A stretch of 64,000 bases of DNA. Source: Paragemmobacter straminiformis. GTDB taxonomy: Bacteria > Pseudomonadota > Alphaproteobacteria > Rhodobacterales > Rhodobacteraceae. A model generated the notes under the pieces. It did not search any database and was not told where the DNA came from. It saw nothing but the letters and a program-made list of their open reading frames with translations. Shown one piece after another: positions 1 to 64,000 of the stretch (its first letter is position 1; the number at the start of each line of letters is the position of its first letter). The translations under genes and the position numbers were made by a program. The stretch is from contig NZ_JACLQD010000004.1 in assembly GCF_014243445.1 (NCBI RefSeq), forward strand, positions 186,001 to 250,000, written 5' to 3'.

Positions 1-863
1 TATAGCGACCAGAAGCGGGCCTTCAGGCCGGGATAGGCGGCCGCGCATTTCGGATCGGCGGTGCAACTGTCGAAAATGCTTTGGATCGCCTCGGCATGGG
101 GCAGGGCGAGCGTGTCGTAGATCGGCACCTGCACGGGCGCCACGGAATCCAGAACCACCGACCGCAGCCCGTCGGACGCCGAGCGCATCACCTCTTGGCC
201 CAGCTTGGTGCCATATGAGATGCCGTAGATGTTGTAGACCGGATAGCCCAGCGTATGCATCACGGCGCTGACATCCTGCGCGTTCTGCCACGTGTTGATC
301 TTGGTGATATCCGCCCCCGAGGCCGCGATTTCGTCCAGACAGGCGCGGGTCATCTTGCGGGTCAGGGCGATGCGGTCGCCGATCCCCCGTGTTGCCTGAA
401 CCAATGCTTCGGGGTCTGACGCAAGCGTATCGAAACAGCGCGACTGGGCGGCGGCCGAGGCATCGACCCCGCGCTGGTCAAAGGCCACCACGTCGCGGCG
501 GCCGCGCAGATGTTCGAAGAAGGTGGTCGTCAGCGATGCACGCGCGACGATCCCCACGCCGGGGCCGCCGTGCAGATGCACGACCGCATCCGGCGCGGGC
601 GAGAGGGACCGCGACTTGAAGATCATGAAGGCAAGGTCGATCCGGCGGCCCTCGGGCCTCGCATGATCCTCGGGCACGCTGATCTTGCCGCAAGCCACCG
701 TGCGGCCTTCGATTTCGAACGGGGCCAAAGGGCGCGGGCAGGCGGTGGCGACCACCGGAAAACGCGGATCGGCCCCACCTGCGGCGATCACGGGAAACAG
801 CGGTCCGGCCTGCGGCGGGGCGGTCAGGGCAAGAACGAAGGCTACGATCTGGTCGGGCGTCAT
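1..863 (-). CDS. alpha/beta hydrolase, TAP-like (C-terminus outside window)
   Basis: Serine hydrolase of the alpha/beta-fold, tripeptidyl-aminopeptidase-like group; substrate unknown. The start ATG reads MTPDQIVAFVLALT and is preceded by an AGGAAAG ribosome site. The frame shows the oxyanion segment HLHGGPG, then FDQRG, then the nucleophile elbow GISYGT. The gene runs off the left edge before the catalytic Asp and His. It is a clear paralogue of the divergent gene at 1066: both begin MTPDQ and share the motifs in the same order. No signal peptide is visible, so a cytoplasmic enzyme is likely. The 202-bp divergent spacer probably holds both promoters. Confidence 0.85.
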   Translation of the reverse strand, partial: MTPDQIVAFVLALTAPPQAGPLFPVIAAGGADPRFPVVATACPRPLAPFEIEGRTVACGKISVPEDHARPEGRRIDLAFMIFKSRSLSPAPDAVVHLHGGPGVGIVARASLTTTFFEHLRGRRDVVAFDQRGVDASAAAQSRCFDTLASDPEALVQATRGIGDRIALTRKMTRACLDEIAASGADITKINTWQNAQDVSAVMHTLGYPVYNIYGISYGTKLGQEVMRSASDGLRSVVLDSVAPVQVPIYDTLALPHAEAIQSIFDSCTADPKCAAAYPGLKARFWSL

Positions 864-1065
864 GTCCTGCTTTCCTGCATGGTCGCCGCACTGTTCCGCC
901 TTTGCCGGCCCGTGCCTATCCGAAAGGCGAAATCGGGCGGGCGCGGGCGGGCGCTTCGCGTGCGGCGCTTCCTGTCCGGGCCTTTGCCTCACGGGCTTCG
1001 CGTTGCGGATAGCGGCAGGGTCGCAGGCTGCTATGCACGACAGGACATGGCAGTGGAGACGCCCG

Positions 1066-3012
1066 ATGACACCCGATCAGATCATTGCCGCGGTGATGGC
1101 GCTGGTATCCGGACATGCCGACCCGACGGCCTTTTCCACGATCCGCGCGGGCGGGGCCGACACGCGCTATCCGGTGACGGTCGAGGCCTGCCCGCGCCCC
1201 TTGCCTGCGGGCGAGATCGAGGGCCAGACGGTCATCTGCGGGCGCGTGGACCTGCCCGAGGTGCATGGCAAGGCCGACAGCCGCCGCATCAGTCTTGCCT
1301 TTGCGGTGTTGAAGGCCCGAACGCAAAGCCCCGCCCCCGATCCGGTGGTCTATCTGCACGGCGGTCCGGGCGGCGGTGCGGTCAAGGACCTTTGGTCCAT
1401 CGTGGTGCCGATCTTCGACCAGTTCCGCGCGCGGCGCGACCTTGTGACCTTTGACCAGCGCGCGGCGGGGATCTCGTCTGACATGGTGACCTGCTTTGAC
1501 ACGCTCGGGGCCAATATCGTCTCGCTCATGGCCCCCGGCGCCGTGCCCGAGTCGACGCCCGAAGCCGATGTCTTTGCCCGTTGCCTTGACGAGATGAAGG
1601 CCAAGAGCGGCGACATCACGGCCTATAACACCACCCAGAACGCCTTTGACACGCAGGCGATCCTGCGCGCGCTGGGCTATGCGGACTGGAACCTCTACGG
1701 CATCTCCTACGGCACGCAACTCGCGCTCGAGGTGATGCGGTCAGCCCCCGAAGGCACGCGTTCGGTGGTGATCGACAGCGTCTTTCCGCCCGATGTGAAA
1801 GGCTATGACGAAAACATAAAGCCCTTGCAGGAATCCATTCAGGCCACGCTGGACCAATGCGCCGCCGATCCGGCCTGCGCCGCCGCCTACCCCGATCTTG
1901 AAGGAACGCTTGTCCGCGTGGCCGCGAAACTGCAGGCCAACCCGATCCCGGCCGCGCGCGGGCGTGGCGAGATCACGCTCAAGGCCCTGATCGACCTATT
2001 CGACAACCGCAACAGCTCTGGCGCATGGCCGCAGATCACCGCGCATGTGCCGCTGATCCTGACCGAACTGGAACGCGGCGAGACGACGACTTGGGACATG
2101 CTGACCACGGGCGGCACGCGCAAGGTTCCCACCAGCGCCGAACGGCTGGCCGGCATCGCTGCCAAGCTGACGCCGGAACAGACGGCGCTGGCGACGCTGC
2201 TTCTCGACCATGCCGCAGCGGAACGCGTGGATGATGCCGCGATGGCGGCTGCCCTTTCGGCGCTGTCGGATTCGCTGGGGCGCAGCCAATCGGGCGCATC
2301 GGACCTTGCCGCCCGCTTCGATGCCGAGGTCACGCGCTCCATCATCGGGTCCGGCTCGCGCGAGGCGATGCTGGATTTCGTGGTGGCCTATGCCGGACTG
2401 ACGACGCAGACACCGTCACGACAGGGTCTGCGCGACCTTGTCGAACCCCGCTTGCCCGCCGCCGATCTTGCGCCGATCCTAGCCTTGATCGACCTGATGA
2501 GCGACGCCGACATCCGCGCCGTCTATGCCGCCGTGGCGGGCGATGCGCGCAAGGCATACGCGCCGATGATGGTTCCGCTCGATCTGATGGTGATCGCCTG
2601 TCAGGAACAGATGCCCTTCAACACAATCGAAGGTTTCAACGCCTACAATGCCACGCTGAAATGGCCTTGGCTGACACAGTCGAACAAGGCCGATGCCTCG
2701 ATGTATGGGATATGCACGCTGCTTCCGCCTGCACCCCGGCCCGAATTCCTGACGCCGGTTTCCAGCGACATCCCGACGATGGTTGTCTATGGCCTGAACG
2801 ACACCCAGACCTCGTCCGCCGATGCCCGCCACGCCGCCGAGACGCTCTCGCGGTCGCAGGTGATCGAGGTGCCGGAGGCGGGCCACGGCTCGATCATCTT
2901 CTCGCAATGCGTGAAGGATATCGGGATGGCCTTCATCGAGCGGCCGGAAACTGCACCCGATACCGCATGCCTTGCCAGCCTGAAGCCGAAATTCGTGCTG
3001 CCGCCCGGCTAG
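1066..3012 (+). CDS. alpha/beta hydrolase, TAP-like C-terminal domain
   Basis: 648-residue alpha/beta hydrolase of the tripeptidyl-aminopeptidase/proline-iminopeptidase group. HLHGGPG-type oxyanion segment (YLHGGPGGGA), FDQRAAG, nucleophile Ser214 in GISYGT, a helical insert in the middle, and near the end YGLNDTQT (likely Asp) and EAGHGS (His) complete a triad. The ATG at 1066 is chosen because it aligns with the start of the divergent paralogue (both MTPDQ) and has GGAGA 8 bases upstream; the frame stays open to 685 but that stretch is not protein-like. No signal peptide. The substrate (peptide, ester or amide) cannot be read from sequence. Confidence 0.88.
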   Translation: MTPDQIIAAVMALVSGHADPTAFSTIRAGGADTRYPVTVEACPRPLPAGEIEGQTVICGRVDLPEVHGKADSRRISLAFAVLKARTQSPAPDPVVYLHGGPGGGAVKDLWSIVVPIFDQFRARRDLVTFDQRAAGISSDMVTCFDTLGANIVSLMAPGAVPESTPEADVFARCLDEMKAKSGDITAYNTTQNAFDTQAILRALGYADWNLYGISYGTQLALEVMRSAPEGTRSVVIDSVFPPDVKGYDENIKPLQESIQATLDQCAADPACAAAYPDLEGTLVRVAAKLQANPIPAARGRGEITLKALIDLFDNRNSSGAWPQITAHVPLILTELERGETTTWDMLTTGGTRKVPTSAERLAGIAAKLTPEQTALATLLLDHAAAERVDDAAMAAALSALSDSLGRSQSGASDLAARFDAEVTRSIIGSGSREAMLDFVVAYAGLTTQTPSRQGLRDLVEPRLPAADLAPILALIDLMSDADIRAVYAAVAGDARKAYAPMMVPLDLMVIACQEQMPFNTIEGFNAYNATLKWPWLTQSNKADASMYGICTLLPPAPRPEFLTPVSSDIPTMVVYGLNDTQTSSADARHAAETLSRSQVIEVPEAGHGSIIFSQCVKDIGMAFIERPETAPDTACLASLKPKFVLPPG

Positions 3013-3090
3013 GGCCACGCATGACGGCGCAGGGCCAGCGCGAAGCCTTGGCCTTCCGCGCAGGGATGCATGTTCAAATTGCCGACCGAC

Positions 3091-3115
3091 CTCTCAAATA
3101 GTATCGTTCTGAGAG
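3091..3115. promoter_or_regulatory. inverted repeat upstream of PPOX/GAF operon
   Basis: CTCTCA and TGAGAG form a perfect 6-bp inverted repeat separated by 13 bases, 44 bp before the ATG at 3159. It lies in a locally AT-rich stretch and is a candidate operator for the two-gene PPOX/GAF operon. No T-run follows it, so a terminator is less likely. This is inference from symmetry only. Confidence 0.3.
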
Positions 3116-3158
3116 ATTCAGACCCGCCGTTCAGGCCCGGGAGCAAGGCGAGCAAGAG

Positions 3159-3662
3159 ATGGGCCACGAAAAGCGACCGACAGCCGCGCGCGACGCGTTT
3201 CACCTGCCGGACGAGATCGCGGGTTTCATCGAAAGCGGCGTCAGCATCATCCTTGCCGTGGTCGGACCGGACGGGCGCGCAAAAGCCGGGCGCGCACTTG
3301 CCGCGCGGGTCGTCGCAGGCGGCGCGATCCGCGTGATCTATCCGGCCGAGGGCAACGGGGCGATCACCGCCGCTGTCGCCGCAGGCGGGCCGATTGCCGT
3401 GACCTTCAGCGCGCCGATGTCGCACCGGACCATCCAGCTCAAGGCGATGTCGAGCCGCGCCGAAGCCTTCGAGCCGGAAGACAGGACCGGTCTCGACCGG
3501 CAGATCGATGCCTTCGCCGCTGTCCTGCGCGCCATCGGCTACGGGCCTGCCTTCGTGCAGTCGTTCTGCGACAACCGCTCGCAAAGCGTGTTCGTGCTTG
3601 GCTTCCGCCCCGAAACGGCCTTCGAGCAGACACCCGGACCGGGCGCGGGGCGCGAGTTGTGA
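3159..3662 (+). CDS. PPOX-fold flavin/heme-binding-like protein
   Basis: 167-residue protein resembling the pyridoxamine-5'-phosphate-oxidase-like split-barrel fold: an N-terminal helix (DEIAGFIESGVSIILAVVG), strands with GRAKAGRALAARV, and a C-terminal FRPETAFEQTPGPG tail. Such proteins usually bind FMN, F420 or heme as small redox or sensor domains; the exact cofactor is unknown. Its stop overlaps the GTG start of the next gene (GTGA), so the two are translationally coupled and probably act together. The family assignment rests on general sequence character rather than an invariant motif. Confidence 0.6.
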   Translation: MGHEKRPTAARDAFHLPDEIAGFIESGVSIILAVVGPDGRAKAGRALAARVVAGGAIRVIYPAEGNGAITAAVAAGGPIAVTFSAPMSHRTIQLKAMSSRAEAFEPEDRTGLDRQIDAFAAVLRAIGYGPAFVQSFCDNRSQSVFVLGFRPETAFEQTPGPGAGREL

Positions 3663-5029
3663 GCGGCGATCCGAAACCGCCGGACCACGGCGCCGGGGCG
3701 GTCCTGACGCTTGATGCCTTGCGCGATTGCTTCGAGGGCGCGGTGCCCGCCGTTCTGGCGACCGTCGATCCCGCAGGCGTGCCGAACGTGTCCTACATCA
3801 GCCAGATCCACTACGTCGACCCTGACCGCGTTGCGCTGAGTTACCAGTTCTTCAACAAGACACGCCGCAACATCCTGTCGACGCGCACCGCCTCGGTCGA
3901 GGTGGTCGATCCGCTGACCACGGCCTTTTACCAGCTCGATCTGGATTTCGAGACCACCCAGTCCGAAGGCCCGCTTTTCGAATCGATGAAGGCGCGGCTT
4001 GCGGGCATCGCCTCGCATGCGGGGATGGCGGGGGTGTTCCGGCTGATGGGGGCGGATATCTTTCGCGTGCGGGCGATCCGGCAGGTCCTGCCGCCCAAGG
4101 TTCCGCGTCCGGTGCCGCCGGTGGCCGCCCTTCCGGCGCTGCGCCGCGTGCTGGGCGAAATGGCGCGGGCGGTCACGCTTGGCGACCTATATGACCGCAC
4201 GCTAGACGCCATCGCGCGGCATCTGGGGATCACCAACCTGATGATCTTCGTTCCCGACGAGACGCGCCTTGCGCTCGATGCGGTTGCGACCTGGGGCTAT
4301 ACCGCCTCGGGGATCGGGTCCGAGGTGCGGCTTGGTGACGGGGTGATCGGTGTCGCGGCGCGCGAGAAGGTGGCGATCCGTATCGACCATATGTCGAGCG
4401 ACTATCTTTACGGAACGGCAGTCCGCAACGGGTTGCTGGCCGATGCGGGCCGCGACAGGGCGGATGAGCCGGGGGTCGCCTTTCCCGGACTGGCGCGGCC
4501 CGAAAGCCAGATTGCGCTGCCGGTGCTGTGGCAGAACCGTCTGGTCGGCGTGCTTTTCGCCGAAAGCCCGGCGCCGCTGCGGTTCATGCACGAGGAAGAG
4601 GATACGCTTGCCTGCGTTGCCGCGGCGCTTGCAGCCCATGCGGCGGTTCTCGAGGCTGAGGAAGACGCCGAAGCGTCCTTCGACCAGCGCCCCGCCACCC
4701 GTTTCGACACCACCCTGACACTTCGGCATTTTGCTGCGGATGACAGCATCTTCGCGGGCGGCGACTATGTCGTCAAAGGTGTCGCAGGTGCGATCTTCTG
4801 GAAGCTTGTCCGTGCCTATGTGACCGCCGGCACCTCCGAGTTCTCGAACCGCGAACTGCGCCTTGCGCCGGAACTCCGCCTGCCGTCCCATGCCGAGAAC
4901 CTCGAGGCGCGGCTTGTCCTGCTGGAACGGCGGTTGCAGGAAAAGGCCCTGCCGATCCAGATGGAGAAGATCGGGCGCGGCAGGTTCCGGCTGGTCGTAA
5001 GGGCGAACCTCGCGTTGCAAGAGGGATGA
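3659..5029 (+). CDS. PPOX-GAF two-domain protein with C-terminal wHTH-like tail
   Basis: 456 residues. Roughly residues 15-130 are a PPOX-like flavin-binding barrel (VPAVLATVDPAGVPNVSYIS, then YQFFNKTRRNI). Roughly 155-320 are a GAF domain (TLDAIARHLGITNLMIFVPD, then GDGVIGVAAREK and LPVLWQNRLVGVLFAES). The last ~100 residues (YVVKGVAGAIFWKLVRAY and SEFSNRELRLAPELRLPS) look like a regulatory, perhaps winged-helix, module. The GTG start overlaps the previous stop by 4 bases. A redox- or small-molecule-responsive regulator is likely; ligand and target are unknown. The 314 bases that follow hold no gene I can recognise. Confidence 0.7.
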   Translation: MSGDPKPPDHGAGAVLTLDALRDCFEGAVPAVLATVDPAGVPNVSYISQIHYVDPDRVALSYQFFNKTRRNILSTRTASVEVVDPLTTAFYQLDLDFETTQSEGPLFESMKARLAGIASHAGMAGVFRLMGADIFRVRAIRQVLPPKVPRPVPPVAALPALRRVLGEMARAVTLGDLYDRTLDAIARHLGITNLMIFVPDETRLALDAVATWGYTASGIGSEVRLGDGVIGVAAREKVAIRIDHMSSDYLYGTAVRNGLLADAGRDRADEPGVAFPGLARPESQIALPVLWQNRLVGVLFAESPAPLRFMHEEEDTLACVAAALAAHAAVLEAEEDAEASFDQRPATRFDTTLTLRHFAADDSIFAGGDYVVKGVAGAIFWKLVRAYVTAGTSEFSNRELRLAPELRLPSHAENLEARLVLLERRLQEKALPIQMEKIGRGRFRLVVRANLALQEG

Positions 5030-5343
5030 TCCGGCGGCGGTTCCGGCGTTTACGAAGTTTTTAAGAAATCGCGAGGAAAGACTTAGCGAGCGGCGCGCAT
5101 CTGCGCAGGGTAGATGTGCATCCGTTCACAAGTACACCGCGACCGGGACGGCAAGGCACCACAGCCGGGCCTGACGGTGCGGGTCGTCCGTTTTCAAACC
5201 ATCACCCCCGCAACGGGGCAAGTCTGCGATCCGGCGCCCCTCATGCGGGCGGCTTCGGACATGGCGTGGTTTTGCGGAAGCCGTGGACAGGGAAGGGCCG
5301 GCACCGCGCCGCGCAATGGATCATGGACAGAAGGAAAGAGACT

Positions 5344-6744
5344 ATGGATATCGAAACGCTCCGCCGCCAGATCGGCGGTGACGTGGTCACCGAGGGCGAG
5401 GCGGGGTTCGCCACCGCGCGTGACGGGTTGGTCTGGAACGGGCGCAAGCCGCAGGCGATGCCGCGCGTGATCGTCAAGGCGGCCTCGACCGCCGATGTGC
5501 AGGCCGCCGTGCGCTATGCCGCCGCGCATGGCTACCGCGCCTCGGCCCGTTCGGGTGGGCATAACTGGTCGGGCATCGCGATGCAGAACGGCGTGGCGAT
5601 CGACCTGTCGGCGCTCGACGCCGTGTCCGTCGACCGCGAGGCGCGGATCGCCGAGGTCGGACCCGCGGCGAAGAACCTCGCCCTTGCCATCGCCCTGACG
5701 GCCGAGGGGCTGGCCTTTCCGGTGGGCCATTGCGGCGACGTGGCGATGGGCGGCTATCTGCTCGGCGGCGGTTTCGGCTGGAACGAGGGCACATGGGGGG
5801 CCGCCTGCCACCTGATCGACCGGGCCGAGGTGGTGCTGGCCGACGGTCGCGCGGTGATGGTCAGCGAGACCGAATATCCCGACATCTTCTGGGCGCTGCG
5901 GGGGGCAGGCCCGCTGTTCTTCGGCATCGTCACGCGCTTCTGGCTGCGGCTGATGCCGCTGCCTGCCGCGATGGCCGTGGCGACATGGACCTATCCGCTC
6001 GCACGGGTGGCCGAGGTGACCGCCAGCATGAAGCGTCTGGCCAACGTCCTGCCCGGCCATGCCGAGGTTTCGCTTTCGCTTGCCGCAGCGCCGCCCGCAG
6101 CGGGCCTTGGCGACGCGAAATTCGCCACGGTGATCCTGACGGCCTATGCCGCTTCGATGGCCGAAATCACCGGCATTGCGACGCATCTGGGCGACATGCT
6201 GCCCCAAGGGGTGATTGTCCACAACGCGCCCAGCCGGATCGATTTCGCCACGCTCTACGGCCTTGTCGACCAACGCTTTCCGGACGGCGCGCGTTACGGG
6301 GTGGACTGCCTGTGGAGCGCGGACGCCGATGCCACCTTTGCCGGTCTGGCCCGCATGATCGCACAAGCGCCCTCGGCGCGGTCGAATGCGATCGGTGTGA
6401 TCTATGGCCGCAACTCGGCCCTGCATCGCAGCCTGCCGGATGCGGCCCTGTCGGTGGTCGGTCCGGTGTGCGGGATCGTGCACGGGACGTGGTCCTCGGC
6501 AGATGAGGATGCCGCCAACCTTGCATGGTTGCGCGACGGTATGGATGCGCTGGATCCGGTCACCACGGGCCGATACGTGGGCCACGCCGACCTTGCACGG
6601 CAAGGCCGGATGGAGGCCTGCCACAGCGCCAAGGCCCGCGCAGACCTTGCTGCCCTGGCCCGCAAATACGACCCGCAAGCAGTCTTTGCCGGTCGCACCG
6701 TGCAGGACATGGCCGAAGCGCCCGCCGCGATTGCCGCCGAATGA
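5344..6744 (+). CDS. FAD-linked oxidase, berberine-bridge (BBE) type, bicovalent flavin
   Basis: 466-residue FAD-dependent oxidase of the PCMH/BBE family. RSGGHNWSG contains His73 and PVGHCGDVAMGGY contains Cys130; these match the His and Cys that tether FAD at two points in BBE-like enzymes. The C-terminal ARKYDPQAVF matches the BBE tail. Such enzymes oxidise sugars or alcohols, passing electrons to O2 or, as may apply here, to a cytochrome. ATG 5344 has GGAAAGAG upstream; the open frame to 5116 is rejected as low-complexity intergenic sequence. The cytochrome c gene that follows could be its electron acceptor. Substrate unknown. No export signal is evident, which is odd for a periplasmic cytochrome partner. 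Confidence 0.82.
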   Translation: MDIETLRRQIGGDVVTEGEAGFATARDGLVWNGRKPQAMPRVIVKAASTADVQAAVRYAAAHGYRASARSGGHNWSGIAMQNGVAIDLSALDAVSVDREARIAEVGPAAKNLALAIALTAEGLAFPVGHCGDVAMGGYLLGGGFGWNEGTWGAACHLIDRAEVVLADGRAVMVSETEYPDIFWALRGAGPLFFGIVTRFWLRLMPLPAAMAVATWTYPLARVAEVTASMKRLANVLPGHAEVSLSLAAAPPAAGLGDAKFATVILTAYAASMAEITGIATHLGDMLPQGVIVHNAPSRIDFATLYGLVDQRFPDGARYGVDCLWSADADATFAGLARMIAQAPSARSNAIGVIYGRNSALHRSLPDAALSVVGPVCGIVHGTWSSADEDAANLAWLRDGMDALDPVTTGRYVGHADLARQGRMEACHSAKARADLAALARKYDPQAVFAGRTVQDMAEAPAAIAAE

Positions 6745-6764
6745 CCGCAAAAGAGAGAAAACAG

Positions 6765-7298
6765 ATGCGAACGGACTTTGACTTCTTGCCTTCGGGCATG
6801 GCGCGCGCGGCGGGGCCGATGCTCTCGCTGCTTCTGGCCAGCTTCGGCACCGGTGCCGCCGCCGACGACGCGGCCCAGATCGAGCGGGGGCGTTACCTCG
6901 TCCAGATTGCGGGCTGCGGTGATTGCCACACGCCCGGGCATTTCCTTGGCCAGCCCGATATGGACCGCTTTCTCGGCGGATCGGATGTCGGGTTCGAGGT
7001 GCCGGGGGTGGGGGTGGTCTACGGGCCGAACCTGACGCCCGATACCGCGACCGGACTGGGCGGATGGAGCGCCGACGAGATCGTCGCCGCCATCCGCACC
7101 CGGGCAAGGCCGGATGGCAGGGGCCTTGTGCCGGTCATGCCTTGGCCGAACCTCGGCACGCTTACGGACGGGGATGCCTATGCCATCGCGGCCTATCTGC
7201 AATCGCTCGATCCGGTGTCGAACAAGGTGCCGGGTCCGATACCCGAGGGAGAGGCGGCCCCGTCCTTCGTGATGCGGGTCATCCCTCCGGCCGGTTGA
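6765..7298 (+). CDS. c-type cytochrome, monoheme, exported
   Basis: 177 residues: an N-terminal hydrophobic segment (AAGPMLSLLLASFGTGAAA) acting as Sec signal, then one heme site Cys51-Gly-Asp-Cys-His55 (CGDCH) and a candidate axial Met125 (VPVMPWPNLG). It resembles the monoheme cytochromes that accompany alcohol/sugar dehydrogenases. An alternative ATG at 6741 overlaps the upstream stop (ATGA); 6765 is preferred because AGAGAG lies about 8 bases ahead. The tight spacing to the FAD oxidase suggests a redox pair. Localisation is probably periplasmic or membrane-tethered. Confidence 0.82.
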   Translation: MRTDFDFLPSGMARAAGPMLSLLLASFGTGAAADDAAQIERGRYLVQIAGCGDCHTPGHFLGQPDMDRFLGGSDVGFEVPGVGVVYGPNLTPDTATGLGGWSADEIVAAIRTRARPDGRGLVPVMPWPNLGTLTDGDAYAIAAYLQSLDPVSNKVPGPIPEGEAAPSFVMRVIPPAG

Positions 7299-7509
7299 GC
7301 CTGCGGTCCCCCGCCCCTTCGGCGACGGACGGGCGGGCGGTTCTGCGACGGATATCGCGGCGGGGTGTTCGGGCATCCCGCATCGCAAGGCGCAACCACC
7401 CTGCGGGGGCCTGTCATCGCAAATGTGAAGGCTGCGGCCGCGACCCTGCCTTTGCCCCGCAGGCCAAGGCTGATAGCCTTGCGGCATTGGGCAGGGCAGG
7501 GGCGCGCAT

Positions 7510-8154
7510 ATGAACCGGATCGAAGGCTGGAACGCAGCCCTGTTCACGGCGCTGAACGCGGATATGGCCTCTCCGCATGCCCTTGTGCTTCTGGCCCGCA
7601 TTCTGGCCGAAGCAGCGCCATTCGCGGCGGCGGCGGGGATGGTTCTTCTCTGGATCAGGCGCGACCGCCTGACGCGGTTGCACCTGCTGGATGCGGCGCT
7701 GGCAGCACTTGTCGGACTTTCAATCGCGCAAGGGATCACGCATCTGTGGTATCACCCGCGTCCCTTCGAGCTTGGGCTGGGCCACCAGTTCATGCCCCAT
7801 GCCGCCGAGGCGTCTTTCCCGAGCGATCACGCGACGCTGCTGTTCGGCCTTGCCCTGCCGCTGCTTTGGGCAGCAGCGACGCGGGGGGCAGCGACGGGGG
7901 GGGCAGCGACGGGGGGGGCAGGGTTCGCCTTTGCCGCGCTGGCCTTGGCCACGGCATGGTCGCGGGTCTATCTGGGCGTGCATTTCCCGCTGGACATGAT
8001 CGGTGGGCTGGTCGTCGCCCTTGTCTCGACGCTGCTCGTCCGCGCCCTTGCCGCGCCACTGCACGCGCGGGCCTACCCCCTGCTTCTGGTGCTTTACGAG
8101 ACGGTCCTCGCGCGTCTGCACCTCTCTGCCCGCCTCTTTCCGCGCGGTCGGTGA
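7510..8154 (+). CDS. PAP2-family (undecaprenyl-diphosphatase-like) membrane phosphatase
   Basis: 214-residue integral membrane phosphatase. Motif 1 ends in Arg84-Pro85 (YHPRPF), motif 2 is PSDH at 104-107, motif 3 is SR(151-152)...His158...Asp162 (SRVYLGVHFPLD). This is the BcrC/PAP2 pattern for dephosphorylating polyprenyl diphosphate or a related lipid phosphate at the membrane. The usual Lys of motif 1 is not obvious. An unusual Ala/Thr/Gly repeat (residues 122-137) sits between motifs 2 and 3 and is encoded by G-rich tandem repeats. The stop overlaps the GTG of the MFS gene (GTGA). ATG 7510 has GGGGCGC upstream. Confidence 0.85.
   Translation: MNRIEGWNAALFTALNADMASPHALVLLARILAEAAPFAAAAGMVLLWIRRDRLTRLHLLDAALAALVGLSIAQGITHLWYHPRPFELGLGHQFMPHAAEASFPSDHATLLFGLALPLLWAAATRGAATGGAATGGAGFAFAALALATAWSRVYLGVHFPLDMIGGLVVALVSTLLVRALAAPLHARAYPLLLVLYETVLARLHLSARLFPRGR
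7873..7917 (+). repeat. three tandem 15-bp repeats with G6 and G8 tracts inside PAP2 gene
   Basis: Three direct copies of a 15-bp unit (GCAGCGACGGGGGGG, the first with one C for G) encode Ala-Ala-Thr-(Arg/Gly)-Gly. They create homopolymer runs of six G (7883-7888) and two of eight G (7896-7903 and 7911-7918). Copy-number change keeps the frame, whereas G-tract slippage would shift it before catalytic motif 3. Confidence 0.9.
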
Positions 8155-9338
8155 AGCAGGTGATCCGCAAAAGCGGCATACCGGCGGCGATCTGGGTTCT
8201 GGGTTTCGTCAGCCTGCTGATGGACATCTCGTCCGAGATGATCCACAGCCTTCTGCCGCTTTTTCTCGTCACCGGACTGGGCAGCAGCGCGCTTGCCATC
8301 GGGCTGATCGAGGGCGCGGCCGAAGCCACGGCGCTGATCGTCAAGGTGTTCTCGGGCGTGCTGAGCGACTGGGTCGGGCGACGCAAGGAACTGGCGCTGC
8401 TCGGTTACGGCCTCGGGGCGGCCAGCAAGCCGCTCTTCGCGCTGGCCTCGTCGGTCGATACGGTCATCGTGGCGCGGCTGGCAGACAGGGTCGGCAAGGG
8501 CATCCGTGGCGCGCCGCGCGATGCGCTGGTGGCCGACCTTGCCCCCCCGCATCTGCGCGGCGCGGCCTTTGGCTTGCGCCAGTCGCTCGACACGGTCGGC
8601 GCCTTTGCGGGGCCCTTGCTGGCGGTGGGGCTGATGCTACTTTTTGCAAATGACTTCCGTCTGGTCTTTTGGATCGCGACCGTTCCCGCCGCCTTGTCCG
8701 TCTTGCTGCTTGCGGTGGGCATCCGCGAACCGGCCAAGGCTTCGGGCGAAAGGCGCCGCAATCCGATCACGCGGCAGAACCTGAACCGGCTTCCGGCCGC
8801 CTACTGGGCTGTCGTCGGCATCGGCGCGGTCTTTACACTTGCGCGTTTCAGCGAAGCCTTCCTTGTGCTGCGCGCCCAGCAAACGGGTATCCCGCTTGCC
8901 GCCGTGCCGCTGGTCATGGTGGCGATGAATGCGGTCTACGCGCTGTCGGCCTATCCGCTCGGCCGGCTTTCGGACCGGGTCAGCCATCGCGGCCTGCTTG
9001 CGGCGGGCCTCGCGCTGCTGGTCGTGGCCGACCTGATCCTCGCCTCGTCCCGTGCATGGCCCGTCGTCATGGCGGGCGTCGCGCTTTGGGGGCTGCACAT
9101 GGGCATGACGCAAGGGCTGCTTGCCGCGATGGTCGCGGCAACCGCACCGCCCGACCTGCGCGGAACGGCCTTTGGTTTCTTCAACCTTGTCAGCGGTTTG
9201 GCGCTGCTTCTTGCCAGCGGTATCGCGGGTCTTGCATGGGACAGGTTCGGGGCGGAGACCACCTTTCTTCTGGGCGCGGTCTTCGCTGCGGCGGCGTTGA
9301 TTCTGGTGCAAAGGTCGCGCCCGCACCGCCTGCCCTGA
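8151..9338 (+). CDS. MFS transporter
   Basis: 395-residue major facilitator with about 11-12 hydrophobic segments. Motif-A-like sequence follows TM2 (GVLSDWVGRRKEL), with GPLLAVGLML and LSDRVSHRGLL in the second half. The RVGKGIRGAPRDALVAD segment is characteristic of a subgroup of drug/metabolite exporters. The GTG start at 8151 overlaps the PAP2 stop (GTGA), giving a coupled two-gene unit; an open frame extends far upstream but is the shadow of the PAP2 gene. Substrate unknown. The 170 bases downstream contain only the promoter region of the next operon. Confidence 0.85.
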   Translation: MKQVIRKSGIPAAIWVLGFVSLLMDISSEMIHSLLPLFLVTGLGSSALAIGLIEGAAEATALIVKVFSGVLSDWVGRRKELALLGYGLGAASKPLFALASSVDTVIVARLADRVGKGIRGAPRDALVADLAPPHLRGAAFGLRQSLDTVGAFAGPLLAVGLMLLFANDFRLVFWIATVPAALSVLLLAVGIREPAKASGERRRNPITRQNLNRLPAAYWAVVGIGAVFTLARFSEAFLVLRAQQTGIPLAAVPLVMVAMNAVYALSAYPLGRLSDRVSHRGLLAAGLALLVVADLILASSRAWPVVMAGVALWGLHMGMTQGLLAAMVAATAPPDLRGTAFGFFNLVSGLALLLASGIAGLAWDRFGAETTFLLGAVFAAAALILVQRSRPHRLP

Positions 9339-9461
9339 GCCGCCCGCGCCGCGCTGCCATCCGCCGCCACCCCTTGTCGCGACGGGGGCCGTGCCATTGG
9401 GCGCGCCCTGCCGATCACGCGTTTTGCCCGCCTGAAGAGATCAGTTGCGCCATTGTGTCGC

Positions 9462-9485
9462 ACTGATACTATACATTCGTTCAGT
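9462..9485. promoter_or_regulatory. candidate promoter/operator of the TMADH-ABC operon
   Basis: ACTGA (9462-9466) and TCAGT (9481-9485) form a 5-bp inverted repeat around an AT-rich core containing TATACAT, just before the ATG at 9509; a further TCAGT occurs near 9440. The position suits an operator for the TetR-family regulator at the end of the same operon. Low information content, hence low confidence. Confidence 0.25.
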
Positions 9486-9508
9486 AAGGATTCGATTGGG
9501 GGCTTGGC

Positions 9509-11572
9509 ATGCCGCGTGACCCGCGCTTCGACATACTTTTCGAACCTGTCCGGATCGGGCCAAAGCTGGCGCGGAACCGGTTCTTTCAGGTGCCGCACGC
9601 CTCGGGCATGACCAATGCCGCACCCCATGTCAGGGCCGCTTTCCGCGAAGCCAAGGCCGAGGGCGGCTGGGCCGTCGTGTCGACGGGGGCCTGTTCGGTC
9701 GATCCCTCCTCGGACGACAGCCCCTTTCCCTTTGCCACGCTCTGGGATCAGGCCGATGTGCGCAGCCATGCCCTGATGACCGAGGCCGCCCATCGTCACG
9801 GGTCGCTGGCGGCGGTCGAGCTGTGGCACGGTGGCGCTGCGGCGGTGAACCGGACCACGCGGCATGCGCCCCTCTCGCCCTCGGGCATTCCGTGGATGGC
9901 GACGCATGTTCCGTTCATGTCCTCGGCCCGCCCCCGTGTGATGGACGCCGCCGACATCCGCAACCTGATCCGCTGGCACGCCGAAGCGGCCATCAAGGCC
10001 GAGGAGGCGGGCTTCGACATCCTCTATGTCTATGCGGGCATGGGCTATCTGCCCTATCAGTTCCTGCTGTCCGACTATAACCAGCGCACGGACAGCTACG
10101 GCGGGTCGGTGCGCAACCGCGTGCGGCTGGTCGAACAACTGATCGACGCCGTGCGCGAGGCGACAAAGGGCCGCTGCGCCGTGGCCCTGCGGATTTCGAT
10201 GCAGGAATTGCGCGCCCGCCCCTCTGACGTGGCCCCGACCGAGGCGCACGAGGTCATCGGCTATCTGAAGGATGCGCCGGACCTTTTCGATGTGAAGATG
10301 GACTACTCCGCGTTCGACTGTGCCGCGAGCCGCTACACGGCCGAGGGCAGCCACGAGGCGGTGGTGGATTTCCTGAAGTCCGTGACCGACAAGCCGGTGG
10401 TGGGCGTCGGCCGCTTCACCAGCCCCGACACGATGGTATCGATGATCCGGCGCGGCGTGCTGGATTTCATCGGCGGCGCGCGGCCCTCGATCGCCGATCC
10501 TTTCCTGCCGAAGAAGATCGAGGAAGGCCGGGTCGAGGACATCCGCGAATGCATCGGCTGCAATCTCTGCATCTCGAGCTGGCATGACGGGGTCTGGGTG
10601 CGCTGCACGCAGAACCCGACCGCGGGCGAGGAATGGCGGCGCGGCTGGCACCCCGAGATCGTGCGGCGCGATGCGTCGGGCTCGGTGCTGGTGGTGGGCG
10701 CCGGCCCCTCGGGGCTCGAGGCGGCGCTGACGCTGGCGCGCCGTGGCCACGAGGTGGCGCTGGCCGACCGCGCGCGCGATTTCGGCGGGCGTCTGCGCTG
10801 GGAAAGCCGCTTGCCGGGATTGGGGCAATGGCACCGCGTGGTCGACTACCGCATGGGCCAGCTGCGCAAACTGCCCAACGTCTCGCTTTATCCCGAAAGC
10901 GAGCTTTCGGCGGCAGATGTGCGCGACTTTGGCGCCGATCATGTGGTCATAGCCACCGGCGCGCGCTGGCTGCCGCATCTGTGCGGCACGAACGAGCTTC
11001 CCTCGGGGCCGCTGGTCGCACCACGGGTCTATACGCCCGACGATCTTGCCGCCGGTGCCGTCCCCGAGGGGCCGGTGGCGGTGTTCGACTACGACAACTA
11101 CTACCTCGGATCGGCCGTGGCCGAGTCGCTGGCGCATCTGGGGGTGACCTATATCACCACGGCAGGGGCGGCGGCGGCATGGGGGTTCATGACCAACGAG
11201 CAGCCCTTGGTGCATCAATCCTTTGCGGCCAAGGGCATCGCCCTGCGCACGCTCGAGGTGGTGACCGGCTTCGATGGCGAGGAGGTGCGGCTTGCGCAGA
11301 TCTTCAGCGGCGAGGAGCGGCGCATCGCGGCCCGTTCGCTGGTGATCGTGGGCTATCGCGCGGGCGGCAGTGCGCTGCACGCGGCTTTGGCCGAAGACGC
11401 GGCACCGCGCAGGCTGCATCTGACCGGCGATGCGAATGCGCCCGGCGCCATCGTCCATGCCATCTATCAGGGGCACAAGACGGCGCGCGAACTGGGGGTG
11501 GAAAAGGTGGTCGTGCGTCGGGATGCGCCCTTTGCGGCGCGCGATTTCCAACTGCCCGAGGCCGCCGAATGA
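9509..11572 (+). CDS. trimethylamine/dimethylamine dehydrogenase-like FMN/4Fe-4S/FAD oxidoreductase
   Basis: 687 residues: an old-yellow-enzyme TIM barrel (1-~345), four cysteines for 4Fe-4S (348, 351, 354, 366 in CIGCNLC...RCTQN) and an FAD/NAD domain (VVGAGPSGLEAAL). The start RDPRFDILFEPVRIGP is very close to methylotroph trimethylamine dehydrogenase. However, the residue matching the FMN-linking cysteine is Ala31 (VPHA), and the YGAH active-site segment has become YAGM. FMN is therefore probably non-covalent and the amine pocket altered. Likely role: oxidative demethylation or deamination of an N-methylated compound in the cytoplasm. First gene of a long operon; the stop overlaps the next ATG (ATGA). 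Confidence 0.85.
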   Translation: MPRDPRFDILFEPVRIGPKLARNRFFQVPHASGMTNAAPHVRAAFREAKAEGGWAVVSTGACSVDPSSDDSPFPFATLWDQADVRSHALMTEAAHRHGSLAAVELWHGGAAAVNRTTRHAPLSPSGIPWMATHVPFMSSARPRVMDAADIRNLIRWHAEAAIKAEEAGFDILYVYAGMGYLPYQFLLSDYNQRTDSYGGSVRNRVRLVEQLIDAVREATKGRCAVALRISMQELRARPSDVAPTEAHEVIGYLKDAPDLFDVKMDYSAFDCAASRYTAEGSHEAVVDFLKSVTDKPVVGVGRFTSPDTMVSMIRRGVLDFIGGARPSIADPFLPKKIEEGRVEDIRECIGCNLCISSWHDGVWVRCTQNPTAGEEWRRGWHPEIVRRDASGSVLVVGAGPSGLEAALTLARRGHEVALADRARDFGGRLRWESRLPGLGQWHRVVDYRMGQLRKLPNVSLYPESELSAADVRDFGADHVVIATGARWLPHLCGTNELPSGPLVAPRVYTPDDLAAGAVPEGPVAVFDYDNYYLGSAVAESLAHLGVTYITTAGAAAAWGFMTNEQPLVHQSFAAKGIALRTLEVVTGFDGEEVRLAQIFSGEERRIAARSLVIVGYRAGGSALHAALAEDAAPRRLHLTGDANAPGAIVHAIYQGHKTARELGVEKVVVRRDAPFAARDFQLPEAAE

Positions 11573-13092
11573 ACCGGGCCGAGGGGCGCAGACGGCAGGC
11601 CGACCGCGCAATGGGCGGCGTTCCGCAGCGCCCCTGGGGTCAGGTCGAACGGCAGATGCCACCGGTCAGGATCATCAGCGACGATCAGGTATCGGCCATC
11701 CACCTTGCGGCGCTCGATGTGCTGGGGCGGCAGGGACTGCGGGTGCTGCACGCTCCGGCGCGGGCGCTTTATGCCTCGGCGGGGGCCGAAGTGGTGGACG
11801 AGACGGTGCGTCTGGACGCGGGGCTTGTGGCCGAACGCCTTAAGACGGTTCCGGCGGGCTTCACGCTCGAGGCGCGGAACCCCGCGCGGAACCTCCGCAT
11901 CGGCGGGGGCTGGTGCGTCTATGGCGCGGTCGGCGGGCCGGCCTATGTGATGTGCAACGACAAGGGCCGCCGCGATGGCACATTCGCCGAGATGTGCGAT
12001 TACATGCGCCTGATCCAAGGGCTGAACGTGATCCATCAGGAAGGCGGCGGACCGTTCGAACCGCTCGACCTGCCCGCCAACACGCGGCATCTGGACATCT
12101 ACCACGCGCAGATCCGGCTTCTGGATAAAAGCTGGCAAACCCAGACCCTTGGCCATGCCCGCACGATGGACGGGATCGAGATGGCGGCGATCATGCTCGG
12201 CACGACGCCCGAGGGGCTTTGCCACCGTCCGGTTCTTCTGGGCATCATCAACACCAACTCTCCGCTGCAACTCGACGTGCCTATGGCCGAGGGGCTGATC
12301 GCCCTCGCCGCGCATGGGCAGGTGAACGTGATCACCCCCTTCACGCTTGCCGGAGCGATGGCGCCGGTGACGCTGGCGGGGGCGCTGGTGCTGCAACATG
12401 CCGAGGCGATTGCCGGCATCGTGCTGACCCAGATCGTTCGTCCGGGAGTGCCGGTGATGTACGGGGGCTTCACCTCGAACGTCGACATGCGGTCGGGCGC
12501 GCCTGCTTTCGGGACGCCCGAATATGCCAAGGCCGCGCAGGCTTCGGGGCAGCTTGCCCGCCATATCGGTGTGCCTTTCCGCTCGTCCAACGTGACGGCC
12601 GCGAACGAGGTCGATGCGCAGGCGGCCTATGAATCGCAGATGGCGCTCTGGGGCGCGCTGACCGGCGGGGCGCATCTGCTGAACCACGCGGCGGGTTGGC
12701 TGCACGGCGGCCTGACGGCGAGTTTCGAAAAGCTGATCCTCGACGCCGAAATGCTGCAAATGATGGACGCCTACTTCGAGCCGATGGCAACCGATCCCGG
12801 CGCGCTTGCCCTCGACGCGATCCGCGAGGCCGGAGCGGGGGGGCATTTTTTCGGCACGGCCCATACGATGGAACGCTACGAGACGGCCTTCCATACCCCG
12901 ATGCTGTCGAACTGGGACAACCATCCGAACTGGCTGTCCAAGGGGAGTATCGACGCGCGAACCCGCGCCAACAGCCTGTGGAAGGAACTTCTGGCCGCGC
13001 AGGTTGACCCCGCCCTCGACCCTGCCGTCGACGAGGCGCTGCACGCCTATGTCACCCGCCGCAAGGCCGAAGGCGGGGCGCCGATGAACTGA
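11569..13092 (+). CDS. trimethylamine methyltransferase (MttB) family protein, non-pyrrolysine
   Basis: 507 residues with the MttB-family TIM-barrel character (GGPAYVMCNDKGRRDGTF, QTQTLGHARTMDGIEMA, GAMAPVTLAGALVLQHAEA, NWDNHPNWLSKGS). Family members transfer methyl groups from quaternary or tertiary amines to a corrinoid protein. There is no in-frame TAG, so this is the pyrrolysine-free branch, members of which act on glycine betaine, proline betaine or carnitine. No corrinoid protein gene is present in this operon, so the acceptor must be encoded elsewhere or the reaction differs. ATG 11569 overlaps the upstream stop (ATGA); its own stop overlaps the next ATG (TGATG). Confidence 0.85.
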   Translation: MNRAEGRRRQADRAMGGVPQRPWGQVERQMPPVRIISDDQVSAIHLAALDVLGRQGLRVLHAPARALYASAGAEVVDETVRLDAGLVAERLKTVPAGFTLEARNPARNLRIGGGWCVYGAVGGPAYVMCNDKGRRDGTFAEMCDYMRLIQGLNVIHQEGGGPFEPLDLPANTRHLDIYHAQIRLLDKSWQTQTLGHARTMDGIEMAAIMLGTTPEGLCHRPVLLGIINTNSPLQLDVPMAEGLIALAAHGQVNVITPFTLAGAMAPVTLAGALVLQHAEAIAGIVLTQIVRPGVPVMYGGFTSNVDMRSGAPAFGTPEYAKAAQASGQLARHIGVPFRSSNVTAANEVDAQAAYESQMALWGALTGGAHLLNHAAGWLHGGLTASFEKLILDAEMLQMMDAYFEPMATDPGALALDAIREAGAGGHFFGTAHTMERYETAFHTPMLSNWDNHPNWLSKGSIDARTRANSLWKELLAAQVDPALDPAVDEALHAYVTRRKAEGGAPMN

Positions 13093-15122
13093 TGGGACAG
13101 CGTTTGGACATCCGCACCGACTATCCCTTCGGCCTGATCGAAGAAGAGAACATCTGGGTTCCCCTTCCCGACGGCACGCGTCTGGCCGGACGGCTCTGGC
13201 GGCCGGACGGGGCGGGCAAGGTGCCGCTGATCCTTGAATATCTGCCCTACCGCAAGCGCGATGGAACCCGCGCGCGCGACGAAGGAATGCACCGCTACCT
13301 TGCCCGCCACGGCTATGCCTGCCTGCGGCTCGACATCCGCGGCACCGGCGACAGCGAAGGCATCCTGACAGATGAATACTCTGCGCAGGAACTGTCGGAC
13401 GGGGTCGCCGCCATCGCATGGCTTGCCGCGCAGGACTGGTGCGACGGTCAGGTGGCGATGTACGGGATCAGCTGGGGCGGCTTCAACGGGCTTCAGATCG
13501 CCGCCCTCCGCCCGCCCGCGCTCAGGACGGTCATCACCGTCGGGTCGACCGACGACCGCTATGCCACCGATATCCACTGGGTCGGCGGCTGCCTGTCCAA
13601 GGACAATTTCGACTGGTCGTCGACCATGTTCGCGATGCAGGACTTGCCGCCCGACCCCGCCATCGTGGGCGGGGCGTGGCGCGCGATGTGGGCCGCGCGG
13701 CGCGAGGCGAATGCGCCTTGGATCCTCCGCTGGCTGCAACACCAGTCGCGCGACGCCTATTGGCGGCACGGATCGGTCTGCGAGGATTTTTCGAAGATCA
13801 CCATCCCCGTCTATGCCGTCTCGGGCTGGGCCGACAACTATTCCGAAGCGGTGCCGCGCCTGCTTGCGGGCCTGTCGGGGCCACGGCTCGGGCTGATCGG
13901 GCCTTGGGCGCATTCCTTCCCGCATTCGGTGACGGTCGAACCTGCCATCGGCTGGCTGCAAGAGGTGCTGCGCTGGTGCGATCACTGGTTGAAGGGCCGC
14001 GACACCGGGATCATGGACGAACCGATGCTGCGTGTCTGGATGCAGGATCACGTTCCGCCGCGCACCTGCTACCACGCGCGACCGGGCCGCTGGGTGGCCG
14101 AGGATATCTGGCCCTCGCCCCGCATCCGGCCGCAGCGTATGGCGCTGGGGGCCAACGGCCTGCTGGGCGGGGCGGGTGCGGGCACCGCCAGCATCTGCTC
14201 GCCGCTCTGGGTGGGGCTTACGGCGGGCGAGGTCGGCCGCTATGGCGACGCGGCAGAATGGGCGACCGACCAGCGCGAGGATGACGGCGGGTCGCTGGTC
14301 TTTGTGACTGCGCCGCTTGCGGCACCCTTGGAAATCCTTGGCGCGCCACAGCTCACCCTGCGATTTGCCAGTGACAAACCCTTTGCGCTGGTGTCGGTGC
14401 GCGTCAACGATGTGGCCCCCGGCGGGGCCTCGACGCGCGTTGCCATCGGGCATCTGAACCTGTGCCACCGTCACGGACACGGAACCCCGCAACCGCTGGT
14501 GCCGGGGCAGGTCGAGACGGCCGTGGTCGATCTGGACGACATCGCGCACAGCTTTCCGGCCGGTCACCGCATCGCGGTTTCCATCTCGACCGTCTATTGG
14601 CCCATCGTCTGGCCCTCGCCCGAACTTGCCACCCTGACCGTCCATCTTGGCGACAGCGCGCTGACGCTCCCCGTCCGCCCGCCACGCCCCGAAGACGCCG
14701 CCCTGCGGGCCTTTGACCCGCCCGAGGCGGCCGAGGCTGACGCGCAACACGATCTGCCGCCCGATCCCGTCGCAGCCCTGATCCGCCGCACCGTCACCCG
14801 CGACCTGCTCAGCGGTGAAAGCGTGGTGGACTTTCCGCGCTGGACCTATGCGACCGCGATGCCCGCCATCGGCCAGACCCACCGCGGCACCGGCCTTGCC
14901 CGCTACCGGATCACCGGGGACGACCCGCTCAGCGCGCGCTGCGAGACACGCTACACCGTGCAGATCGAACGGCCGGACGGCCTGTTCACCCATGAAAGCG
15001 AAGGCGCCCTGTCCTGCGATGCGACGCATTTCATCGTGACCATGCGCCTTCGCATCACCGAGAACGGGGCCGAGGTTTTCGCGCGCGACTGGCAGGAAAG
15101 GATTCCGCGTGACCATATCTGA
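13092..15122 (+). CDS. CocE/NonD family hydrolase
   Basis: 676-residue X-Pro dipeptidyl-peptidase/cocaine-esterase type hydrolase. Nucleophile Ser127 in GISWGG, Asp in SGWADNYS and His in PWAHSFP form the triad; the C-terminal half is the jelly-roll domain (ASTRVAIGHLNL, then FPAGHRIAVSIST). Family enzymes cleave esters or amides such as alpha-amino acid esters, cocaine and glutaryl amides. No signal peptide, so the substrate is probably imported first by the ABC transporter just downstream. The ATG overlaps the MttB stop by one base. Confidence 0.88.
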   Translation: MGQRLDIRTDYPFGLIEEENIWVPLPDGTRLAGRLWRPDGAGKVPLILEYLPYRKRDGTRARDEGMHRYLARHGYACLRLDIRGTGDSEGILTDEYSAQELSDGVAAIAWLAAQDWCDGQVAMYGISWGGFNGLQIAALRPPALRTVITVGSTDDRYATDIHWVGGCLSKDNFDWSSTMFAMQDLPPDPAIVGGAWRAMWAARREANAPWILRWLQHQSRDAYWRHGSVCEDFSKITIPVYAVSGWADNYSEAVPRLLAGLSGPRLGLIGPWAHSFPHSVTVEPAIGWLQEVLRWCDHWLKGRDTGIMDEPMLRVWMQDHVPPRTCYHARPGRWVAEDIWPSPRIRPQRMALGANGLLGGAGAGTASICSPLWVGLTAGEVGRYGDAAEWATDQREDDGGSLVFVTAPLAAPLEILGAPQLTLRFASDKPFALVSVRVNDVAPGGASTRVAIGHLNLCHRHGHGTPQPLVPGQVETAVVDLDDIAHSFPAGHRIAVSISTVYWPIVWPSPELATLTVHLGDSALTLPVRPPRPEDAALRAFDPPEAAEADAQHDLPPDPVAALIRRTVTRDLLSGESVVDFPRWTYATAMPAIGQTHRGTGLARYRITGDDPLSARCETRYTVQIERPDGLFTHESEGALSCDATHFIVTMRLRITENGAEVFARDWQERIPRDHI

Positions 15123-15143
15123 CCGGACAAGGGGGCGACGCTG

Positions 15144-16094
15144 ATGCTGGCCTATGCGATCCGGCGCGTGGGGCTGTCGCTCCTGATCCTGGTCGTGGTG
15201 ATGACGGCCATGTATGGCATGGTCTTTCTGGTGCCGGGCGATCCGGCCTCGCTGGCGCTGGGTCCGCGCGCGACGCCCGAGCTGAAAGAGGTGCTGCGCG
15301 AGAGGATGGGGCTGGACCAGCCGATCCTTGCGCAGATCGGGATTTTCTTCGGCAATGTGCTGCAAGGCGACCTTGGCACCGATGTGTGGTCGAAACGTCC
15401 CGTGCTGGACCAGATTCTCGAGGTGTTTCCAAGGACGCTGCTTCTTGGCGTGGTGGCGCTGGGCTGGGCGCTGGCGCTAGGCGTGCTGCTGGGCTGCGCC
15501 GCGGTGGTCTGGCGCGATACGGTCGTAGACCGGATGCTGGGCGTGCTGTCGGTCAGCGTGATTTCCGTGCCATCCTTCGTGATCGCCATCTATGCGCTGA
15601 TCCTCTTCGCGGTCTGGCTCAACTGGCTTCCGGCCATCGGCGCGGGCGAGGCGGGCGATTTCGCCAGTCAGGCCCGCGCGCTGATCCTGCCCGCCTTTGC
15701 GCTGGGGCTGGGCTGGGTCGGGTATCTGGCACGCCTGATCCGCGCCTCGATGCTCGAGGTGATGGAGGCGCCCCACATCCGCACCGCCCGCGCCTTCGGC
15801 ATGCGCGAGGGCGACATCGTCTTTCGCCATGCCTTGCGGGTCGCCATCGTGCCGACACTCTCGGTTCTGGCGGTGGGGTTCGGCGGCATCCTTTCAAGCG
15901 CGGTCTTCGTGGAAAGCGTGTTCTCCCGCCCCGGCATCGGCACGCTGATCACGGCGGCGGTCGAGAAGCGCAACTATCCGGTGGTGATGGGCACGGTGCT
16001 GTTCATGACCGCCTTCTACCTGATGATCGTCACCACTGCCGATCTGCTGATCGCGCGGCTTGACCCGAGGGTGCGTGATGTCCTTCGCTCTTGA
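15144..16094 (+). CDS. ABC transporter permease, DppB/OppB type
   Basis: 316-residue inner-membrane permease. The N-terminal GDPASLALGPRATPELKE region is typical of DppB/OppB proteins, and the EAA cytoplasmic loop is EVMEAPHIRTARAFGMREGD followed by the FRHALR segment. About six membrane helices. First of five consecutive transporter genes; 21 bp after the esterase and overlapping the next permease. Imports a peptide, nickel-chelate or other cationic/oligo substrate together with its partners. Confidence 0.9.
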   Translation: MLAYAIRRVGLSLLILVVVMTAMYGMVFLVPGDPASLALGPRATPELKEVLRERMGLDQPILAQIGIFFGNVLQGDLGTDVWSKRPVLDQILEVFPRTLLLGVVALGWALALGVLLGCAAVVWRDTVVDRMLGVLSVSVISVPSFVIAIYALILFAVWLNWLPAIGAGEAGDFASQARALILPAFALGLGWVGYLARLIRASMLEVMEAPHIRTARAFGMREGDIVFRHALRVAIVPTLSVLAVGFGGILSSAVFVESVFSRPGIGTLITAAVEKRNYPVVMGTVLFMTAFYLMIVTTADLLIARLDPRVRDVLRS

Positions 16095-16953
16095 CCCGCC
16101 CTCGCGTGGCCGTCGCGGAATGGGACGCGCCCTGCTGGGCGATCCGATGGGGCTGGCGGGATTGGTGATCGTCGCAGCCTTTGTCGCAATGGCGCTGCTT
16201 GCGCCTTGCATCGCGCCCTACGATCCGGTTGCGCTGGACGTAAAGGCCAAGTTCGTCGCGCCTTCGGCCGCGCATTGGGCCGGAACCGACCATCTCGGCC
16301 GCGACCTGCTGTCGCGCATCATCTGGGGGGCAAGGCTCGCTTTGGGGATCGCGATCACCTCGGTCGGGATAGCGGGGGCAATCGGGCTGGTTCTGGGTCT
16401 GGTTGCCGGATACGGGCCGCGCTGGCTCGACAGCCTGCTGGTGCTGGTGTTCGACAGCCTGTCGTCGCTGCCGATGATCTTCTTCGCGCTGGCGGTGATC
16501 ACCGTGCTGGGGCCGGGGACCGCGACGCTGATCCTTGTCATCGTGCTTGTGTCCTTTCCTGCCTATGCGCGGCTGATCCGGACCCAGACGCTCACGCTTG
16601 CCGGTGCCGATTTCATCCTTGCCGAACGGGCCATGGGGGCGGGGGCGGGCCGCATCATCTTCCGCCACCTTCTTCCGAATGTGGTCGGGCCGCTGGTCAT
16701 CCTGATTTGCATGGACATTCCCGTCATCATCATGCTCGAGGCGGGGCTGAGCTATCTGAACCTCGGGGTAAAGCCGCCCTCGCCGTCATGGGGCAATATT
16801 CTGGCCGAGGGTTACACCTCGCTGCGTCAGGCGCCGCATGTGGTGATCGTGGCGGGTATCCCGCTTGTGCTGGCAACGCTCGGTTTCACCTTTCTGGGCG
16901 AGGGGTTGCGCGACGTTCTTGACCCGCGCGGCGCCGGAAGGCGGTGGACATGA
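16078..16953 (+). CDS. ABC transporter permease, DppC/OppC type
   Basis: 291-residue permease with the DppC hallmarks: an N-terminal helix, HWAGTDHLGRDLLSRIIWGAR, and EAA loop LAERAMGAGAGRIIFRHLLP. ATG 16078 overlaps the end of the dppB-like gene by 17 bp and has CGAGGG about 9 bases upstream; a TTG at 16060 is possible but has no advantage. The partner permease of the same importer. Confidence 0.9.
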   Translation: MSFALDPPSRGRRGMGRALLGDPMGLAGLVIVAAFVAMALLAPCIAPYDPVALDVKAKFVAPSAAHWAGTDHLGRDLLSRIIWGARLALGIAITSVGIAGAIGLVLGLVAGYGPRWLDSLLVLVFDSLSSLPMIFFALAVITVLGPGTATLILVIVLVSFPAYARLIRTQTLTLAGADFILAERAMGAGAGRIIFRHLLPNVVGPLVILICMDIPVIIMLEAGLSYLNLGVKPPSPSWGNILAEGYTSLRQAPHVVIVAGIPLVLATLGFTFLGEGLRDVLDPRGAGRRWT

Positions 16954-17909
16954 CGGCTGTGCTGGAAGTTCAGAACCTGTCGGTCGCATATCGCATGCAG
17001 GGCGGGGCGCTTCAGGCGGTGCGCGACGTCTCCCTGTCGGTCGCGCGCGGCGAGGTGCTGGGGATCATGGGCGAAAGCGGCTGCGGCAAGTCCACGCTGG
17101 CGGCGGCGATGATCAACCTTTTGCCGGCCGGCGCGCGGGTCGGGCAGGGGGCGGTGCGGCTGAACGGCACCGATATCCTGCGCCTGCCGCCTGCGGCACA
17201 GCGCGCCCTGCGCGGCAAATCGGTGGCGATGGTGTTCCAGGACCCGATGACGGCGTTCAACCCCGTGCTGACCATCGGTCGGCAACTGGCCGATTTCGTC
17301 GGGGCGCATGACACCGGTCTGGCACAACCCGAACGCCTTGCCGCCATGCTGACGCGGGTCGGCATTCCCGATGCGCGGTCCTGCCTCGGGCGCTATCCGC
17401 ATGAATTGTCGGGCGGCATGCGGCAGCGGGTGGCGATTGCCGCCGCCTTGCTGATGCAACCCGACGTTCTGATCGCCGATGAACCGACCACCGCGCTCGA
17501 TGTGACGATGGAGGCGCAGATCATCCATCTTTTCCGCGACCTGCGCACCAGCTTTGACGGGGCCATCGTGATCGTCACCCACCATCTGGGGGTGATTGCC
17601 GAACTGTGCGACAGGGTGGCCGTGATGTATGCGGGCCAGGTGGTCGAAGAAGGCGCGGTCGATGCGATTTTCCACGATCCGCAGCATCCCTACACCCGTG
17701 CGCTGCTGGCCTGCGATCCGGCCGTGGTCGATCCGTCCTCGGGCCGCCTGCCGACCATCGGCGGGCGGCTGCCGGACCTGAGCGCACCGCCGCGCGGCTG
17801 CGCGTTCGAGCCGCGGTGCCGCGTCGCCGCCGTATCCTGCCGTGAACCCGTGCCGCGCCAAAGACCCTCGGCAGGCCGGTCGGTGCTGTGCCACAGGGGG
17901 GCCGAATGA
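16950..17909 (+). CDS. ABC transporter ATP-binding protein, DppD/OppD type
   Basis: 319-residue ATPase: Walker A GESGCGKST, Q-loop VFQDPMTAFNP, signature LSGGMRQRVAIA, Walker B VLIADEPTTALD, switch His in THHLG, and the C-terminal oligopeptide extension with CAFEPRCR and a further Cys. ATG 16950 overlaps the permease stop (ATGA); an in-frame GTG six bases earlier is possible. Confidence 0.92.
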   Translation: MTAVLEVQNLSVAYRMQGGALQAVRDVSLSVARGEVLGIMGESGCGKSTLAAAMINLLPAGARVGQGAVRLNGTDILRLPPAAQRALRGKSVAMVFQDPMTAFNPVLTIGRQLADFVGAHDTGLAQPERLAAMLTRVGIPDARSCLGRYPHELSGGMRQRVAIAAALLMQPDVLIADEPTTALDVTMEAQIIHLFRDLRTSFDGAIVIVTHHLGVIAELCDRVAVMYAGQVVEEGAVDAIFHDPQHPYTRALLACDPAVVDPSSGRLPTIGGRLPDLSAPPRGCAFEPRCRVAAVSCREPVPRQRPSAGRSVLCHRGAE

Positions 17910-18892
17910 CCCCGGTTCTTGACCTGCGGCATGTCGATGTCGATCTGCCGCTGGGCGGCTTCCTGACGCGCGCGGGGCTGCCGATCCTCAGGGATGTCAA
18001 CCTGTCGGTCGGGCGCGGGGAAAGCGTGGCGCTTGTCGGGGAAAGCGGGTCGGGCAAGACCACGCTGGCCCGCGCCGTGATGGGCCTTCAGGCCGTCACC
18101 GCGGGCGAGGTGCATTTCGACGGCACGGCCATCGCCGGGCGCGACGGGTTTTCCCGCCTGCGCCGTGATGCCGCGATGATGTTCCAGGATGCCACCGCCT
18201 CGCTCTCGCCGCGCCTGACGGTCGGCTATCTGGTGACCGAGCCGTTCCGGATCCATCGCCAGCCGTTGCCCGATCCCGCCCGCATGGCGCGCGATCTTCT
18301 GGCGACCGTCGGTCTGCCGCCCGCGATTGCCGACCGCTACCCGCACGAACTGTCGGGCGGGCAGGCACGGCGGGTGGGCGTGGCGCGGGCGCTCGCCCTG
18401 CGTCCGCGACTGGTGATCGCCGACGAACCGACCGCCGGCCTCGATGTCTCGGTTCAGGCCGAGGTTCTGAACCTGATGGCCGATCTGCGCCGCGACATGG
18501 GGCTGGCCTATCTCATCATCACCCACAACCTCGCGCTTGTGCGCCACGTCGCCGACCGCATCGTGGTGCTCTACCTCGGCCGCGTGGTCGAAGAGGGGCC
18601 CACGGCCCAGGTTTTCGCCGCCCCGGCCCATCCCTATACCGCAAGCCTTGTCGCGGCCGAACCCAAACCCGACCCGCGCAAGCGCCGCGCCGATCTTGCG
18701 ATCCGGGGCGAGATGCCATCGGTCCTGCGCCGTCCTGCGGGCTGCGAGTTTCACACCCGCTGCCCCTTGGCGCGCGACCTCTGCCGCGCAACCGCGCCCG
18801 ACCTTCGCCCCACCACAAGCGGGCGTCTGGCCCGCTGCCATTTCGCCGATCACCATCAGGAACAGGGAGACCACCATGCACTGGAGAACTGA
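17906..18892 (+). CDS. ABC transporter ATP-binding protein, DppF/OppF type
   Basis: 328-residue ATPase: Walker A GESGSGKTT, Q-loop MFQDATASLSPR, signature LSGGQARRVGVARAL, Walker B LVIADEPTAGLD, switch THNLAL, and C-terminal CEFHTRCPLARDLC. With the preceding ATPase it forms the usual heterodimer. ATG 17906 overlaps the previous stop (ATGA). The 3' end overlaps the solute-binding protein gene by 17 bp. Confidence 0.92.
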   Translation: MTPVLDLRHVDVDLPLGGFLTRAGLPILRDVNLSVGRGESVALVGESGSGKTTLARAVMGLQAVTAGEVHFDGTAIAGRDGFSRLRRDAAMMFQDATASLSPRLTVGYLVTEPFRIHRQPLPDPARMARDLLATVGLPPAIADRYPHELSGGQARRVGVARALALRPRLVIADEPTAGLDVSVQAEVLNLMADLRRDMGLAYLIITHNLALVRHVADRIVVLYLGRVVEEGPTAQVFAAPAHPYTASLVAAEPKPDPRKRRADLAIRGEMPSVLRRPAGCEFHTRCPLARDLCRATAPDLRPTTSGRLARCHFADHHQEQGDHHALEN

Positions 18893-20426
18893 CCGTCGCG
18901 GATTTCTGAAAGCCGCAGGCGCGGGGCTGGCTGCCGCTGCCGCCTTGCCGCGCTTTGCCTGGGCCGCCGATGGAACCACCTTGCGGCTGCGCGTCATCGC
19001 CGACTTCCAGGTTCTCGATCCCTTCGGCATCATCGGCGAACTCGACGACATCATCCCGCGCTGCACCAATGTAACGCTGGTTCGCCTTGGCGACATGCGC
19101 GATGGCAACCAGTGGCGCCCCTGGGCTGCCGAAAAGATCGAATGGCTCGACGACACGAAGCTGGCCTTCACCCTGCGCGAAGGTCTGAAATGGACGGGCG
19201 ATTACGGCCCGGTCACTGCGGCGGATGTGAAATTTTCCTTCGAGCGGATCGCAGGCTCCGACAGCGCATGGGCCTACCAGTTCGAAAAGCTGAAAGAAGT
19301 CGAGGTCATCGACGACCGCAACGGCGTCATTCACCTGACCGAACCCTTCGCGCCCTTCCTTGTCATCGCGCTTCCCTATTACGGCGGCCATATCGTCAGC
19401 CAAAAGGCCGTCGAGGCGGTGGGGGGCAGCTACACCACGGAAATTCCCGCGCAATGCGGCCCCTATCTTTTCGACACGTGGGAGCAGAACCAGAAGGTCA
19501 CGCTCAAGGCCAACCCCGACTGGACCGGCGAAAAACCCGCGTTCGACCGCGTTGAATTCTACATCGTCACCGACGATCAGGCGGCGCAACTGGCCTACGA
19601 GGCCGACGCCTACGACTTTACGCGCCTTGCCGTCGGCGCGGCGGCGCAGCTCAGGGACAACACACCCCAAGGCGCCGCGCTGATCGAAGCGCCCGGCACG
19701 CGCTATGCGTGGCTTACGATCAACATGAATGCCGAACCGCTCAAGGACATCCGCGTCCGGCAGGCGATCCAGTATGCCTATGACGGGCAGGCGGTTCTGG
19801 ACGGCGCCTATGACGGGCTGGTGGCGCGTTCGACGGGCGTCGTGCCACCCACCTCGGGCTACGCGCGGCCCTCGAACCTGATCGCGGCGCGCGACGTTGA
19901 CAAGGCAAAGGCGCTCTTGGCCGAAGCGGGGGCCGAGGGGCTTGAACTCGACCTCTATACCCTGACCGATGGCACCAGCCAGACCATCGCCCAGATCATA
20001 CAGGCCAACCTTGGCGAGGCGGGCATCACCATCAACATCCAGCCGGTCGAGGAAGCGGCCTACTGGGCGCTGGGCGACAAGACGGCGGGCGAGGGGTACA
20101 AGTCGGTCGAACTGGTGCTGATGAACTTTGCGGGCGGGATCGACCCGACCGAAAACCTCGTCTGGTTCCGTCCCGACCAGATCGGCATCTACAACTGGTC
20201 CTTTTTCGACAATCCGGAGTATGAGAGCCTGTATCAGGCCTCGACGATCGAGCAGGACACGGCAAAGCGCCGCGCCATGTTCAACCGGATGGAGGATATC
20301 ATGGAAGAGTCGGGGGCGTTCATCTTCATCTGTTTCGAACCCTATCTTGCGATCCACGACGCCGATCTGGTGCCGGTGATCCTTGCCGACGGGCATCCCG
20401 ATCCCGTCGGTTTCCGAAAGGCCTGA
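18876..20426 (+). CDS. ABC transporter substrate-binding protein, DppA-like, Tat-exported
   Basis: 516-residue periplasmic binding protein of the extracellular solute-binding family 5. A twin-arginine signal (TDRRGFLKAAGAG, then a hydrophobic alanine stretch ending FAWAAD) indicates export folded via Tat. Family features: LREGLKWTGDYGPVTAADVKFSFERI, YNWSFFDNPEYESLY. ATG 18876 follows a CAGGGAGA ribosome site. Family 5 proteins bind peptides, opines, nickel or glycosides; the ligand here is inferred to be the compound processed by the esterase and amine enzymes in this operon. Confidence 0.9.
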   Translation: MHWRTDRRGFLKAAGAGLAAAAALPRFAWAADGTTLRLRVIADFQVLDPFGIIGELDDIIPRCTNVTLVRLGDMRDGNQWRPWAAEKIEWLDDTKLAFTLREGLKWTGDYGPVTAADVKFSFERIAGSDSAWAYQFEKLKEVEVIDDRNGVIHLTEPFAPFLVIALPYYGGHIVSQKAVEAVGGSYTTEIPAQCGPYLFDTWEQNQKVTLKANPDWTGEKPAFDRVEFYIVTDDQAAQLAYEADAYDFTRLAVGAAAQLRDNTPQGAALIEAPGTRYAWLTINMNAEPLKDIRVRQAIQYAYDGQAVLDGAYDGLVARSTGVVPPTSGYARPSNLIAARDVDKAKALLAEAGAEGLELDLYTLTDGTSQTIAQIIQANLGEAGITINIQPVEEAAYWALGDKTAGEGYKSVELVLMNFAGGIDPTENLVWFRPDQIGIYNWSFFDNPEYESLYQASTIEQDTAKRRAMFNRMEDIMEESGAFIFICFEPYLAIHDADLVPVILADGHPDPVGFRKA

Positions 20427-20438
20427 CGGAGGGCGCGC

Positions 20439-21119
20439 TTGAACGACCAGACCCGCAAGAAAGCCCGCCTGTCCGCCAAGGACAGACGGGCGCTTCTGGA
20501 AGATGCCGCCCGCATCTGCATGGCGCGCGGCGGCATCCGCGACTTTACGGTCGACAAGATCGTGGCAGAGGCCGGCGTGTCGCGCGGCCTGATCACGCAT
20601 CACTTCGGGTCGATGGACGGGCTTCTGGTCGCGGTCTACAGCCGCATGTATGGCGAATGGATCGCCGGGATCTCTGCCCCCTGTCCCGGCCTTACCCCGC
20701 TCGAGGCGCTGGTCGAGGCGCTTGTCTCTCCGGCGCTCTTCAGCCGCGATGTGCTGAATGTCTGGCTGACCTTGTGGGGCGAGATCGCTAACAATCCCGT
20801 CCTGCGGGCCGAACATCGCGCGCGCTACGGCGAGTACCGCGACACTATCGCGGCCGCGCTGCGCGATGCGGCCCCGCCCGGTGCGGACATCGACGCCGAT
20901 ACCGTCGCCTCGGCCTTCATCTGCCTCGTCGACGGGCTTGGCGTACAGCGCTGCATCGATCCTGACCTGCTTCCCGAAGCCGCCGCCCGTACGGCCTGCT
21001 GGGCTCTGCTGTCCCCCTATCTGGCGCAGGGCAACGGCCCTTTCACCACGCAGGCCCGACAGGCAGGACAGGACAGCGCGCCCGCCCGCACCGGTGCATC
21101 CCGCGCGGAACAGGGCTGA
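20439..21119 (+). CDS. TetR family regulator, BetI-like
   Basis: 226 residues. The N-terminal TetR helix-turn-helix (RRALLEDAARICMARGG, then VAEAGVSRGLITHHFGSMDG) is BetI-like; the C-terminal half is a helical ligand domain (WLTLWGEIANNPVLRAEHRARY). TTG start at 20439 with GGAGGG directly upstream, 12 bp after the binding-protein gene, so it is the last gene of the operon. It probably represses the operon and is released by a substrate; BetI itself senses choline, which fits the N-methyl theme. The ~30-residue tail is unstructured. Confidence 0.85.
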   Translation: MNDQTRKKARLSAKDRRALLEDAARICMARGGIRDFTVDKIVAEAGVSRGLITHHFGSMDGLLVAVYSRMYGEWIAGISAPCPGLTPLEALVEALVSPALFSRDVLNVWLTLWGEIANNPVLRAEHRARYGEYRDTIAAALRDAAPPGADIDADTVASAFICLVDGLGVQRCIDPDLLPEAAARTACWALLSPYLAQGNGPFTTQARQAGQDSAPARTGASRAEQG

Positions 21120-21235
21120 GGCTTCGTCGCATCATGCCCGCGATAGTTCGGGAAGGTTGAAAATAGGCCGTTCACAATCGAGGCGGGCCATATAACCATT
21201 GCCCGGTAAGCGGGTGGCCGGGCCATGCGCACCGC

Positions 21236-21254
21236 TCCGGCGCGCTGCGCCGGA
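21236..21254. other. stem-loop between TetR gene and glycosyltransferase-like gene
   Basis: TCCGGCGC and GCGCCGGA pair perfectly (8 bp) around a GCT loop. No T-run follows on either strand, so it is not a classical intrinsic terminator; it may still separate the catabolic operon from the glycoconjugate cluster. Confidence 0.35.
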
Positions 21255-21292
21255 ATGCGGGCGGGCCGGGTGCCGGTGCAGTGCGCATGCGT

Positions 21293-23218
21293 ATGAGCGA
21301 GATGATTTTGATGCGGGACCTTCCTTCCGATCCGGTTCGGACCTTGGGCTGGCCGAAGGTTCTTCTTGGCGCATCGGCATCGCTTGCGGTTCTCATGTCT
21401 CTTTACATCGCCATCGCCTATGCGGCGCAGTTGCCGCTCGAGGCGCATGCCTTCCGCCAGACGCAGACGGCAATCACCGCCCTGTGGTTCGAAAAGACAG
21501 GGTTCCGACTGGCCTATGAAACGCCGGTCGGCGGCGCGCCTTGGGCGATACCCTTCGAGTTTCCGCTGTATCAGGCCATCGTCGCGCTGCTCGGCAAGGT
21601 ATTCGGCCTTTCGATCGAGGTTGCGGGTCGCGGCCTCAGCTACGCCTTCCTGCTGGCCTGCCTGCCCGTGGCGTGGCGGATCAACCGGCGGCTCGACCTC
21701 GGGCCTGCGGCCTTCCTGATCTTTGTCACGCTGCTCTTCACCTCGCCGCAATATCTTTTCTGGGGCCGCAGCGTGATGATCGAGACGGCGGCGCTGTTCT
21801 TCGCGCTGGTCGGGATCGGCTTTTTCCTTGACTATCTTCTGGGCGACGGGCGGCGGCGCGATCTTGTCGCCTTTGCCCTGGCCATGACGCTTGCCCTGTT
21901 GCAGAAGATCACCACGGGGCTGCCGGTCTGGGTGGTTCTTGGCCTTGTCGCGGCGATCTTCCGCTTGCGCGCCTGGCGCAAGGGTGCGCCGCCACGCGTT
22001 GCAGAGTTGGGCTTCATCGCGGCCTGCTTTGCCGTTCCGCTGGTCGTCGGGGTCGGCTGGGCGCAATACACCGACCATATCAAGACCCTTAATCCCTTGG
22101 GACAGGCTTTGACCTCCTCGGCGCTTTCGGGGTGGAACTGGGGCACCGTGGTGCAGCGCCTCTCGCCCGAGTTCTGGATCGGTCTGGTCGGGATGCGCAT
22201 CATCGTCGGCAATCTCGGCTCGCTCTTCGGCCTGATCCTGCTTGCCTGCGCCTTTGTCGGACCCACCGCGCCAAGGGCGCGGGCGGCGATGCAGGCGGGT
22301 TTCGCGATGGCGGTCCTGCCGCTGTTCATGTTCACGAACTTGCACCTCGTGCATGACTATTACCAGACCTCCTGTCTGATCTTCCTTTTTGCGGTCATGG
22401 CCGTTTCGGCGTCACAGATGCTTGCAAGGCCGCGCCGCATGGCCCTTGCGCTGGTGCTGGTCCTGGGTGCCGCCGGAACCAATGCGGTGATCTTTCTGAC
22501 CAAACAGTTGCCGCTGGTGCAAATGGCCTTCGGCCCCGACGATCGCGATGTCGCGGTGGCGCGTGTGCTTGCGCGGGAACTGCCCGGCGACGGCACCTTC
22601 GTCGCCTTTGGCAACGGGTGGAGTTCGACCTTTTCCTATCTGTCGCAACGCCGCTCCTTCACCGTGCCCGACTGGTTCGCCGAATTCGACCGCTCTGTCA
22701 GCACGCCCGAGGCTTTCGTCGGCGAGGGCACGCTTGGCGCGGTCCTGACCTGCGCGCCCAAGCCCACGATCCGCCAGCTGGTCGCCGCACCGCCACGCGA
22801 TGGCTGGAAGATCGGCGAGACCGCGGGCTGCGACATCGCGGTTCCGGCACGTTCCGCACCCGACCTTGTGACCGAAGGGGACTGCACCGGCGCCATCGAA
22901 AAGGCGGTGGTGGAAGACAGGGGCGGCGTCCGGACGCTGATCCTGTCGGGCTGGACAGCGCCCGTCGAAGGGGCGGCCCCCGAAGCACTCTTCGTCTCCC
23001 TCGAAGCGCAAGGGCAAACGCCCCTGATCCTCGACACGCTGCGGGTGCCGGATCTTGCGGCGAACCGGAAACTCGGCGTCAACGACGGGGTCGATCTTGG
23101 CTTTTCGCGTCTGCTGCCGGGGGGGATCGACGCGGGGGAATACCGGCTGCGTCTGGTGCAACTGGTGGATGGGGCCTATCGCGCCTGTCGCTTCACCCAT
23201 CGCCTGAGGGTTGATTAA
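21293..23218 (+). CDS. polytopic membrane protein, GT-C/ArnT-like glycosyltransferase candidate
   Basis: 641 residues with about 10-12 hydrophobic segments in the first ~430, then a soluble ~200-residue C-terminal domain (NGWSSTFSYLSQRRSFTVPDW, VTEGDCTGAIEKAVVED). An early extracytoplasmic loop with HAFRQTQTA and an overall layout like PMT/ArnT enzymes suggest transfer of a sugar from a polyprenyl-phosphate donor in the periplasm. Its position beside genes for polyprenyl-phospho-arabinose makes it a candidate arabinosyltransferase; this is inference. The start is uncertain: in-frame GTG 21281, ATG 21287, 21293, 21302 and 21311 all exist and none has a strong ribosome site. Confidence 0.6.
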   Translation: MSEMILMRDLPSDPVRTLGWPKVLLGASASLAVLMSLYIAIAYAAQLPLEAHAFRQTQTAITALWFEKTGFRLAYETPVGGAPWAIPFEFPLYQAIVALLGKVFGLSIEVAGRGLSYAFLLACLPVAWRINRRLDLGPAAFLIFVTLLFTSPQYLFWGRSVMIETAALFFALVGIGFFLDYLLGDGRRRDLVAFALAMTLALLQKITTGLPVWVVLGLVAAIFRLRAWRKGAPPRVAELGFIAACFAVPLVVGVGWAQYTDHIKTLNPLGQALTSSALSGWNWGTVVQRLSPEFWIGLVGMRIIVGNLGSLFGLILLACAFVGPTAPRARAAMQAGFAMAVLPLFMFTNLHLVHDYYQTSCLIFLFAVMAVSASQMLARPRRMALALVLVLGAAGTNAVIFLTKQLPLVQMAFGPDDRDVAVARVLARELPGDGTFVAFGNGWSSTFSYLSQRRSFTVPDWFAEFDRSVSTPEAFVGEGTLGAVLTCAPKPTIRQLVAAPPRDGWKIGETAGCDIAVPARSAPDLVTEGDCTGAIEKAVVEDRGGVRTLILSGWTAPVEGAAPEALFVSLEAQGQTPLILDTLRVPDLAANRKLGVNDGVDLGFSRLLPGGIDAGEYRLRLVQLVDGAYRACRFTHRLRVD

Positions 23219-23350
23219 CACCTTGCCGCAAGCCCCGAAACCGTTGCACGCTTCCTTGCAGGCCCGTCCTGCGCCGGCCCGTCCTGCTGCGGTCCGGTTT
23301 TTGTGCGGCGTGACCAAAGGCTTGCCCAGAGGTTCCCATTGAACGGTGCG

Positions 23351-24766
23351 ATGACCTCTCTTTCCGCCGATTGCCCTCTGGTCGTCGATTTCGACGCGAC
23401 CGGCGTCTTTGTGAATATCCGGCACGAGGCTTTCTTCCGTGCCTTCGTCCGTGGCCCCTCGGTCGCCGTTTACAGGGCCCTCGCAGGGCGTGAGCAGACG
23501 CCCGAACCGCCCGCAACCCGTGGCGGGATGCCGGTTGCGGAACCCGTGCTCGACCTGATCCGGCAGGCGCGTGCCGAAGGGCGCAGGGTGCTGCTTTGCA
23601 CCACGGGTAGCGGCCGCGCGGCGCATGCGGCGGCCGAATGGCTGGGATGCATCGACGGCGTGATCGAGACGCCGCCCCCTGCGAAGGGGCAGGGGGACCG
23701 CGCGGCGCGGCTGGTCGCGATGTTCGGCGAAGGCGGGTTCGACTATCTCGGCACTTCGGCGCATGATCTGCCGGTCTGGGCGCAGGCGCGCACCGCACTG
23801 GTCCACAGCCGCGACGGCACGCTTGCACCCCGCGTGCAGGGCGCGCGCAGGGTGGTGCAGGTTTCGCTTGCACCCAAGGCGGGGCTTGCCGATTGGGTGC
23901 GGCAGTTGCGCCTTTACCAATGGGCCAAGAACCTCCTTCTCTTCGCGCCCCTTCTCGCGGCGCAGCGGGCATCCGATCCGGTGGCGGTCGGCTGGCTGCT
24001 CGTGGCCTTCCTTGCCTTCGGGATCGTCGCCTCCTCGACCTATGTGCTGAACGATCTGATCGACCTCGAGGCCGACCGCCAACACGCCCGCAAGCGCGAG
24101 CGTCCGGTCGCGGCGGGGCTGATCCCTGTCAGGCAGGCCGCCTTTGTCGTGCCTTTCGGGGTCTGGCTGGGCCTGTCGCTGGCCTATGTGGTCAGTCCGG
24201 TCTTCATGGCGGTGATGGTCATCTACATGGCGGTGACCTTGGTCTATTCGCTCTGGCTCAAAAAGGCGGTTCTGGTCGATGCGATCTGCCTTGCGGGGCT
24301 TTACACGCTGCGGGTGATCGCCGGAGCCGTGGTGATCGGCAATGCGCTGTCGCCGTGGCTTTTGATGTTCAGCCTGTTCCTGTTCCTGTCGCTGGCCTAC
24401 CTGAAACGCTACACCGAACTGTCATCGGTGCCCGCGGCGCGGCGGCGGCAGATGGTGGCGGGGCGGGGATACGGGCCGCGCGATCTGACGCTTGTGCTGG
24501 CGCTTGGCATCGGGGCGGCCTATTCCTCGCTCGTGATCCTTGCGCTTTACCTGTTCAGCGATCAGGCGCTGCGCTTCTATGCCTCGCCCTATGTGATGGT
24601 CGTGGCAATCCCGATCCTCGGCTACTGGATCAGCCACATGTGGTTGCAGGCGATGCGCGGCCATATGGGGCATGACCCCGTGCTGCATTCGTTGCGCGAC
24701 AGGAACAGTCTGGTGGCCGTGGCGCTGTTCTTCGCGGTGTTTCTGGTCGGGGCGCATATCTTCTGA
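23351..24766 (+). CDS. HAD/UbiA fusion: polyprenyl-phosphate phosphoribosyltransferase (DPPR synthase-like)
   Basis: 471 residues. Residues ~1-180 are HAD-like (VVDFDATG, LLCTTGS, YLGTSAHDLPVW); residues ~185-471 are a UbiA-type membrane prenyltransferase with the signature NDLIDLEADRQHARKRERP and DAICLAGLYTLRV. UbiA proteins of this branch make polyprenyl-phospho-5-phosphoribose from PRPP, and the fused HAD could remove the 5-phosphate. HAD motif IV has Thr where Asp is usual (GTS for GDS), so its activity is uncertain. The following DprE1- and DprE2-like genes support the pathway. ATG 23351 was chosen; TTG 23339 with AGAGG upstream is an alternative. The stop overlaps the next ATG (TGATG). 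Confidence 0.82.
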   Translation: MTSLSADCPLVVDFDATGVFVNIRHEAFFRAFVRGPSVAVYRALAGREQTPEPPATRGGMPVAEPVLDLIRQARAEGRRVLLCTTGSGRAAHAAAEWLGCIDGVIETPPPAKGQGDRAARLVAMFGEGGFDYLGTSAHDLPVWAQARTALVHSRDGTLAPRVQGARRVVQVSLAPKAGLADWVRQLRLYQWAKNLLLFAPLLAAQRASDPVAVGWLLVAFLAFGIVASSTYVLNDLIDLEADRQHARKRERPVAAGLIPVRQAAFVVPFGVWLGLSLAYVVSPVFMAVMVIYMAVTLVYSLWLKKAVLVDAICLAGLYTLRVIAGAVVIGNALSPWLLMFSLFLFLSLAYLKRYTELSSVPAARRRQMVAGRGYGPRDLTLVLALGIGAAYSSLVILALYLFSDQALRFYASPYVMVVAIPILGYWISHMWLQAMRGHMGHDPVLHSLRDRNSLVAVALFFAVFLVGAHIF

Positions 24767-26088
24767 TGGGGCAGGCGCAAGAGCAAAAGACCATCCTGCA
24801 AGGCTGGGGCCGGTTGACGGCAGACCCGCATCGCGTGGTGCCCGTCCCGCGCGACGGCGCGGCATTTCCGGCCGAAAAGATTTTCGCCTGCGCGAACGGG
24901 CGCAGCTATGGCGATGCCGGGCTGAACCCCGCCGCGCTGGCGCTGGATGCGCGGGGGCTTGACCGGTTCCTGTCCTTCGATCCCGAAAGCGGGGTTCTGT
25001 GGGCCGAAGCGGGGGTGCTTCTTGGCACCATCCAGCGCAACCTGTTGCCGCAGGGCTGGGTGCTTCCGGTCACGCCGGGAACGCAGTTCGTCACGCTTGG
25101 CGGTGCCGTGGCCAATGATGTGCATGGCAAGAACCACGGACAGGCGGGAAGTTTCGGGTGCCATGTCACGCGCCTCGACCTCTGGCGCAGCGACGCGGGC
25201 GTCGTCACCTGTTCGGCGCAAGAGAACCCCGAACTTTTCGCCGCGACCATTGGCGGGATGGGGCTTACGGGTATCATCCTGCGGGTGGGCGTGGCGCTGC
25301 GGCGGGTGGACAGCGGCTGGATGGCGACCGAGACGGTGCCCTTCAGCGGGCTGCCCGCCTTTTTCAACATCGCGCGAAGCCGCGAGCCGCTTTGGGAATA
25401 CGGGGTCGGATGGCTTGACTGCACAAGGGCCGATGCGCCCGAGGGGGTCTATTTCAGCGCCAACCACAGCCAGCCGGGCGCCCCCGTATCCTCGTCCCCC
25501 GTGACCGCGCCTGCGGCACGCCTTTCGGTGCCATTCGCGCTGCCTGTCTCGGCCGTCAATCCGCTGACGCTGCGGCTGTTCAACAGCGTCTATCTGGCCG
25601 CGCAGAAGCGCAAGGCGGGGGCGGGCGTGACGGACATGTGGCGCTATTTCTACCCGCTCGACGCCGTGGCGAACTGGAACCGGCTTTATGGCAGGCGCGG
25701 GTTTTACCAGTATCAATCCGTCATCCCTTGGCAGGGTGCCGAAGCGGCGACCGCCGAGATGCTCGCCGCCATTGCCGGGGCGCGGCAAGGGTCGTTCCTC
25801 ATGGTGCTCAAGCTGCTTGGCGACAGGGCCGGACCGGGGATGATGGGCTTTGCGATGCCGGGTGTGACGCTGGCGATGGATTTCCCGAACCGGGGGGACG
25901 CGACCGAGCGGCTGTTCCAGAAGCTCGACACCATCGTGCTGGCGGCGGGGGGCAGGCTTTACCCGGCCAAGGACGCAAGGATGCCGGCCGGTATGTTCCG
26001 CCGTGGCTATCCGCGTCTGGACGAATTTCTGAAATGGCGTGATCCGTCGATCTCGACGGCCATGTCTTGTCGCTTGATGGGGTGGTGA
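24766..26088 (+). CDS. decaprenylphospho-beta-D-ribose 2-oxidase-like FAD enzyme (DprE1-like)
   Basis: 440-residue FAD-dependent oxidase. Strong DprE1 features: ANGRSYGDAGLN, PVTPGTQFVTLGGAVANDVH, HGKNH with His124, and near the C-terminus GGRLYPAKDAR with Lys402 (counterpart of mycobacterial Lys418). It would oxidise the 2-OH of polyprenyl-phospho-ribose, the first half of epimerisation to arabinose. The position of mycobacterial Cys387 (the benzothiazinone target) is Ala370 here, in VTLAMDFP. The ATG overlaps the UbiA stop by one base; the SDR gene follows at once. Confidence 0.87.
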   Translation: MGQAQEQKTILQGWGRLTADPHRVVPVPRDGAAFPAEKIFACANGRSYGDAGLNPAALALDARGLDRFLSFDPESGVLWAEAGVLLGTIQRNLLPQGWVLPVTPGTQFVTLGGAVANDVHGKNHGQAGSFGCHVTRLDLWRSDAGVVTCSAQENPELFAATIGGMGLTGIILRVGVALRRVDSGWMATETVPFSGLPAFFNIARSREPLWEYGVGWLDCTRADAPEGVYFSANHSQPGAPVSSSPVTAPAARLSVPFALPVSAVNPLTLRLFNSVYLAAQKRKAGAGVTDMWRYFYPLDAVANWNRLYGRRGFYQYQSVIPWQGAEAATAEMLAAIAGARQGSFLMVLKLLGDRAGPGMMGFAMPGVTLAMDFPNRGDATERLFQKLDTIVLAAGGRLYPAKDARMPAGMFRRGYPRLDEFLKWRDPSISTAMSCRLMGW

Positions 26089-26826
26089 ATGGCTGAACTT
26101 CGACGCCGGATCGTGATCGTGGGCGGAACCTCGGGCATAGCCGAGGCCTGCGCGCGCCTTTGGGCCGAGAGGGGGGGCGCGGATTTCGCGCTGCTGGGCC
26201 GCTCGTCCGAGGGGCTTGCGGCCATCGCGGCAGACCTTCGGGTGCGCGACCCTGCGGCGCAGGTCGATGTGGTGACGGCAGATTTGGCCGATCCCGAAAC
26301 GGTCGATGCGACTGCGTCCCGCTTTGCCGACGCGGGGGTCGTCCTGATCGCATTCGGCGCCTTGCCCGGGCAGGCAGGATTGCAGGCCGACACGCGGGCG
26401 CTTGCCGAAAGCCTGCACCTCAACGCCGTCGCACCTGTGCTTTGGGCCGAGGCTTTCGCCCGCGCGGCGGGCAACCGGACCTGCCGCATCGCGGTGATCG
26501 GATCGGTCGCGGGGGATCGCGGGCGCAAGACGAACTATGCCTATGGCGCGGCCAAAAGCCTGCTTGCCACCTATGTCGAGGGGATGCAGCACCGCTTTCC
26601 CGCCGGCCCCGTGATCCCCGTGATCGTGAAGCCCGGCCCGACCGCAACCGCCATGACGCGCCACCTGCCGCCCGCAAAACTTGCCCCCGTGGCCGAGGTG
26701 GCCGCGCTTGTCGTTGCGGGCATCGAAAAGGGAAGCCCCGTCATCTACGCTCCGGCGAAATGGCGGATCATCATGGCGGTTCTGCGCCATATGCCCCGCT
26801 TCGTCTTCAACAGGCTGGATATCTGA
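26089..26826 (+). CDS. SDR reductase, decaprenylphospho-2-keto-ribose reductase-like (DprE2-like)
   Basis: 245-residue short-chain dehydrogenase: cofactor motif GGTSGIAEA, NAVAP, catalytic Ser in IGSVAGDRG and Tyr-Lys in YAYGAAKS. DprE2-like in length and C-terminal PAKWRIIMAVLRHMPRFVF. It would reduce the 2-keto intermediate from the DprE1-like oxidase to give polyprenyl-phospho-D-arabinose at the cytoplasmic membrane face. The start follows the upstream stop directly. An 18-codon frame (26826-26882) joins its stop to the next gene start and may only serve coupling. Confidence 0.85.
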   Translation: MAELRRRIVIVGGTSGIAEACARLWAERGGADFALLGRSSEGLAAIAADLRVRDPAAQVDVVTADLADPETVDATASRFADAGVVLIAFGALPGQAGLQADTRALAESLHLNAVAPVLWAEAFARAAGNRTCRIAVIGSVAGDRGRKTNYAYGAAKSLLATYVEGMQHRFPAGPVIPVIVKPGPTATAMTRHLPPAKLAPVAEVAALVVAGIEKGSPVIYAPAKWRIIMAVLRHMPRFVFNRLDI

Positions 26827-26871
26827 TGCGCCACGCTCTGACTGACCTTTTGCACAAAGGCCCGATCCGGA

Positions 26872-27807
26872 ATGACAGGTAAGGTGGTTCTTCCCGGCGG
26901 GGCGGGGCTGGTGGGCCAAAACCTCGTGCCACGGCTCAAGGCGCGGGGCTTTGGCGATCTGGTCGTGATCGACAAACATGCGGGCAACCTTGCCATTCTC
27001 GGAAAATTGCACCCCGATGTCACGGTGATCAACGCCGACCTCTCGCAGCCGGGCGACTGGGAAGAGGCCTTCAGCGGCGCGCAGGCGGTCGTGATGCTGC
27101 AAGCCCAGATCGGCGGGCTGCGGGCCGAGGATTTCCACGCCAACAACATCGTCGCAACCGAACGCATCCTCGCGGCGATGAAACGCGCCTCGGTGCCGCA
27201 ACTCGTGCATGTCTCTTCTTCGGTCGTGCGGTCGGTGGCGGATGATTTCTACACAAGGTCCAAGACCTTGCAGGAAGAGATCGTGGTCAAAAGCGGGATC
27301 GACGCGACGATCCTGCGCCCGACCCTCATGTTCGGCTGGTTCGACCGCAAGCACCTTGGCTGGCTGTCCCGTTTCATGGCCAAGGTGCCGGTCTTTCCAA
27401 TCCCCGGTGACGGGGGCTACATCCGCCAGCCCCTCTATGCGGGTGATTTTTCCGAAATCATCGCCTCGGTCCTGTCCAAGGGCCAGCCGCAGGGCATCTA
27501 CGGCATCACGGGATTCGAACGCGTGACCTATATCGATCTCTTGCGGGCGGTGCGCTCGGCGACGCGGCAGAAAACGCCGTTCCTCTGCATCCCGTTCGGA
27601 CTGTTCAAGGTTCTCTTGTCGGTCTGGGCGATCTTTGACCGCAACCCGCCCTTTACCGCGCAGCAACTCGACGCTCTGGTCGCGGGGGACGAGTTCGAAG
27701 TGATCGATTGGCCCGCGATCTTCGGCGTGACACCCACGCCGCTGGCCGAGGCGATGGAACAGACCTTCCGCCATCCGCTCTACTCCGGCGTCGTCTTGGA
27801 TTTTTGA
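26872..27807 (+). CDS. NAD-dependent epimerase/dehydratase (extended SDR)
   Basis: 311 residues. N-terminal nucleotide-binding motif GGAGLVGQN, acidic end of strand 2 (VVIDKH), catalytic-type YTRSK, then ILRPTLMFGWFDRKH and PLYAGDFSEII. Extended SDRs of this kind modify nucleotide or lipid-linked sugars. It sits in the DprE-like cluster, 2 bp before the FAD oxidoreductase gene, so a sugar-modifying step in the same glycoconjugate is likely; the substrate is unknown. ATG 26872 has GGAA upstream. Confidence 0.78.
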   Translation: MTGKVVLPGGAGLVGQNLVPRLKARGFGDLVVIDKHAGNLAILGKLHPDVTVINADLSQPGDWEEAFSGAQAVVMLQAQIGGLRAEDFHANNIVATERILAAMKRASVPQLVHVSSSVVRSVADDFYTRSKTLQEEIVVKSGIDATILRPTLMFGWFDRKHLGWLSRFMAKVPVFPIPGDGGYIRQPLYAGDFSEIIASVLSKGQPQGIYGITGFERVTYIDLLRAVRSATRQKTPFLCIPFGLFKVLLSVWAIFDRNPPFTAQQLDALVAGDEFEVIDWPAIFGVTPTPLAEAMEQTFRHPLYSGVVLDF

Positions 27808-27808
27808 C

Positions 27809-29104
27809 ATGGAAACACAGGCAAAACGGGTCGCGGTGATCGGAGCGGGGCCGATGGGCCTTGCCGTCGCCTATCAGCTGGTCTGCGACGGCCACCACCC
27901 CGTCATCTACGAAGCGGCCGACCGCGTGGGCGGCATGGCGGTGACCTTCGATTTCGGCGGGCTTGATATCGAACGCTTCTACCATTTCCACGCCACCTCG
28001 GACCATGATTTCGAAACCCTGCTGGCCGAGCTTGGCATCGCCGACAAGATGGTCTGGCGCGAGACGCGCATGGGCTATTACATCGACGGCAAGGTGCAGC
28101 CCTGGGGCAACCCCGTCGCCCTGCTGCGCTTTCGCGGAATCGGCTGGCTGTCGAAATTCCGCCTTGCCAGCCATGCCTTCCTGTCGATCAAGCGCAGGGA
28201 CTGGCGCGCGCTCGACCGCATTTCCGCGACCGGCTGGCTGCGAAGCTGGATCGGGGCCAAGGCCTATGACAAGCTTTGGCGCCCGCTGATGGATTACAAG
28301 TTCTACGATCTGGCCGACAGCGTCTCGGCGGCGTGGATCTGGGCGCGCATCCGGCGTGTCGGCACCTCGCGCTATTCGCTGATGCGCGAGAAACTCGGCT
28401 ATCTCGAAGGGGGGTCGGCAACCTATCTGGATGCCATCCGCCGCCGGATCGAGGCAGGGGGCGGAGTGTTCCATCTGAAAACGCCGGTAAAGCGCGTGGT
28501 TATAGAGGCCGGGCGCGTTCAGGGGGTGGAAACCGTCGATGGGGTCGCGGCTTTCGATCACGTGGTCAGCACCGTGCCGCTGCCCTATGTCGCGCCCATG
28601 ATCCCCGACCTGCCCGCCGCGGTGCTGGCGAAATTCAGGTCCCAGCGCAACCTTGCCGTGGTCTGCGTCATCGCGCGCCTGAAGCGGCCGGTAACGGCGA
28701 ATTTCTGGCTGAACGTGAACGACCCCGACATGGATATTCCGGGCATCGTCGAATATACCAACCTGCGCCCGCTGGACGGGCATGTGGTCTATGTGCCCTT
28801 CTACATGCCGCCCGACCATCCGAAATACCGCGACAGCGACGAGGTCTTTACGGCCAAGGTCAGCCGCTACCTCCGCCGCATCAACCCGGCTTTGCATGAG
28901 GACGACATCCTCGACATCCGCGCCTCGCGCTATCGTTTCGCGCAGCCGGTCTGCGGCACGGGATTTCTGGAAACGCTGCCGCCCGTCGACTTGCCGGTCG
29001 CGGGCCTATGGGTGGCCGACACCTCCTATTACTACCCCGAGGATCGCGGCATTTCCGAAAGCACCAAGTTCGGCCGCGCCTTGGCGCGGCGGGTGGTGGC
29101 ATGA
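27809..29104 (+). CDS. NAD(P)/FAD-dependent oxidoreductase (amine oxidase/protoporphyrinogen-oxidase-like fold)
   Basis: 431 residues: an FAD-binding N-terminus (RVAVIGAGPMGLAVAYQL, then EAADRVGGMA) and a C-terminal FAD segment (LWVADTSYYYPEDRGISES). This class is frequent in surface polysaccharide loci, where relatives include UDP-galactopyranose mutase-like proteins. It might act on a lipid-linked sugar or carry an isoprenoid-saturating activity; neither can be proven here. Directly follows the epimerase gene. Confidence 0.75.
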   Translation: METQAKRVAVIGAGPMGLAVAYQLVCDGHHPVIYEAADRVGGMAVTFDFGGLDIERFYHFHATSDHDFETLLAELGIADKMVWRETRMGYYIDGKVQPWGNPVALLRFRGIGWLSKFRLASHAFLSIKRRDWRALDRISATGWLRSWIGAKAYDKLWRPLMDYKFYDLADSVSAAWIWARIRRVGTSRYSLMREKLGYLEGGSATYLDAIRRRIEAGGGVFHLKTPVKRVVIEAGRVQGVETVDGVAAFDHVVSTVPLPYVAPMIPDLPAAVLAKFRSQRNLAVVCVIARLKRPVTANFWLNVNDPDMDIPGIVEYTNLRPLDGHVVYVPFYMPPDHPKYRDSDEVFTAKVSRYLRRINPALHEDDILDIRASRYRFAQPVCGTGFLETLPPVDLPVAGLWVADTSYYYPEDRGISESTKFGRALARRVVA

Positions 29105-29179
29105 CGGGGGGTGGTATGAAGGGGCGCGGGCCGGATATCCGGGGCTGGCTGGCGATGCCGCAGCGGCAGGCAAGCTAGG

Positions 29180-29572
29180 ATGGGCAATTTCCGCATCTTT
29201 CTTCTGGTCGGCGGCGCGGCGGCGCTGGTCAATGTCGTTGCGCGCATCCTGCTTGGCGCGTTCCTGTCCTTCGAGGTGGCCGTTGTGATCGCCTTTCTCG
29301 TGGCGATGACATTCGCTTTCCTCATGAACCGGCATTTCGTCTTTACGGCGTCGGATATTTCTCCCGCATCCCAGTTCATGCGCTTCGCTCTGGTCAACGC
29401 GGTTGCCTTGGTGCAGGTCTGGCTGATCAGTGTCGGCCTTGCGAGGTACCTGTTTCCCGCAGTCGGCTTTCAATGGCACGCCGAAACCATCGCCCATCTT
29501 GCAGGCGTCGCGAGTCCTGTCGTGACAAGCTATTTCCTGCACAAGAATTTCAGCTTTCCGACCAGTTCATAG
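29180..29572 (+). CDS. GtrA family membrane protein
   Basis: 130 residues with four hydrophobic segments (FLLVGGAAALVNVVARILL; VAVVIAFLVAMTFAFLMNR; MRFALVNAVALVQVWLISV; HLAGVASPVVTSYFL) and the family ending FLHKNFSF. GtrA proteins are thought to flip polyprenyl-phosphate sugars across the inner membrane. It closes the cluster that builds polyprenyl-phospho-arabinose, so it is a candidate flippase for that lipid. The 75 bp upstream contain a 25-codon frame (29101-29178) that overlaps the previous stop; it has no recognisable product. Confidence 0.85.
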   Translation: MGNFRIFLLVGGAAALVNVVARILLGAFLSFEVAVVIAFLVAMTFAFLMNRHFVFTASDISPASQFMRFALVNAVALVQVWLISVGLARYLFPAVGFQWHAETIAHLAGVASPVVTSYFLHKNFSFPTSS

Positions 29573-30122
29573 GGGCGCCACCAACCCGACACGCCCTGTT
29601 CGCAGATCGCGGACCGCCCGCGCCCCCTCGCCAGCCACCCGCCCCGCCGCCCGGCCACAGGTTTCCCCCCGAAACCGGGCGCGTCACGCAGCCCCCGCCC
29701 CGCGCCGCCGGGGGAAATGTGCCCTATTTGACAAATGAATTGACGTTGCCCCCGACTTTTATCCAGCGTGAACGCCTTCTGCGCATCCGAGAAATTGCTC
29801 GCCTTCATCCGATTCCGCTCCTCTCCCAGCCAGAAAAGCGTAGCGGAAAACTCCAACCTCAAACGGTCCAGTTTGCGGGGATCAGATCACATCTGTTCGC
29901 CACGCCCTTAAACGCATCCCCTAACAATTAGGAAGACCGCGGGGCCAGACATTCGGCTTCCGGATACAGAATACTTTTCAGGTGGAACGAGACGATCTAA
30001 CCCTAGAAGTACTTCGTGGGATGGCGTTCAGGTCGCTTGCGGGAACGGAAACTGATCGCAGGTCGGCCAAAATGCTGTGCCAAGCGGTCTCAGCTCTTTG
30101 CATGCAAGGGGCCGCAGTCTCC
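29573..30122. other. gene-free interval, becoming AT-richer toward the right
   Basis: No convincing gene. The left ~150 bases are C-rich low-complexity sequence; from about 29730 the composition turns clearly less GC-rich than the surroundings. No tRNA, terminator with a T-run, or transposase motif was recognised, although the composition break suggests an old insertion boundary. It separates the glycoconjugate cluster from the minus-strand catabolic operon, whose last gene ends at 30123. Confidence 0.5.
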
Positions 30123-31748
30123 TCACATCCGTAACCGGAACCGCTGGATTTTTCCTGTCTGGGTCTTTGGGAGCGCCTCGGTGAATACCACGCGCCGCGG
30201 GTATTTGTAGGGGGCAATGATCGCCTTGACGTGGTCCTGTAGCAGTTTGACCGTCTGCGCGTCGCGCGCGTGGCCGGGTGCCAGAACGACATGGGCCTCG
30301 ACGATCTGGCCGCGGTCTTCATCCGCCGCGCCGATCACGGCGCATTCCAGCACCGCCGGATGCGACAGGAGCGCCGCCTCCACCTCGGGTCCGGCGATGT
30401 TGTAGCCCGCGCTGATGATCATATCGTCCGATCTGGCGGCGAAATGGAAGCGACCGTCTTCGTCCTGCCAGAAACTGTCGCCCGTCAGGTTCCAGCCGTC
30501 GCGCACGTATTTCGCCTGCCGGTCATCTGCCATGTAGCGGCAGCCCGTTGGGCCGCGCACGGCAAGGCGTCCGACCTCGCCGCGGGGGAGTTCGGTCATG
30601 TCGGGGCCGACGATGCGGGCTTCGTATCCTGTGACAGGGCGACCGGTGCAGCCGGGGCTGTGGTCGTCGAAGCGGTTGGTGATGAAGATATGCAGCATCT
30701 CGGTCGCGCCGATCCCGTCGAGCATCGGCTTGCCGGTCTTGGCGATCCATTCGTCGTAGACTGGCGCGGGAAGTGTTTCGCCCGCGCTTACGGCGGCGCG
30801 GAGCGATGACAGGTCGGCGCCTTCGTCCATCGCCTTGAGCATCATGCGATAGGCGGTCGGCGCGGTGAAACAGACCGTGGCGCGATGTTCCTGGATAAGC
30901 TCGATCATGTTCGGGGGGCTGGCCTGTTCCAGCAGCGCCGCGGCAGCCCCGAAGCGGAGCGGGAAGATGGCAAGCCCGCCGAGGCCGAAGGTAAAGGCGA
31001 GCGGCGGAGAGCCGACGAAGACATCCTCTGGGGTCACGCCCAGCACTTCCTTGGCGTAACCGTCCGCGATGATGAGAAGATCGCGGTGGAAATGCATCGT
31101 GGCCTTCGGCTCGCCCGTCGTGCCCGAGGTGAAACCCAACAGCGCCACGTCGTCCCGCCCCGTCGGGGGCGGAGTGAAGCGGACGGGTTTTTGCAGCGCG
31201 ATGCGGTCCAGTTCCGCATCGTGGTTGGCCGTTCCGTCGAAGCCGATGACGGTTTTCAGGAAGCTGCTTTCCTTTTGGCAGGCGACCAGTTCCTCCATCA
31301 GCCGTGTATCGCAGAGGGCGTGCGAGATCTCGGCCTTGTCGATGATCTTCGTCAATTCGCCCGCGCGGAGCATGGGCATGGTGTTGACCACCACCGCCCC
31401 TGCCTTGGTCGCGGCCAGCCAGCAGGCCACCATGGCCGGATTGTTGGCCGAGCGGATGAGCACGCGGTTGCCGGGCTTCACGCCGTAATCCCCGACCAGC
31501 GCATGGGCGATGCGGTTGGACCAGTCGGTCATTTCCTTGTAGGTCCGCACACGGCCATTGCCGATCAGTGCCACGCGGTCACCGAAGCCGCGTTCCACCA
31601 TGCGGTCGGACAGTTCGACACCGGCATTCAGCCATTCGGGATAGTCGAACTGTCCGCATTTCAGTTCGGGCCAAAGATGGCTTGGCGGAAGGTTCGCGCG
31701 CGTGAAAGCGTCGCTGTGACCGGACGGTCCGAGCGTTTCGATCGACAT
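30123..31748 (-). CDS. acyl-CoA synthetase, benzoate/2-aminobenzoate-CoA ligase-like
   Basis: 541-residue AMP-forming ligase of the ANL family. P-loop-like motif FTSGTTGEPKATMH, adenylate motif DGIGATEMLHIF, GDSFWQDEDGRFHFAARSDDMI, and catalytic Lys in PKTQTGKIQRFRL. The overall pattern (N-terminal NLPPSHLWPE and TMPMLRAGEL) matches aromatic acid ligases annotated as benzoate or 2-aminobenzoate-CoA ligases. It would activate an aromatic or ring-derived acid as CoA thioester. ATG 31748 has AGGG upstream; a TTG at 31778 is possible. Last gene of the NicX-headed operon, 68 bp after the permease with a stem-loop between. Confidence 0.82.
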   Translation of the reverse strand: MSIETLGPSGHSDAFTRANLPPSHLWPELKCGQFDYPEWLNAGVELSDRMVERGFGDRVALIGNGRVRTYKEMTDWSNRIAHALVGDYGVKPGNRVLIRSANNPAMVACWLAATKAGAVVVNTMPMLRAGELTKIIDKAEISHALCDTRLMEELVACQKESSFLKTVIGFDGTANHDAELDRIALQKPVRFTPPPTGRDDVALLGFTSGTTGEPKATMHFHRDLLIIADGYAKEVLGVTPEDVFVGSPPLAFTFGLGGLAIFPLRFGAAAALLEQASPPNMIELIQEHRATVCFTAPTAYRMMLKAMDEGADLSSLRAAVSAGETLPAPVYDEWIAKTGKPMLDGIGATEMLHIFITNRFDDHSPGCTGRPVTGYEARIVGPDMTELPRGEVGRLAVRGPTGCRYMADDRQAKYVRDGWNLTGDSFWQDEDGRFHFAARSDDMIISAGYNIAGPEVEAALLSHPAVLECAVIGAADEDRGQIVEAHVVLAPGHARDAQTVKLLQDHVKAIIAPYKYPRRVVFTEALPKTQTGKIQRFRLRM

Positions 31749-31783
31749 GGTCTGCCCTGTTTTTTCGGATTGAGACAAGGGGT

Positions 31784-31807
31784 GGGGGGGCGATGTCTCG
31801 CCCCCCC
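31784..31807 (-). other. strong intercistronic stem-loop
   Basis: GGGGGGGCGA pairs perfectly with TCGCCCCCCC around a TGTC loop (10-bp stem) between the APC permease stop and the CoA ligase start on the minus strand. No T-run follows, so it is more likely an attenuator or mRNA-stabilising/processing element than a full terminator. Confidence 0.55.
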
Positions 31808-31816
31808 CTGTGTCGG

Positions 31817-33262
31817 TCAGGTGCGGTTCTGGCCCATGCGGGCGAAGCTGGCCGGATCGGTCTTTTCAAGCCGGACGGCTGCCAGCCAGCCGATCACCGC
31901 GGCGAGCGGAATCAGCGACGGGAAGATCCAGCGCAGGCCGCCGCCAGCCGTGCCGGTCAGGTCGCCGAAATTGATGAAGATGTAGACGAACAGCACCGCC
32001 ATGATCAGCCCGGACAGGGCGGGCAGCACCAGCGTCGTCAGGGCTGGGCCACCCTGACGGCGGAAGAACATGATCACCGAAAGCGAGGTTACGGTCATCA
32101 TGCCAAGAACACCTAGGGTGCCGATCTGGCTGATCCATGTGAACATGTTCAGCACGGGATCGAGACCGAGGCCCGCGAAGACGGCAAGCACGACCAAGGC
32201 ACCGATGGTCTGCACGACCGAACCGATATGCGGGCTGGAATGGGTGTCATGCGTGCGGCCGAAGGCGGCGGGCAGCAGTCCCTCGCGTCCGGCGACATAG
32301 CTGTAGCGGGCGATGTAGTTATGGAAGGCCGAGAGGGCGGCGAAGAGGCTCGAGACGAGCAGCAGCCCCGCTATCGGCGGCACGGGTCCGCCGACATAGG
32401 TATCGGCCAGCACGAAGAAGAATTCGGTCGGGTCGGCAAGGCCGCCGATCGTCGGGATCAGGTTTGCCGCACCGACACCGGCGATCATCAGCCATGTGGT
32501 GAATACAAAGAAGATGCCGATGAGCAGGACCGACAGATAGGTCGCGCGGGGGATCGTGCGGTCGGCATCGCGCGCTTCCTCGGCATATATGGTGGTCGCT
32601 TCGATGCCGATGAACGATCCGAGGCAGAACAGGATCGCGGCGGTGAGCGAGCCCGAGAAAATCGCGCCCGTGTCGAAGATGTTGACCGAGAGACCGCCTG
32701 CGTCTGCCGCGCCGCCCTTGGCGAGGATGGCGAAATCGACGAGCAGCACGATCAGGTATTCGAGGGCAACGAGCAGGACGAGGACGCGCGCGGAAAGGTC
32801 CACTTGCCGATAGCCCAGGACTCCTACCAGCAGCACGGCGATCAGGCTCCACGCCCACCATGGCAGGTCGATGCCGAAGCCTGCGAACACGCCCGACGCT
32901 ATGCCGCCCAGAAGCCCGATCAGGCCGAATTGCATGGCGTTATAGGCGGCAAGGGCCGTGAAGGCGGTCGCACCCGCCCAGCGTCCGCCAAGGCCGCGTG
33001 CTGCATAGGCGTAGAAGGCGCCCGCGTTGCGCACATGGCGCGACATGGCGACATAGCCTGCCGCGAAGGCGAGCATGACCAGCGTCATGAACAGGAACGT
33101 GGCTGGCACGCCCGTTCCGTTGCCGAGCAGGAATGCAATGGGCACAGCTCCCGCAACGCCCGTCAGGGGTGCTGCGGCCGATATGACCATGAAGGTGACT
33201 GCAAGCAGCCCCAGTGAATTCCGGCGAAGTTCGTTCGCCCCGTCCCCTGTTATTTGCGTCAT
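31817..33262 (-). CDS. APC superfamily amino acid/amine permease
   Basis: 481 residues with about 12 membrane helices. Features of the amino acid-polyamine-organocation family: an N-terminal SLGLLAVTFMVISAAAPLTGV, GAFYAYAARGLGGRWAGATAF in TM3, and IGIEATTIYAEEARDADRTIPRAT-type segment between TM6 and TM7. It probably imports the operon's substrate, an amino acid-, amine- or aromatic-amine-like compound. It lies 92 bp downstream of the flavin reductase gene in the same direction. Confidence 0.85.
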   Translation of the reverse strand: MTQITGDGANELRRNSLGLLAVTFMVISAAAPLTGVAGAVPIAFLLGNGTGVPATFLFMTLVMLAFAAGYVAMSRHVRNAGAFYAYAARGLGGRWAGATAFTALAAYNAMQFGLIGLLGGIASGVFAGFGIDLPWWAWSLIAVLLVGVLGYRQVDLSARVLVLLVALEYLIVLLVDFAILAKGGAADAGGLSVNIFDTGAIFSGSLTAAILFCLGSFIGIEATTIYAEEARDADRTIPRATYLSVLLIGIFFVFTTWLMIAGVGAANLIPTIGGLADPTEFFFVLADTYVGGPVPPIAGLLLVSSLFAALSAFHNYIARYSYVAGREGLLPAAFGRTHDTHSSPHIGSVVQTIGALVVLAVFAGLGLDPVLNMFTWISQIGTLGVLGMMTVTSLSVIMFFRRQGGPALTTLVLPALSGLIMAVLFVYIFINFGDLTGTAGGGLRWIFPSLIPLAAVIGWLAAVRLEKTDPASFARMGQNRT

Positions 33263-33354
33263 TACACTTCCCTCTGTTGGTCGGACGCCCGTTCTGCGCG
33301 GTTCGTCCCGGTTTACCTCGGCCTCTTGCGGGTCCGATGGATGGGGTTCGTCGG

Positions 33355-33876
33355 TCAGGTCTTTGCTTCAGGCAGGTGGACCGCCCGCCGATAGGCGCGC
33401 TGCCCATAAAGCAGCGCCGTCGGACTGTCCGACAGCCGGACGGAATGGACCCGCCCGACGATGATGTGATGTGTCTCCCAGAGCAGGGCCGTGGCCAGAC
33501 GGCATTCGAAGACGGCGGTGGCACCTGCCAGCATCGGCTGGCCTATCTCTCCCGCCTGCCAATCTGCGCGGTCGAAGCGGGTGGCGTGGTCTGTTCCGGC
33601 GCGTCCGGCGAAGAGGTTCGACACCTCCTGCTGGTCTTCGGCCAGAAGGTTGGCGCAAAAGGCGCGGTTCTTCAGGATCGCGGATGTAGCGGGGCTGAGA
33701 TGGTGGATGCAGGCCAGAAGCGACGGCTGGTCGCCATCGGCAGAAACCGATGTGAGGGACGAGATGGTCACCCCCGCCCGCCCGCCTTCTCCATCAGTGG
33801 TGGCGACGGCGACGAAGGTGGCAGCGCGGCTCATGCCTTCCAGAAAACGGGCGCGAAGGTCCTCCATTGCGGTCAC
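33355..33876 (-). CDS. flavin reductase (HpaC/DIM6-NTAB type)
   Basis: 173 residues with the FMN-reductase-like split barrel: FVAVATTDGEGGRAGVTISSLTSVSADGDQPSLLACIHHLS is the flavin-binding stretch (read here as separate segments AGVTISSLTSVS and PSLLACI), then NRAFCANLLAEDQQEVSNLF and HHIIVGRV. Such enzymes supply reduced FMN or FAD to a two-component monooxygenase; the acyl-CoA-dehydrogenase-like flavoprotein in this operon is the natural partner. The GTG start at 33876 overlaps the stop of the upstream ligase (GTGA); ATG 33867 is an alternative. Confidence 0.85.
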   Translation of the reverse strand: MTAMEDLRARFLEGMSRAATFVAVATTDGEGGRAGVTISSLTSVSADGDQPSLLACIHHLSPATSAILKNRAFCANLLAEDQQEVSNLFAGRAGTDHATRFDRADWQAGEIGQPMLAGATAVFECRLATALLWETHHIIVGRVHSVRLSDSPTALLYGQRAYRRAVHLPEAKT

Positions 33877-35213
33877 CCGAGATCGAAGAAGCGTTCGAGT
33901 TCCACATCGGGAACCTTGCGGCGGAATTCGTTATATTGGCCTTCGCGTGTGGCGGTGAAGGCTTCGACGAAGCGGGGGCCGAGCCAGTCCTTGGCGAAGT
34001 CCGATCCGCGCAGACGCTCGATTGCTTCGGGCATCGAGCGGGCGAAATCGCGCGGCGGGGTCTGGGCATAGCCCGAGCCGAGGGTTTCGGGGTCGGGTTC
34101 GACCCCTTCGATGATGCCCGCAACACCTGCGGCGATGGTGGCGGCGGCGGTCAGGTAGGGGTTGGTGTCGGCACCGGGCAGGCGGTTCTCGACCCGCAGG
34201 CTGCCCGCATCATGGCCGACAAGGCGGAAGCAGGTGGTGCGGTTCTCGTATCCCCATGTCAGGCCCGGCGGGGCAAAGGTGCCCGGTGCGAAGCGGCGGT
34301 AGCTGTTCACCGTCGGTTGGAAGATCAGCGTCATGTCGCCGATGTATTTCTGCAAACCGCCGAGGAAGTGCAGGAAGGTCTGGCTGACGCCGTTGCGTCC
34401 GGCAGGATCGTAGAAAAGCGGCTTGCCCGCCTTGTCTTTGAGGCTGACATGCAAGTGGATCGACTGGCTGTCGGCCTGTTCGTTCCAGCGTGGCATGAAG
34501 GTGACCGATTTGCCCTGCCGCAAGGCCAGAGCGCGGATGAAGTTCTTCAGAAGGACCAGTTGGTCGGCAGGCTCGGTTCCCTCGCCCGCGCCAATGCAGG
34601 CCTCCATGAAACCCGCACCGATTTCCTCGTGCATCTTGGCAAGGTCGATGCGGAGGGGTTCGCACATGTCCGAGATGGCTTCATACCATTCGGTCTGAAG
34701 CGCCTGATAGATCGTCAGGTCGTGGCTGGCGTGCTGTGTGGCGGGCTTCAGGTTCCGGTAGCCCTTGGACTTTGCGCTTTCGGGCGTTTCGTCGAAGAGG
34801 GTGTATTCCAGTTCCATCCCGTATTTCGGAAAGAACCCCGCCTCGGACGCGCGGGCGAGGACGGATTTAAGGATCGAGCGGGGGCACATCTTGGCGGATT
34901 CGCCGGTGAAGTTGGACAGGACCAACAGATCATGCCCCGGCTTCGACCACGGCAGGCGGCGCACCGTGGCGGGGTCGAGTTGCAGCGGATCGTCGTGGAA
35001 ATCACCCGTCTCGTCATTCACGCCGGGAATGGTTTGCAACACATCGGTCGGGTCGAGCGAAAGCTGGGCCGGGGCCATGCCCATGCCGTTCTTCGCGATG
35101 CCTTTCAGGCTTGAGACCGAGACCATCTGCCCGCGCAGCAAACCGTTCGTGTCGGCCATGACCACCGTGGCGAACCGGCTTGCCGGATCGGCGATGTAGT
35201 CTTCCAGCTTCAT
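33873..35213 (-). CDS. glutamine synthetase family protein (gamma-glutamyl-amine ligase-like)
   Basis: 446 residues with GS-family catalytic features: GMELEYTLFDE, EEIGAGFMEA, HLHVSLKD, WGYENRTTCFRL and RVENRLPGADTNPYL. The sequence is of the GlnT/PuuA-like branch rather than housekeeping GlnA (no adenylylation-site tail is recognisable). Members ligate glutamate to polyamines, alkylamines or anilines, often to start catabolism. In this operon it may glutamylate an amine substrate or intermediate. ATG 35213 overlaps the TetR stop (ATGA); the frame stays open further upstream but that is the TetR gene in another frame. Confidence 0.85.
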   Translation of the reverse strand: MKLEDYIADPASRFATVVMADTNGLLRGQMVSVSSLKGIAKNGMGMAPAQLSLDPTDVLQTIPGVNDETGDFHDDPLQLDPATVRRLPWSKPGHDLLVLSNFTGESAKMCPRSILKSVLARASEAGFFPKYGMELEYTLFDETPESAKSKGYRNLKPATQHASHDLTIYQALQTEWYEAISDMCEPLRIDLAKMHEEIGAGFMEACIGAGEGTEPADQLVLLKNFIRALALRQGKSVTFMPRWNEQADSQSIHLHVSLKDKAGKPLFYDPAGRNGVSQTFLHFLGGLQKYIGDMTLIFQPTVNSYRRFAPGTFAPPGLTWGYENRTTCFRLVGHDAGSLRVENRLPGADTNPYLTAAATIAAGVAGIIEGVEPDPETLGSGYAQTPPRDFARSMPEAIERLRGSDFAKDWLGPRFVEAFTATREGQYNEFRRKVPDVELERFFDLG

Positions 35214-35890
35214 TCTTCGTCCCCTGTCGTTCGGGCGCTTGCAAGCGCCTCTAGCTGTAAAAGGTCGTCTTCCGGCGAGGTCGAATAGGCGCGCAGGAAG
35301 ACGCGCAGACCGTTCGTGACGTATCGGGCAAGGTCGTGCCGGTTGGGCACCGTATCGGGCTGGTAGAGCGCCTGCGTTCGCGGGGCGGAGAGGATGAGAC
35401 CCCACAGATCCTGCGCGGCGAGTTCGGCATCGTCGAAGGCAAGTCTGCCTGCGGCGCGCTGCAATTCCAGATAGGCCATGATCCCCGCAAGCAGCCGATC
35501 CGGCCCGCTTGCCTGATAGGCGCGACCGATCTCGGGGAAGCGCTGCACCTCGCCGATGATCAGACGGGCGAGCGACAGCATCTCTGGCTGCATCACCGCA
35601 TCGGCATAATCCCAGGCGAAGGCGTGCAGGTCATGCACCATGCCCTTTGGCGAGGGATGGTCGAAGACGGCCATCATCTTGTCGCGCAGGCCAAGCATCA
35701 TGGCTTGGAACAGGTCTTCCTTGCTGGGGAAGTATTGGTAGAGGGTGGGTTTCGACAGGCCCGCCGCAGCGGCCACCGCATCCATCGTCGTGCCGGAATA
35801 GCCCGCCTGCGCAAAGACGCGCAGCGCGCCGTCGAGGATACGCCGCGTCCGATCCATCCGGTTCTGTTCGCGGCGCGAGGGGGCGGTCAT
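35210..35890 (-). CDS. TetR/AcrR family regulator
   Basis: 226 residues. N-terminal helix-turn-helix RILDGALRVFAQAGYSGTTMDAV with the recognition segment AAGLSKPTLYQYFPSKEDLF is diagnostic; the C-terminal helical domain (QPEMLSLARLIIGEVQRFPE) is the TetR_C type found in efflux and catabolic regulators. It is embedded in the operon, overlapping both neighbours by 4 bases (ATGA), so it is co-expressed with the pathway. Probable site: the tandem palindromes at 39592-39625 ahead of the first gene. Confidence 0.88.
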   Translation of the reverse strand: MTAPSRREQNRMDRTRRILDGALRVFAQAGYSGTTMDAVAAAAGLSKPTLYQYFPSKEDLFQAMMLGLRDKMMAVFDHPSPKGMVHDLHAFAWDYADAVMQPEMLSLARLIIGEVQRFPEIGRAYQASGPDRLLAGIMAYLELQRAAGRLAFDDAELAAQDLWGLILSAPRTQALYQPDTVPNRHDLARYVTNGLRVFLRAYSTSPEDDLLQLEALASARTTGDEE

Positions 35891-37176
35891 TTTGCAAGCC
35901 CCGCAAGAAAGGTGCAGAGGCGGTCGCTATAGCTGTCCGGCTGTTCGACATTGCAGACATGGCCTGCATCGGCGATCACCTCGAACCGCACATCGGGCCG
36001 CTTGGCGCTGTCCCAGATGCGACCCGCGACACTGCGGATTTCGGACGGCGGGGCCAGCCGGTCATGTTCGCCGGTCATCATCAGCACGGGCATGTCGAGA
36101 CGGCTGAAATCGAAGCGTTCGACGGGGTTGGTGAAGCAGAGAAGCGCGTCGCGATAGGTCGGGACGGGGATTGCCGACATCGACGCGAGCAAGTCCTGAC
36201 GCACGCGTTCCGACGCGCTGGGTCCGGCCAGCACCTTGACCACGGCAGGTGCGAAATCGGCAGGGGATTGGCCTGCGTTCAGCGGCACCTCGCGGCTGAC
36301 GCGGAAGGCTTCGCGCTCCTCCGGTCCCGCTTCGGACATGCCGGTGCAGCCGCCCGACAGGACCAGCCCGTCGAGCATTTCGGGGTAACGCATGGCAAAG
36401 GACGTGGCGATCCACGATCCGTAGGACAGGCCGACGAGCACAAGGCGGCGGGCACCCAGAACCTCGGCCACGCGGAGGATGTCTGCGCAGTAGTCGTCAA
36501 CGCTCGACTGGCGCGGGCCGAGCGTGCTGTCGCCATAGCCGCGCAGGTCCATCGCCGCCGAGCGGATGTGATGGCCCGCAGCGCCGAGTTGCGCCGCCCA
36601 GTTCGTGCGCCCGCCGCCGATCCCGTGCAGGAAGAGGCAAAGGCGACCGTCGCCAAGTTCCGGCGTGACAGACACGGCGAGGCGTGGCAGGTCGTCGATC
36701 AGGCGGGTGGTGACGGGGACGGGGGCAGGGCGGGGTGCCGTGGTTCCGCCCACGGGGGCGGAGGCGCCGCGCAGGGCGTCGATTCCGGCCTGATAGACCG
36801 CCCGCGTGCCATCGCAGATGTCGCGCAGCCGCGCTGCCGGAGCTTCGATCTGCGCGGTCCAGAGCACGGTGCAACCGCCGCTTTCCGACGGTGTGACCGT
36901 GACCCGCGCATCATAGGATTGCGCCCCCGCGATACCTTCCAGATGGGTATAGGCCATCACGTGGTCGCTATCGGACAGGTAGGTGCGCTGCTCGCGGTAA
37001 AGGGTCGCTTCGCCCTTGACCGTAAAGGCCCGGATCAGGCTGCCGCGCAGGTCGCGCTCTTCCCGCATCGAGGCGATCCAGGGGTGCCACGGGGCGCAAA
37101 AGTCGCGCAGCACCGACCAGACCGCCGAGGCGTCAGCCGAAACGTGCCCGTGGACCTGAACGCTGTCGCGCGGCAT
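35887..37176 (-). CDS. SRPBCC-alpha/beta hydrolase fusion (NicD-like hydrolase candidate)
   Basis: 429 residues in two parts. About 1-140 is SRPBCC/polyketide-cyclase-like (VQVHGHVSADASAVWSVLRD, then VTPSESGGCTVLWTAQIEAP). About 165-429 is an alpha/beta hydrolase: LFLHGIGGGR oxyanion segment, MDLRGYGDS, nucleophile Ser251 in GLSYGS, Asp in TGEHDRL and His in DAGHVCNVEQP. Next to a NicX-like dioxygenase, the hydrolase may act like NicD, which deformylates N-formylmaleamate; the fused SRPBCC could bind the hydrophobic substrate. ATG 37176 is 4 bases after the upstream stop; a longer frame to 37263 overlaps the upstream gene and is rejected. Confidence 0.78.
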   Translation of the reverse strand: MPRDSVQVHGHVSADASAVWSVLRDFCAPWHPWIASMREERDLRGSLIRAFTVKGEATLYREQRTYLSDSDHVMAYTHLEGIAGAQSYDARVTVTPSESGGCTVLWTAQIEAPAARLRDICDGTRAVYQAGIDALRGASAPVGGTTAPRPAPVPVTTRLIDDLPRLAVSVTPELGDGRLCLFLHGIGGGRTNWAAQLGAAGHHIRSAAMDLRGYGDSTLGPRQSSVDDYCADILRVAEVLGARRLVLVGLSYGSWIATSFAMRYPEMLDGLVLSGGCTGMSEAGPEEREAFRVSREVPLNAGQSPADFAPAVVKVLAGPSASERVRQDLLASMSAIPVPTYRDALLCFTNPVERFDFSRLDMPVLMMTGEHDRLAPPSEIRSVAGRIWDSAKRPDVRFEVIADAGHVCNVEQPDSYSDRLCTFLAGLAK

Positions 37177-37180
37177 CGGC

Positions 37181-38521
37181 TTAGCGAAGTCCCTTGAGGC
37201 TGCCCGAGTCGCCGCGCCAGAGCGAATTGCGCGCACCCCCTTCGTCACCCGGCGCGGTATCAAGCTCGTTCATCTCGTAAAGGGCCAGAACGCCGATGTA
37301 GTCTTCCATGATTTCCGAGGTGTATGGCAGCATCAACGCCCCGCAGCGGCTGTCGCGATACATCCGCTCGAGAGGAAGGGACTTCAGCATCGACTGCCCG
37401 CCACAGGTGCGGATGGCGAGCGCCGTCATCTCTTGCGCGCCTTCCATCACGTTGTATTGCGCGGCATACATGCGCATCACCTCGGCCTTCGTGGGCATGC
37501 CCTTGGCTTCGGAAAACGCCTGCCACCACAGCGCCCGCATGTTGGCGAGACGGGCATACATCTTGCTGACCGCCACCCGCTTCGTGGCATACATCCGCCG
37601 GTCGATGGGCGGCTGACCGGGAACCTGCCCCTTGAGGTAGGCAATGGTGAAATCATAGGCCCCCTGCGCCACGCCCATATAGGTGGGCGACAGTGTCGCC
37701 ATCATGTGCGGCCAGTTGGGCAGCGTCTTGCCGAAGATGCCACGCGGCATCAGAAGATCATCCTTTGTGACGAAGACATCCTTCAGGATCAGGTCGCGGC
37801 TGTTGGTGCCACGCATCCCGAGCGGGTCCCACTCGCCCTTCACCGTCAAACCGACCGAGTTCTTGTGGACCACGAACAGCATCGTGTCCTCGTGTCGCGG
37901 CTCCACTCCTTCGAACACCTCGGTGCAGACGATGGTGTAATAATCGCAATAGCCCGCCAGAGACGCGAATTTCTTGAAGCCGTTGATCCGCCAGCCACCT
38001 TCGACGGCGCGGCACTGGGTCTGGTTGGGCTTCGACGTCCAGTTCTGACCGCCTTCCGAAATCGGCTGCGAATAGATCGCCCGTTCCTTCATCGCGCGGG
38101 TGAACTGCCGCGCCCGCAGGGGGAAAAATTCGGCCTTTTCCTCGGGCGTCAGGTTCGGCATGTCATACATGAAGCGCGACCATGCCATTGACGAATTGTG
38201 CATGTTGAAGGTCAGCGCGGTCGCCCCGCAATACTTGGCGATTTCGGCCCCGACCATGGCGTATTCGCCCATGGAAAAGCCCCAGCCGCCGAATTCCTCG
38301 GGGATGGACAGGCCAAGGAAACCCGCTTCGGCCAGATCGCGATAGTTTGCCGTGGGGAAGGACGCCTCGTCATCCACAGCCTTGGCGCGGGCGGCAAAGA
38401 CCGGCCCCATTTCGTTGATCTTCGCCATCGCCGTCGCCACCTCTGGCCGCACGCGGGACATATCGTAGTAATCCGCAGGCGCGCTCACGGGCATCGCGGT
38501 GACGGGGGTCTGGACGTTCAT
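37181..38521 (-). CDS. acyl-CoA dehydrogenase-fold flavoprotein, catalytic Glu absent
   Basis: 446 residues with acyl-CoA dehydrogenase architecture: an N-terminal helical domain (YRDLAEAGFLGLSIPEEFGG), a mid beta-domain (WRINGFKKFASLAGYCDYY and LGMRGTNSRDLILKDVFV) and a C-terminal helical bundle (RTCGGQSMLKSLPLERMYRD). Where chain-length dehydrogenases have the catalytic Glu before the TSxI segment (YEGTSQI-like), this one has LPYTSEI. It is therefore probably not a beta-oxidation enzyme but a group-D-type flavin monooxygenase or a related oxidase, using reduced flavin from the reductase of this operon. ATG 38521 overlaps the upstream stop (ATGA). Confidence 0.78.
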   Translation of the reverse strand: MNVQTPVTAMPVSAPADYYDMSRVRPEVATAMAKINEMGPVFAARAKAVDDEASFPTANYRDLAEAGFLGLSIPEEFGGWGFSMGEYAMVGAEIAKYCGATALTFNMHNSSMAWSRFMYDMPNLTPEEKAEFFPLRARQFTRAMKERAIYSQPISEGGQNWTSKPNQTQCRAVEGGWRINGFKKFASLAGYCDYYTIVCTEVFEGVEPRHEDTMLFVVHKNSVGLTVKGEWDPLGMRGTNSRDLILKDVFVTKDDLLMPRGIFGKTLPNWPHMMATLSPTYMGVAQGAYDFTIAYLKGQVPGQPPIDRRMYATKRVAVSKMYARLANMRALWWQAFSEAKGMPTKAEVMRMYAAQYNVMEGAQEMTALAIRTCGGQSMLKSLPLERMYRDSRCGALMLPYTSEIMEDYIGVLALYEMNELDTAPGDEGGARNSLWRGDSGSLKGLR

Positions 38522-39570
38522 GGGGCAAGCTTTCCCTGCAAAACGCCGTCTTTCACGACGACGCGCCCGTCGAGGGCTATGGTGCAATTCCGCATCGGAA
38601 GGTCGAAATGGCCGAGTGTGTAGCGGCCTGCATACTGGTTTGCTCCGGTCGACCACAGGAACGAACCCGCAATGGCGCGGAACTCGACCGCCTGCATGTC
38701 GCGCTTGTCATACATGGTGGCCGAAACCCATTTCGCGCCGTGGTTCATGCCCCAGCCGACATGGGACATGCCAAAGGCGTTCCGGTCGGCCCACGCCTCC
38801 ATGTATTCGCGCAAGTGCAGGGCATCGATGCCGTCGCCGCCGATCTTCGTGACGAAATCGTTCTCGATGGTGAAGTCGATGCGGCTGGTCAGGAAGGTCT
38901 TGAACGTCAGGTTCATGTCGCCCACGTCCATCACGATCCGCCCGTTCACAGCATCCTTGCCGGGGAAGGCAAGGCAAAGGCCGCCCGGCCAATGTGCCAC
39001 CGCGCCCGGCGTGGTGCCGAAGCCTGCCGTCCCGCCGCAGGGCGCGCCGCGCAGATCGACCGTCAGGTCGGTTCCGGCCTTGGATGTCACCCGCATCTCG
39101 GACGCTTCGCGCAGCATCTGGATGCCGATCTGGAGTCTGACGTTGTCCTCGGCCTTCGGCTCGGTCCGTTCGAGGATTTCAGGATGTTCGTTGGTGATGA
39201 CCAGAAGCCGCGTGCGCCCCGCCTCTTCGATCTCGGGCCATTCGGGGGCGTGGATTATGCCTTCGACCGTGCAATCGACGATCACATCGACCAGCTTGAG
39301 GGCCTCGATCACGGCGCGGTTTCCGGCGATGGCCCAACTCGTGCCCGTCGATTTGACCGGAACGGGCGCGGCCTGCGGCGGGGTCGGCATCTGGATCATG
39401 CAGAATTCCGCGCCGAGGTCATAAGCCGAAAGTTCGCACAGATGCACCAGCACCGGCCGCGATTGCGTCTCGGACAGGATCGCGATCCGCGTTCCCGCGC
39501 CGATCCCGTTCAGCGTGAAGACACGCCGAAAGGCGGCAAGCCATTTGCCTTCGATGCGCTCTTGAAGCAT
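38518..39570 (-). CDS. 2,5-dihydroxypyridine 5,6-dioxygenase-like protein (NicX/M29 superfamily)
   Basis: 350 residues, the usual NicX length. Long colinear similarity to NicX from memory: SKAGTDLTVDLRG, HWPGGLCLAFPG, GRIVMDVGDMNLTFK, MSHVGWGMNHGAKW, LWSTGAN, HFDLPMRNC. His270, Ser307, His321 and Asp323 match the NicX metal/active-site set (His265, Ser302, His318, Asp320). NicX opens 2,5-dihydroxypyridine to N-formylmaleamate with Fe(II) and O2. It is first in the minus-strand operon, with AGGGA upstream of ATG 39570. The exact ring substrate may differ, since the rest of the operon is unlike nic clusters. Cytoplasmic. Confidence 0.82.
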   Translation of the reverse strand: MLQERIEGKWLAAFRRVFTLNGIGAGTRIAILSETQSRPVLVHLCELSAYDLGAEFCMIQMPTPPQAAPVPVKSTGTSWAIAGNRAVIEALKLVDVIVDCTVEGIIHAPEWPEIEEAGRTRLLVITNEHPEILERTEPKAEDNVRLQIGIQMLREASEMRVTSKAGTDLTVDLRGAPCGGTAGFGTTPGAVAHWPGGLCLAFPGKDAVNGRIVMDVGDMNLTFKTFLTSRIDFTIENDFVTKIGGDGIDALHLREYMEAWADRNAFGMSHVGWGMNHGAKWVSATMYDKRDMQAVEFRAIAGSFLWSTGANQYAGRYTLGHFDLPMRNCTIALDGRVVVKDGVLQGKLAP

Positions 39571-39591
39571 CGGAACATCCCTGTGTGAACG

Positions 39592-39625
39592 ATTCGCTTG
39601 TGCGAATTCTTAACTCTGTAGTTAA
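39592..39625 (-). promoter_or_regulatory. tandem 6-4-6 palindromes upstream of NicX-like gene
   Basis: Two perfect palindromes lie 22-55 bp upstream of the ATG: ATTCGC-TTGT-GCGAAT (39592-39607) and TTAACT-CTGT-AGTTAA (39610-39625), centres 18 bp apart. They sit in the AT-rich promoter region of the NicX operon. They are the best candidate operators in the window, presumably for the operon's own TetR; having different half-sites, they may bind two different proteins. Confidence 0.55.
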
Positions 39626-39869
39626 GGTTTTCGTTTCGACGGCATTCTGTCAACGAATTTTTTTTGCAATCAAAATCAGATACTTGCCTTGCGCCAAGTT
39701 CAAATTAAGGACCGGCGAGTGCGACACGGAAACGCACGGTCGTGCAGGAACAAGACTTTCGCGACAAATGGAGTGCGACTGTCCGCCCTCTGCCGATCGT
39801 GTTGCAAAACTCTCTTGCGGGCCGGTTTTGCTGCTGGTTCACTTCCTGTCATGACCGCGAGGTGCTGGC

Positions 39870-40076
39870 ATGATGGGATCGTGGCAGGTCGCACAAGGCG
39901 CGCTGTTCTACGAGTTCTCGCTTGAGGATCATGTCCCGCAGGATCCCCTGACCCGCGCGATTGACCGCTTTGTCGACCTCGGCGGCATCCGTCAGCATTT
40001 GGCCCCGTTCTACAGCACTACTGGCAGGCCGTCGGTCGACCCTGAACTGATGATCCGCATGCTGCTGATCGGCTAT
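39870..40076 (+). pseudogene. truncated IS1182-type transposase, N-terminal fragment
   Basis: About 70 residues (ALFYEFSLEDHVPQDPLTRA, IDRFVDLGGIRQHLAPFYS, STTGRPSVDPELMIRMLLIGY) match the start of IS1182-family transposases, which are normally over 400 residues. Similarity stops at about 40076, where the frame soon meets a stop and a second IS remnant begins on the other strand. Not functional. The 300 bases to its left (39571-39869) hold the NicX operon promoter and otherwise no gene. Confidence 0.75.
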
Positions 40077-40200
40077 CCTCGCACCGTGATCTGATGCACT
40101 GCGTCCCGCTTGAACTCGTCGCTGCAATTGCTCGTCCCCATGTCGGCCTCCTAGCCTCAAAATTGGGGGGCAAAGCGTCTACAAATCTAGGGGCACCTCA
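40073..40200 (-). mobile_element. IS3-family 5' remnant (orfA start plus terminal repeat)
   Basis: On the minus strand a 22-residue frame from ATG 40141 (MGTSNCSDEFKRDAVHQITV then RG-stop) is the conserved N-terminus of IS3-family OrfA. Upstream is an IS-end-like stretch, 40176-40200, beginning TGAGGTGCCCC on the minus strand. The fragment joins the IS1182 remnant at about 40073-40080, so two IS scars abut. The remaining sequence to 40408 shows no gene. Confidence 0.7.
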
Positions 40201-40408
40201 GTTTGGCGCGTCTGCCAGACCTGCGCCAGGCTTGGTCAGATGTATTCGTTTGCGGCCTATGAACGATCGGCTGTTATGACGTGTGGGTGCGCTTCCTGGT
40301 TCTGGTACGCAGTTCGTTCACGCCGGTAGCCTACAAATCATATGTGGGGGACTGGTCGAAGCTCAGAAGCCGAAAGACCAGCAATATCAAGATGTTGAAT
40401 ATGGGAAA

Positions 40409-40483
<75 letters not shown>

Positions 40484-40739
40484 GCCGGTGCCGTGGCTGG
40501 TGGCCCGCTGGCGTGGCGGGTGATTAGACGTAATCGAAAACGGGTGCAAGAGAAAAACCGACCCGATTTCCTGCGGCCTTCGCAGGCGGGGTCTGGCAGG
40601 GTTGGCGCGGCTCAGGGGGCGAGACTGGAGGCGGGGCAGGGGGCGGTCGGTTTGCGCCCCGCGGGTGCCTTAGCCGGGACAAGCGGGCTGCGGGCCATGC
40701 AATCTGGACCCGCTTTGCACCTTCGTATAGAGGGAGGAC

Positions 40740-40919
40740 ATGAACCCGAAACCCGACGATGCAAAGCCCGCAAAGCCCGCGCGTCCGGCCGCAAAACCGA
40801 CGCGGCAGGACCGGCTCAAGGCCGCGCTCAAGGCCAATATGGCGCGGCGCAAGGCGCAGGCGCGGGCCAAGGGGGCAGGGGACGGGGCCGTCCGTGACGG
40901 TGAAATTGGGACCGAGTAG
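40740..40919 (+). CDS. small basic conserved hypothetical protein upstream of murA
   Basis: 59 residues, rich in Lys, Arg, Ala and Pro: a Pro/Ala/Lys N-terminal half (KPAKPARPAAKPTRQDRL) and a helical basic middle (KAALKANMARRKAQARAKG). AGGGAGGAC lies immediately before the ATG. It ends 12 bp before murA and is probably co-transcribed. I recall similar short basic proteins at this place in Rhodobacterales. No domain or function is recognised. Confidence 0.75.
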   Translation: MNPKPDDAKPAKPARPAAKPTRQDRLKAALKANMARRKAQARAKGAGDGAVRDGEIGTE

Positions 40920-40931
40920 GGACAGGCGGCA

Positions 40932-42203
40932 ATGGATTCGATTTTGGTCAAGGGCAATGGCGCGTTGAACGGGGTGATCCCGATCGCGGGGGCCAAGAAT
41001 GCCTGTCTGACGCTGATGCCCGCGACGCTTCTGTCGGAAGAGCCGCTCACCCTGACCAACGCGCCGCGCCTGTCGGACATCCGCACCATGACGCAGCTTC
41101 TGCAATCGCTGGGTGCCGAGGTGGCAAGCCTGCAGGACGGTCTGGTGCTGGCCATGTCCTCGCATACGATCTCGAACCACACGGCCGATTACGACATCGT
41201 CCGCAAGATGCGGGCCTCGATCCTCGTCCTCGGGCCGATGCTGGCGCGGGACGGCCATGCGGTCGTTTCGCTTCCGGGCGGATGCGCCATCGGGGCACGG
41301 CCGGTGGACCTGCACCTGAAAGCCTTCGAGGCGATGGGGGCCGAGCTTGACCTGCGCGACGGCTATGTCCATGCCAAAGCCCCCGGCGGGCGGCTGAAGG
41401 GTGCTGTCGTCGAATTCCCCTTCGTCTCGGTCGGGGCCACCGAGAATGCGCTGATGGCGGCCACGCTTGCCAAAGGCACGACCGTCATAAAGAACGCCGC
41501 GCGCGAGCCTGAAATCGTCGATCTTGCGCGCTGCCTGCAAAAGATGGGCGCCCAGATCGAGGGCGAGGGAACGTCGACCATCACCATCCAGGGGGTAGAC
41601 CGCCTGCACGGCGCGACCCATCCCGTGGTGACCGACCGTATCGAGCTGGGAACCTATATGCTGGTTCCGGCGATTTGCGGGGGCGAGGTTGAACTTCTTG
41701 GCGGGCGCATCGATCTTGTCGGCGCCTTTGCCGAGAAGCTGGACGAATCCGGCATTTCGGTCACGGAAACCGCGCGGGGGCTGAAAGTCTCGCGCAGGAA
41801 CGGGCGGGTCAAGGCGGTGAACGTGACGACCGAACCTTTCCCCGGCTTCCCGACCGATCTTCAGGCGCAGATGATGGCGCTGCTTTGCACCGCTGACGGG
41901 GTTTCCGTGCTGGAAGAGAAGATTTTCGAGAACCGTTTCATGCATGCCCCCGAGCTGATCCGCATGGGCGCGAAGATCGACGTTCACGGCGGCACGGCCA
42001 AGGTGACGGGCGTGTCCAAGCTGAAAGGGGCGCCGGTCATGGCGACCGACCTGCGCGCCAGCGTCAGCCTGATCCTTGCCGGATTGGCTGCCGAGGGGGA
42101 AACGCTGGTGAACCGCGTCTACCACCTTGACCGTGGATATGAACGGGTCGAGGAAAAGCTTTCGGCCTGCGGGGCCAAGATCGAACGGATCAAGGGCAAC
42201 TGA
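40932..42203 (+). CDS. murA: UDP-N-acetylglucosamine 1-carboxyvinyltransferase
   Basis: 423 residues; the first committed step of peptidoglycan synthesis, transferring enolpyruvate from PEP to UDP-GlcNAc in the cytoplasm. N-terminal [19 protein letters not shown] carries the conserved Lys-Asn, and Cys118 in [15 protein letters not shown] is the PEP-binding, fosfomycin-target cysteine; RHD-type end is [23 protein letters not shown]. Full length. The stop overlaps the DUF2948 start (TGATG). Cys is present, so fosfomycin sensitivity at target level is expected. Confidence 0.97.
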
Positions 42204-42679
42204 TGGCAGATGCACGCTTCGAGGATGGCGACGAAACCCCGCTGCGCCTTCGGGCCGAGGGGCCGGAGGATCTGTCCGTCATCTCGGCGCTGGTGCAGGA
42301 TGCGGTCTTTTCCGCCGCCGACATGGCATGGCAGGCGAAACGGCATCGCTTCGCCCTCTTGCTGAACCGCTTCCGCTGGGAGGACCGCAAGGCCGCCGAA
42401 ACGGCGGGGCGCGGCTATGAACGGGTGCGCACACTGCTTGTCGTCGAGGATGTGCAAGCCGTGCGTTCGCTGGGCTTTGACCGTGGCGACAAGGATCTCG
42501 TGCTGTCGCTCCTGTCGCTCGACTGGGCCGCGGGCGAGGATGGAACGGGCCGCCTGACGCTTGTTCTTGCGGGTGACGGTGCCGTGGCACTCGAGGTCGA
42601 GGCGCTGGACGTCGCCTTGCAGGATGTGACGCGCCCCTATCTTGCCCCTTCGGGCAAGGTGCCGCGGCACGAAGACTAA
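42203..42679 (+). CDS. DUF2948 family protein
   Basis: 158 residues of the alphaproteobacterial DUF2948 family ([49 protein letters not shown] end). No enzyme motif or membrane segment. Its one-base overlap with murA is a common arrangement in this order and hints at a cell-envelope or growth-linked role, but the function is unknown. A strong terminator follows directly. Confidence 0.88.
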
Positions 42680-42703
42680 GGGGGGCTTTCCGCCCCCCTT
42701 CTT
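42680..42703 (+). terminator. intrinsic terminator after murA-DUF2948
   Basis: GGGGGGC-TTTCC-GCCCCCC hairpin immediately after the TAA stop, followed by TTCTT. It ends the small-basic-protein/murA/DUF2948 transcript. The same hairpin sequence recurs at 51776 and inverted at 51912. Confidence 0.8.
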
Positions 42704-42723
42704 GGCCGTTCCGGCCAATTCAT

Positions 42724-42753
42724 CCCCCCGAGAGTATTTGCGCAAGGCTGAAG
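42724..42753 (+). repeat. intergenic repeat, CCCCCCGAGAGTATTT type, copy 1
   Basis: A 30-bp element beginning CCCCCCGAGAGTATTTGC and ending AAGGCTGAAG. Related copies lie at 51812-51840 (same orientation) and 51860-51889 (inverted), each next to the same G/C hairpin. I recall such sequences being widespread in Rhodobacteraceae intergenic DNA; their role is unknown. Confidence 0.75.
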
Positions 42754-42894
42754 CAGCGCAGGGCGGTGCCTGTGCAGGTCCGGCGGTCTTCGCGCCGGAA
42801 TTCATGGCCCGAGGCTTGCCTTCGGCTTGACTTCGCCCCTGTCAAAGGGTGTATCGGCGGCGACCACGTTTTCGCCTCGCAAAGGGGATCATCC

Positions 42895-44676
42895 ATGCAC
42901 GCCTATCGCAGCCATACCTGCGCCGACCTCAACACCGCCCATGTGGGCCAGACGGTCCGTCTTTCGGGCTGGGTCCATCGCGTGCGCGACCACGGCGGCG
43001 TGCTGTTCATCGACCTGCGCGACCACTACGGCATCACCCAGGTGCTGGCCGACAGCGACAGCCCCGCCTTTGCCGAGATCGAGAAGGTCCGCGCCGAATG
43101 GGTCATCCGCATCGACGGGCGCGTCAAGGCCCGCGATGCCGCGCTGGTGAACCCCAAGATCCCGACAGGCGAGGTCGAGGTCTACGCCACCGGCCTGACC
43201 GTGCTTGGCGCGTCCGAGGAATTGCCGATGCCCGTCTTCGGCGAGGTGGACTATCCCGAGGAAACGCGCCTGACCTACCGCTTCCTCGACCTGCGCCGCG
43301 AGAAACTGCACCGCAACATGATGCTGCGCTCGAATGTCGTGCGCTCGCTTCGCAACCGCATGTGGGATCAGGGGTTCAACGAATTCCAGACGCCGATCAT
43401 CACCGCCTCGAGCCCCGAAGGCGCGCGCGACTTCCTCGTGCCGTCGCGTCTGCATCCGGGCAAGTTCTACGCCCTGCCGCAGGCGCCGCAGCAGTTCAAG
43501 CAGCTGATCATGGTGTCGGGCTTCGACCGCTATTTCCAGATCGCCCCCTGCTTCCGTGACGAGGACCCGCGCGCCGACCGTTCGCCCACCGACTTCTACC
43601 AGCTCGATGTCGAGATGAGCTTTGTCGAGCAGGAAGACATCTTCGCCGCCGTCCAGCCGGTGATTCAGGGCGTGTTCGAGGAATTCGGCAATGGCCGCAA
43701 GGTCGACGCGCAGTGGCCGCGTATCGCCTATCGCGACTCGCTCCTGTGGTATGGCAGCGACAAGCCGGACCTGCGCAACCCGATCAAGATGCAGATCGTG
43801 TCCGAACATTTCCGCGGGTCGGGCTTTGCGGTTTTCGCCAAGCTGCTGGAAAACGAAGGCACCGAGGTTCGCGCCATCCCCGCACCCACGGGCGGCAGCC
43901 GCAAGTTCTGCGACCGCATGAACGCCTTTGCCCAGAAAGAGGGCCTGCCGGGCATGGGCTACATCTTCTGGCGCGAGGCCGAGGATGGCTCGGGCATGGA
44001 AGCCGCCGGCCCGCTTGCCAAGAACATCGGCCCCGAGCGCACCGAAGCGATCCGCACCCAGCTTGGTCTGGGCCTTGGCGATGCGGCCTTTTTCCTTGGC
44101 GGCAAGCCCGAGCAGTTCGAAAGCGTGGCAGGCCGCGCGCGCAACGAGATCGGGCGCGAGCTTGGCCTGTGCGAGACGGATACCTTCCGCTTTGCGTGGA
44201 TCGTCGATTTCCCGATGTACGAAAAGACCGACGACGGGAAAATCGACTTCTCCCACAACCCCTTCTCCATGCCGCAGGGCGGGATGGAGGCGCTGATGGG
44301 CGATCCGCTGAAAGTCTACGCTTACCAGTACGACCTTGCCTGCAACGGCTACGAACTGATTTCGGGCGGCATCCGCAACCACAAGCCCGAGATCATGTAC
44401 AAGGCCTTCGAGCTGGCGGGCTATCCGAACTCCGAGGTGGACAAGCGTTTTGGCGGCATGGTCAAGGCGTTCAAATACGGCGCACCGCCGCACGGGGGCT
44501 GCGCGATGGGAATCGACCGCGCCGTGATGCTGCTGGCCGACGAGCAGAACATCCGCGAGGTCATCATGTTCCCGATGAACCAGCGCGCCGAGGACCTGCT
44601 GATGGGCGCGCCGAGCGAGCCTTTGAACGAGCAGCTGCGCGAATTGCGGCTGCGGGTCGTGCCGAAGGACCAGTGA
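42895..44676 (+). CDS. aspS: aspartyl-tRNA synthetase (probably non-discriminating)
   Basis: 593-residue class II synthetase. OB-fold anticodon domain at the N-terminus ([19 protein letters not shown]), motif 2 [19 protein letters not shown], the bacterial GAD insert (~290-420), and motif 3 ending [18 protein letters not shown]. Length is typical of bacterial AspS. Alphaproteobacterial AspRS often charges tRNA-Asn too; that is family knowledge, not readable here. ATG 42895 has AAAGGGGA upstream. A terminator follows at 44701. Confidence 0.97.
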
Positions 44677-44700
44677 AGCGGCGTTCGGACGTATCGGACG

Positions 44701-44722
44701 GGGGGGCTTTGGCCCCCCTTTT
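44701..44722 (+). terminator. intrinsic terminator of aspS
   Basis: GGGGGGC-TTTG-GCCCCCC hairpin followed by TTTT, 24 bp after the aspS stop. A standard rho-independent terminator. Confidence 0.85.
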
Positions 44723-44844
44723 CATTTTCACCGCACGGCGCGCCCCTGTGCGGGCGGGCTTTTCGCGTTTTGCGCCAAGGTCGGCTTGCGCTGGGCACCT
44801 GCGGCTACGATAGTCGGGCAACGCGGTATTTCGGAGAGACGGAC

Positions 44845-45564
44845 ATGGGTAACGAGCGCAAGATCGGGCCGGAAGTGGCAGGTTGGACGCCTGCGCCCTG
44901 GCCGGGGGATTCCCCGCTGGAGGGGCGCTATGCCCGCCTTGTGCGGCTCGATGCCGATGCCCACGCCGCCGATCTGTTCGCCGCTTTCGACGGGCATGAC
45001 TGGCTTTGGGATTACATGCCGCAGGGTCCGTTCCATGCGGCCTCGGCCTATTACCGCTGGGCCAAGGATGCCGTGGCGGGCAAGGACCCGCATTTCTGGG
45101 CGATCTACGAGGCGGGCGCGGCGCATCCCGTGGGGGTTGCCGCCTATTTGCGGATCACGCCCGATCACGGGGTGATCGAGGTGGGTCACATCTGCTTCTC
45201 GCCCGCCCTGCAACGGTCGCGTGCCGCGACCGAGGCGATGTTTCTGATGATGGACTGGGCCTTTTCCAACGGCTACCGCCGCTACGAATGGAAATGCAAC
45301 GCCCTCAACATGCCCTCGCGCCGCGCGGCGCAGCGGTTGGGGTTTTCCTTCGAAGGGGTGTTCCGCCAGCACATGATCCTCAAGGGGCGCAACCGCGACA
45401 CGGCATGGTTCGCCATGACCGATCAGGATTGGCCCGCCCTGCGCGAGGCTTACCGTGCCTGGCTTTCCCCCGCGAATTTCGGCCCCGATGGCCGCCAGCG
45501 CGAAAGGCTGACCGAGCTTACGCAACTGGTCAGGGTATCGTCCGACCCGTTGGTCGGCGGATAA
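44845..45564 (+). CDS. GNAT family N-acetyltransferase
   Basis: 239-residue RimJ/RimL-like acetyltransferase: RLVRLDADAHAADLFAAFDG, VGVAAYLRITPDHGVIEVGH, RAATEAMFLMMDWAFSNGYRR, NMPSRRAAQRLGFSFEGVFR are the usual strands and acetyl-CoA-binding helix. It probably acetylates a small molecule or protein N-terminus; substrate unknown. ATG 44845 has GGAGAGAC upstream. The 227 bases that follow contain no recognisable gene. Confidence 0.85.
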   Translation: MGNERKIGPEVAGWTPAPWPGDSPLEGRYARLVRLDADAHAADLFAAFDGHDWLWDYMPQGPFHAASAYYRWAKDAVAGKDPHFWAIYEAGAAHPVGVAAYLRITPDHGVIEVGHICFSPALQRSRAATEAMFLMMDWAFSNGYRRYEWKCNALNMPSRRAAQRLGFSFEGVFRQHMILKGRNRDTAWFAMTDQDWPALREAYRAWLSPANFGPDGRQRERLTELTQLVRVSSDPLVGG

Positions 45565-45791
45565 AGCGCCGCGATCCGCGCGTTCAGCGCATCGGTCAGG
45601 CGGGGCGGGGCGGTCGGTTGCATGGCGGTCACTCGCATAGGAAAGGGTGGGATCGGTTCCATCTGTCCAGCCTGCCGCAAGAAGGTTGCCAATGCGTGAA
45701 CAGCCGGTCGCCCCTGCGACCCTTCTTCCCCTTGCGGCAGCGGCCGCAGGCGCGGATAAGGCAGCGCAAAGGGACAAAGGGAGAGACCCGA

Positions 45792-46196
45792 ATGATCGGA
45801 CGCCTGAACCACGTCGCCATCGCCGTGCCCGACCTGACGGCCGCGGCCGAACAATACCGCGCCACCCTTGGCGCCAAGGTCGGCGCACCGCAGGACGAAC
45901 CCGATCACGGGGTGACGGTGGTGTTCATCGAACTGCCCAACACCAAGATCGAACTGCTTTATCCCTTGGGCGACGCCTCGCCCATCAAGGGGTTTCTCGA
46001 CAAGAACCCCGCAGGCGGCATCCACCACATCTGCTACGAGGTGGACGACATCCTTGCCGCGCGTGACCGGCTGCAAGCCTCGGGTGCGCGGGTGCTCGGC
46101 TCGGGAGAGCCGAAGATCGGCGCGCATGGCAAGCCCGTGCTGTTCCTGCACCCCAAGGATTTCAACGGCTGCCTGATCGAACTGGAGCAAGTATGA
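45792..46196 (+). CDS. mce: methylmalonyl-CoA epimerase
   Basis: 134-residue vicinal-oxygen-chelate fold protein: LNHVAIAVPDL (metal His), GIHHICYEVDDI and the final CLIELEQV (metal Glu) are as in methylmalonyl-CoA epimerase. Converts (S)- to (R)-methylmalonyl-CoA in propionate breakdown and the ethylmalonyl-CoA pathway. ATG 45792 has GGGAGAG upstream. Its stop overlaps the DUF1467 start (ATGA), the usual alphaproteobacterial pairing. Confidence 0.93.
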   Translation: MIGRLNHVAIAVPDLTAAAEQYRATLGAKVGAPQDEPDHGVTVVFIELPNTKIELLYPLGDASPIKGFLDKNPAGGIHHICYEVDDILAARDRLQASGARVLGSGEPKIGAHGKPVLFLHPKDFNGCLIELEQV

Positions 46197-46471
46197 GCAT
46201 CACCGGCGCGATCGTCCTTTTCGCCACGACCTGGTTTCTGGTGTTCTTCATCGTGCTGCCCCTGCGCTTCGAAAGCCAGCAGGACGCGGGCGAGGTCGTC
46301 CCCGGCACGCCGAAAAGCGCGCCCTCGGGTCATGTCGTCGGCCGCAAGGCCAAGATCACGACCGTGGTGACGCTTGTGATCTGGGCGGTCCTCGTGGCGG
46401 TGATCATGTCGGGCGTCATCAGCATCCGGAACGTCGACGTGTTCCAGATCCTGACGCCGCGCACGCCGTAA
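46193..46471 (+). CDS. DUF1467 family membrane protein
   Basis: 92 residues with two membrane helices (IVLFATTWFLVFFIVLPLRF and TVVTLVIWAVLVAVIMSGVI) separated by a short polar loop. A conserved alphaproteobacterial family of unknown function, nearly always directly after the epimerase gene, and here translationally coupled to it. Ends 14 bp from the convergent CysZ-like gene. Confidence 0.88.
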   Translation: MSITGAIVLFATTWFLVFFIVLPLRFESQQDAGEVVPGTPKSAPSGHVVGRKAKITTVVTLVIWAVLVAVIMSGVISIRNVDVFQILTPRTP

Positions 46472-46485
46472 CAGGCGCGGCGCCT

Positions 46486-47172
46486 CTAGCGGCGCAGGCT
46501 GTGGAAGATGTGGGTAAAGGTCGCCACGCCAAGCACCGGCACCAGCAGGTTCACCAGCGGCACCGACAGCGGGGCCGCCATCAGCGTGCCCGCCGCCCAG
46601 ACCGTCGCGCGGTTGGCCCGGTACAACCGGCCTGCCTGATCGGGCGGCAGGTGGCGCAGCGCGACAAGTGTGAAATATTCCCGCCCCAGAAGCCAGCCGT
46701 TCAGCGCCCAGAAAAGCAGCGGTGCAAACGGGCCGGTAAAGGGCCAGACAAGCAGCGCGGCAAGGTTCGCCCCGATCACGATCACCAGAAAGACCGCCGC
46801 GCCGAAGATCGCTTCGGCAACAGGCTGGGCGCGGACGGCCGGAAGTGCGGGGTAATGCCGCGCCTCGACCGCCGCCGCGACCCGTTCAAGGAACAGGCCG
46901 CTGAAGGCCGAGGCCACCGGCACCATCAGCACGACCGATGCGACAAGCAGCAACGCCACCGATCCGACCGACGCCGCCATGTCGATCCCGCCCACCTCGC
47001 CGATCCACGGCAAGGTCAGCGTATCGGGGGTAAGCCAGCGCACGATTTCGATCGTCACGACCCAAAGCGCCACCAGAAGCCCGAGGCTCAGCGCCACTCC
47101 GCGCAGCAGCACAGCGCGGAAACGCGGGTCTGCCCCTTGTGACAGCGCCCTTAGAAAGGCGGAAAAGATCAT
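46486..47172 (-). CDS. EI24 domain/CysZ-like membrane protein
   Basis: 228 residues with about five hydrophobic stretches. Typical EI24/CysZ segments: FLRALSQGADPRFRAVLLRG at the start, FWALNGWLLGREYFTLVAL and NRATVWAAGTLMAAPLSVPLVNLLVPVLG near the end. CysZ imports sulfate; alphaproteobacterial EI24 proteins are less certain. The ATG overlaps the nitroreductase stop (ATGA), so they form a two-gene unit. Confidence 0.85.
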   Translation of the reverse strand: MIFSAFLRALSQGADPRFRAVLLRGVALSLGLLVALWVVTIEIVRWLTPDTLTLPWIGEVGGIDMAASVGSVALLLVASVVLMVPVASAFSGLFLERVAAAVEARHYPALPAVRAQPVAEAIFGAAVFLVIVIGANLAALLVWPFTGPFAPLLFWALNGWLLGREYFTLVALRHLPPDQAGRLYRANRATVWAAGTLMAAPLSVPLVNLLVPVLGVATFTHIFHSLRR

Positions 47173-47747
47173 GCGGGCGCCTGCGTGAGGATGCGCCCAA
47201 GATCGGGGCGCGGACGGTCGGGCATGGCGGCAGCGGCAGTGCCGATGTGGATGATGCCTGCGACCGTCTCGCCATCGGCGCAGCCAAAGGCACGGGCCGC
47301 AAAGGTCGCGTCATGGCTGACCCAGCCCGTCAGCCAGTTCGCCCCCCAACCCGAGGCCGTGGCGGCATGCAGGATGTTCATGCACAAAGCGCCAGCCGAC
47401 AAAAGCTGTTCCACCCCCGGGATCTTTTCCGAGGGCATGGGCGAGGAAATCACCGCCACGGCAAGGTTGCCTCGGTCGAATTGCCCGCGCCCCTTCTCGA
47501 TCTTCTCGGCATCGCCGCCCAGTTCCCGCGCCCGCGCTTCGGCCAGACCGGCAAGCCGCAGCATGGCCGGACGGTCGATCAGCACCAGACGCCACGGTTC
47601 GAGCTTGCCGTGATCCGGCACGCGCAAGGCGGTTTGCAGGATCGCCATCACCTCGTCCCTTGTCGGGACGGGGCCGGACATGACCTTGGCCGGATAGGAA
47701 ATGCGGGTCGAAAGATAGTCGAGGACGGCTTGGTTCGGCTTGGGCAT
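47169..47747 (-). CDS. nitroreductase family protein
   Basis: 192-residue FMN-dependent nitroreductase-fold enzyme: an N-terminal RISYPAKVMSGPVPTRDEVM, LRVPDHGKLEPWRLVLI (FMN contacts), GWGANWLTGWVSHD and GFVHIGTA-like GIIHIGTAAAAMPDRPRP. It is YdjA-like in length and motifs. NAD(P)H-dependent reduction of nitro or other acceptors in the cytoplasm; physiological substrate unknown. ATG 47747 has AGGAG upstream. Confidence 0.87.
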   Translation of the reverse strand: MPKPNQAVLDYLSTRISYPAKVMSGPVPTRDEVMAILQTALRVPDHGKLEPWRLVLIDRPAMLRLAGLAEARARELGGDAEKIEKGRGQFDRGNLAVAVISSPMPSEKIPGVEQLLSAGALCMNILHAATASGWGANWLTGWVSHDATFAARAFGCADGETVAGIIHIGTAAAAMPDRPRPDLGRILTQAPA

Positions 47748-47945
47748 GCGTGGCTCCTGATCTGGGGTGATGTGGCGGGGCGCAGGGCGGCCCGTCAAGG
47801 GGGCTTCGGTCACGAAACCGCCGCCGCCCGCCGTGGCCTTGCACGCCCTTGTCCGTGGTTTCCGTCGCAGCAAGGCGCAGCCTATGCCCCAATGCCTGCG
47901 GCGCAGCCTTACGGCCGGGTCAACCGCACCCGCGCGAAACCGCCG

Positions 47946-49040
47946 TCAGCCCGCCTTGGCAAGATCGTCGATCCAGCCATCGACAAAGGCGTCGAAAGCG
48001 GCGTTCGGCTGGCGCAGGCTCAGCGTTGGCTCGAACGGGTCGGGCGCGGTGATCGCGCTGCCGCTCAGGGTTTCAAGGACGGCATGGCCGCAGAACGGGA
48101 CATAGGCTTCGGAATAGCCGCCCTCATGCGCCAGCATCAGACGGCCCCCGCACAGGTCGGCTGCCGCCTCCATCGTGCGGCGGGTCATCTGGCGGAAAGT
48201 GTCTGCCGTGGCCAGCATGCGGCCCAGCGGGTCGATGGCGGCGGCGTCATAGCCGCAGGCCACGATGATGACATCGGGTCCGAAGCGGTGCAGCGCCGGA
48301 ACCACCAGACGGTCGAAGGCCGCAAGATAGCCCCGGTGCCCCGTGCCGGGCGGCAACGGGATGTTGAGGTTATACCCCAGCCCCGCCCCCGCGCCACGGT
48401 CCCCGGCGTCCCCCGTGTCCATCGGGTAATTGCGGTCCTGATGCAGCGAAATGGCAAGGACCGTAGGGTCGTCGTAGAAAATCGCCTCGGTCCCGTTGCC
48501 GTGATGCACGTCCCAGTCGATCACGGCCACGCGCAGCGACGGGTTTGCCGCCTGCGCCGCGCGGATCGCTATGGCGATGTTGGCAAGCAGGCAAAAGCCG
48601 TTGGGCCGCTCGGGCAGGCAATGGTGCCCCGGCGGGCGCGACAGGGCATAGGCATTGCGCGCCTCGCCCGCCATGACGGCGCGCAGGGCCTCGACCGTCA
48701 GCCCCGCCGACAGGGCGGCGATCTCGTATCCGCCGCGCCCGAAAGGCGCGCGGGGGCCAAGTTCGCCCCCGTTCGCATCGGAAAGCGATTTGAAGCTGGC
48801 AAGGTAGCCTTGCGGATGCACGCGCAGCAGATCGTCGGCGCTGGCCTCGGCCGCGCCCCGCAGGGCAAGATCGCGCATCAGCCCCGTGACATGCAGCAGG
48901 TTCACAAGCCGGCGCTTGGTCTCGGGGCTTTCGGGAAGGCCCGCGCCGGGCTGGACAAGCCCGCCTGTCGGCAGGGTAAACGAATAGTTGCCGCCACTGT
49001 GCCAAAGGGTGCGTTCGTCGTGAAAGAAAGCGGTGGTCAT
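47946..49040 (-). CDS. histone deacetylase family protein (class II type)
   Basis: 364-residue zinc amidohydrolase of the HDAC/acetylpolyamine amidohydrolase family: RPPGHHCLPERPNGFCLLAN with the catalytic His pair, DWDVHHGNGTEAIFY with zinc ligands, LHQDRNYP and YDAAAIDPLGRM. Bacterial members deacetylate polyamines or protein lysines. ATG 49040 was chosen (MTTAFFHDERTLWHSGG is the family start); the frame extends upstream to 49271 but overlaps the divergent DUF167 gene. Confidence 0.9.
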   Translation of the reverse strand: MTTAFFHDERTLWHSGGNYSFTLPTGGLVQPGAGLPESPETKRRLVNLLHVTGLMRDLALRGAAEASADDLLRVHPQGYLASFKSLSDANGGELGPRAPFGRGGYEIAALSAGLTVEALRAVMAGEARNAYALSRPPGHHCLPERPNGFCLLANIAIAIRAAQAANPSLRVAVIDWDVHHGNGTEAIFYDDPTVLAISLHQDRNYPMDTGDAGDRGAGAGLGYNLNIPLPPGTGHRGYLAAFDRLVVPALHRFGPDVIIVACGYDAAAIDPLGRMLATADTFRQMTRRTMEAAADLCGGRLMLAHEGGYSEAYVPFCGHAVLETLSGSAITAPDPFEPTLSLRQPNAAFDAFVDGWIDDLAKAG

Positions 49041-49094
49041 GGCGGCTCCGTGCGGTTTCTGGCAGGTTAGCGGGGCCGTGGGCAGGGGGGAAGG

Positions 49095-49349
49095 ATGAAG
49101 AAGGCGGAACTGGCGCATCTGGCCGTCGCGGGCGCGGAATTCGCGGTGCGGGTCACGCCGCGCGCGCGCAGGCCCGGCGTCGAACTCGACGGCGGGGTTC
49201 TGCGCATCGGCGTGTCCGCCCCGCCCGAGGATGGTCGCGCCAATGCCGCCGTGGCCGAGGCGCTGGCCCATGCGCTGGGGGTGGCCAAGGGGCGCGTCGT
49301 GCTGCTGCGCGGGGCCACGTCGCGCGACAAGGTGTTCAAGCTTGAATGA
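49095..49349 (+). CDS. DUF167 (YggU) family protein
   Basis: 84 residues: VRVTPRARRPGVEL, LRIGVSAPPEDGRANAAVAE and ALGVAKGRVVLLRGATSRDK are diagnostic of the YggU/UPF0235 fold. Widespread small protein of unknown function. AAGGATG provides a ribosome site overlapping the start. Convergent with the small gene at 49368. Confidence 0.9.
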   Translation: MKKAELAHLAVAGAEFAVRVTPRARRPGVELDGGVLRIGVSAPPEDGRANAAVAEALAHALGVAKGRVVLLRGATSRDKVFKLE

Positions 49350-49367
49350 TGCGCGCTGGCGGCTGCG

Positions 49368-49607
49368 CTAAACCGCCTTGCCGCCCATGCGGTAGCTGCC
49401 CTCGGGCAGATCCAGCGCGGCGGCAAGGTCGCGCAGCTGCGTCAGCGACAGGGTGATCCTGACCGGTTCCGCGCTCAGCGGGTCGATCTGTTCCAGCGTC
49501 ACGCAATCCTCGAAGGCGTTGATCGTGACATCTTCGCAAAGCCCCGCATGCCCCTCGTCGATGAGGGTGATCACGGTGGCGTCGAAGTCGTGCTCGATGG
49601 TGAACAT
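49368..49607 (-). CDS. conserved hypothetical protein, 79 aa
   Basis: An acidic protein (MFTIEHDFDATVITLIDEG at the start, LTQLRDLAAALDLPEGSYRM at the end) without membrane segments or cysteine motifs. The composition and codon pattern look like a genuine gene, and I recall similar proteins in Rhodobacteraceae. Function unknown. The 215 bases upstream are GC-rich and show no gene. Confidence 0.7.
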   Translation of the reverse strand: MFTIEHDFDATVITLIDEGHAGLCEDVTINAFEDCVTLEQIDPLSAEPVRITLSLTQLRDLAAALDLPEGSYRMGGKAV

Positions 49608-49822
49608 GCGCCAAGGCTAGCGCGGCTTGGGGGCCGGGGCAACGGCGCATCTGCGCTGGCTGCCACAGCGGCGCGACGGGGCAGGGGTGGCGCAGGAAGG
49701 GCAGGGGCGTTAAGACTTTGCCGAAGCCTGCCGCAGGGGCTTTCGCGCGGCGCAGGCTGCGCTAACCTGCTGCGCAATGGCGCGGCGACGCGGTGGCGGC
49801 AGGAAGAAAACGGGGGCAGGGC

Positions 49823-50563
49823 ATGCGGATCTGGGCTTGGGCGCTATGGGTGGCGGTGGGGCTGACGACAGCCTGCGCGCCGGTCTATCCGGTGGGTCCG
49901 GTCGCCCCTCCCCCCGGTGTCGATCTCGCACGGCCTGCGGTGTCCGAACGGCTGCAACCGCGTGACGCGGCGCGCAATTTCATTCAGGTGGTCCAGCGCG
50001 TCGAGCCGATGACCGAAGCCATGTGCCGCGCGCGCAACATCGCGCTCAACTGCGATTTCCTGATCGTCATCGACGACCGCCCCGGCCAGCCGCCCAACGC
50101 CTTCCAGACGCTCGACCGCAGGGGGCGGCCGGTTCTGGGCTTCACCCTCGCGCTGATCGCCGATGCCCGCAATGCCGACGAGATCGCCTTCGTCCTCGGC
50201 CACGAGGCGTCGCACCACATCCTCGGCCATATCCCGCAGCAGAAGCAGACCGCGACGCAAGGGGCGGTTCTGGCCGGAATCCTCGCGCAGGCGGCCGGAG
50301 GCGATGCGGCGGCAGTGCGTCAGGCGCAAGAGATGGGCGCCACGATGGGCGCGCGCAGCTACGCCAAGAACTTCGAACTCGAGGCCGATGCGCTGGGCGC
50401 CGAGATCGCGCTGCGGGCGGGCTATGATCCGGTGATCGGCACGGGTTTCTTCGACCGTCTGCCCGATCCCGGCGATGCGTTCCTTGGCACCCATCCGGCC
50501 AATGCCCAGCGCAAGGCGCAGGTGCGCGCCGTGGTGGCGCGCCTGCTCGCCGCAGGGGTCTGA
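49823..50563 (+). CDS. M48 family metallopeptidase, probable lipoprotein
   Basis: 246-residue zinc protease. The N-terminal hydrophobic signal ends VGLTTACAP, a plausible though imperfect lipobox. The zinc site is HEASHHILGH (HExxH) with the downstream glutamate in FELEADALGAEIALRAG, and the ending THPANAQRKAQVRAVV is as in M48 proteases of the periplasm. Likely outer-membrane or periplasmic protein quality control. ATG 49823 (MRIWAWALW) follows GGGGGCAGGG. Confidence 0.87.
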   Translation: MRIWAWALWVAVGLTTACAPVYPVGPVAPPPGVDLARPAVSERLQPRDAARNFIQVVQRVEPMTEAMCRARNIALNCDFLIVIDDRPGQPPNAFQTLDRRGRPVLGFTLALIADARNADEIAFVLGHEASHHILGHIPQQKQTATQGAVLAGILAQAAGGDAAAVRQAQEMGATMGARSYAKNFELEADALGAEIALRAGYDPVIGTGFFDRLPDPGDAFLGTHPANAQRKAQVRAVVARLLAAGV

Positions 50564-50578
50564 CGCGCCGCACGCCGT

Positions 50579-50592
50579 TTGATCCGGATCAA
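50579..50592. promoter_or_regulatory. perfect FNR/FnrL box
   Basis: TTGATCCGGATCAA matches the FNR consensus TTGAT-N4-ATCAA with no mismatch and is fully palindromic. It ends 57 bp before ATG 50650, a usual distance for an activated promoter. This points to oxygen-responsive expression of the DUF6455 gene. Confidence 0.8.
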
Positions 50593-50649
50593 GGCAGGCC
50601 CGCGGCGGCTGCGGCATTCTGTCCCTACGGGGACGGAATGGAGGTTTGG

Positions 50650-50904
50650 ATGATCGGATATGTCGAAGCGCCGATGGCTTGGGGCCTGACGCGCGGCATG
50701 GCGCGCGTTCTGGATGTGAACCTGACCGACGCCGTCGTCGATGGCTGGATGTCGCGCGAGGAATTGGCCGAACTGGTCGACCGCTGTCAGGCCTGCGACC
50801 GCGCGGGCGATTGCGTGCCCTGGCTCGGCAAGACGGCCCGGGCCGAGGCATTGCCCGCCTTTTGCAAGAACAAATCCGCCCTCGAGGCTCTGCGCGCGGT
50901 CTGA
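50650..50904 (+). CDS. DUF6455 family protein
   Basis: 84 residues with four cysteines (46, 49, 55, 72 in CQACDRAGDC and FCKNK) in the DUF6455 pattern, which could hold a metal or Fe-S centre. A helical N-terminal half (AWGLTRGMARVLDVNLTDAV). ATG 50650 is preferred: GGAGG lies 7 bases upstream; an earlier ATG at 50638 has none. The perfect FNR box suggests a role under low oxygen. Biochemical function unknown. Confidence 0.82.
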   Translation: MIGYVEAPMAWGLTRGMARVLDVNLTDAVVDGWMSREELAELVDRCQACDRAGDCVPWLGKTARAEALPAFCKNKSALEALRAV

Positions 50905-50997
50905 CGCTCGGTCTGACGCTTGGTCTCACGGGGGGCTGTCCGACGCGTTGGCTTCCGGCGCCGCTTGTGTCATGGCTTCGGGGCGGAGGATGCGCAG

Positions 50998-51360
50998 GTG
51001 TTGCAGATCGAGGAAGTCCTGCGCGACCGCGGGTCGCGCTACGCCGTAAGCGGTGGCCCCGTTTCCGGCCGCGCCGGGGTCGAGGCCTTTCTGGCCGACC
51101 TGAAGCGCGTGAAGAAATTCGCCAAAGCCACGCATAACACATGGGCCGCCATCCTGTCCGACGGCGGACCCGTCAAGGGGGACGACGGCGAGGCCGGGGC
51201 CGGTGCCGTGATCCTGCGCATGCTCGAGCGCGCGGGGCTGGTCGATCATGTCGTCGTGGTCACGCGCTGGTATGGCGGGGTGCATCTGGGCGGTGACCGC
51301 TTTGCCCATGTGGTCACCTGCGTGCGCGCCTATCTCGACGCAAGCGAAACGGGCGGCTAA
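50998..51360 (+). CDS. YigZ/IMPACT family protein
   Basis: 120 residues, the N-terminal UPF0029/IMPACT domain only: KRVKKFAKATHNTWAAIL, DDGEAGAGAVILRMLERAGL and VVVVTRWYGGVHLGGDRFAHV are the signature region. Full YigZ is about 200 residues, so this is a short version, as is common in alphaproteobacteria. Possible role in translation control. The GTG start at 50998 has GGAGG about 10 bases upstream. Convergent with nothing; dgkA follows 29 bp later. Confidence 0.8.
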   Translation: MLQIEEVLRDRGSRYAVSGGPVSGRAGVEAFLADLKRVKKFAKATHNTWAAILSDGGPVKGDDGEAGAGAVILRMLERAGLVDHVVVVTRWYGGVHLGGDRFAHVVTCVRAYLDASETGG

Positions 51361-51389
51361 CCTTTCCGGAAAAAGGCGGGGGGGACGCG

Positions 51390-51752
51390 ATGCTTGAATG
51401 GCTCTGGGCCGAGGTGCGGCGGGTCAGGAATACGGCGGTCTGGTCTTGGCAGGGCTGGCAATCGGCATGGTCGCAGGAAAAGTCGCTGCGGCAATGGACC
51501 TTGGCGAACGCGCTCTCTGCCGCTGCGGCCTTCGCGCTCGATCTGGGCGGGGCCGAGCGGGCGGTCATCATCGGCTTCGGTCTTCTGGTGCTGGTGGCGG
51601 AACTGGTGAACACCGCGATCGAGGAAGTGGTGGACTACATCTCGACCGATATCCACCCCCGCGCCAAACGCGCCAAGGATTGCGGATCGGCGGCCGTGGC
51701 GGTCACAGCGCTTGCGGCGGGCGCCGCATGGGTCGTTGTCCTGATCGGCTAG
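51390..51752 (+). CDS. dgkA: diacylglycerol kinase
   Basis: 120 residues, the standard DgkA size, with three membrane helices. N-terminal NTAVWSWQGWQSAWSQEKSLRQ and the catalytic segment LVAELVNTAIEEVVDYIS (Glu and Asn essential) are diagnostic. Phosphorylates diacylglycerol at the inner membrane for lipid recycling. Preceded by AAAGGCGGGGGGG. A hairpin/repeat element follows. Confidence 0.93.
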   Translation: MLEWLWAEVRRVRNTAVWSWQGWQSAWSQEKSLRQWTLANALSAAAAFALDLGGAERAVIIGFGLLVLVAELVNTAIEEVVDYISTDIHPRAKRAKDCGSAAVAVTALAAGAAWVVVLIG

Positions 51753-51775
51753 GCCCGGCGACCGCAGGCGCAAAA

Positions 51776-51930
51776 GGGGGCTTTCCGCCCCCCTCGGCGC
51801 TGCGCGCCTCACCCCCCGAGGATATTTGCGCAGTGTGAAAGCCAAAAGGGTCCGACCCGTTTCATCCTTGCCGAAATACTCTCGGGGGGAGGGGCGCGGA
51901 ACGCGGCCCGCGGGGGGCGGAAAGCCCCCC
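51776..51930. repeat. paired inverted composite repeat (hairpin + CCCCCCGAGAGTATTT element)
   Basis: Two copies of the unit seen at 42680-42753 face each other. Left: GGGGGC-TTTCC-GCCCCC hairpin at 51776-51792, then CCCCCCGAGGATATTTGC element 51812-51840. Right (inverted): element 51860-51889, then GGGGGGC-GGAAA-GCCCCCC hairpin 51912-51930. On the minus strand the left hairpin is followed by TTTT, so it can end the transcript arriving from 52005; the pair therefore separates the convergent dgkA and TMADH-like genes. No gene lies in 51753-52004. Confidence 0.75.
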
Positions 51931-52004
51931 GTCGCGCGCAGGCTTGCAGACTGGCCCCGCAGGAAAGACAAGCCCCTCTCCCCTGTCGGTGGCAAGGGGC
52001 GTGG

Positions 52005-54101
52005 TCAGTCCCGCGGCGTCAGGGCAGGCAGGTCGAGAAGCCCCGCAATCTCGCGCCGGAAGGACAGGGCATCCCCCCGGTCCGGCTGATCCAGTTCCTC
52101 GGCGTAGCGGCGTCCGGCATAGGTGGCCCAGGCGATGGGCGCAGGGGCTGCGGCATCTCCGATCAGCTTGAGCGATTTGATCCCCGCCCCCTGCCAGTCC
52201 AGCGCGCGGGTGGCATGGTAAAGCGCGTCGTCGGGCCTGCGCGCGGTCACCATCAGCACGGCATCGGCCGCAATCCTGCTTTGGCGTCCCGTCCATGTGC
52301 AGCCCAGCGTCACACCATCGGCACCGACCGCCTCGGGCGCCTTCGACAGGTGCAAGGTCACGCCCAGCTCCATCAGGCGCCGCTGGATCGTGGCCTGTTC
52401 CAGCGTGTTGTCGGCCCATTCCGCCACCTTGACGGCGGGAGTGACGTAATCGACCTCGCAGCCCCGCGCGACCAGCAGTTCGGCAAGCACCGACCCGATG
52501 TAGAAATGGTCGTCATCGTAAAGCGTGACACGGCCTTGCGGCACGAGGCCCGCCATCAGGTCGTCGGGGGTAAAGACGGGCATTGCCGCATCGGTCGGGA
52601 TCGGATGCAGATGCAGCCGCGCCACCGCGTCGCGCCGCCAATGGCTGCCCGTGGCGATGCAGACATGATCGGCACCGAAGCCTAGAATATCCTCAGGCGT
52701 CATCCGGCTGGCCGGAAAGAGCTGTGCATTGGGCAGGGGGGCAAGCTGGCCCAGACGGTAATCGGCCACGCGTTTCCATGCCGAAAGGCCCGGAAGCGCC
52801 GCTTCGCGAAGCACGCGACCGCCCATCTTGTCGGCCGCATCGGCCAGCGTGACGGCGTAGCCGCGCTTGGCTAGGATATGCGCCGCCTCCAGCCCTGCGG
52901 GACCGGCCCCCACGATCAGCACGCTGTCCGACGCGCCCTTGGGGTGCATCCGTTCGGGGTGCCAGCCTTTGCGCCATTCCTCCATGAAGGCCGTGTTCTG
53001 CGTGCAGCGCGAGATGCCTTGCGTCATGTCGCCGCTGACGCAGATGTTGCATCCGATGCATTCGCGGATGTCCTCGATCCGGCCTTCCTCGATTTTCTTC
53101 GGCAGGAACGGATCGGCGATCGACGGCCGCGCCGCGCCGATGAAGTCGAGGATCCCCGCCCTGATCTGCCGCACCATCGCATCGGGCGAGGTGAAGCGCC
53201 CCACGCCCACCACCGGCTTCGGGGTCAGCGCCTTGATGCCCGCGACCAGCTCTTCCTGCGCGCCTTCGGGCTTGAAACGCGAGGTGCCGGAACAGGCCTC
53301 CCATGTGCCGTTGGCAAGGTCCCAGATGTCGGGCAGATCGCCATGCATCTCGATGAAATCGCGCAGTTCCGCATTCGAGAACCCGAAAGCGCCGCCTTCA
53401 TGCAGCGAAAGCCGCAGCGAGAGTGCAACTTCGCCCCGCGTTTGCTCGCGCGCGTCCTCGACGATCTCGCGCAGGAAGCGGGCGCGGTTTTCCAGACTGC
53501 CGCCGTATTCGTCGCTGCGCTGGTTCGTGGCGCGCGACAGGAAATGTTGCAGGATGCCGAAACCATGCGCGCCATAAAGGCAGATGAGGTCGAAGCCCGC
53601 CTGCTGGCTGCGACGAAAGGCGTTGCGGAACCAGCGGCGCAGGTCGCGTATGTCTTCGCGGTCCATCGTGCGGGCCTGCACGGGGTCTGAGGTAAAGGTC
53701 AGGATCGGCCCGCCCGATACGGCAAGCGGCACCTCGCGGCTGTAAAGGTTCGGCCCGTTGATGCCGGAATAGGCAAGCTGGATACCGGCAAGCGCACCGT
53801 GGCTTTTCATCGCCTCGGCCATCCGTGCCAGCGCGGGAATGTCGCGGTCGTCCCACAGGTGCTGTTCGATGAAGGGGGTGATTTCCGAAGTGGGATGGAT
53901 TTCGGTCTGTTCGGTGAAGATCACACCCCAGCCGCCCTCGGCCTTGGTCCGGCGCATTTCGACCACCGCCGAAGGGTCGCGGTAGCCGCCGCCGTTGCAA
54001 TGGGGCACCTGATAGAAGCGGTTCTTGGCCGTTTTCGGGCCGATCCGCATCGGCTGGAACAGGATGTCGTAGCGGTTGCCGGGCATGTCCTTGGGCATCA
54101 T
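52005..54101 (-). CDS. trimethylamine/dimethylamine dehydrogenase-like FMN/4Fe-4S/FAD oxidoreductase (second copy)
   Basis: 698 residues, same domain order as the 9509 protein: OYE barrel, 4Fe-4S cysteines (ECIGCNICVSG...RCTQN), then FAD/NAD domain (LIVGAGPAGLEAAHIL). Here the FMN-linking cysteine of TMADH is kept (Cys35 in VPHC), as are the YGAH segment (Tyr, His) and the Trp of DIWDL; the Trp after the cluster (CISRW in TMADH) is Asp. It is thus closer to an amine dehydrogenase with covalent FMN but with a changed aromatic bowl. Starts MMPKDMPGNRYDILF, one base after the amidase stop, with GGGTGAG upstream. Confidence 0.85.
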   Translation of the reverse strand: MMPKDMPGNRYDILFQPMRIGPKTAKNRFYQVPHCNGGGYRDPSAVVEMRRTKAEGGWGVIFTEQTEIHPTSEITPFIEQHLWDDRDIPALARMAEAMKSHGALAGIQLAYSGINGPNLYSREVPLAVSGGPILTFTSDPVQARTMDREDIRDLRRWFRNAFRRSQQAGFDLICLYGAHGFGILQHFLSRATNQRSDEYGGSLENRARFLREIVEDAREQTRGEVALSLRLSLHEGGAFGFSNAELRDFIEMHGDLPDIWDLANGTWEACSGTSRFKPEGAQEELVAGIKALTPKPVVGVGRFTSPDAMVRQIRAGILDFIGAARPSIADPFLPKKIEEGRIEDIRECIGCNICVSGDMTQGISRCTQNTAFMEEWRKGWHPERMHPKGASDSVLIVGAGPAGLEAAHILAKRGYAVTLADAADKMGGRVLREAALPGLSAWKRVADYRLGQLAPLPNAQLFPASRMTPEDILGFGADHVCIATGSHWRRDAVARLHLHPIPTDAAMPVFTPDDLMAGLVPQGRVTLYDDDHFYIGSVLAELLVARGCEVDYVTPAVKVAEWADNTLEQATIQRRLMELGVTLHLSKAPEAVGADGVTLGCTWTGRQSRIAADAVLMVTARRPDDALYHATRALDWQGAGIKSLKLIGDAAAPAPIAWATYAGRRYAEELDQPDRGDALSFRREIAGLLDLPALTPRD

Positions 54102-54102
54102 C

Positions 54103-54864
54103 TCACCCGAGCGGGCGGAAATCGGCAGCCTGCGTCTGCAGCAGCGCCGGATCGGGGGTGCGGCCGATATCGGCAACCAGCAGCGCGGGCGCGGGCCCCG
54201 CATAGGCCAGCATCGCCGCATCCGGCGCCGCAATGACCGATCCGCCGCAATAGGTGATCGCGCCTTCGGTCCCGCAATAGTTCGCATAGGCGATGGTGAC
54301 CGAATGGTTGATCGCATGGGCCGGCACGACAAGCCGGCTGACATGGCCGTTGGGTTCGGGGTTGGCCGTCGGCACGAGGATGAGCGCAGCCCCTTGCAGC
54401 GTCAGCGCGCGGACCAGATGGGCGAATTCCACATCGTAGCAGATCAGCAGTCCGGTCCGGATGCCGCCCAGATCGAAGGTCGCAACCGAGTCTCCGGCGG
54501 CGTAGATCGATTTCTCGCGCGGCCCGAACAACTGCACCTTGCGGTAATGGCCGATCTCGCGGCCCGAGGCGTCGAAGGCGACGGCAGAGTTATAGACCGA
54601 CGCGCCGTCGCGTTCGGCGTAGCCCACGACGATCCCGCAGCCTTGCGCCACGCAAAGCGCTGCAAGCCGCTGGTGCCACGGCCCGCCGCGCGGTTGGGCG
54701 CGGGCGGGAATGTCGGGCTGGCCATATCCGGGCAAGTAGGTTTCCGGCGCGACAAGCGTCACGGCCTGCATCGCGGCCGCCGCCTGCATCGCATGGGCCA
54801 GCGTTGCGAAGGCCGTGTCGTCGTCGCCCTCGGGCGATGTGGTCTGCAAAAGGGCGATGCGCAT
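54103..54864 (-). CDS. carbon-nitrogen hydrolase (nitrilase superfamily)
   Basis: 253 residues with the Glu-Lys-Cys triad: PETYLPGY, YRKVQLFG, LICYDVEFAHLVRAL. Family members hydrolyse amides or carbamoyl groups, more rarely nitriles. ATG 54864 (MRIALLQTTSPEGDD) is the canonical start. Co-transcribed with the TMADH-like gene, so it could release ammonia from, or prepare, an amide-bearing amine substrate. Divergent from the LuxR-type regulator. Confidence 0.88.
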   Translation of the reverse strand: MRIALLQTTSPEGDDDTAFATLAHAMQAAAAMQAVTLVAPETYLPGYGQPDIPARAQPRGGPWHQRLAALCVAQGCGIVVGYAERDGASVYNSAVAFDASGREIGHYRKVQLFGPREKSIYAAGDSVATFDLGGIRTGLLICYDVEFAHLVRALTLQGAALILVPTANPEPNGHVSRLVVPAHAINHSVTIAYANYCGTEGAITYCGGSVIAAPDAAMLAYAGPAPALLVADIGRTPDPALLQTQAADFRPLG

Positions 54865-54939
54865 GAAAAGCCTTTGTCTGGGTGGGGATACCCCCGGAAT
54901 TCTGCCATAAACGCTATGGCGCGGCAAACGGGTGGTATA

Positions 54940-54955
54940 TACCCCCAAGGGGTTA
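54940..54955. promoter_or_regulatory. candidate operator in amidase/LuxR divergent promoter
   Basis: TACCCCCAAGGGGTTA is a near-palindrome (TA-CCCC and GGGG-TA arms) 13 bp before the LuxR-type ATG. A further ATACCCCC lies at 54888-54895 near the amidase start. Two related sites flanking a 103-bp divergent spacer fit binding by the adjacent LuxR-type protein. Confidence 0.4.
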
Positions 54956-54967
54956 TCGGAGAGCGGG

Positions 54968-55771
54968 ATGCAGCGGGACGAGGCTTTGGCGGCGGTGATC
55001 CGCGCGCAGGGCGGGGCGGGGTTCACCCCGGCGCTGCTGGTCTGGCTCGCCGCCGTCGCGGCCCCGGATTCGGTCGTCGGGCTGGCTTTCGGTGCCGATG
55101 GCCCGCCCCGGGTGCTGTTCCGGCAGGCGCGGGCGACGCAGGTCTTTGCACGGCTCGAGGCGGGGTATCTGGCGGGGGCCTATCTTCTCGACCCGTTCCA
55201 CGCCTTGCACCTGCGTCAGGCGGGGGCAGGGGCCTACCGCCTGTGCGATGTGGCCCCCGACGCCTTTTCCCGCAGCCGCTACCACGAGGAATACTACCGC
55301 GACACCACGCTTCTGGATGAGATCGTCCTTCTCGCCCGTCCGCAAGCGGGCATGACGCTCATGCTCTGCCTCGGCCGCGATGCGACAAGCGGAACCGGTT
55401 TCGACGCGGCAGACTGGGCGGCATGCCGTGCCGCGGCCCCCGTCGCCGCCGCATTGGCCGAACGGCAATGGGGCGGGCTGCAACCGGGGGGCAGCGCGAG
55501 CGATGTCGTCACGGCACTGATTGCGGCGGCACGGCAGCGCGACATCGGTCTCTCGCGGCGTCAGGCCGAGGTGGCGCTGATGATCCTGCGCGGCCATTCG
55601 ACCGCGTCCATCGCCTTGGGCTTGGGGGTATCCGCGCAGACGGTCAAGGTATTCCGCCGCCAGCTTTACATGCGCTGCGCGATCTCGTCTCAGGCCGAGC
55701 TGTTCGCCCTGATGCTGCCGATGCTGGCGAACCGGATCAGTTCTGCGGCGCCGACAAGGACGGAAGGCTGA
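54968..55771 (+). CDS. LuxR-type helix-turn-helix regulator
   Basis: 267 residues: a ~190-residue N-terminal domain without a recognised ligand fold (TPALLVWLAAVAAPDSVVGL, EEYYRDTTLLDEIVLLARP), then a GerE/LuxR DNA-binding domain (LSRRQAEVALMILRGHS, TASIALGLGVSAQTVKVFRR). Divergent from the amidase/TMADH-like pair and very likely its regulator. ATG 54968 follows CGGAGAG. Ligand unknown. The 3' end overlaps the convergent gene at 55737 by 35 bp. Confidence 0.85.
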   Translation: MQRDEALAAVIRAQGGAGFTPALLVWLAAVAAPDSVVGLAFGADGPPRVLFRQARATQVFARLEAGYLAGAYLLDPFHALHLRQAGAGAYRLCDVAPDAFSRSRYHEEYYRDTTLLDEIVLLARPQAGMTLMLCLGRDATSGTGFDAADWAACRAAAPVAAALAERQWGGLQPGGSASDVVTALIAAARQRDIGLSRRQAEVALMILRGHSTASIALGLGVSAQTVKVFRRQLYMRCAISSQAELFALMLPMLANRISSAAPTRTEG

Positions 55772-55973
55772 CCGAGAACAGCGCCGACTTTGCCGAAGGC
55801 ACAAGCGCCGCGACAAGGCCGATGTTGGCGGCGACAAGCAGACCTGCAACCAGCATGTTGGTCAGGCGGCGCTTGGCGTGGATGTCGCGCTGCTGGGGAA
55901 CGAAGTTCAGCCCCATGCGCTGGGCAGAATACAGGTTGCGCGGGCCATTCGACGCGTAGGTTGAGAAGGTCAT
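55737..55973 (-). CDS. hypothetical small membrane protein, 78 aa
   Basis: N-terminal polar part (YASNGPRNLYSAQRMGLNFV, then QQRDIHAKRR) and one membrane helix (LTNMLVAGLLVAANIGLVAAL) with a short Ser-rich tail. ATG 55973 has AAGGA about 9 bases upstream. No family recognised. It lies between the amine gene set and the chemotaxis cluster and belongs clearly to neither. Confidence 0.55.
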   Translation of the reverse strand: MTFSTYASNGPRNLYSAQRMGLNFVPQQRDIHAKRRLTNMLVAGLLVAANIGLVAALVPSAKSALFSVSLPSLSAPQN

Positions 55974-56131
55974 GGCCGGCATCCTTGCTGGGTTCCTCGA
56001 TGCTGCCTTTTTACGCCGCCACTTCGGTGCGCGACATCTGGCTTTTGGGATGCCCTGCCGGAACGGGTCTGACATTGGTATGGGTCTGCCGTCGGGGTGT
56101 CTGAAAAGTTGTTTCTTTTCAATGATGAAAA

Positions 56132-56149
56132 GCCCCGCACGGTCGGGGC
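56132..56149 (-). terminator. terminator-like hairpin on minus strand
   Basis: GCCCCG-CACGGT-CGGGGC stem; on the minus strand it is followed by TTTTCATCATT, the order expected of an intrinsic terminator. No minus-strand gene lies to its right, so whatever transcript it ends is unassigned. It also separates the gene at 55737 from the chemotaxis promoter region. Confidence 0.5.
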
Positions 56150-56260
56150 GGCCATTCCGAAGGTATGGGTGGGGTCGTCTGGGAAGACGGCTTGCGCCTT
56201 AAACCTTCCTTCAGGGAATCGCTGCTAACTGCTCGGGAACCGATGTTTAGGGGGTTTCCG

Positions 56261-56518
56261 ATGCCTGCACCCGTCCCGCTCGATCCGCGCTTGACCGTCG
56301 AATCCGCGACCGCCCTTTGGGGCCGTTTGCGCGGCACGGGGGCCGCCGTGCTTGACGGCTCGGCCGTGCGCCATTTCGGGGCGGCGGCGCTTCAGGTGCT
56401 GCTTGTCGCGCGGGCCGAAATGGGGGCGGGTCTTGTGCTGCAATCCCCCTCCGACCCGCTGCGTGCCGCGCTGGCAGACATGGGTGCAACCGATTTTCTG
56501 CAAGGGGGTGACGCATGA
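56261..56518 (+). CDS. STAS domain protein at head of chemotaxis cluster
   Basis: 85 residues with STAS-like pattern (LDPRLTVESATALWGRLRG, AAVLDGSAVRHFGAAALQVLL, DPLRAALADMGATDFLQ). STAS domains mediate protein contacts or bind nucleotides; at this place it may couple to the Che complex. The serine often phosphorylated in anti-sigma antagonists is part of DGSAV. ATG 56261 has AGGGGG upstream; an earlier ATG at 56243 has no good site. The stop overlaps the cheY start (ATGA). Confidence 0.75.
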   Translation: MPAPVPLDPRLTVESATALWGRLRGTGAAVLDGSAVRHFGAAALQVLLVARAEMGAGLVLQSPSDPLRAALADMGATDFLQGGDA

Positions 56519-56883
56519 CATTGCGGGTTCTTGCCGTGGACGACAGCCTGACGATGCGCGAGATGCTGCGCGCCGCGCTGTCGGCTGCGGGGTTCGATGT
56601 GACCTTGGCCGAAGACGGGCTCGACGCGCTCGACCGTCTGGCCGAAGCCGCCCCCGACCTGATCGTGACAGACCTGAACATGCCCCGCATGGACGGCTTC
56701 GGCTTTATCGAGGCGGTGCGGGCCGGCGATACGGCGGCCCGCGTGCCGATCCTGATCCTGACGACCGAGACGGGGGCCAAGCTCAAGGACCGCGCAAGGG
56801 CCATCGGGGCCACAGGCTGGATCACCAAACCCTTCGACGAGGGGTCGCTGGTGGCCACGATCAACCGTGTGGCAGCGGTATAG
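56515..56883 (+). CDS. CheY-type response regulator 1
   Basis: 122-residue stand-alone receiver: acidic pair VDDS, phospho-acceptor Asp in LIVTDLNMPRMDG, Thr in ILTTETG and Lys in ITKPFDEG are all present. A canonical CheY that would bind the flagellar switch, or act as phosphate sink for CheA. Coupled to the STAS gene and 9 bp before cheA. Confidence 0.92.
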   Translation: MTLRVLAVDDSLTMREMLRAALSAAGFDVTLAEDGLDALDRLAEAAPDLIVTDLNMPRMDGFGFIEAVRAGDTAARVPILILTTETGAKLKDRARAIGATGWITKPFDEGSLVATINRVAAV

Positions 56884-56892
56884 GGGGGCAAC

Positions 56893-58974
56893 ATGGCACC
56901 ACCGACCGACCTGCGCGCCATCTTCTTCGAAGAGGCGGAAGAACTGCTGATCGCGCTTGACGCGGGCCTGCGCCGCATCGAAAGCGGCGATGCGGGCGGG
57001 GAAACGGTCAACGCCGTCTTCCGCGCCGTGCATTCGATCAAGGGCGGCGCCGCGGCTTTCGGCTTTGCCAATCTGGTTGGCTTTGCCCACAGCTTCGAAT
57101 CCCTTCTCGACGACATCCGCTCGGGCGAGCGGGTGGTCGATGCGCCCCTGGTCGCCGCGCTTCTGGACGCCAGCTACCACCTTGCCGACATGGTCAATGC
57201 CGAACGCTCGGAAACGCCGCTCGATCCGGCGGTGATGCAGCACGCCCACGAAGTGCTGGTTGCCACCCGTGATCCGGCAAGCCAGCGCATCAGCATCGAG
57301 GTGCCCTTTGCCGCCGTGCCGATGGACTTCGTCCCCCTGCCGCTTGCGGGCCGCATCTTCGACATCGACTTTGCCCCCCATGCCGATGCTTTTGCGGCGG
57401 GACATGAACCCTCACTTGTCCTGCGCGACCTCTGCGCCTTGGGCAAGGCGCAGGTGGTGCTGGACGCAAGCGCGCTGACGGCTGATTTCGATCCTGCGCA
57501 ATGCCGGCTGCGCTGGCAGATCCGGCTCGAGACCGACAGGGACGAGGCCGATCTTCGCGCCGTCTTCGATTTCATCGCAGGTCATTGCGACCTTGCCATC
57601 CGCGATGCGGTGCAACATCCCTCCGGGGATGTATCGGCCCCCGCAGCGCCCCCGCCGCTTCCCGCGTCACCCGTCCGCGCCGAAACTCCGGCGCCCCGCT
57701 CTGATGTGCGCCCCGAAACCCGCCCCGAACCGCGCCCCGAAACGCGCCCCGAGGCGCAGGCGCCCCGCGCGACGATCCGCGTCGATGTGGACCGCGTCGA
57801 TCGGCTGGTGAACGTGGCGGGCGAGTTGGTGATCCACCACGCCATGCTGGCCGAAGCCATCTTGCGCAGCGGCAAGCGGGCCGAAACCGATGTCGACCGC
57901 AGCCTCGACCAGCTCAAGCAGCTTTCGCGCCAGATACAGGACAGTGTCATGGCGATCCGCGCCCAGCCGGTAAAACCGCTTTTCGACCGCATGCACCGCA
58001 TCCTGCGCGAGGCGGCCTCGGTCGCGGGCAAACAGGCGCGTCTGGTGATCGAGGGCGAAACGACCGAGGTTGACCGCACGATCATCGAACGGCTGGCCGA
58101 CCCGCTGACCCATATGATCCGCAACTCTGTCGATCACGGCATCGAAAAGCCCGCGGCGCGGCGGGCTGCGGGCAAGCCGGAAACCGGTGTCGTGACGATA
58201 CAGGCCGCGCACCGGTCGGGGCGGGTCGTCATCACCCTCTCCGATGACGGGGGCGGCATCGACCGCGACCGCGTGCGTCAGGTGGCGATCAACCGCGGCC
58301 TGATCGCACCCACGGCAGATCTGTCGCCGTCCGAGGTGGACGCCTTGCTCTTCCTGCCGGGCTTTTCCACCGCGGCCGAGGTTTCGGCCCTGTCGGGGCG
58401 TGGCGTGGGCATGGATGTGCTGCGGTCCGAGATCACCGCGCTGGGCGGGCGCATTTCCATCGCCTCGCAACCGGGCAAGGGCACGGCGCTGACGATCTCG
58501 TTGCCGCTGACCTTGGCCGTGATGGACGGCATGGTTGTCGAGGCGGCGGGGCAGGTTCTGATCCTTCCGGTGTCGAGCATCGTCGAAACCCTGCGCCCCG
58601 ATGGCAGCGCGGGCCACAGGCTTGGTCTGGCCGACCCCGTCGTCGAATTGCGCGGCATCTGCCTTCCCGTGATCGATGTCGGCGCGGCGCTGGGCTTTCG
58701 CGACATGCCGGTCGATCTGGCCGGACGCATCTGCGTGGTGGTCGAACGCGACGACAAGAATACCGTGGCGCTTCTGGTCGATGCGATCCACGACCAGAGA
58801 CAGGTTGTCATCAAAAGCCTCGAGGACAATTACGGACATATCCCCGGCATCGCCGCGGCCACCGTTCTGGGCGACGGGTCGGTCGCGCTGATCCTCGATC
58901 CGGTCGAGCTTTTGCCAAGCCGCAGCTTGCGCAAGCCCGCCGTTCCGGCCCGAACCCCCATTGCAGCGGAGTGA
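56893..58974 (+). CDS. cheA: chemotaxis histidine kinase
   Basis: 693 residues in P1-P5 order. P1 has the phosphorylated His47 in AVHSIKGGAAAFGF; a Pro/Glu/Arg/Thr-rich linker with repeated RPET lies around residues 270-295 (57700-57755 region); P3 dimerisation (RVDRLVNVAGELVIHHAML), P4 kinase boxes N (LTHMIRNSVDHGIEKP), G1 (LSDDGGGID) and G2 (GRGVGMDVLRSEI), and P5 CheW-like end (GDGSVALILDPVELL). All catalytic boxes intact. It phosphorylates the two CheY proteins. CheW follows 3 bases later. Confidence 0.95.
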   Translation: MAPPTDLRAIFFEEAEELLIALDAGLRRIESGDAGGETVNAVFRAVHSIKGGAAAFGFANLVGFAHSFESLLDDIRSGERVVDAPLVAALLDASYHLADMVNAERSETPLDPAVMQHAHEVLVATRDPASQRISIEVPFAAVPMDFVPLPLAGRIFDIDFAPHADAFAAGHEPSLVLRDLCALGKAQVVLDASALTADFDPAQCRLRWQIRLETDRDEADLRAVFDFIAGHCDLAIRDAVQHPSGDVSAPAAPPPLPASPVRAETPAPRSDVRPETRPEPRPETRPEAQAPRATIRVDVDRVDRLVNVAGELVIHHAMLAEAILRSGKRAETDVDRSLDQLKQLSRQIQDSVMAIRAQPVKPLFDRMHRILREAASVAGKQARLVIEGETTEVDRTIIERLADPLTHMIRNSVDHGIEKPAARRAAGKPETGVVTIQAAHRSGRVVITLSDDGGGIDRDRVRQVAINRGLIAPTADLSPSEVDALLFLPGFSTAAEVSALSGRGVGMDVLRSEITALGGRISIASQPGKGTALTISLPLTLAVMDGMVVEAAGQVLILPVSSIVETLRPDGSAGHRLGLADPVVELRGICLPVIDVGAALGFRDMPVDLAGRICVVVERDDKNTVALLVDAIHDQRQVVIKSLEDNYGHIPGIAAATVLGDGSVALILDPVELLPSRSLRKPAVPARTPIAAE

Positions 58975-58977
58975 TCC

Positions 58978-59469
58978 ATGACCATCGCCACAGCCGTCCT
59001 TCAACCCGACAGCCCCGCGCTGACCGCCGCCACGCCGGAACTTCGCGAATTCGTCGTGTTCCGCACCTTGGGGCAGGATTTCTGCATCGACATTCTGTGC
59101 GTGCGCGAAATCCGGGGCTGGACCAAGCCGTCGAACCTTCCCCACGCGCCCGCCTTTGTCGAGGGGGTGATCAACCTGCGCGGCGCGATTATTCCCATCG
59201 TCGATCTGGCCAACCGGCTCGGCCTCACCGCGATCGACGAGGACGAGCGCAACGTTATCATCGTGACCGCCATTGGCGAGCGGGTGACAGGGCTCGTCGT
59301 CGAGACCGTGACCGATATCCTCTCGGTGCCCGCGACCGACATCCAGCCGGTGCCGGACCTGTCCTCCGACGAATTGCGCGCCGTCTTGCGCGGTCTGGTC
59401 GTGCATCAGGGGCGGCTGCTGCGCCTGCTCGACATCGCTGCGATCCTCGGGACCGAGCTTGCGGCATGA
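58978..59469 (+). CDS. cheW: chemotaxis coupling protein
   Basis: 163-residue CheW: FVVFRTLGQDFCIDILCVREIRG, LPHAPAFVEGVINLRGAIIPIVDL and GLVVETVTDILSVPATDIQ are the family core, linking receptor and kinase at the cytoplasmic array. The stop overlaps the cheR start (ATGA). Confidence 0.95.
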   Translation: MTIATAVLQPDSPALTAATPELREFVVFRTLGQDFCIDILCVREIRGWTKPSNLPHAPAFVEGVINLRGAIIPIVDLANRLGLTAIDEDERNVIIVTAIGERVTGLVVETVTDILSVPATDIQPVPDLSSDELRAVLRGLVVHQGRLLRLLDIAAILGTELAA

Positions 59470-60296
59470 CCGCAACCGACCTGCGTTCCGACATGGTGCT
59501 GGCCGAGGGTGACTTTCGCGACCTCGCCGCCATCGTGATGGCCGAAACCGGCATCGCGCTGTCCGAGGGCAAGCGTCCGATGTTGCAATCACGGCTGCTC
59601 GGGCGGCTCAGGGCGCTGGGGCTTGACGGTTTTTCTGCCTATCTCGCCCTCATCGCCGCGCCGCAGGGCGAGGCCGAGCGGCAAGAACTTGTTTCCGCCG
59701 TCACCACCAACGTCACCGGCTTCTTCCGCGAGGAGCACCACTTCCGCCACCTCGAACAGATCGCCCTGCCGCCGCTTGTCGCGCTGGCGCGGGCGCGGGG
59801 GCGGGTGCGCATCTGGTCCTCGGCCTGCTCGACCGGCGAGGAGCCGTGGTCCATCGCCGCCACCTTGCGCAAGCTCTGCCCCGAGGCGGGCACCCTCGAT
59901 CTGCGCATCCTCGCCAGCGATGTCGACCGCAAGGCGCTGGCACGGGCCGAAGCGGGCCAATACGATGCCGACGCGCTGGCAGCCCTTTCCGCCGAGGCGC
60001 GGCGCCTGCTGTTCGCCGGACAGGGCGGCGCGATCCATCCCGATCTCAGGGCGGCGCTGCGCTTTCGCCAGTTGAACCTCATTGGCCCGTGGCCGATGCA
60101 GGGCGGCTTTCAGGTGATCTTCTGCCGCAACGTCGTGATCTATTTCGACAAGCCCACGCAAGAGCGGCTCTGGCAGCGTTTTGCCGAGGCGATCCCCCCG
60201 GGCGGCTGGCTTTACATCGGCCATTCCGAGCGGATCACCGGCCCCGCCGCCGCCCATTTCGCGCCCGAGGGCGTGACCACCTATCGCAGGATCTGA
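59466..60296 (+). CDS. cheR: chemoreceptor glutamate methyltransferase
   Basis: 276 residues. N-terminal helical domain (LAAIVMAETGIALSEGKRPML, LVSAVTTNVTGFFREEHHF) and SAM-binding domain (RVRIWSSACSTGEEPWSIA, ILASDVDRKALARAE, IFCRNVVIYFDKPTQ, YIGHSERI). Methylates receptor glutamates using S-adenosylmethionine. ATG 59466 overlaps the cheW stop. Confidence 0.95.
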   Translation: MTATDLRSDMVLAEGDFRDLAAIVMAETGIALSEGKRPMLQSRLLGRLRALGLDGFSAYLALIAAPQGEAERQELVSAVTTNVTGFFREEHHFRHLEQIALPPLVALARARGRVRIWSSACSTGEEPWSIAATLRKLCPEAGTLDLRILASDVDRKALARAEAGQYDADALAALSAEARRLLFAGQGGAIHPDLRAALRFRQLNLIGPWPMQGGFQVIFCRNVVIYFDKPTQERLWQRFAEAIPPGGWLYIGHSERITGPAAAHFAPEGVTTYRRI

Positions 60297-60307
60297 AGGA
60301 GACAGTC

Positions 60308-60691
60308 ATGAAGCGCAGCGATCTCAAGGTCGTGGTGGTCGACGACACGGCGGTCAGCCGCGGGCTGATCACGCAGGTGCTCGACTGGTTGAACATCGAA
60401 GGCTATCGCACCTTTTCCGACGGTCGCGCCGCCTTGGCGGGGCTGGCCGCGGCCCCCGCGAACCTTGTGATCTCGGATTACTACATGCCCGAAATGGACG
60501 GGCTCGGCCTGCTCGAACGGGTGCGCAAGTCGCGCGGGCTGGAACGGACGGGGTTCATCCTCGTCACCGGTCGCGCCGATCCGGCCATGATCGCCAAAGG
60601 GCGGGCGCTGGGGCTTAACAACCTGATCAACAAGCCCTTTACCAAGGAACAGATGCGCAACTGCATCGAGGCCGTGGTAGGCCCGCTGTGA
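60308..60691 (+). CDS. CheY-type response regulator 2
   Basis: 127-residue receiver: VVVDDTAVSR acidic pair, phospho-Asp in LVISDYYMPEMDG, Thr in ILVTGRAD and Lys in INKPFTKEQ. Differs clearly from the first CheY (VSRGLITQVL, LGLNNLINKPFT), so the two are not a recent duplication; one may drive the motor and the other may be a sink. AAGGAGACAG upstream. The stop overlaps the next start (GTGA). Confidence 0.92.
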   Translation: MKRSDLKVVVVDDTAVSRGLITQVLDWLNIEGYRTFSDGRAALAGLAAAPANLVISDYYMPEMDGLGLLERVRKSRGLERTGFILVTGRADPAMIAKGRALGLNNLINKPFTKEQMRNCIEAVVGPL

Positions 60692-61008
60692 CGCTGCGCG
60701 CCGACCGTCTGATGGCGGGCGCTGCGGCGGAAATCGCAGCGCTTGCCGCCGATCTGCGCGCGATCGAAGCGGCCCTTGCACCCGTCCTGTCGGGGTTGCC
60801 CCCTTCGGCGGTCGTGCAGCAGCTCGATTCCGTGCTGCAGCGGCTCGACGGGCTGGCGCTGGTCCTGGCGGCCGAGGCGGCGCATGTTCCTGCCACACTC
60901 CTTCCGGGTGCGGCGGCGCGGATCGAGGCGTTGCGCCTTGCGCAACTGGCCGGGCGCCTTCTCGGCACCGGCGACGAGGGGGCCTTGCACGGGGTCGAGC
61001 TGTTCTAG
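60688..61008 (+). CDS. small helical protein, CheT/CheZ-like phosphatase candidate
   Basis: 106 residues, almost wholly alpha-helical and Ala/Leu-rich. It contains QQLDSVLQRLDGLA, in which Asp47 and Gln51 give the DxxxQ pattern used by CheZ to dephosphorylate CheY. A GTG start overlaps the stop of the second CheY (GTGA). Small proteins at this place in alphaproteobacterial che operons include CheT, which shares that motif. The rest has no recognised similarity, and a DxxxQ can arise by chance. The TAG stop overlaps the convergent CheD stop. Confidence 0.6.
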   Translation: MTLRADRLMAGAAAEIAALAADLRAIEAALAPVLSGLPPSAVVQQLDSVLQRLDGLALVLAAEAAHVPATLLPGAAARIEALRLAQLAGRLLGTGDEGALHGVELF

Positions 61009-61511
61009 AACAGGATCGGCTCGTTCCGCGGCGGGGCGACGAAGGGGCGTTCGAACACTTCGGCCGGATCGAGGAATTGCTGCTGCACCCGTCCGGTCGC
61101 CGGCCAGAACCTGATCTTGCGTCCACGGTCTCCACCGAGCGACCCGCCCAGATCGGCAATCCCCTCGCGGCGCAGGAACTCGGTGGCGAAACGGGCATTG
61201 GCCGCGCCGATATCGGGCAGGCCGCGCAGCATCCGCGCGCCGCCGAACAGCTTGCCTTGCAGGCGCTGGCGGCTTGCCCCCGCGCGGGTCAGCCCGTTGA
61301 TCAGCAATTCCATCGCATGAAGCCCGTATTTGACGGCGGCAGGTCCGCTCTCGCTGCCCTCGGGCAGAAGGAAATGGTTCATCCCGCCGATACCCGTGAC
61401 CGGATCGCGCAGACAGGCCGCGATGCACGAGCCGAGAACCGTGGCCAGAACCGCATCGTCATCGGCACTGATCGCATGTTCGCCCTGAACCAGAACGCGC
61501 AGGCCGCTCAT
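61005..61511 (-). CDS. cheD: chemoreceptor glutamine deamidase
   Basis: 168 residues. Active-site Cys29 in VLGSCIAACL and His46 in GIGGMNHFLLP, then KYGLHAMELLINGLTRAGA and KLFGGARML. Deamidates receptor glutamines and can bind CheY-P or CheC. ATG 61511 overlaps the cheB stop (ATGA). A short C-terminal tail beyond the fold (QFLDPAEVFERP) is as in other proteobacterial CheD. Confidence 0.93.
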   Translation of the reverse strand: MSGLRVLVQGEHAISADDDAVLATVLGSCIAACLRDPVTGIGGMNHFLLPEGSESGPAAVKYGLHAMELLINGLTRAGASRQRLQGKLFGGARMLRGLPDIGAANARFATEFLRREGIADLGGSLGGDRGRKIRFWPATGRVQQQFLDPAEVFERPFVAPPRNEPILF

Positions 61512-62089
61512 GCCGCGCACCCCGGCGCCGCCAGCCTCACAAGGGCCGGCGCAATCTGGTCGAGCGGCAGGGTCCGGCATGCCGCGCCCAATTCCTCGGC
61601 CGCGCGGGGCATGCCCCAGACGACCGAGGTGGCGCGGTCCTGCGCGATGGTTGTCGCCCCCGCATCGCGCAGCGCCCGCAGACCTTCGGCTCCGTCGCGG
61701 CCCATCCCGGTCAGAAGCACGGCGACGGGCGGCACGGAAAACTGCAAGGCCGAACGGAACAGCGCATCGACCGAGGGGCAATGCCCGTTCATGGCCGGTG
61801 CGGCCTGCAAACGGCAGACGAGCCGCGTGTCGATTTCCAGATGGCGCTCTCCGTCGGGGGCAAAATAGGCCCGACCGGCCCTTGCCACCGCGCCATCGGC
61901 GGCGATCGAGGCGGCAAGGCGGCACTTGCGGCCGATCCCCTCGACCAGCCCTTGCAGATAGCCGGGGCGGATATGCTGCACGATCAGGATCGGGGGCATG
62001 TCTGCGGGCAAGGCGCCGAGCAGCTGGTAAAGCGCCTCGACCCCTCCGGTCGAGGCCCCGATCAGAATGCAGGGTGGCGCGACGCTCAC
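61508..62089 (-). CDS. cheB: CheB methylesterase domain protein without receiver
   Basis: 193 residues covering only the C-terminal methylesterase of CheB: Ser13 in IGASTGG, His39 in IVQHIRPG and Asp in LLTGMGRDGAEG form the triad, with GHCPSVDALF before it. There is no N-terminal receiver, so it cannot be switched on by phosphorylation in the usual way. GTG 62089 starts two bases after the receptor stop, with GGAG about 9 bases upstream; the frame stays open further but overlaps the receptor gene. Confidence 0.88.
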   Translation of the reverse strand: MSVAPPCILIGASTGGVEALYQLLGALPADMPPILIVQHIRPGYLQGLVEGIGRKCRLAASIAADGAVARAGRAYFAPDGERHLEIDTRLVCRLQAAPAMNGHCPSVDALFRSALQFSVPPVAVLLTGMGRDGAEGLRALRDAGATTIAQDRATSVVWGMPRAAEELGAACRTLPLDQIAPALVRLAAPGCAA

Positions 62090-62090
62090 C

Positions 62091-64000
62091 TCAGAACTCC
62101 TCCCATTCCGCAGGGCGTGCGGCGCTGGCGGCAAGCTTCGGTCTGGTCTGGCGCGCTGCGCTTGCCAGCACGGGTGCAGCGGCCGGCACCGCGCGGCGCT
62201 GATCGGGCGCCGTGCCGCGCAGGCGGAAATGGGCGACCCCTCCTGCAAGGGCTTCGGCCTCGCTGCGCAGCGAATGGCTGGCGGCGGTCGATTCCTCGAC
62301 CATCGCGGCGTTCTGCTGCGTGACCTGATCCATATTCCCCATCCCCGAATTTATCTCTGAAAGCCCGGTCGCCTGCGCGCGGGCCGATTGCGCGATGGCA
62401 CTGACACGGGTGGCGATCTGCGAAACACCCTGCACGATGGCCTTCAGCGCCTCGCCGGTTTCACCGACCAGCCCGACGCCCTTTTCCACGTGCCGGGACG
62501 ATGCCGAGATCAAGTCCTTGATCTCGCGCGCGGCCTCGGACGAGCGTTGCGCAAGGGCCCTTACCTCCGAGGCGACGACCGCAAAGCCACGGCCGGCATC
62601 ACCTGCGCGGGCGGCCTCGACCCCTGCGTTCAGCGCCAGCAGGTTCGTCTGGAAGGCGATGTCGTCGATCACCCCGATGATCTGGCGGATCTGGCGCGAG
62701 GACTGTTCGATCTCGCCCATCGCCGCGACCGCCTCGACCACCACGCTGCCCGAGCTTTCGGCGTGTTCGCGCGCTTCCGTGACCGCGCGGTCGGCCTCGT
62801 CCGCACCAAGCGCCGAGGCCTTGACGCTGGCCGTCAGCATGTCGAGCGCGGCGGCCGTTTCCTCGAGTGTCGCAGCCTGGCTTTCCGTGCGGCGTGACAG
62901 GTCGTCGGCGGCTTCGGTGATCTCGGCCGCGCCGTTGCGGATATTGGCGGCCCCCGTGACAACGCCCGAAAGCGCCCGGTCAAGCTGCTGGACGGCCGTG
63001 TTGAAATTGGCGCGCAGCATTTCGTATTCGGGCTCGAACGGATCGTCGAGCGCGGTTGTCATGTCGCCTTCGGCCAGACGCGACAAGGCCGAGCCGAGCG
63101 CATCGACAACCCGTGTCTGTGCCGCGCGATGCGCCTGCTGGTTGCGTTCCGCCGCTTCGATCCGCAGCACGGCCTCGGTCACGTCGACGCAGACCACGGT
63201 AATGCGATCGATGCCCCCCTGCGGGTCTTTCATCGCGTTGAAGGTGCAATCGACCCAGACCGATCCGCCCGTCTTGGTCCGGCGGTGCTGGCGTTCGGTG
63301 ACCGTTCCGTCCCGTGCTATCCGCGCCATCAGATCGGGCAGGTTGCGCCCGTCGTCCTGCATCAGGCGGCGCAGGTCCAGCCCTTCGAATTCGGCGGTGG
63401 AATAGCCATAAAGCCGGCAGGCGTGGGCATTGGCTTTCAGCACCCGCGCATCCGCGTCAAGTTCCAGCATGACCTGGTTTGCCATGATCGCATCGAGGAT
63501 CGCGCCCGCGTTGCGTTGTTTTGCTGTATCCCCGGCGGTCAGCAACACCTCTCCCTTGCCGTCGATGTCATGCAGTTGGAACGCGATTGCGCCAAGCGCG
63601 GGGGGCAGCGGCCCGCCCGAGGCAAGCGTTTGCAGCAGGCCCGGCGGCAGCAGCGTGCCACGTGTCACGGGCTGGGCAAGTTCGGGCCAGCCTTCTGTCA
63701 GGGCGCGCGCGTGGCGGGCCAGCAGGCCGGTCATCGCGGCATTGACCCGAATGACCTCTCCTGTGGACGAGACGACCATCGACGCCATCGGGTGCCGGTC
63801 GAAGGCGGCGTCCGGGATTGGCATTCTTCCCGATGCGGTCCCGTCGGGCCGACCGGCGCGCGCCTGTGCCGCGTGGCGGGCAATCTGCCCGATCTCGTCC
63901 TTGCGGCCCTGTCCCGGCAAGGGCGCTTCCGTTCCTGTCGCAGGCATCTCGCGCAAGGCTGCGGCAAGGCGGCTGGCAGGCAGGCCCACCCAGTGCAGGA
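62091..64000 (-). CDS. methyl-accepting chemotaxis protein with HAMP and PAS (N-terminus outside window)
   Basis: At least 636 residues. From the window edge: the end of a HAMP-like segment (RLAAALREMPATGTEAPLPG and RKDEIGQIARHA), one PAS-like region (~55-140), a second PAS (~165-285; ELDADARVLKANAHACRLYGYST, VWVDCTFNAMKDPQGG), then a second HAMP-like part and the signalling hairpin with EIEQSSRQIRQIIGVIDDIA and FQTNLLALNAGVEAARAGD, and a tail ending PAEWEEF, a CheR/CheB-tether-like pentapeptide. The open frame continues past 64000, so membrane segments may lie upstream. It is the receptor of this che cluster; ligand unknown. Confidence 0.88.
   Translation of the reverse strand, partial: LHWVGLPASRLAAALREMPATGTEAPLPGQGRKDEIGQIARHAAQARAGRPDGTASGRMPIPDAAFDRHPMASMVVSSTGEVIRVNAAMTGLLARHARALTEGWPELAQPVTRGTLLPPGLLQTLASGGPLPPALGAIAFQLHDIDGKGEVLLTAGDTAKQRNAGAILDAIMANQVMLELDADARVLKANAHACRLYGYSTAEFEGLDLRRLMQDDGRNLPDLMARIARDGTVTERQHRRTKTGGSVWVDCTFNAMKDPQGGIDRITVVCVDVTEAVLRIEAAERNQQAHRAAQTRVVDALGSALSRLAEGDMTTALDDPFEPEYEMLRANFNTAVQQLDRALSGVVTGAANIRNGAAEITEAADDLSRRTESQAATLEETAAALDMLTASVKASALGADEADRAVTEAREHAESSGSVVVEAVAAMGEIEQSSRQIRQIIGVIDDIAFQTNLLALNAGVEAARAGDAGRGFAVVASEVRALAQRSSEAAREIKDLISASSRHVEKGVGLVGETGEALKAIVQGVSQIATRVSAIAQSARAQATGLSEINSGMGNMDQVTQQNAAMVEESTAASHSLRSEAEALAGGVAHFRLRGTAPDQRRAVPAAAPVLASAARQTRPKLAASAARPAEWEEF

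Follow-up and report, generated by a model that had tools for sequence, protein, structure and literature searches.

We have identified in Paragemmobacter straminiformis an eight-gene operon headed by an iron enzyme whose type had previously been met only in the degradation of nicotinic acid; here it probably cleaves the ring of a nitrogen-containing aromatic compound, indole being the likeliest, on the way to anthranilate. The original prediction, made from the sequence of a 64,000-nt window (the whole stretch of DNA that was analysed), proposed an undescribed catabolic operon for an N-aromatic compound headed by a NicX-type dioxygenase. The gene content stands and no earlier description came to light, while a pyridine-like substrate and a CoA ligase peculiar to this operon are not supported.

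Enzymes of the operon

All eight predicted ORFs (8/8) are real, lie in the same direction on the minus strand between 39570 and 30123 and match their families far beyond chance:

38518..39570, minus strand: NicX-like non-heme iron ring-cleavage dioxygenase, 350 aa (PDB 7cn3 match, AF2 model, Fe ligands)
37181..38521, minus strand: acyl-CoA-dehydrogenase (ACAD)-fold flavoprotein, 446 aa (Pfam Acyl-CoA_dh domains)
35887..37176, minus strand: SRPBCC domain fused to alpha/beta hydrolase, 429 aa (Pfam Polyketide_cyc2 and Abhydrolase_1)
35210..35890, minus strand: TetR-family regulator, 226 aa (Pfam TetR_N and TetR_C_7)
33873..35213, minus strand: glutamine-synthetase (GS)-like ligase, 446 aa (Pfam Gln-synt_C)
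33355..33867, minus strand: flavin reductase, 170-173 aa (Pfam Flavin_Reduct; RutF/HpaC-like, under both cut-offs)
31817..33262, minus strand: APC-family permease, 481 aa (Pfam AA_permease)
30123..31748, minus strand: probable anthranilate (2-aminobenzoate)-CoA ligase, 541 aa (PDB 4wv3, synteny, tree)

Gene starts were corrected to ATG 38521 (ACAD-like flavoprotein), ATG 37176 (SRPBCC/hydrolase), ATG 35213 (GS-like ligase), ATG 33867 or GTG 33876 (flavin reductase) and ATG 31748 or else TTG 31778 (CoA ligase). The ATGA overlaps, thought to couple most of the genes, are present at three of the seven junctions (dioxygenase/ACAD-like, hydrolase/TetR and TetR/GS), or at four with GTG 33876 as the reductase start, and are absent from the rest; gaps of 4, 92 and 68 bases separate the ACAD-like gene from the hydrolase, the reductase from the permease and the permease from the ligase, respectively. 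Promoter and terminator scans gave nothing exceeding chance.

The dioxygenase matches NicX of Pseudomonas putida (PDB 7cn3) with 196 bits at about 33% identity and has no Pfam or NCBIfam match at E 0.001. Its AF2 model (pLDDT 87.8) has Foldseek TM scores of 0.89-0.90 to 7cn3/7cup versus 0.53-0.61 to the M29 peptidases AmpT, PepS and AmpS, values that, with the absence of a Pfam match, rule out an M29 aminopeptidase and bear out the predicted NicX likeness. The four Fe ligands of the His/Ser/His/Asp site are kept (H270, S307, H321 and D323), as are the equivalents of NicX His105, His189 and Arg293; judged by sequence and structure model, the protein is a NicX-fold iron dioxygenase. The equivalents of Tyr178 and Glu308 are changed, and T181 occupies the place of Glu177. 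As described in PMC7910607, N1 and O1 of the pyridine are held by Glu177 of NicX, and an enzyme lacking this residue retains 2.7% activity; the same paper lets NicX define its dioxygenase subtype, with 2,5-dihydroxypyridine as sole reported substrate as of 2021. All 120 aligned homologues of the clade have T, G, V or I at the Glu177 position, while 11 less related records (some sharing one genome) have E in six, Q in four and N in one. Because the residue that holds 2,5-dihydroxypyridine is replaced throughout the clade, a pyridine substrate is unlikely. In four plasmid records (H1, H3-H5) the enzyme is annotated as 'peptidase M29', and the pathway is therefore easily overlooked.

For the ACAD-like flavoprotein the best PDB matches are 5gj7 and 5z8t (an entry that bears the title flavin-containing monooxygenase), and genuine acyl-CoA dehydrogenases follow with only slightly lower scores. 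Where the C-terminal domain of an ACAD has the Glu that we take to be catalytic, 105 of 106 homologues have Pro and one has a gap, which speaks against an acyl-CoA dehydrogenase. A flavin reductase, the partner sought near the oxygenase of a two-component ACAD-fold monooxygenase, is encoded in the operon and also adjoins clade-2 NicX genes in four loci (L157, L158, L165 and L172; the L157 copy by Pfam). We propose, as had been suggested, that the flavoprotein is the putative oxygenase of such a monooxygenase, with the reductase as its partner.

NicD is the deformylating hydrolase of the nicotinate route, and by analogy we propose the SRPBCC/alpha-beta hydrolase as a putative N-formylanthranilate deformylase. 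The GS-like ligase falls below the cut-offs for GlnA (171.6 bits versus 429), type III enzymes and gamma-glutamylputrescine synthetase. It carries Phe where the separate GlnA encoded elsewhere in the genome has a Glu, presumably the ammonium site; on these two grounds it was rejected as a GlnA. The TetR protein presumably acts as regulator.

The CoA ligase and the 2-aminobenzoyl-CoA monooxygenase (abm) pathway

The CoA ligase has the anthranilate-CoA ligase 4wv3 as its best PDB match. At 353 bits it is not over the benzoate-CoA ligase NCBIfam cut-off (375.25), and neither is the abm-operon copy of L157 (362.8 versus 375.25); its nearest paralogue in the genome has 34% identity. The gene closes abm-like operons: of 17 abm loci examined, 14 have it within the operon, and those that lack it there are one remnant, this genome and one congener. 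In the last two it ends the NicX operon instead, and the other abm-like genes of this genome are encoded elsewhere. The ligase tree does not unite the NicX-linked copies: it has the gene change place three times, and supported branches force at least two of these moves. By synteny and tree the protein is thus an orthologue of the abm-operon ligase, a gene that adjoins NicX in some lineages and is not particular to this operon.

Physical linkage of the two systems recurs. A complete or nearly complete abm operon adjoins the NicX cluster in L114, L157, L158 and L159, part of one does so in L076, and an abmA-like gene (47%) lies upstream of NicX in L120. Of the 50 carrier genomes tested, 44 have abmA (one as a partial match), versus 68 of 198 genomes of a family sample; class-wide it occurs in 20/27 carriers versus 51/358, and within the family sample it is present in only 8 of 12 close NicX carriers. 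The gene is likewise overrepresented in genomes with less related NicX (30-38% identity; 9/23 in the class sample, 5/9 in the family sample), and the co-occurrence therefore partly reflects catabolic lifestyle. Since the ligase is orthologous to that of abm operons, NicX and abm genes adjoin each other in some relatives and abmA accompanies most carriers, the pathway probably ends in anthranilate.

In three Shinella loci the ligase adjoins tryptophan 2,3-dioxygenase (the L029 copy is above the TIGR03036 cut-off), which fits anthranilate. The hydrolase beside the Shinella ligase, guessed to be an arylformamidase, is named hormone-sensitive lipase by NCBIfam, and the guess was dropped. A tryptophan dioxygenase query (run with no positive control) for a kynurenine route as anthranilate source had no match in the P. 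straminiformis genome.

Conservation and neighbouring genes

Synteny was counted in the best 80 loci of the scan, with loci at contig ends counted in. The search for shared gene order advised in the original prediction revealed a conserved core: the dioxygenase, ACAD-like and hydrolase genes lie on one strand within 8 kb in 72 of the 80. The other operon genes are found less regularly (TetR in 67, GS in 55, APC in 35 and the CoA ligase in 11). Literature searches gave, among the best-ranked results, no published description of the operon; the pathway is widespread and, as had been claimed, apparently undescribed.

A gentisate dioxygenase-like gene (a cupin with 562 bits to PDB 3bu7) adjoins NicX in 26 of the 80 loci and a FAH-family hydrolase in 25. 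We considered a gentisate branch as a simple replacement for the CoA route and rejected it: abmA is present in 18 of 19 tested genomes with this cupin beside NicX, and ligase and cupin occur together in 2 of 75 close loci. With abmA so common in the cupin genomes, the pathway end cannot be reduced to a choice between gentisate and the CoA route. Glutamate-synthase-like genes near five NicX loci hint at another amine. Homarine (N-methylpicolinate), a substrate considered on account of these neighbours, is neither supported nor contradicted by PMC12817926 and PMC9870897.

A candidate route from indole to anthranilate and its alternatives

We suggest an aerobic upper pathway that would convert an N-heteroaromatic compound, most likely indole, to anthranilate, to be taken over by the abm pathway encoded elsewhere in the genome. 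The ACAD-fold flavoprotein with its flavin reductase would hydroxylate indole at C3 to indoxyl, and the NicX-like Fe(II) dioxygenase would cut the C2-C3 bond of indoxyl to give N-formylanthranilate; the chemistry would be that of NicX, which turns the HO-C5=C6H-N bond of 2,5-dihydroxypyridine into an acid and an N-formyl group. The SRPBCC/alpha-beta hydrolase would then release formate, as NicD does, and the CoA ligase would form 2-aminobenzoyl-CoA for AbmA. The APC permease and the GS-like ligase may handle an amine-bearing precursor or product, whose amine could, as had been suggested, be masked by glutamylation. Indole as substrate is suggested by the chemistry, and the order of the steps, the monooxygenase and deformylase activities and the roles of GS and APC are likewise predictions; the full indole/indoxyl scheme is possible, if somewhat short of probable.

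The route would resemble the iif/ind indole cluster (PMC6221969) in its two-component flavin oxygenase with reductase and in its anthranilate end product, and would differ from it in that an iron dioxygenase and a deformylase open the ring, where iif/ind use a cofactor-free oxygenase; a short-chain dehydrogenase comparable to IifB is absent from the eight genes. The iad indole-3-acetate cluster, which as described in PMC9613470 also ends in anthranilic acid, relies on IadDE, an aromatic-ring-hydroxylating dioxygenase of which this operon shows no counterpart. The abm pathway shares the ligase, and the other genes of the NicX operon are not part of it.

Several observations sit uneasily with indole. 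No gene or neighbour points directly to it, it should need no permease, and the scheme gives GS and APC no role and leaves the different CoA ligase of clade-2 loci unexplained. The gentisate dioxygenase-like and glutamate-synthase-like neighbours also count against it. The profile match of AbmA leaves room for salicylate, and the near-equal scores of acyl-CoA dehydrogenases weaken the monooxygenase reading of the flavoprotein. Published schemes place isatin between indoxyl and N-formylanthranilate. It is conceivable, though on balance doubtful, that the same end product is reached from another anthranilate-yielding substrate (indole-3-acetate or another indole acid, a tryptamine-like amine, a 4-quinolone or an N-acyl anthranilate), with GS acting on its amine and APC importing it. 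This would account for GS, which 55 of 75 close relatives carry, as well as for APC (35/80), and agrees with class I GATase and glutamate-synthase-like genes near several loci, with genes judged by eye to encode TRAP- or ABC-type transporters beside some clade-2 clusters, and with the different CoA ligase of clade-2 loci, which suggests an acid. Yet a C3 side chain must go before NicX-type cleavage and no conserved gene for its removal was seen, and GS and APC are often not found (GS in 20 of the 75, loci at contig ends counted in).

The remaining alternatives dispute the end product or the linkage itself. AbmA, an FMO-OYE protein, has salicylyl-CoA 5-hydroxylase as its best named NCBIfam profile (1288 bits, cut-off 1078), and the operon could instead make salicylate or another benzoate, which AbmA as a salicylyl-CoA 5-hydroxylase and the gentisate dioxygenase-like and FAH-family neighbours would process through gentisate. 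We regard this as unlikely: the Rid, ECH, SDR and ACAD genes of the abm operon and the OYE domain are those expected for ring-reduced amino-CoA esters, the ligase is nearest to anthranilate-CoA ligase and stands beside tryptophan dioxygenase in Shinella, and the gentisate dioxygenase-like gene was not found in this genome by a query that matches 37 of 198 family genomes. An accidental placing of the ligase beside NicX, the two belonging to unrelated pathways, would suit its presence on the NicX contig stretch in only 11 of 80 loci and a tree compatible with one gain and later losses; the forced changes of place and the abm genes beside NicX in five loci of three families (L076, L114, L157, L158 and L159) make it very unlikely. 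Most improbable is a nicotinate- or picolinate-like pathway cleaving 2,5-dihydroxypyridine or a close analogue. The fold, the iron ligands, an alpha/beta hydrolase resembling NicD and the xanthine-dehydrogenase-type genes beside a few clade-2 clusters would accord with it, but the substrate-binding Glu is absent in 120/120 and the ligase belongs to the abm route. Nic clusters such as that of Azospirillum (L032) likewise combine NicX with an alpha/beta hydrolase, while their FAD monooxygenase, Asp/Glu racemase-type and isochorismatase-family proteins are absent here. Neither maleamate amidase, whose absence had been remarked on, nor maleate isomerase was found among the eight genes, in contrast to the Azospirillum cluster; a maleamate branch is not expected if the end product is anthranilate.

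With indole as the preferred substrate, the operon may represent a second, previously unrecognised aerobic path by which indole becomes anthranilate, with a NicX-family iron dioxygenase converting indoxyl to N-formylanthranilate in one step. This path would extend across Alphaproteobacteria, have relatives in Gammaproteobacteria and Acidimicrobiia and, in certain lineages, be combined with a gentisate module that could contribute the anthranilate-to-gentisate genes; we offer this wider proposal with more reserve than the scheme itself. A 2018 review (PMC6221969), asking whether iif is the only indole cluster, answered no and gave the genes of the gentisate branch as unknown. With its altered substrate site and firm tie to anthranilate, a large sister clade of this kind would broaden the NicX subtype; it would also offer a second pathway, open to testing, for pollutants and signals of the indole type.

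The operon and its relatives

The eight genes of the operon, which the original prediction had described as co-directional, do all lie on the minus strand, in a genome of 4.1 Mb:

39570-30123, minus strand: in gene order, NicX-like dioxygenase, flavoprotein of the acyl-CoA dehydrogenase (ACAD) fold, SRPBCC/alpha-beta hydrolase fusion, TetR regulator, glutamine synthetase (GS)-like ligase, flavin reductase, APC permease and CoA ligase

A locus scan yielded at least 511 relatives among at least 593 pattern matches, and the best 80 were analysed; all counts below over these 80 loci include loci on contigs that end early. Within this set of the best 80 of at least 511, the dioxygenase is closest, among named isolates, to those of Rhodobacter amnigenus HSP-20 (95%) and Tabrizicola sp. 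TH137 (94%), which makes the genome Rhodobacteraceae-like. In the search for synteny, which the original prediction had proposed as a check, genes for the dioxygenase, the ACAD-like protein and the hydrolase are found on the same strand within 8 kb in 72 of the 80 loci. TetR is present in 67 loci, GS in 55, flavin reductase in 47, APC permease in 35 and the CoA ligase in 11. The members of clade 2 (41–58% identity) have NicX, the hydrolase, the ACAD-like protein and a different CoA ligase, with no GS of the operon type; some clade-2 loci are without one or more genes of this set.

In stretches from Acidimicrobiia/Microthrix MAGs (L128, L130, L131 and L132) the partner of NicX is a CoA ligase, and homologues of the ACAD-like protein and the hydrolase were looked for there and not found. 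Xanthine-dehydrogenase-type genes (by eye, molybdenum hydroxylases) adjoin clade-2 NicX clusters at L049:5339-8921, L044:1-1662 and L169:1-1907. Upstream of the operon in the window, a 74-aa ORF (39870-40094, plus strand) with no Pfam match resembles, by eye, the start of a cut-off transposase.

Dioxygenase and flavoprotein

The dioxygenase has no match in Pfam or NCBIfam; it matches NicX, the 2,5-dihydroxypyridine 5,6-dioxygenase of Pseudomonas putida, at 196 bits. Its AlphaFold model (pLDDT 87.8) gives TM scores of 0.89–0.90 against NicX versus 0.53–0.61 against M29 aminopeptidases, which speaks against the peptidase reading that the original prediction had named as refuting it. Of 132 aligned sequences (123 distinct), one is that of the window and 120 others fall into its clade, with an identity of 40.5% or more. 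Iron ligands and the equivalents of His105 and Arg293 are conserved in 119 or 120 of these 120 clade members, the remainder being gaps, and the equivalent of His189 in 118. At the position of NicX Glu177, however, the clade has T (89), G (15), V (14) or I (2), while 11 less related records (eight distinct genes) have E (6), Q (4) or N (1) and an F, W or Y in place of His105. The NicX study (PMC7910607) states that Glu177 contacts N1 and O1 of dihydroxypyridine and that E177A retains 2.7% activity. Given this role and the replacement in the clade, the dioxygenase probably cleaves a ring next to the nitrogen in a substrate other than 2,5-dihydroxypyridine.

The ACAD-like protein has Pro in 105 of 106 sequences (one gap) at what we take to be the position of the catalytic Glu of acyl-CoA dehydrogenases. 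Among known structures it is most similar to 5gj7 and to 5z8t, which carries the title of a flavin-containing monooxygenase; true acyl-CoA dehydrogenases score nearly as high, and indole-bound TdsC appears within the first 50 matches. Since a flavin reductase is encoded in the operon and also adjoins clade-2 NicX in four loci (L157, L158, L165 and L172), the two proteins are likely to make a two-component monooxygenase.

Probable connection to the 2-aminobenzoyl-CoA pathway

Operons of the abm type (aerobic 2-aminobenzoyl-CoA pathway) encode an FMO-OYE fusion which matches the NCBIfam model for salicylyl-CoA 5-hydroxylase/oxidoreductase at 1288 bits and which we read as the 2-aminobenzoyl-CoA monooxygenase/reductase, AbmA. 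In our genome this gene (at C9) is accompanied by SDR, MarR, ECH, ACAD, thioesterase and Rid genes, and no ligase was found within the 20 kb fetched. We compared this locus with 16 others picked from the 68 abmA-carrying genomes of the family sample (seven with close NicX, nine others); 14 of these 17 abm loci include an orthologous ligase. The abm locus is without it in our genome and in a congener (G104), in both of which the ligase is instead the last gene of the NicX operon; in the third genome (G134) the FMO-OYE gene was found alone, with no ligase at the locus. In a tree of 11 NicX-linked and 13 abm-linked ligases, the NicX-linked copies require three changes of place, each a gain or a loss, and at least two of the three are forced by well-supported branches.

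A complete or near-complete abm operon adjoins the NicX cluster in L114, L157, L158 and L159 (L157 and L158 being one genus), part of one lies beside it in L076, and an abmA-like gene (47%) is immediately upstream of NicX in L120. In three Shinella loci (L029, L095 and L099) a gene for tryptophan 2,3-dioxygenase, an enzyme with a pathway that can lead to anthranilate, comes after the ligase gene.

Another tryptophan 2,3-dioxygenase gene (L172:16997-18112, Pfam 330 bits) is downstream of a clade-2 NicX cluster, with TRAP-type transporter genes (by eye) between. Indolepyruvate ferredoxin oxidoreductase-like genes (L136:13986-17674) adjoin our genome's abm operon; the alpha subunit model scores 283 bits, below its cut-off.

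Across genomes, abmA was found in 44 of 50 tested locus carriers (from the 80 loci, isolates first), one match being partial. In the family sample it is present in 68/198 genomes, in 8/12 carriers of close NicX (p 0.025) and in 5/9 carriers of less related NicX. In the class sample (n = 385) the figures are 20/27 where a genome has NicX of 45% identity or more versus 51/358 for others (Fisher p 6e-11, uncorrected for relatedness; 13 of 18 families other than that of the window). Enrichment extends to carriers of less related NicX, here (9/23 versus 42/335 genomes without NicX) as in the family sample, and the difference between close and distant groups in the class is weaker (p 0.02); a general catabolic lifestyle therefore makes up some of the association. 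The adjacency of NicX and abm genes and the placement of the ligase are stronger evidence than co-occurrence.

Proposed pathway and accessory genes

In the nicotinate pathway, the hydrolase NicD removes formate after NicX has acted. NicX itself converts HO-C5=C6H-N to a carboxylate and an N-formyl group (PMC7910607). Applying this type of cleavage to indoxyl gives each core gene a place: the flavin oxygenase and reductase would convert indole to indoxyl (3-hydroxyindole), the dioxygenase would open its ring to N-formylanthranilate by the same operation as NicX, the hydrolase would, by analogy, deformylate it to anthranilate, and through the CoA ligase anthranilate would enter the abm pathway. 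Indole metabolites reported from other bacteria include N-formylanthranilate and anthranilate, which the accounts put after isatin (PMC6221969, PMC9871250). Anthranilate as the end product is well supported; indole is the substrate that we infer. Among the top results of searches in open-licence literature, we found neither an account of the operon nor one of a NicX homologue with a substrate other than a pyridine.

GS and the APC permease have no place in the indole scheme. The GS-like protein scores below the curated cut-offs of all four families matched, has Phe at what we assume to be the ammonium-site Glu of GlnA, and is encoded in a genome with its own GlnA elsewhere; it therefore probably uses an amine. 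A second GS-like gene adjoins a cytochrome P450-like gene (by eye) near the NicX operon at L042:13939-16451 and L066:17593-20506.

About one third of the loci L053-L132 (26; best 80 of at least 511) carry a gentisate 1,2-dioxygenase-like cupin gene next to NicX, in most cases immediately in front of it. The cupin is accompanied by an FAH-family hydrolase; a GntR/FCD regulator and a second flavin reductase are often present too, a nitrilase sometimes. The cupin of the module at L028:9433-13883 scores 562 bits to PDB 3bu7. Among tested genomes with the gentisate module, abmA is present in 18 of 19. A glutamate-synthase-like three-gene block, possibly an N-methylglutamate synthase, lies near NicX in varied arrangement in five loci (L038:12703-15954, L100:2-2435, L105:15070-18200, L116:15125-18167 and L122:6857-9998), the L105 block having GATase, GXGXG and Glu_synthase domains.

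The operon probably encodes a new form of N-heteroaromatic ring-cleavage catabolism, a known kind of pathway. Its substrates may differ among lineages, as suggested by the gentisate module, by the five loci with glutamate-synthase-like genes near NicX and by the distinct CoA ligase in clade 2.
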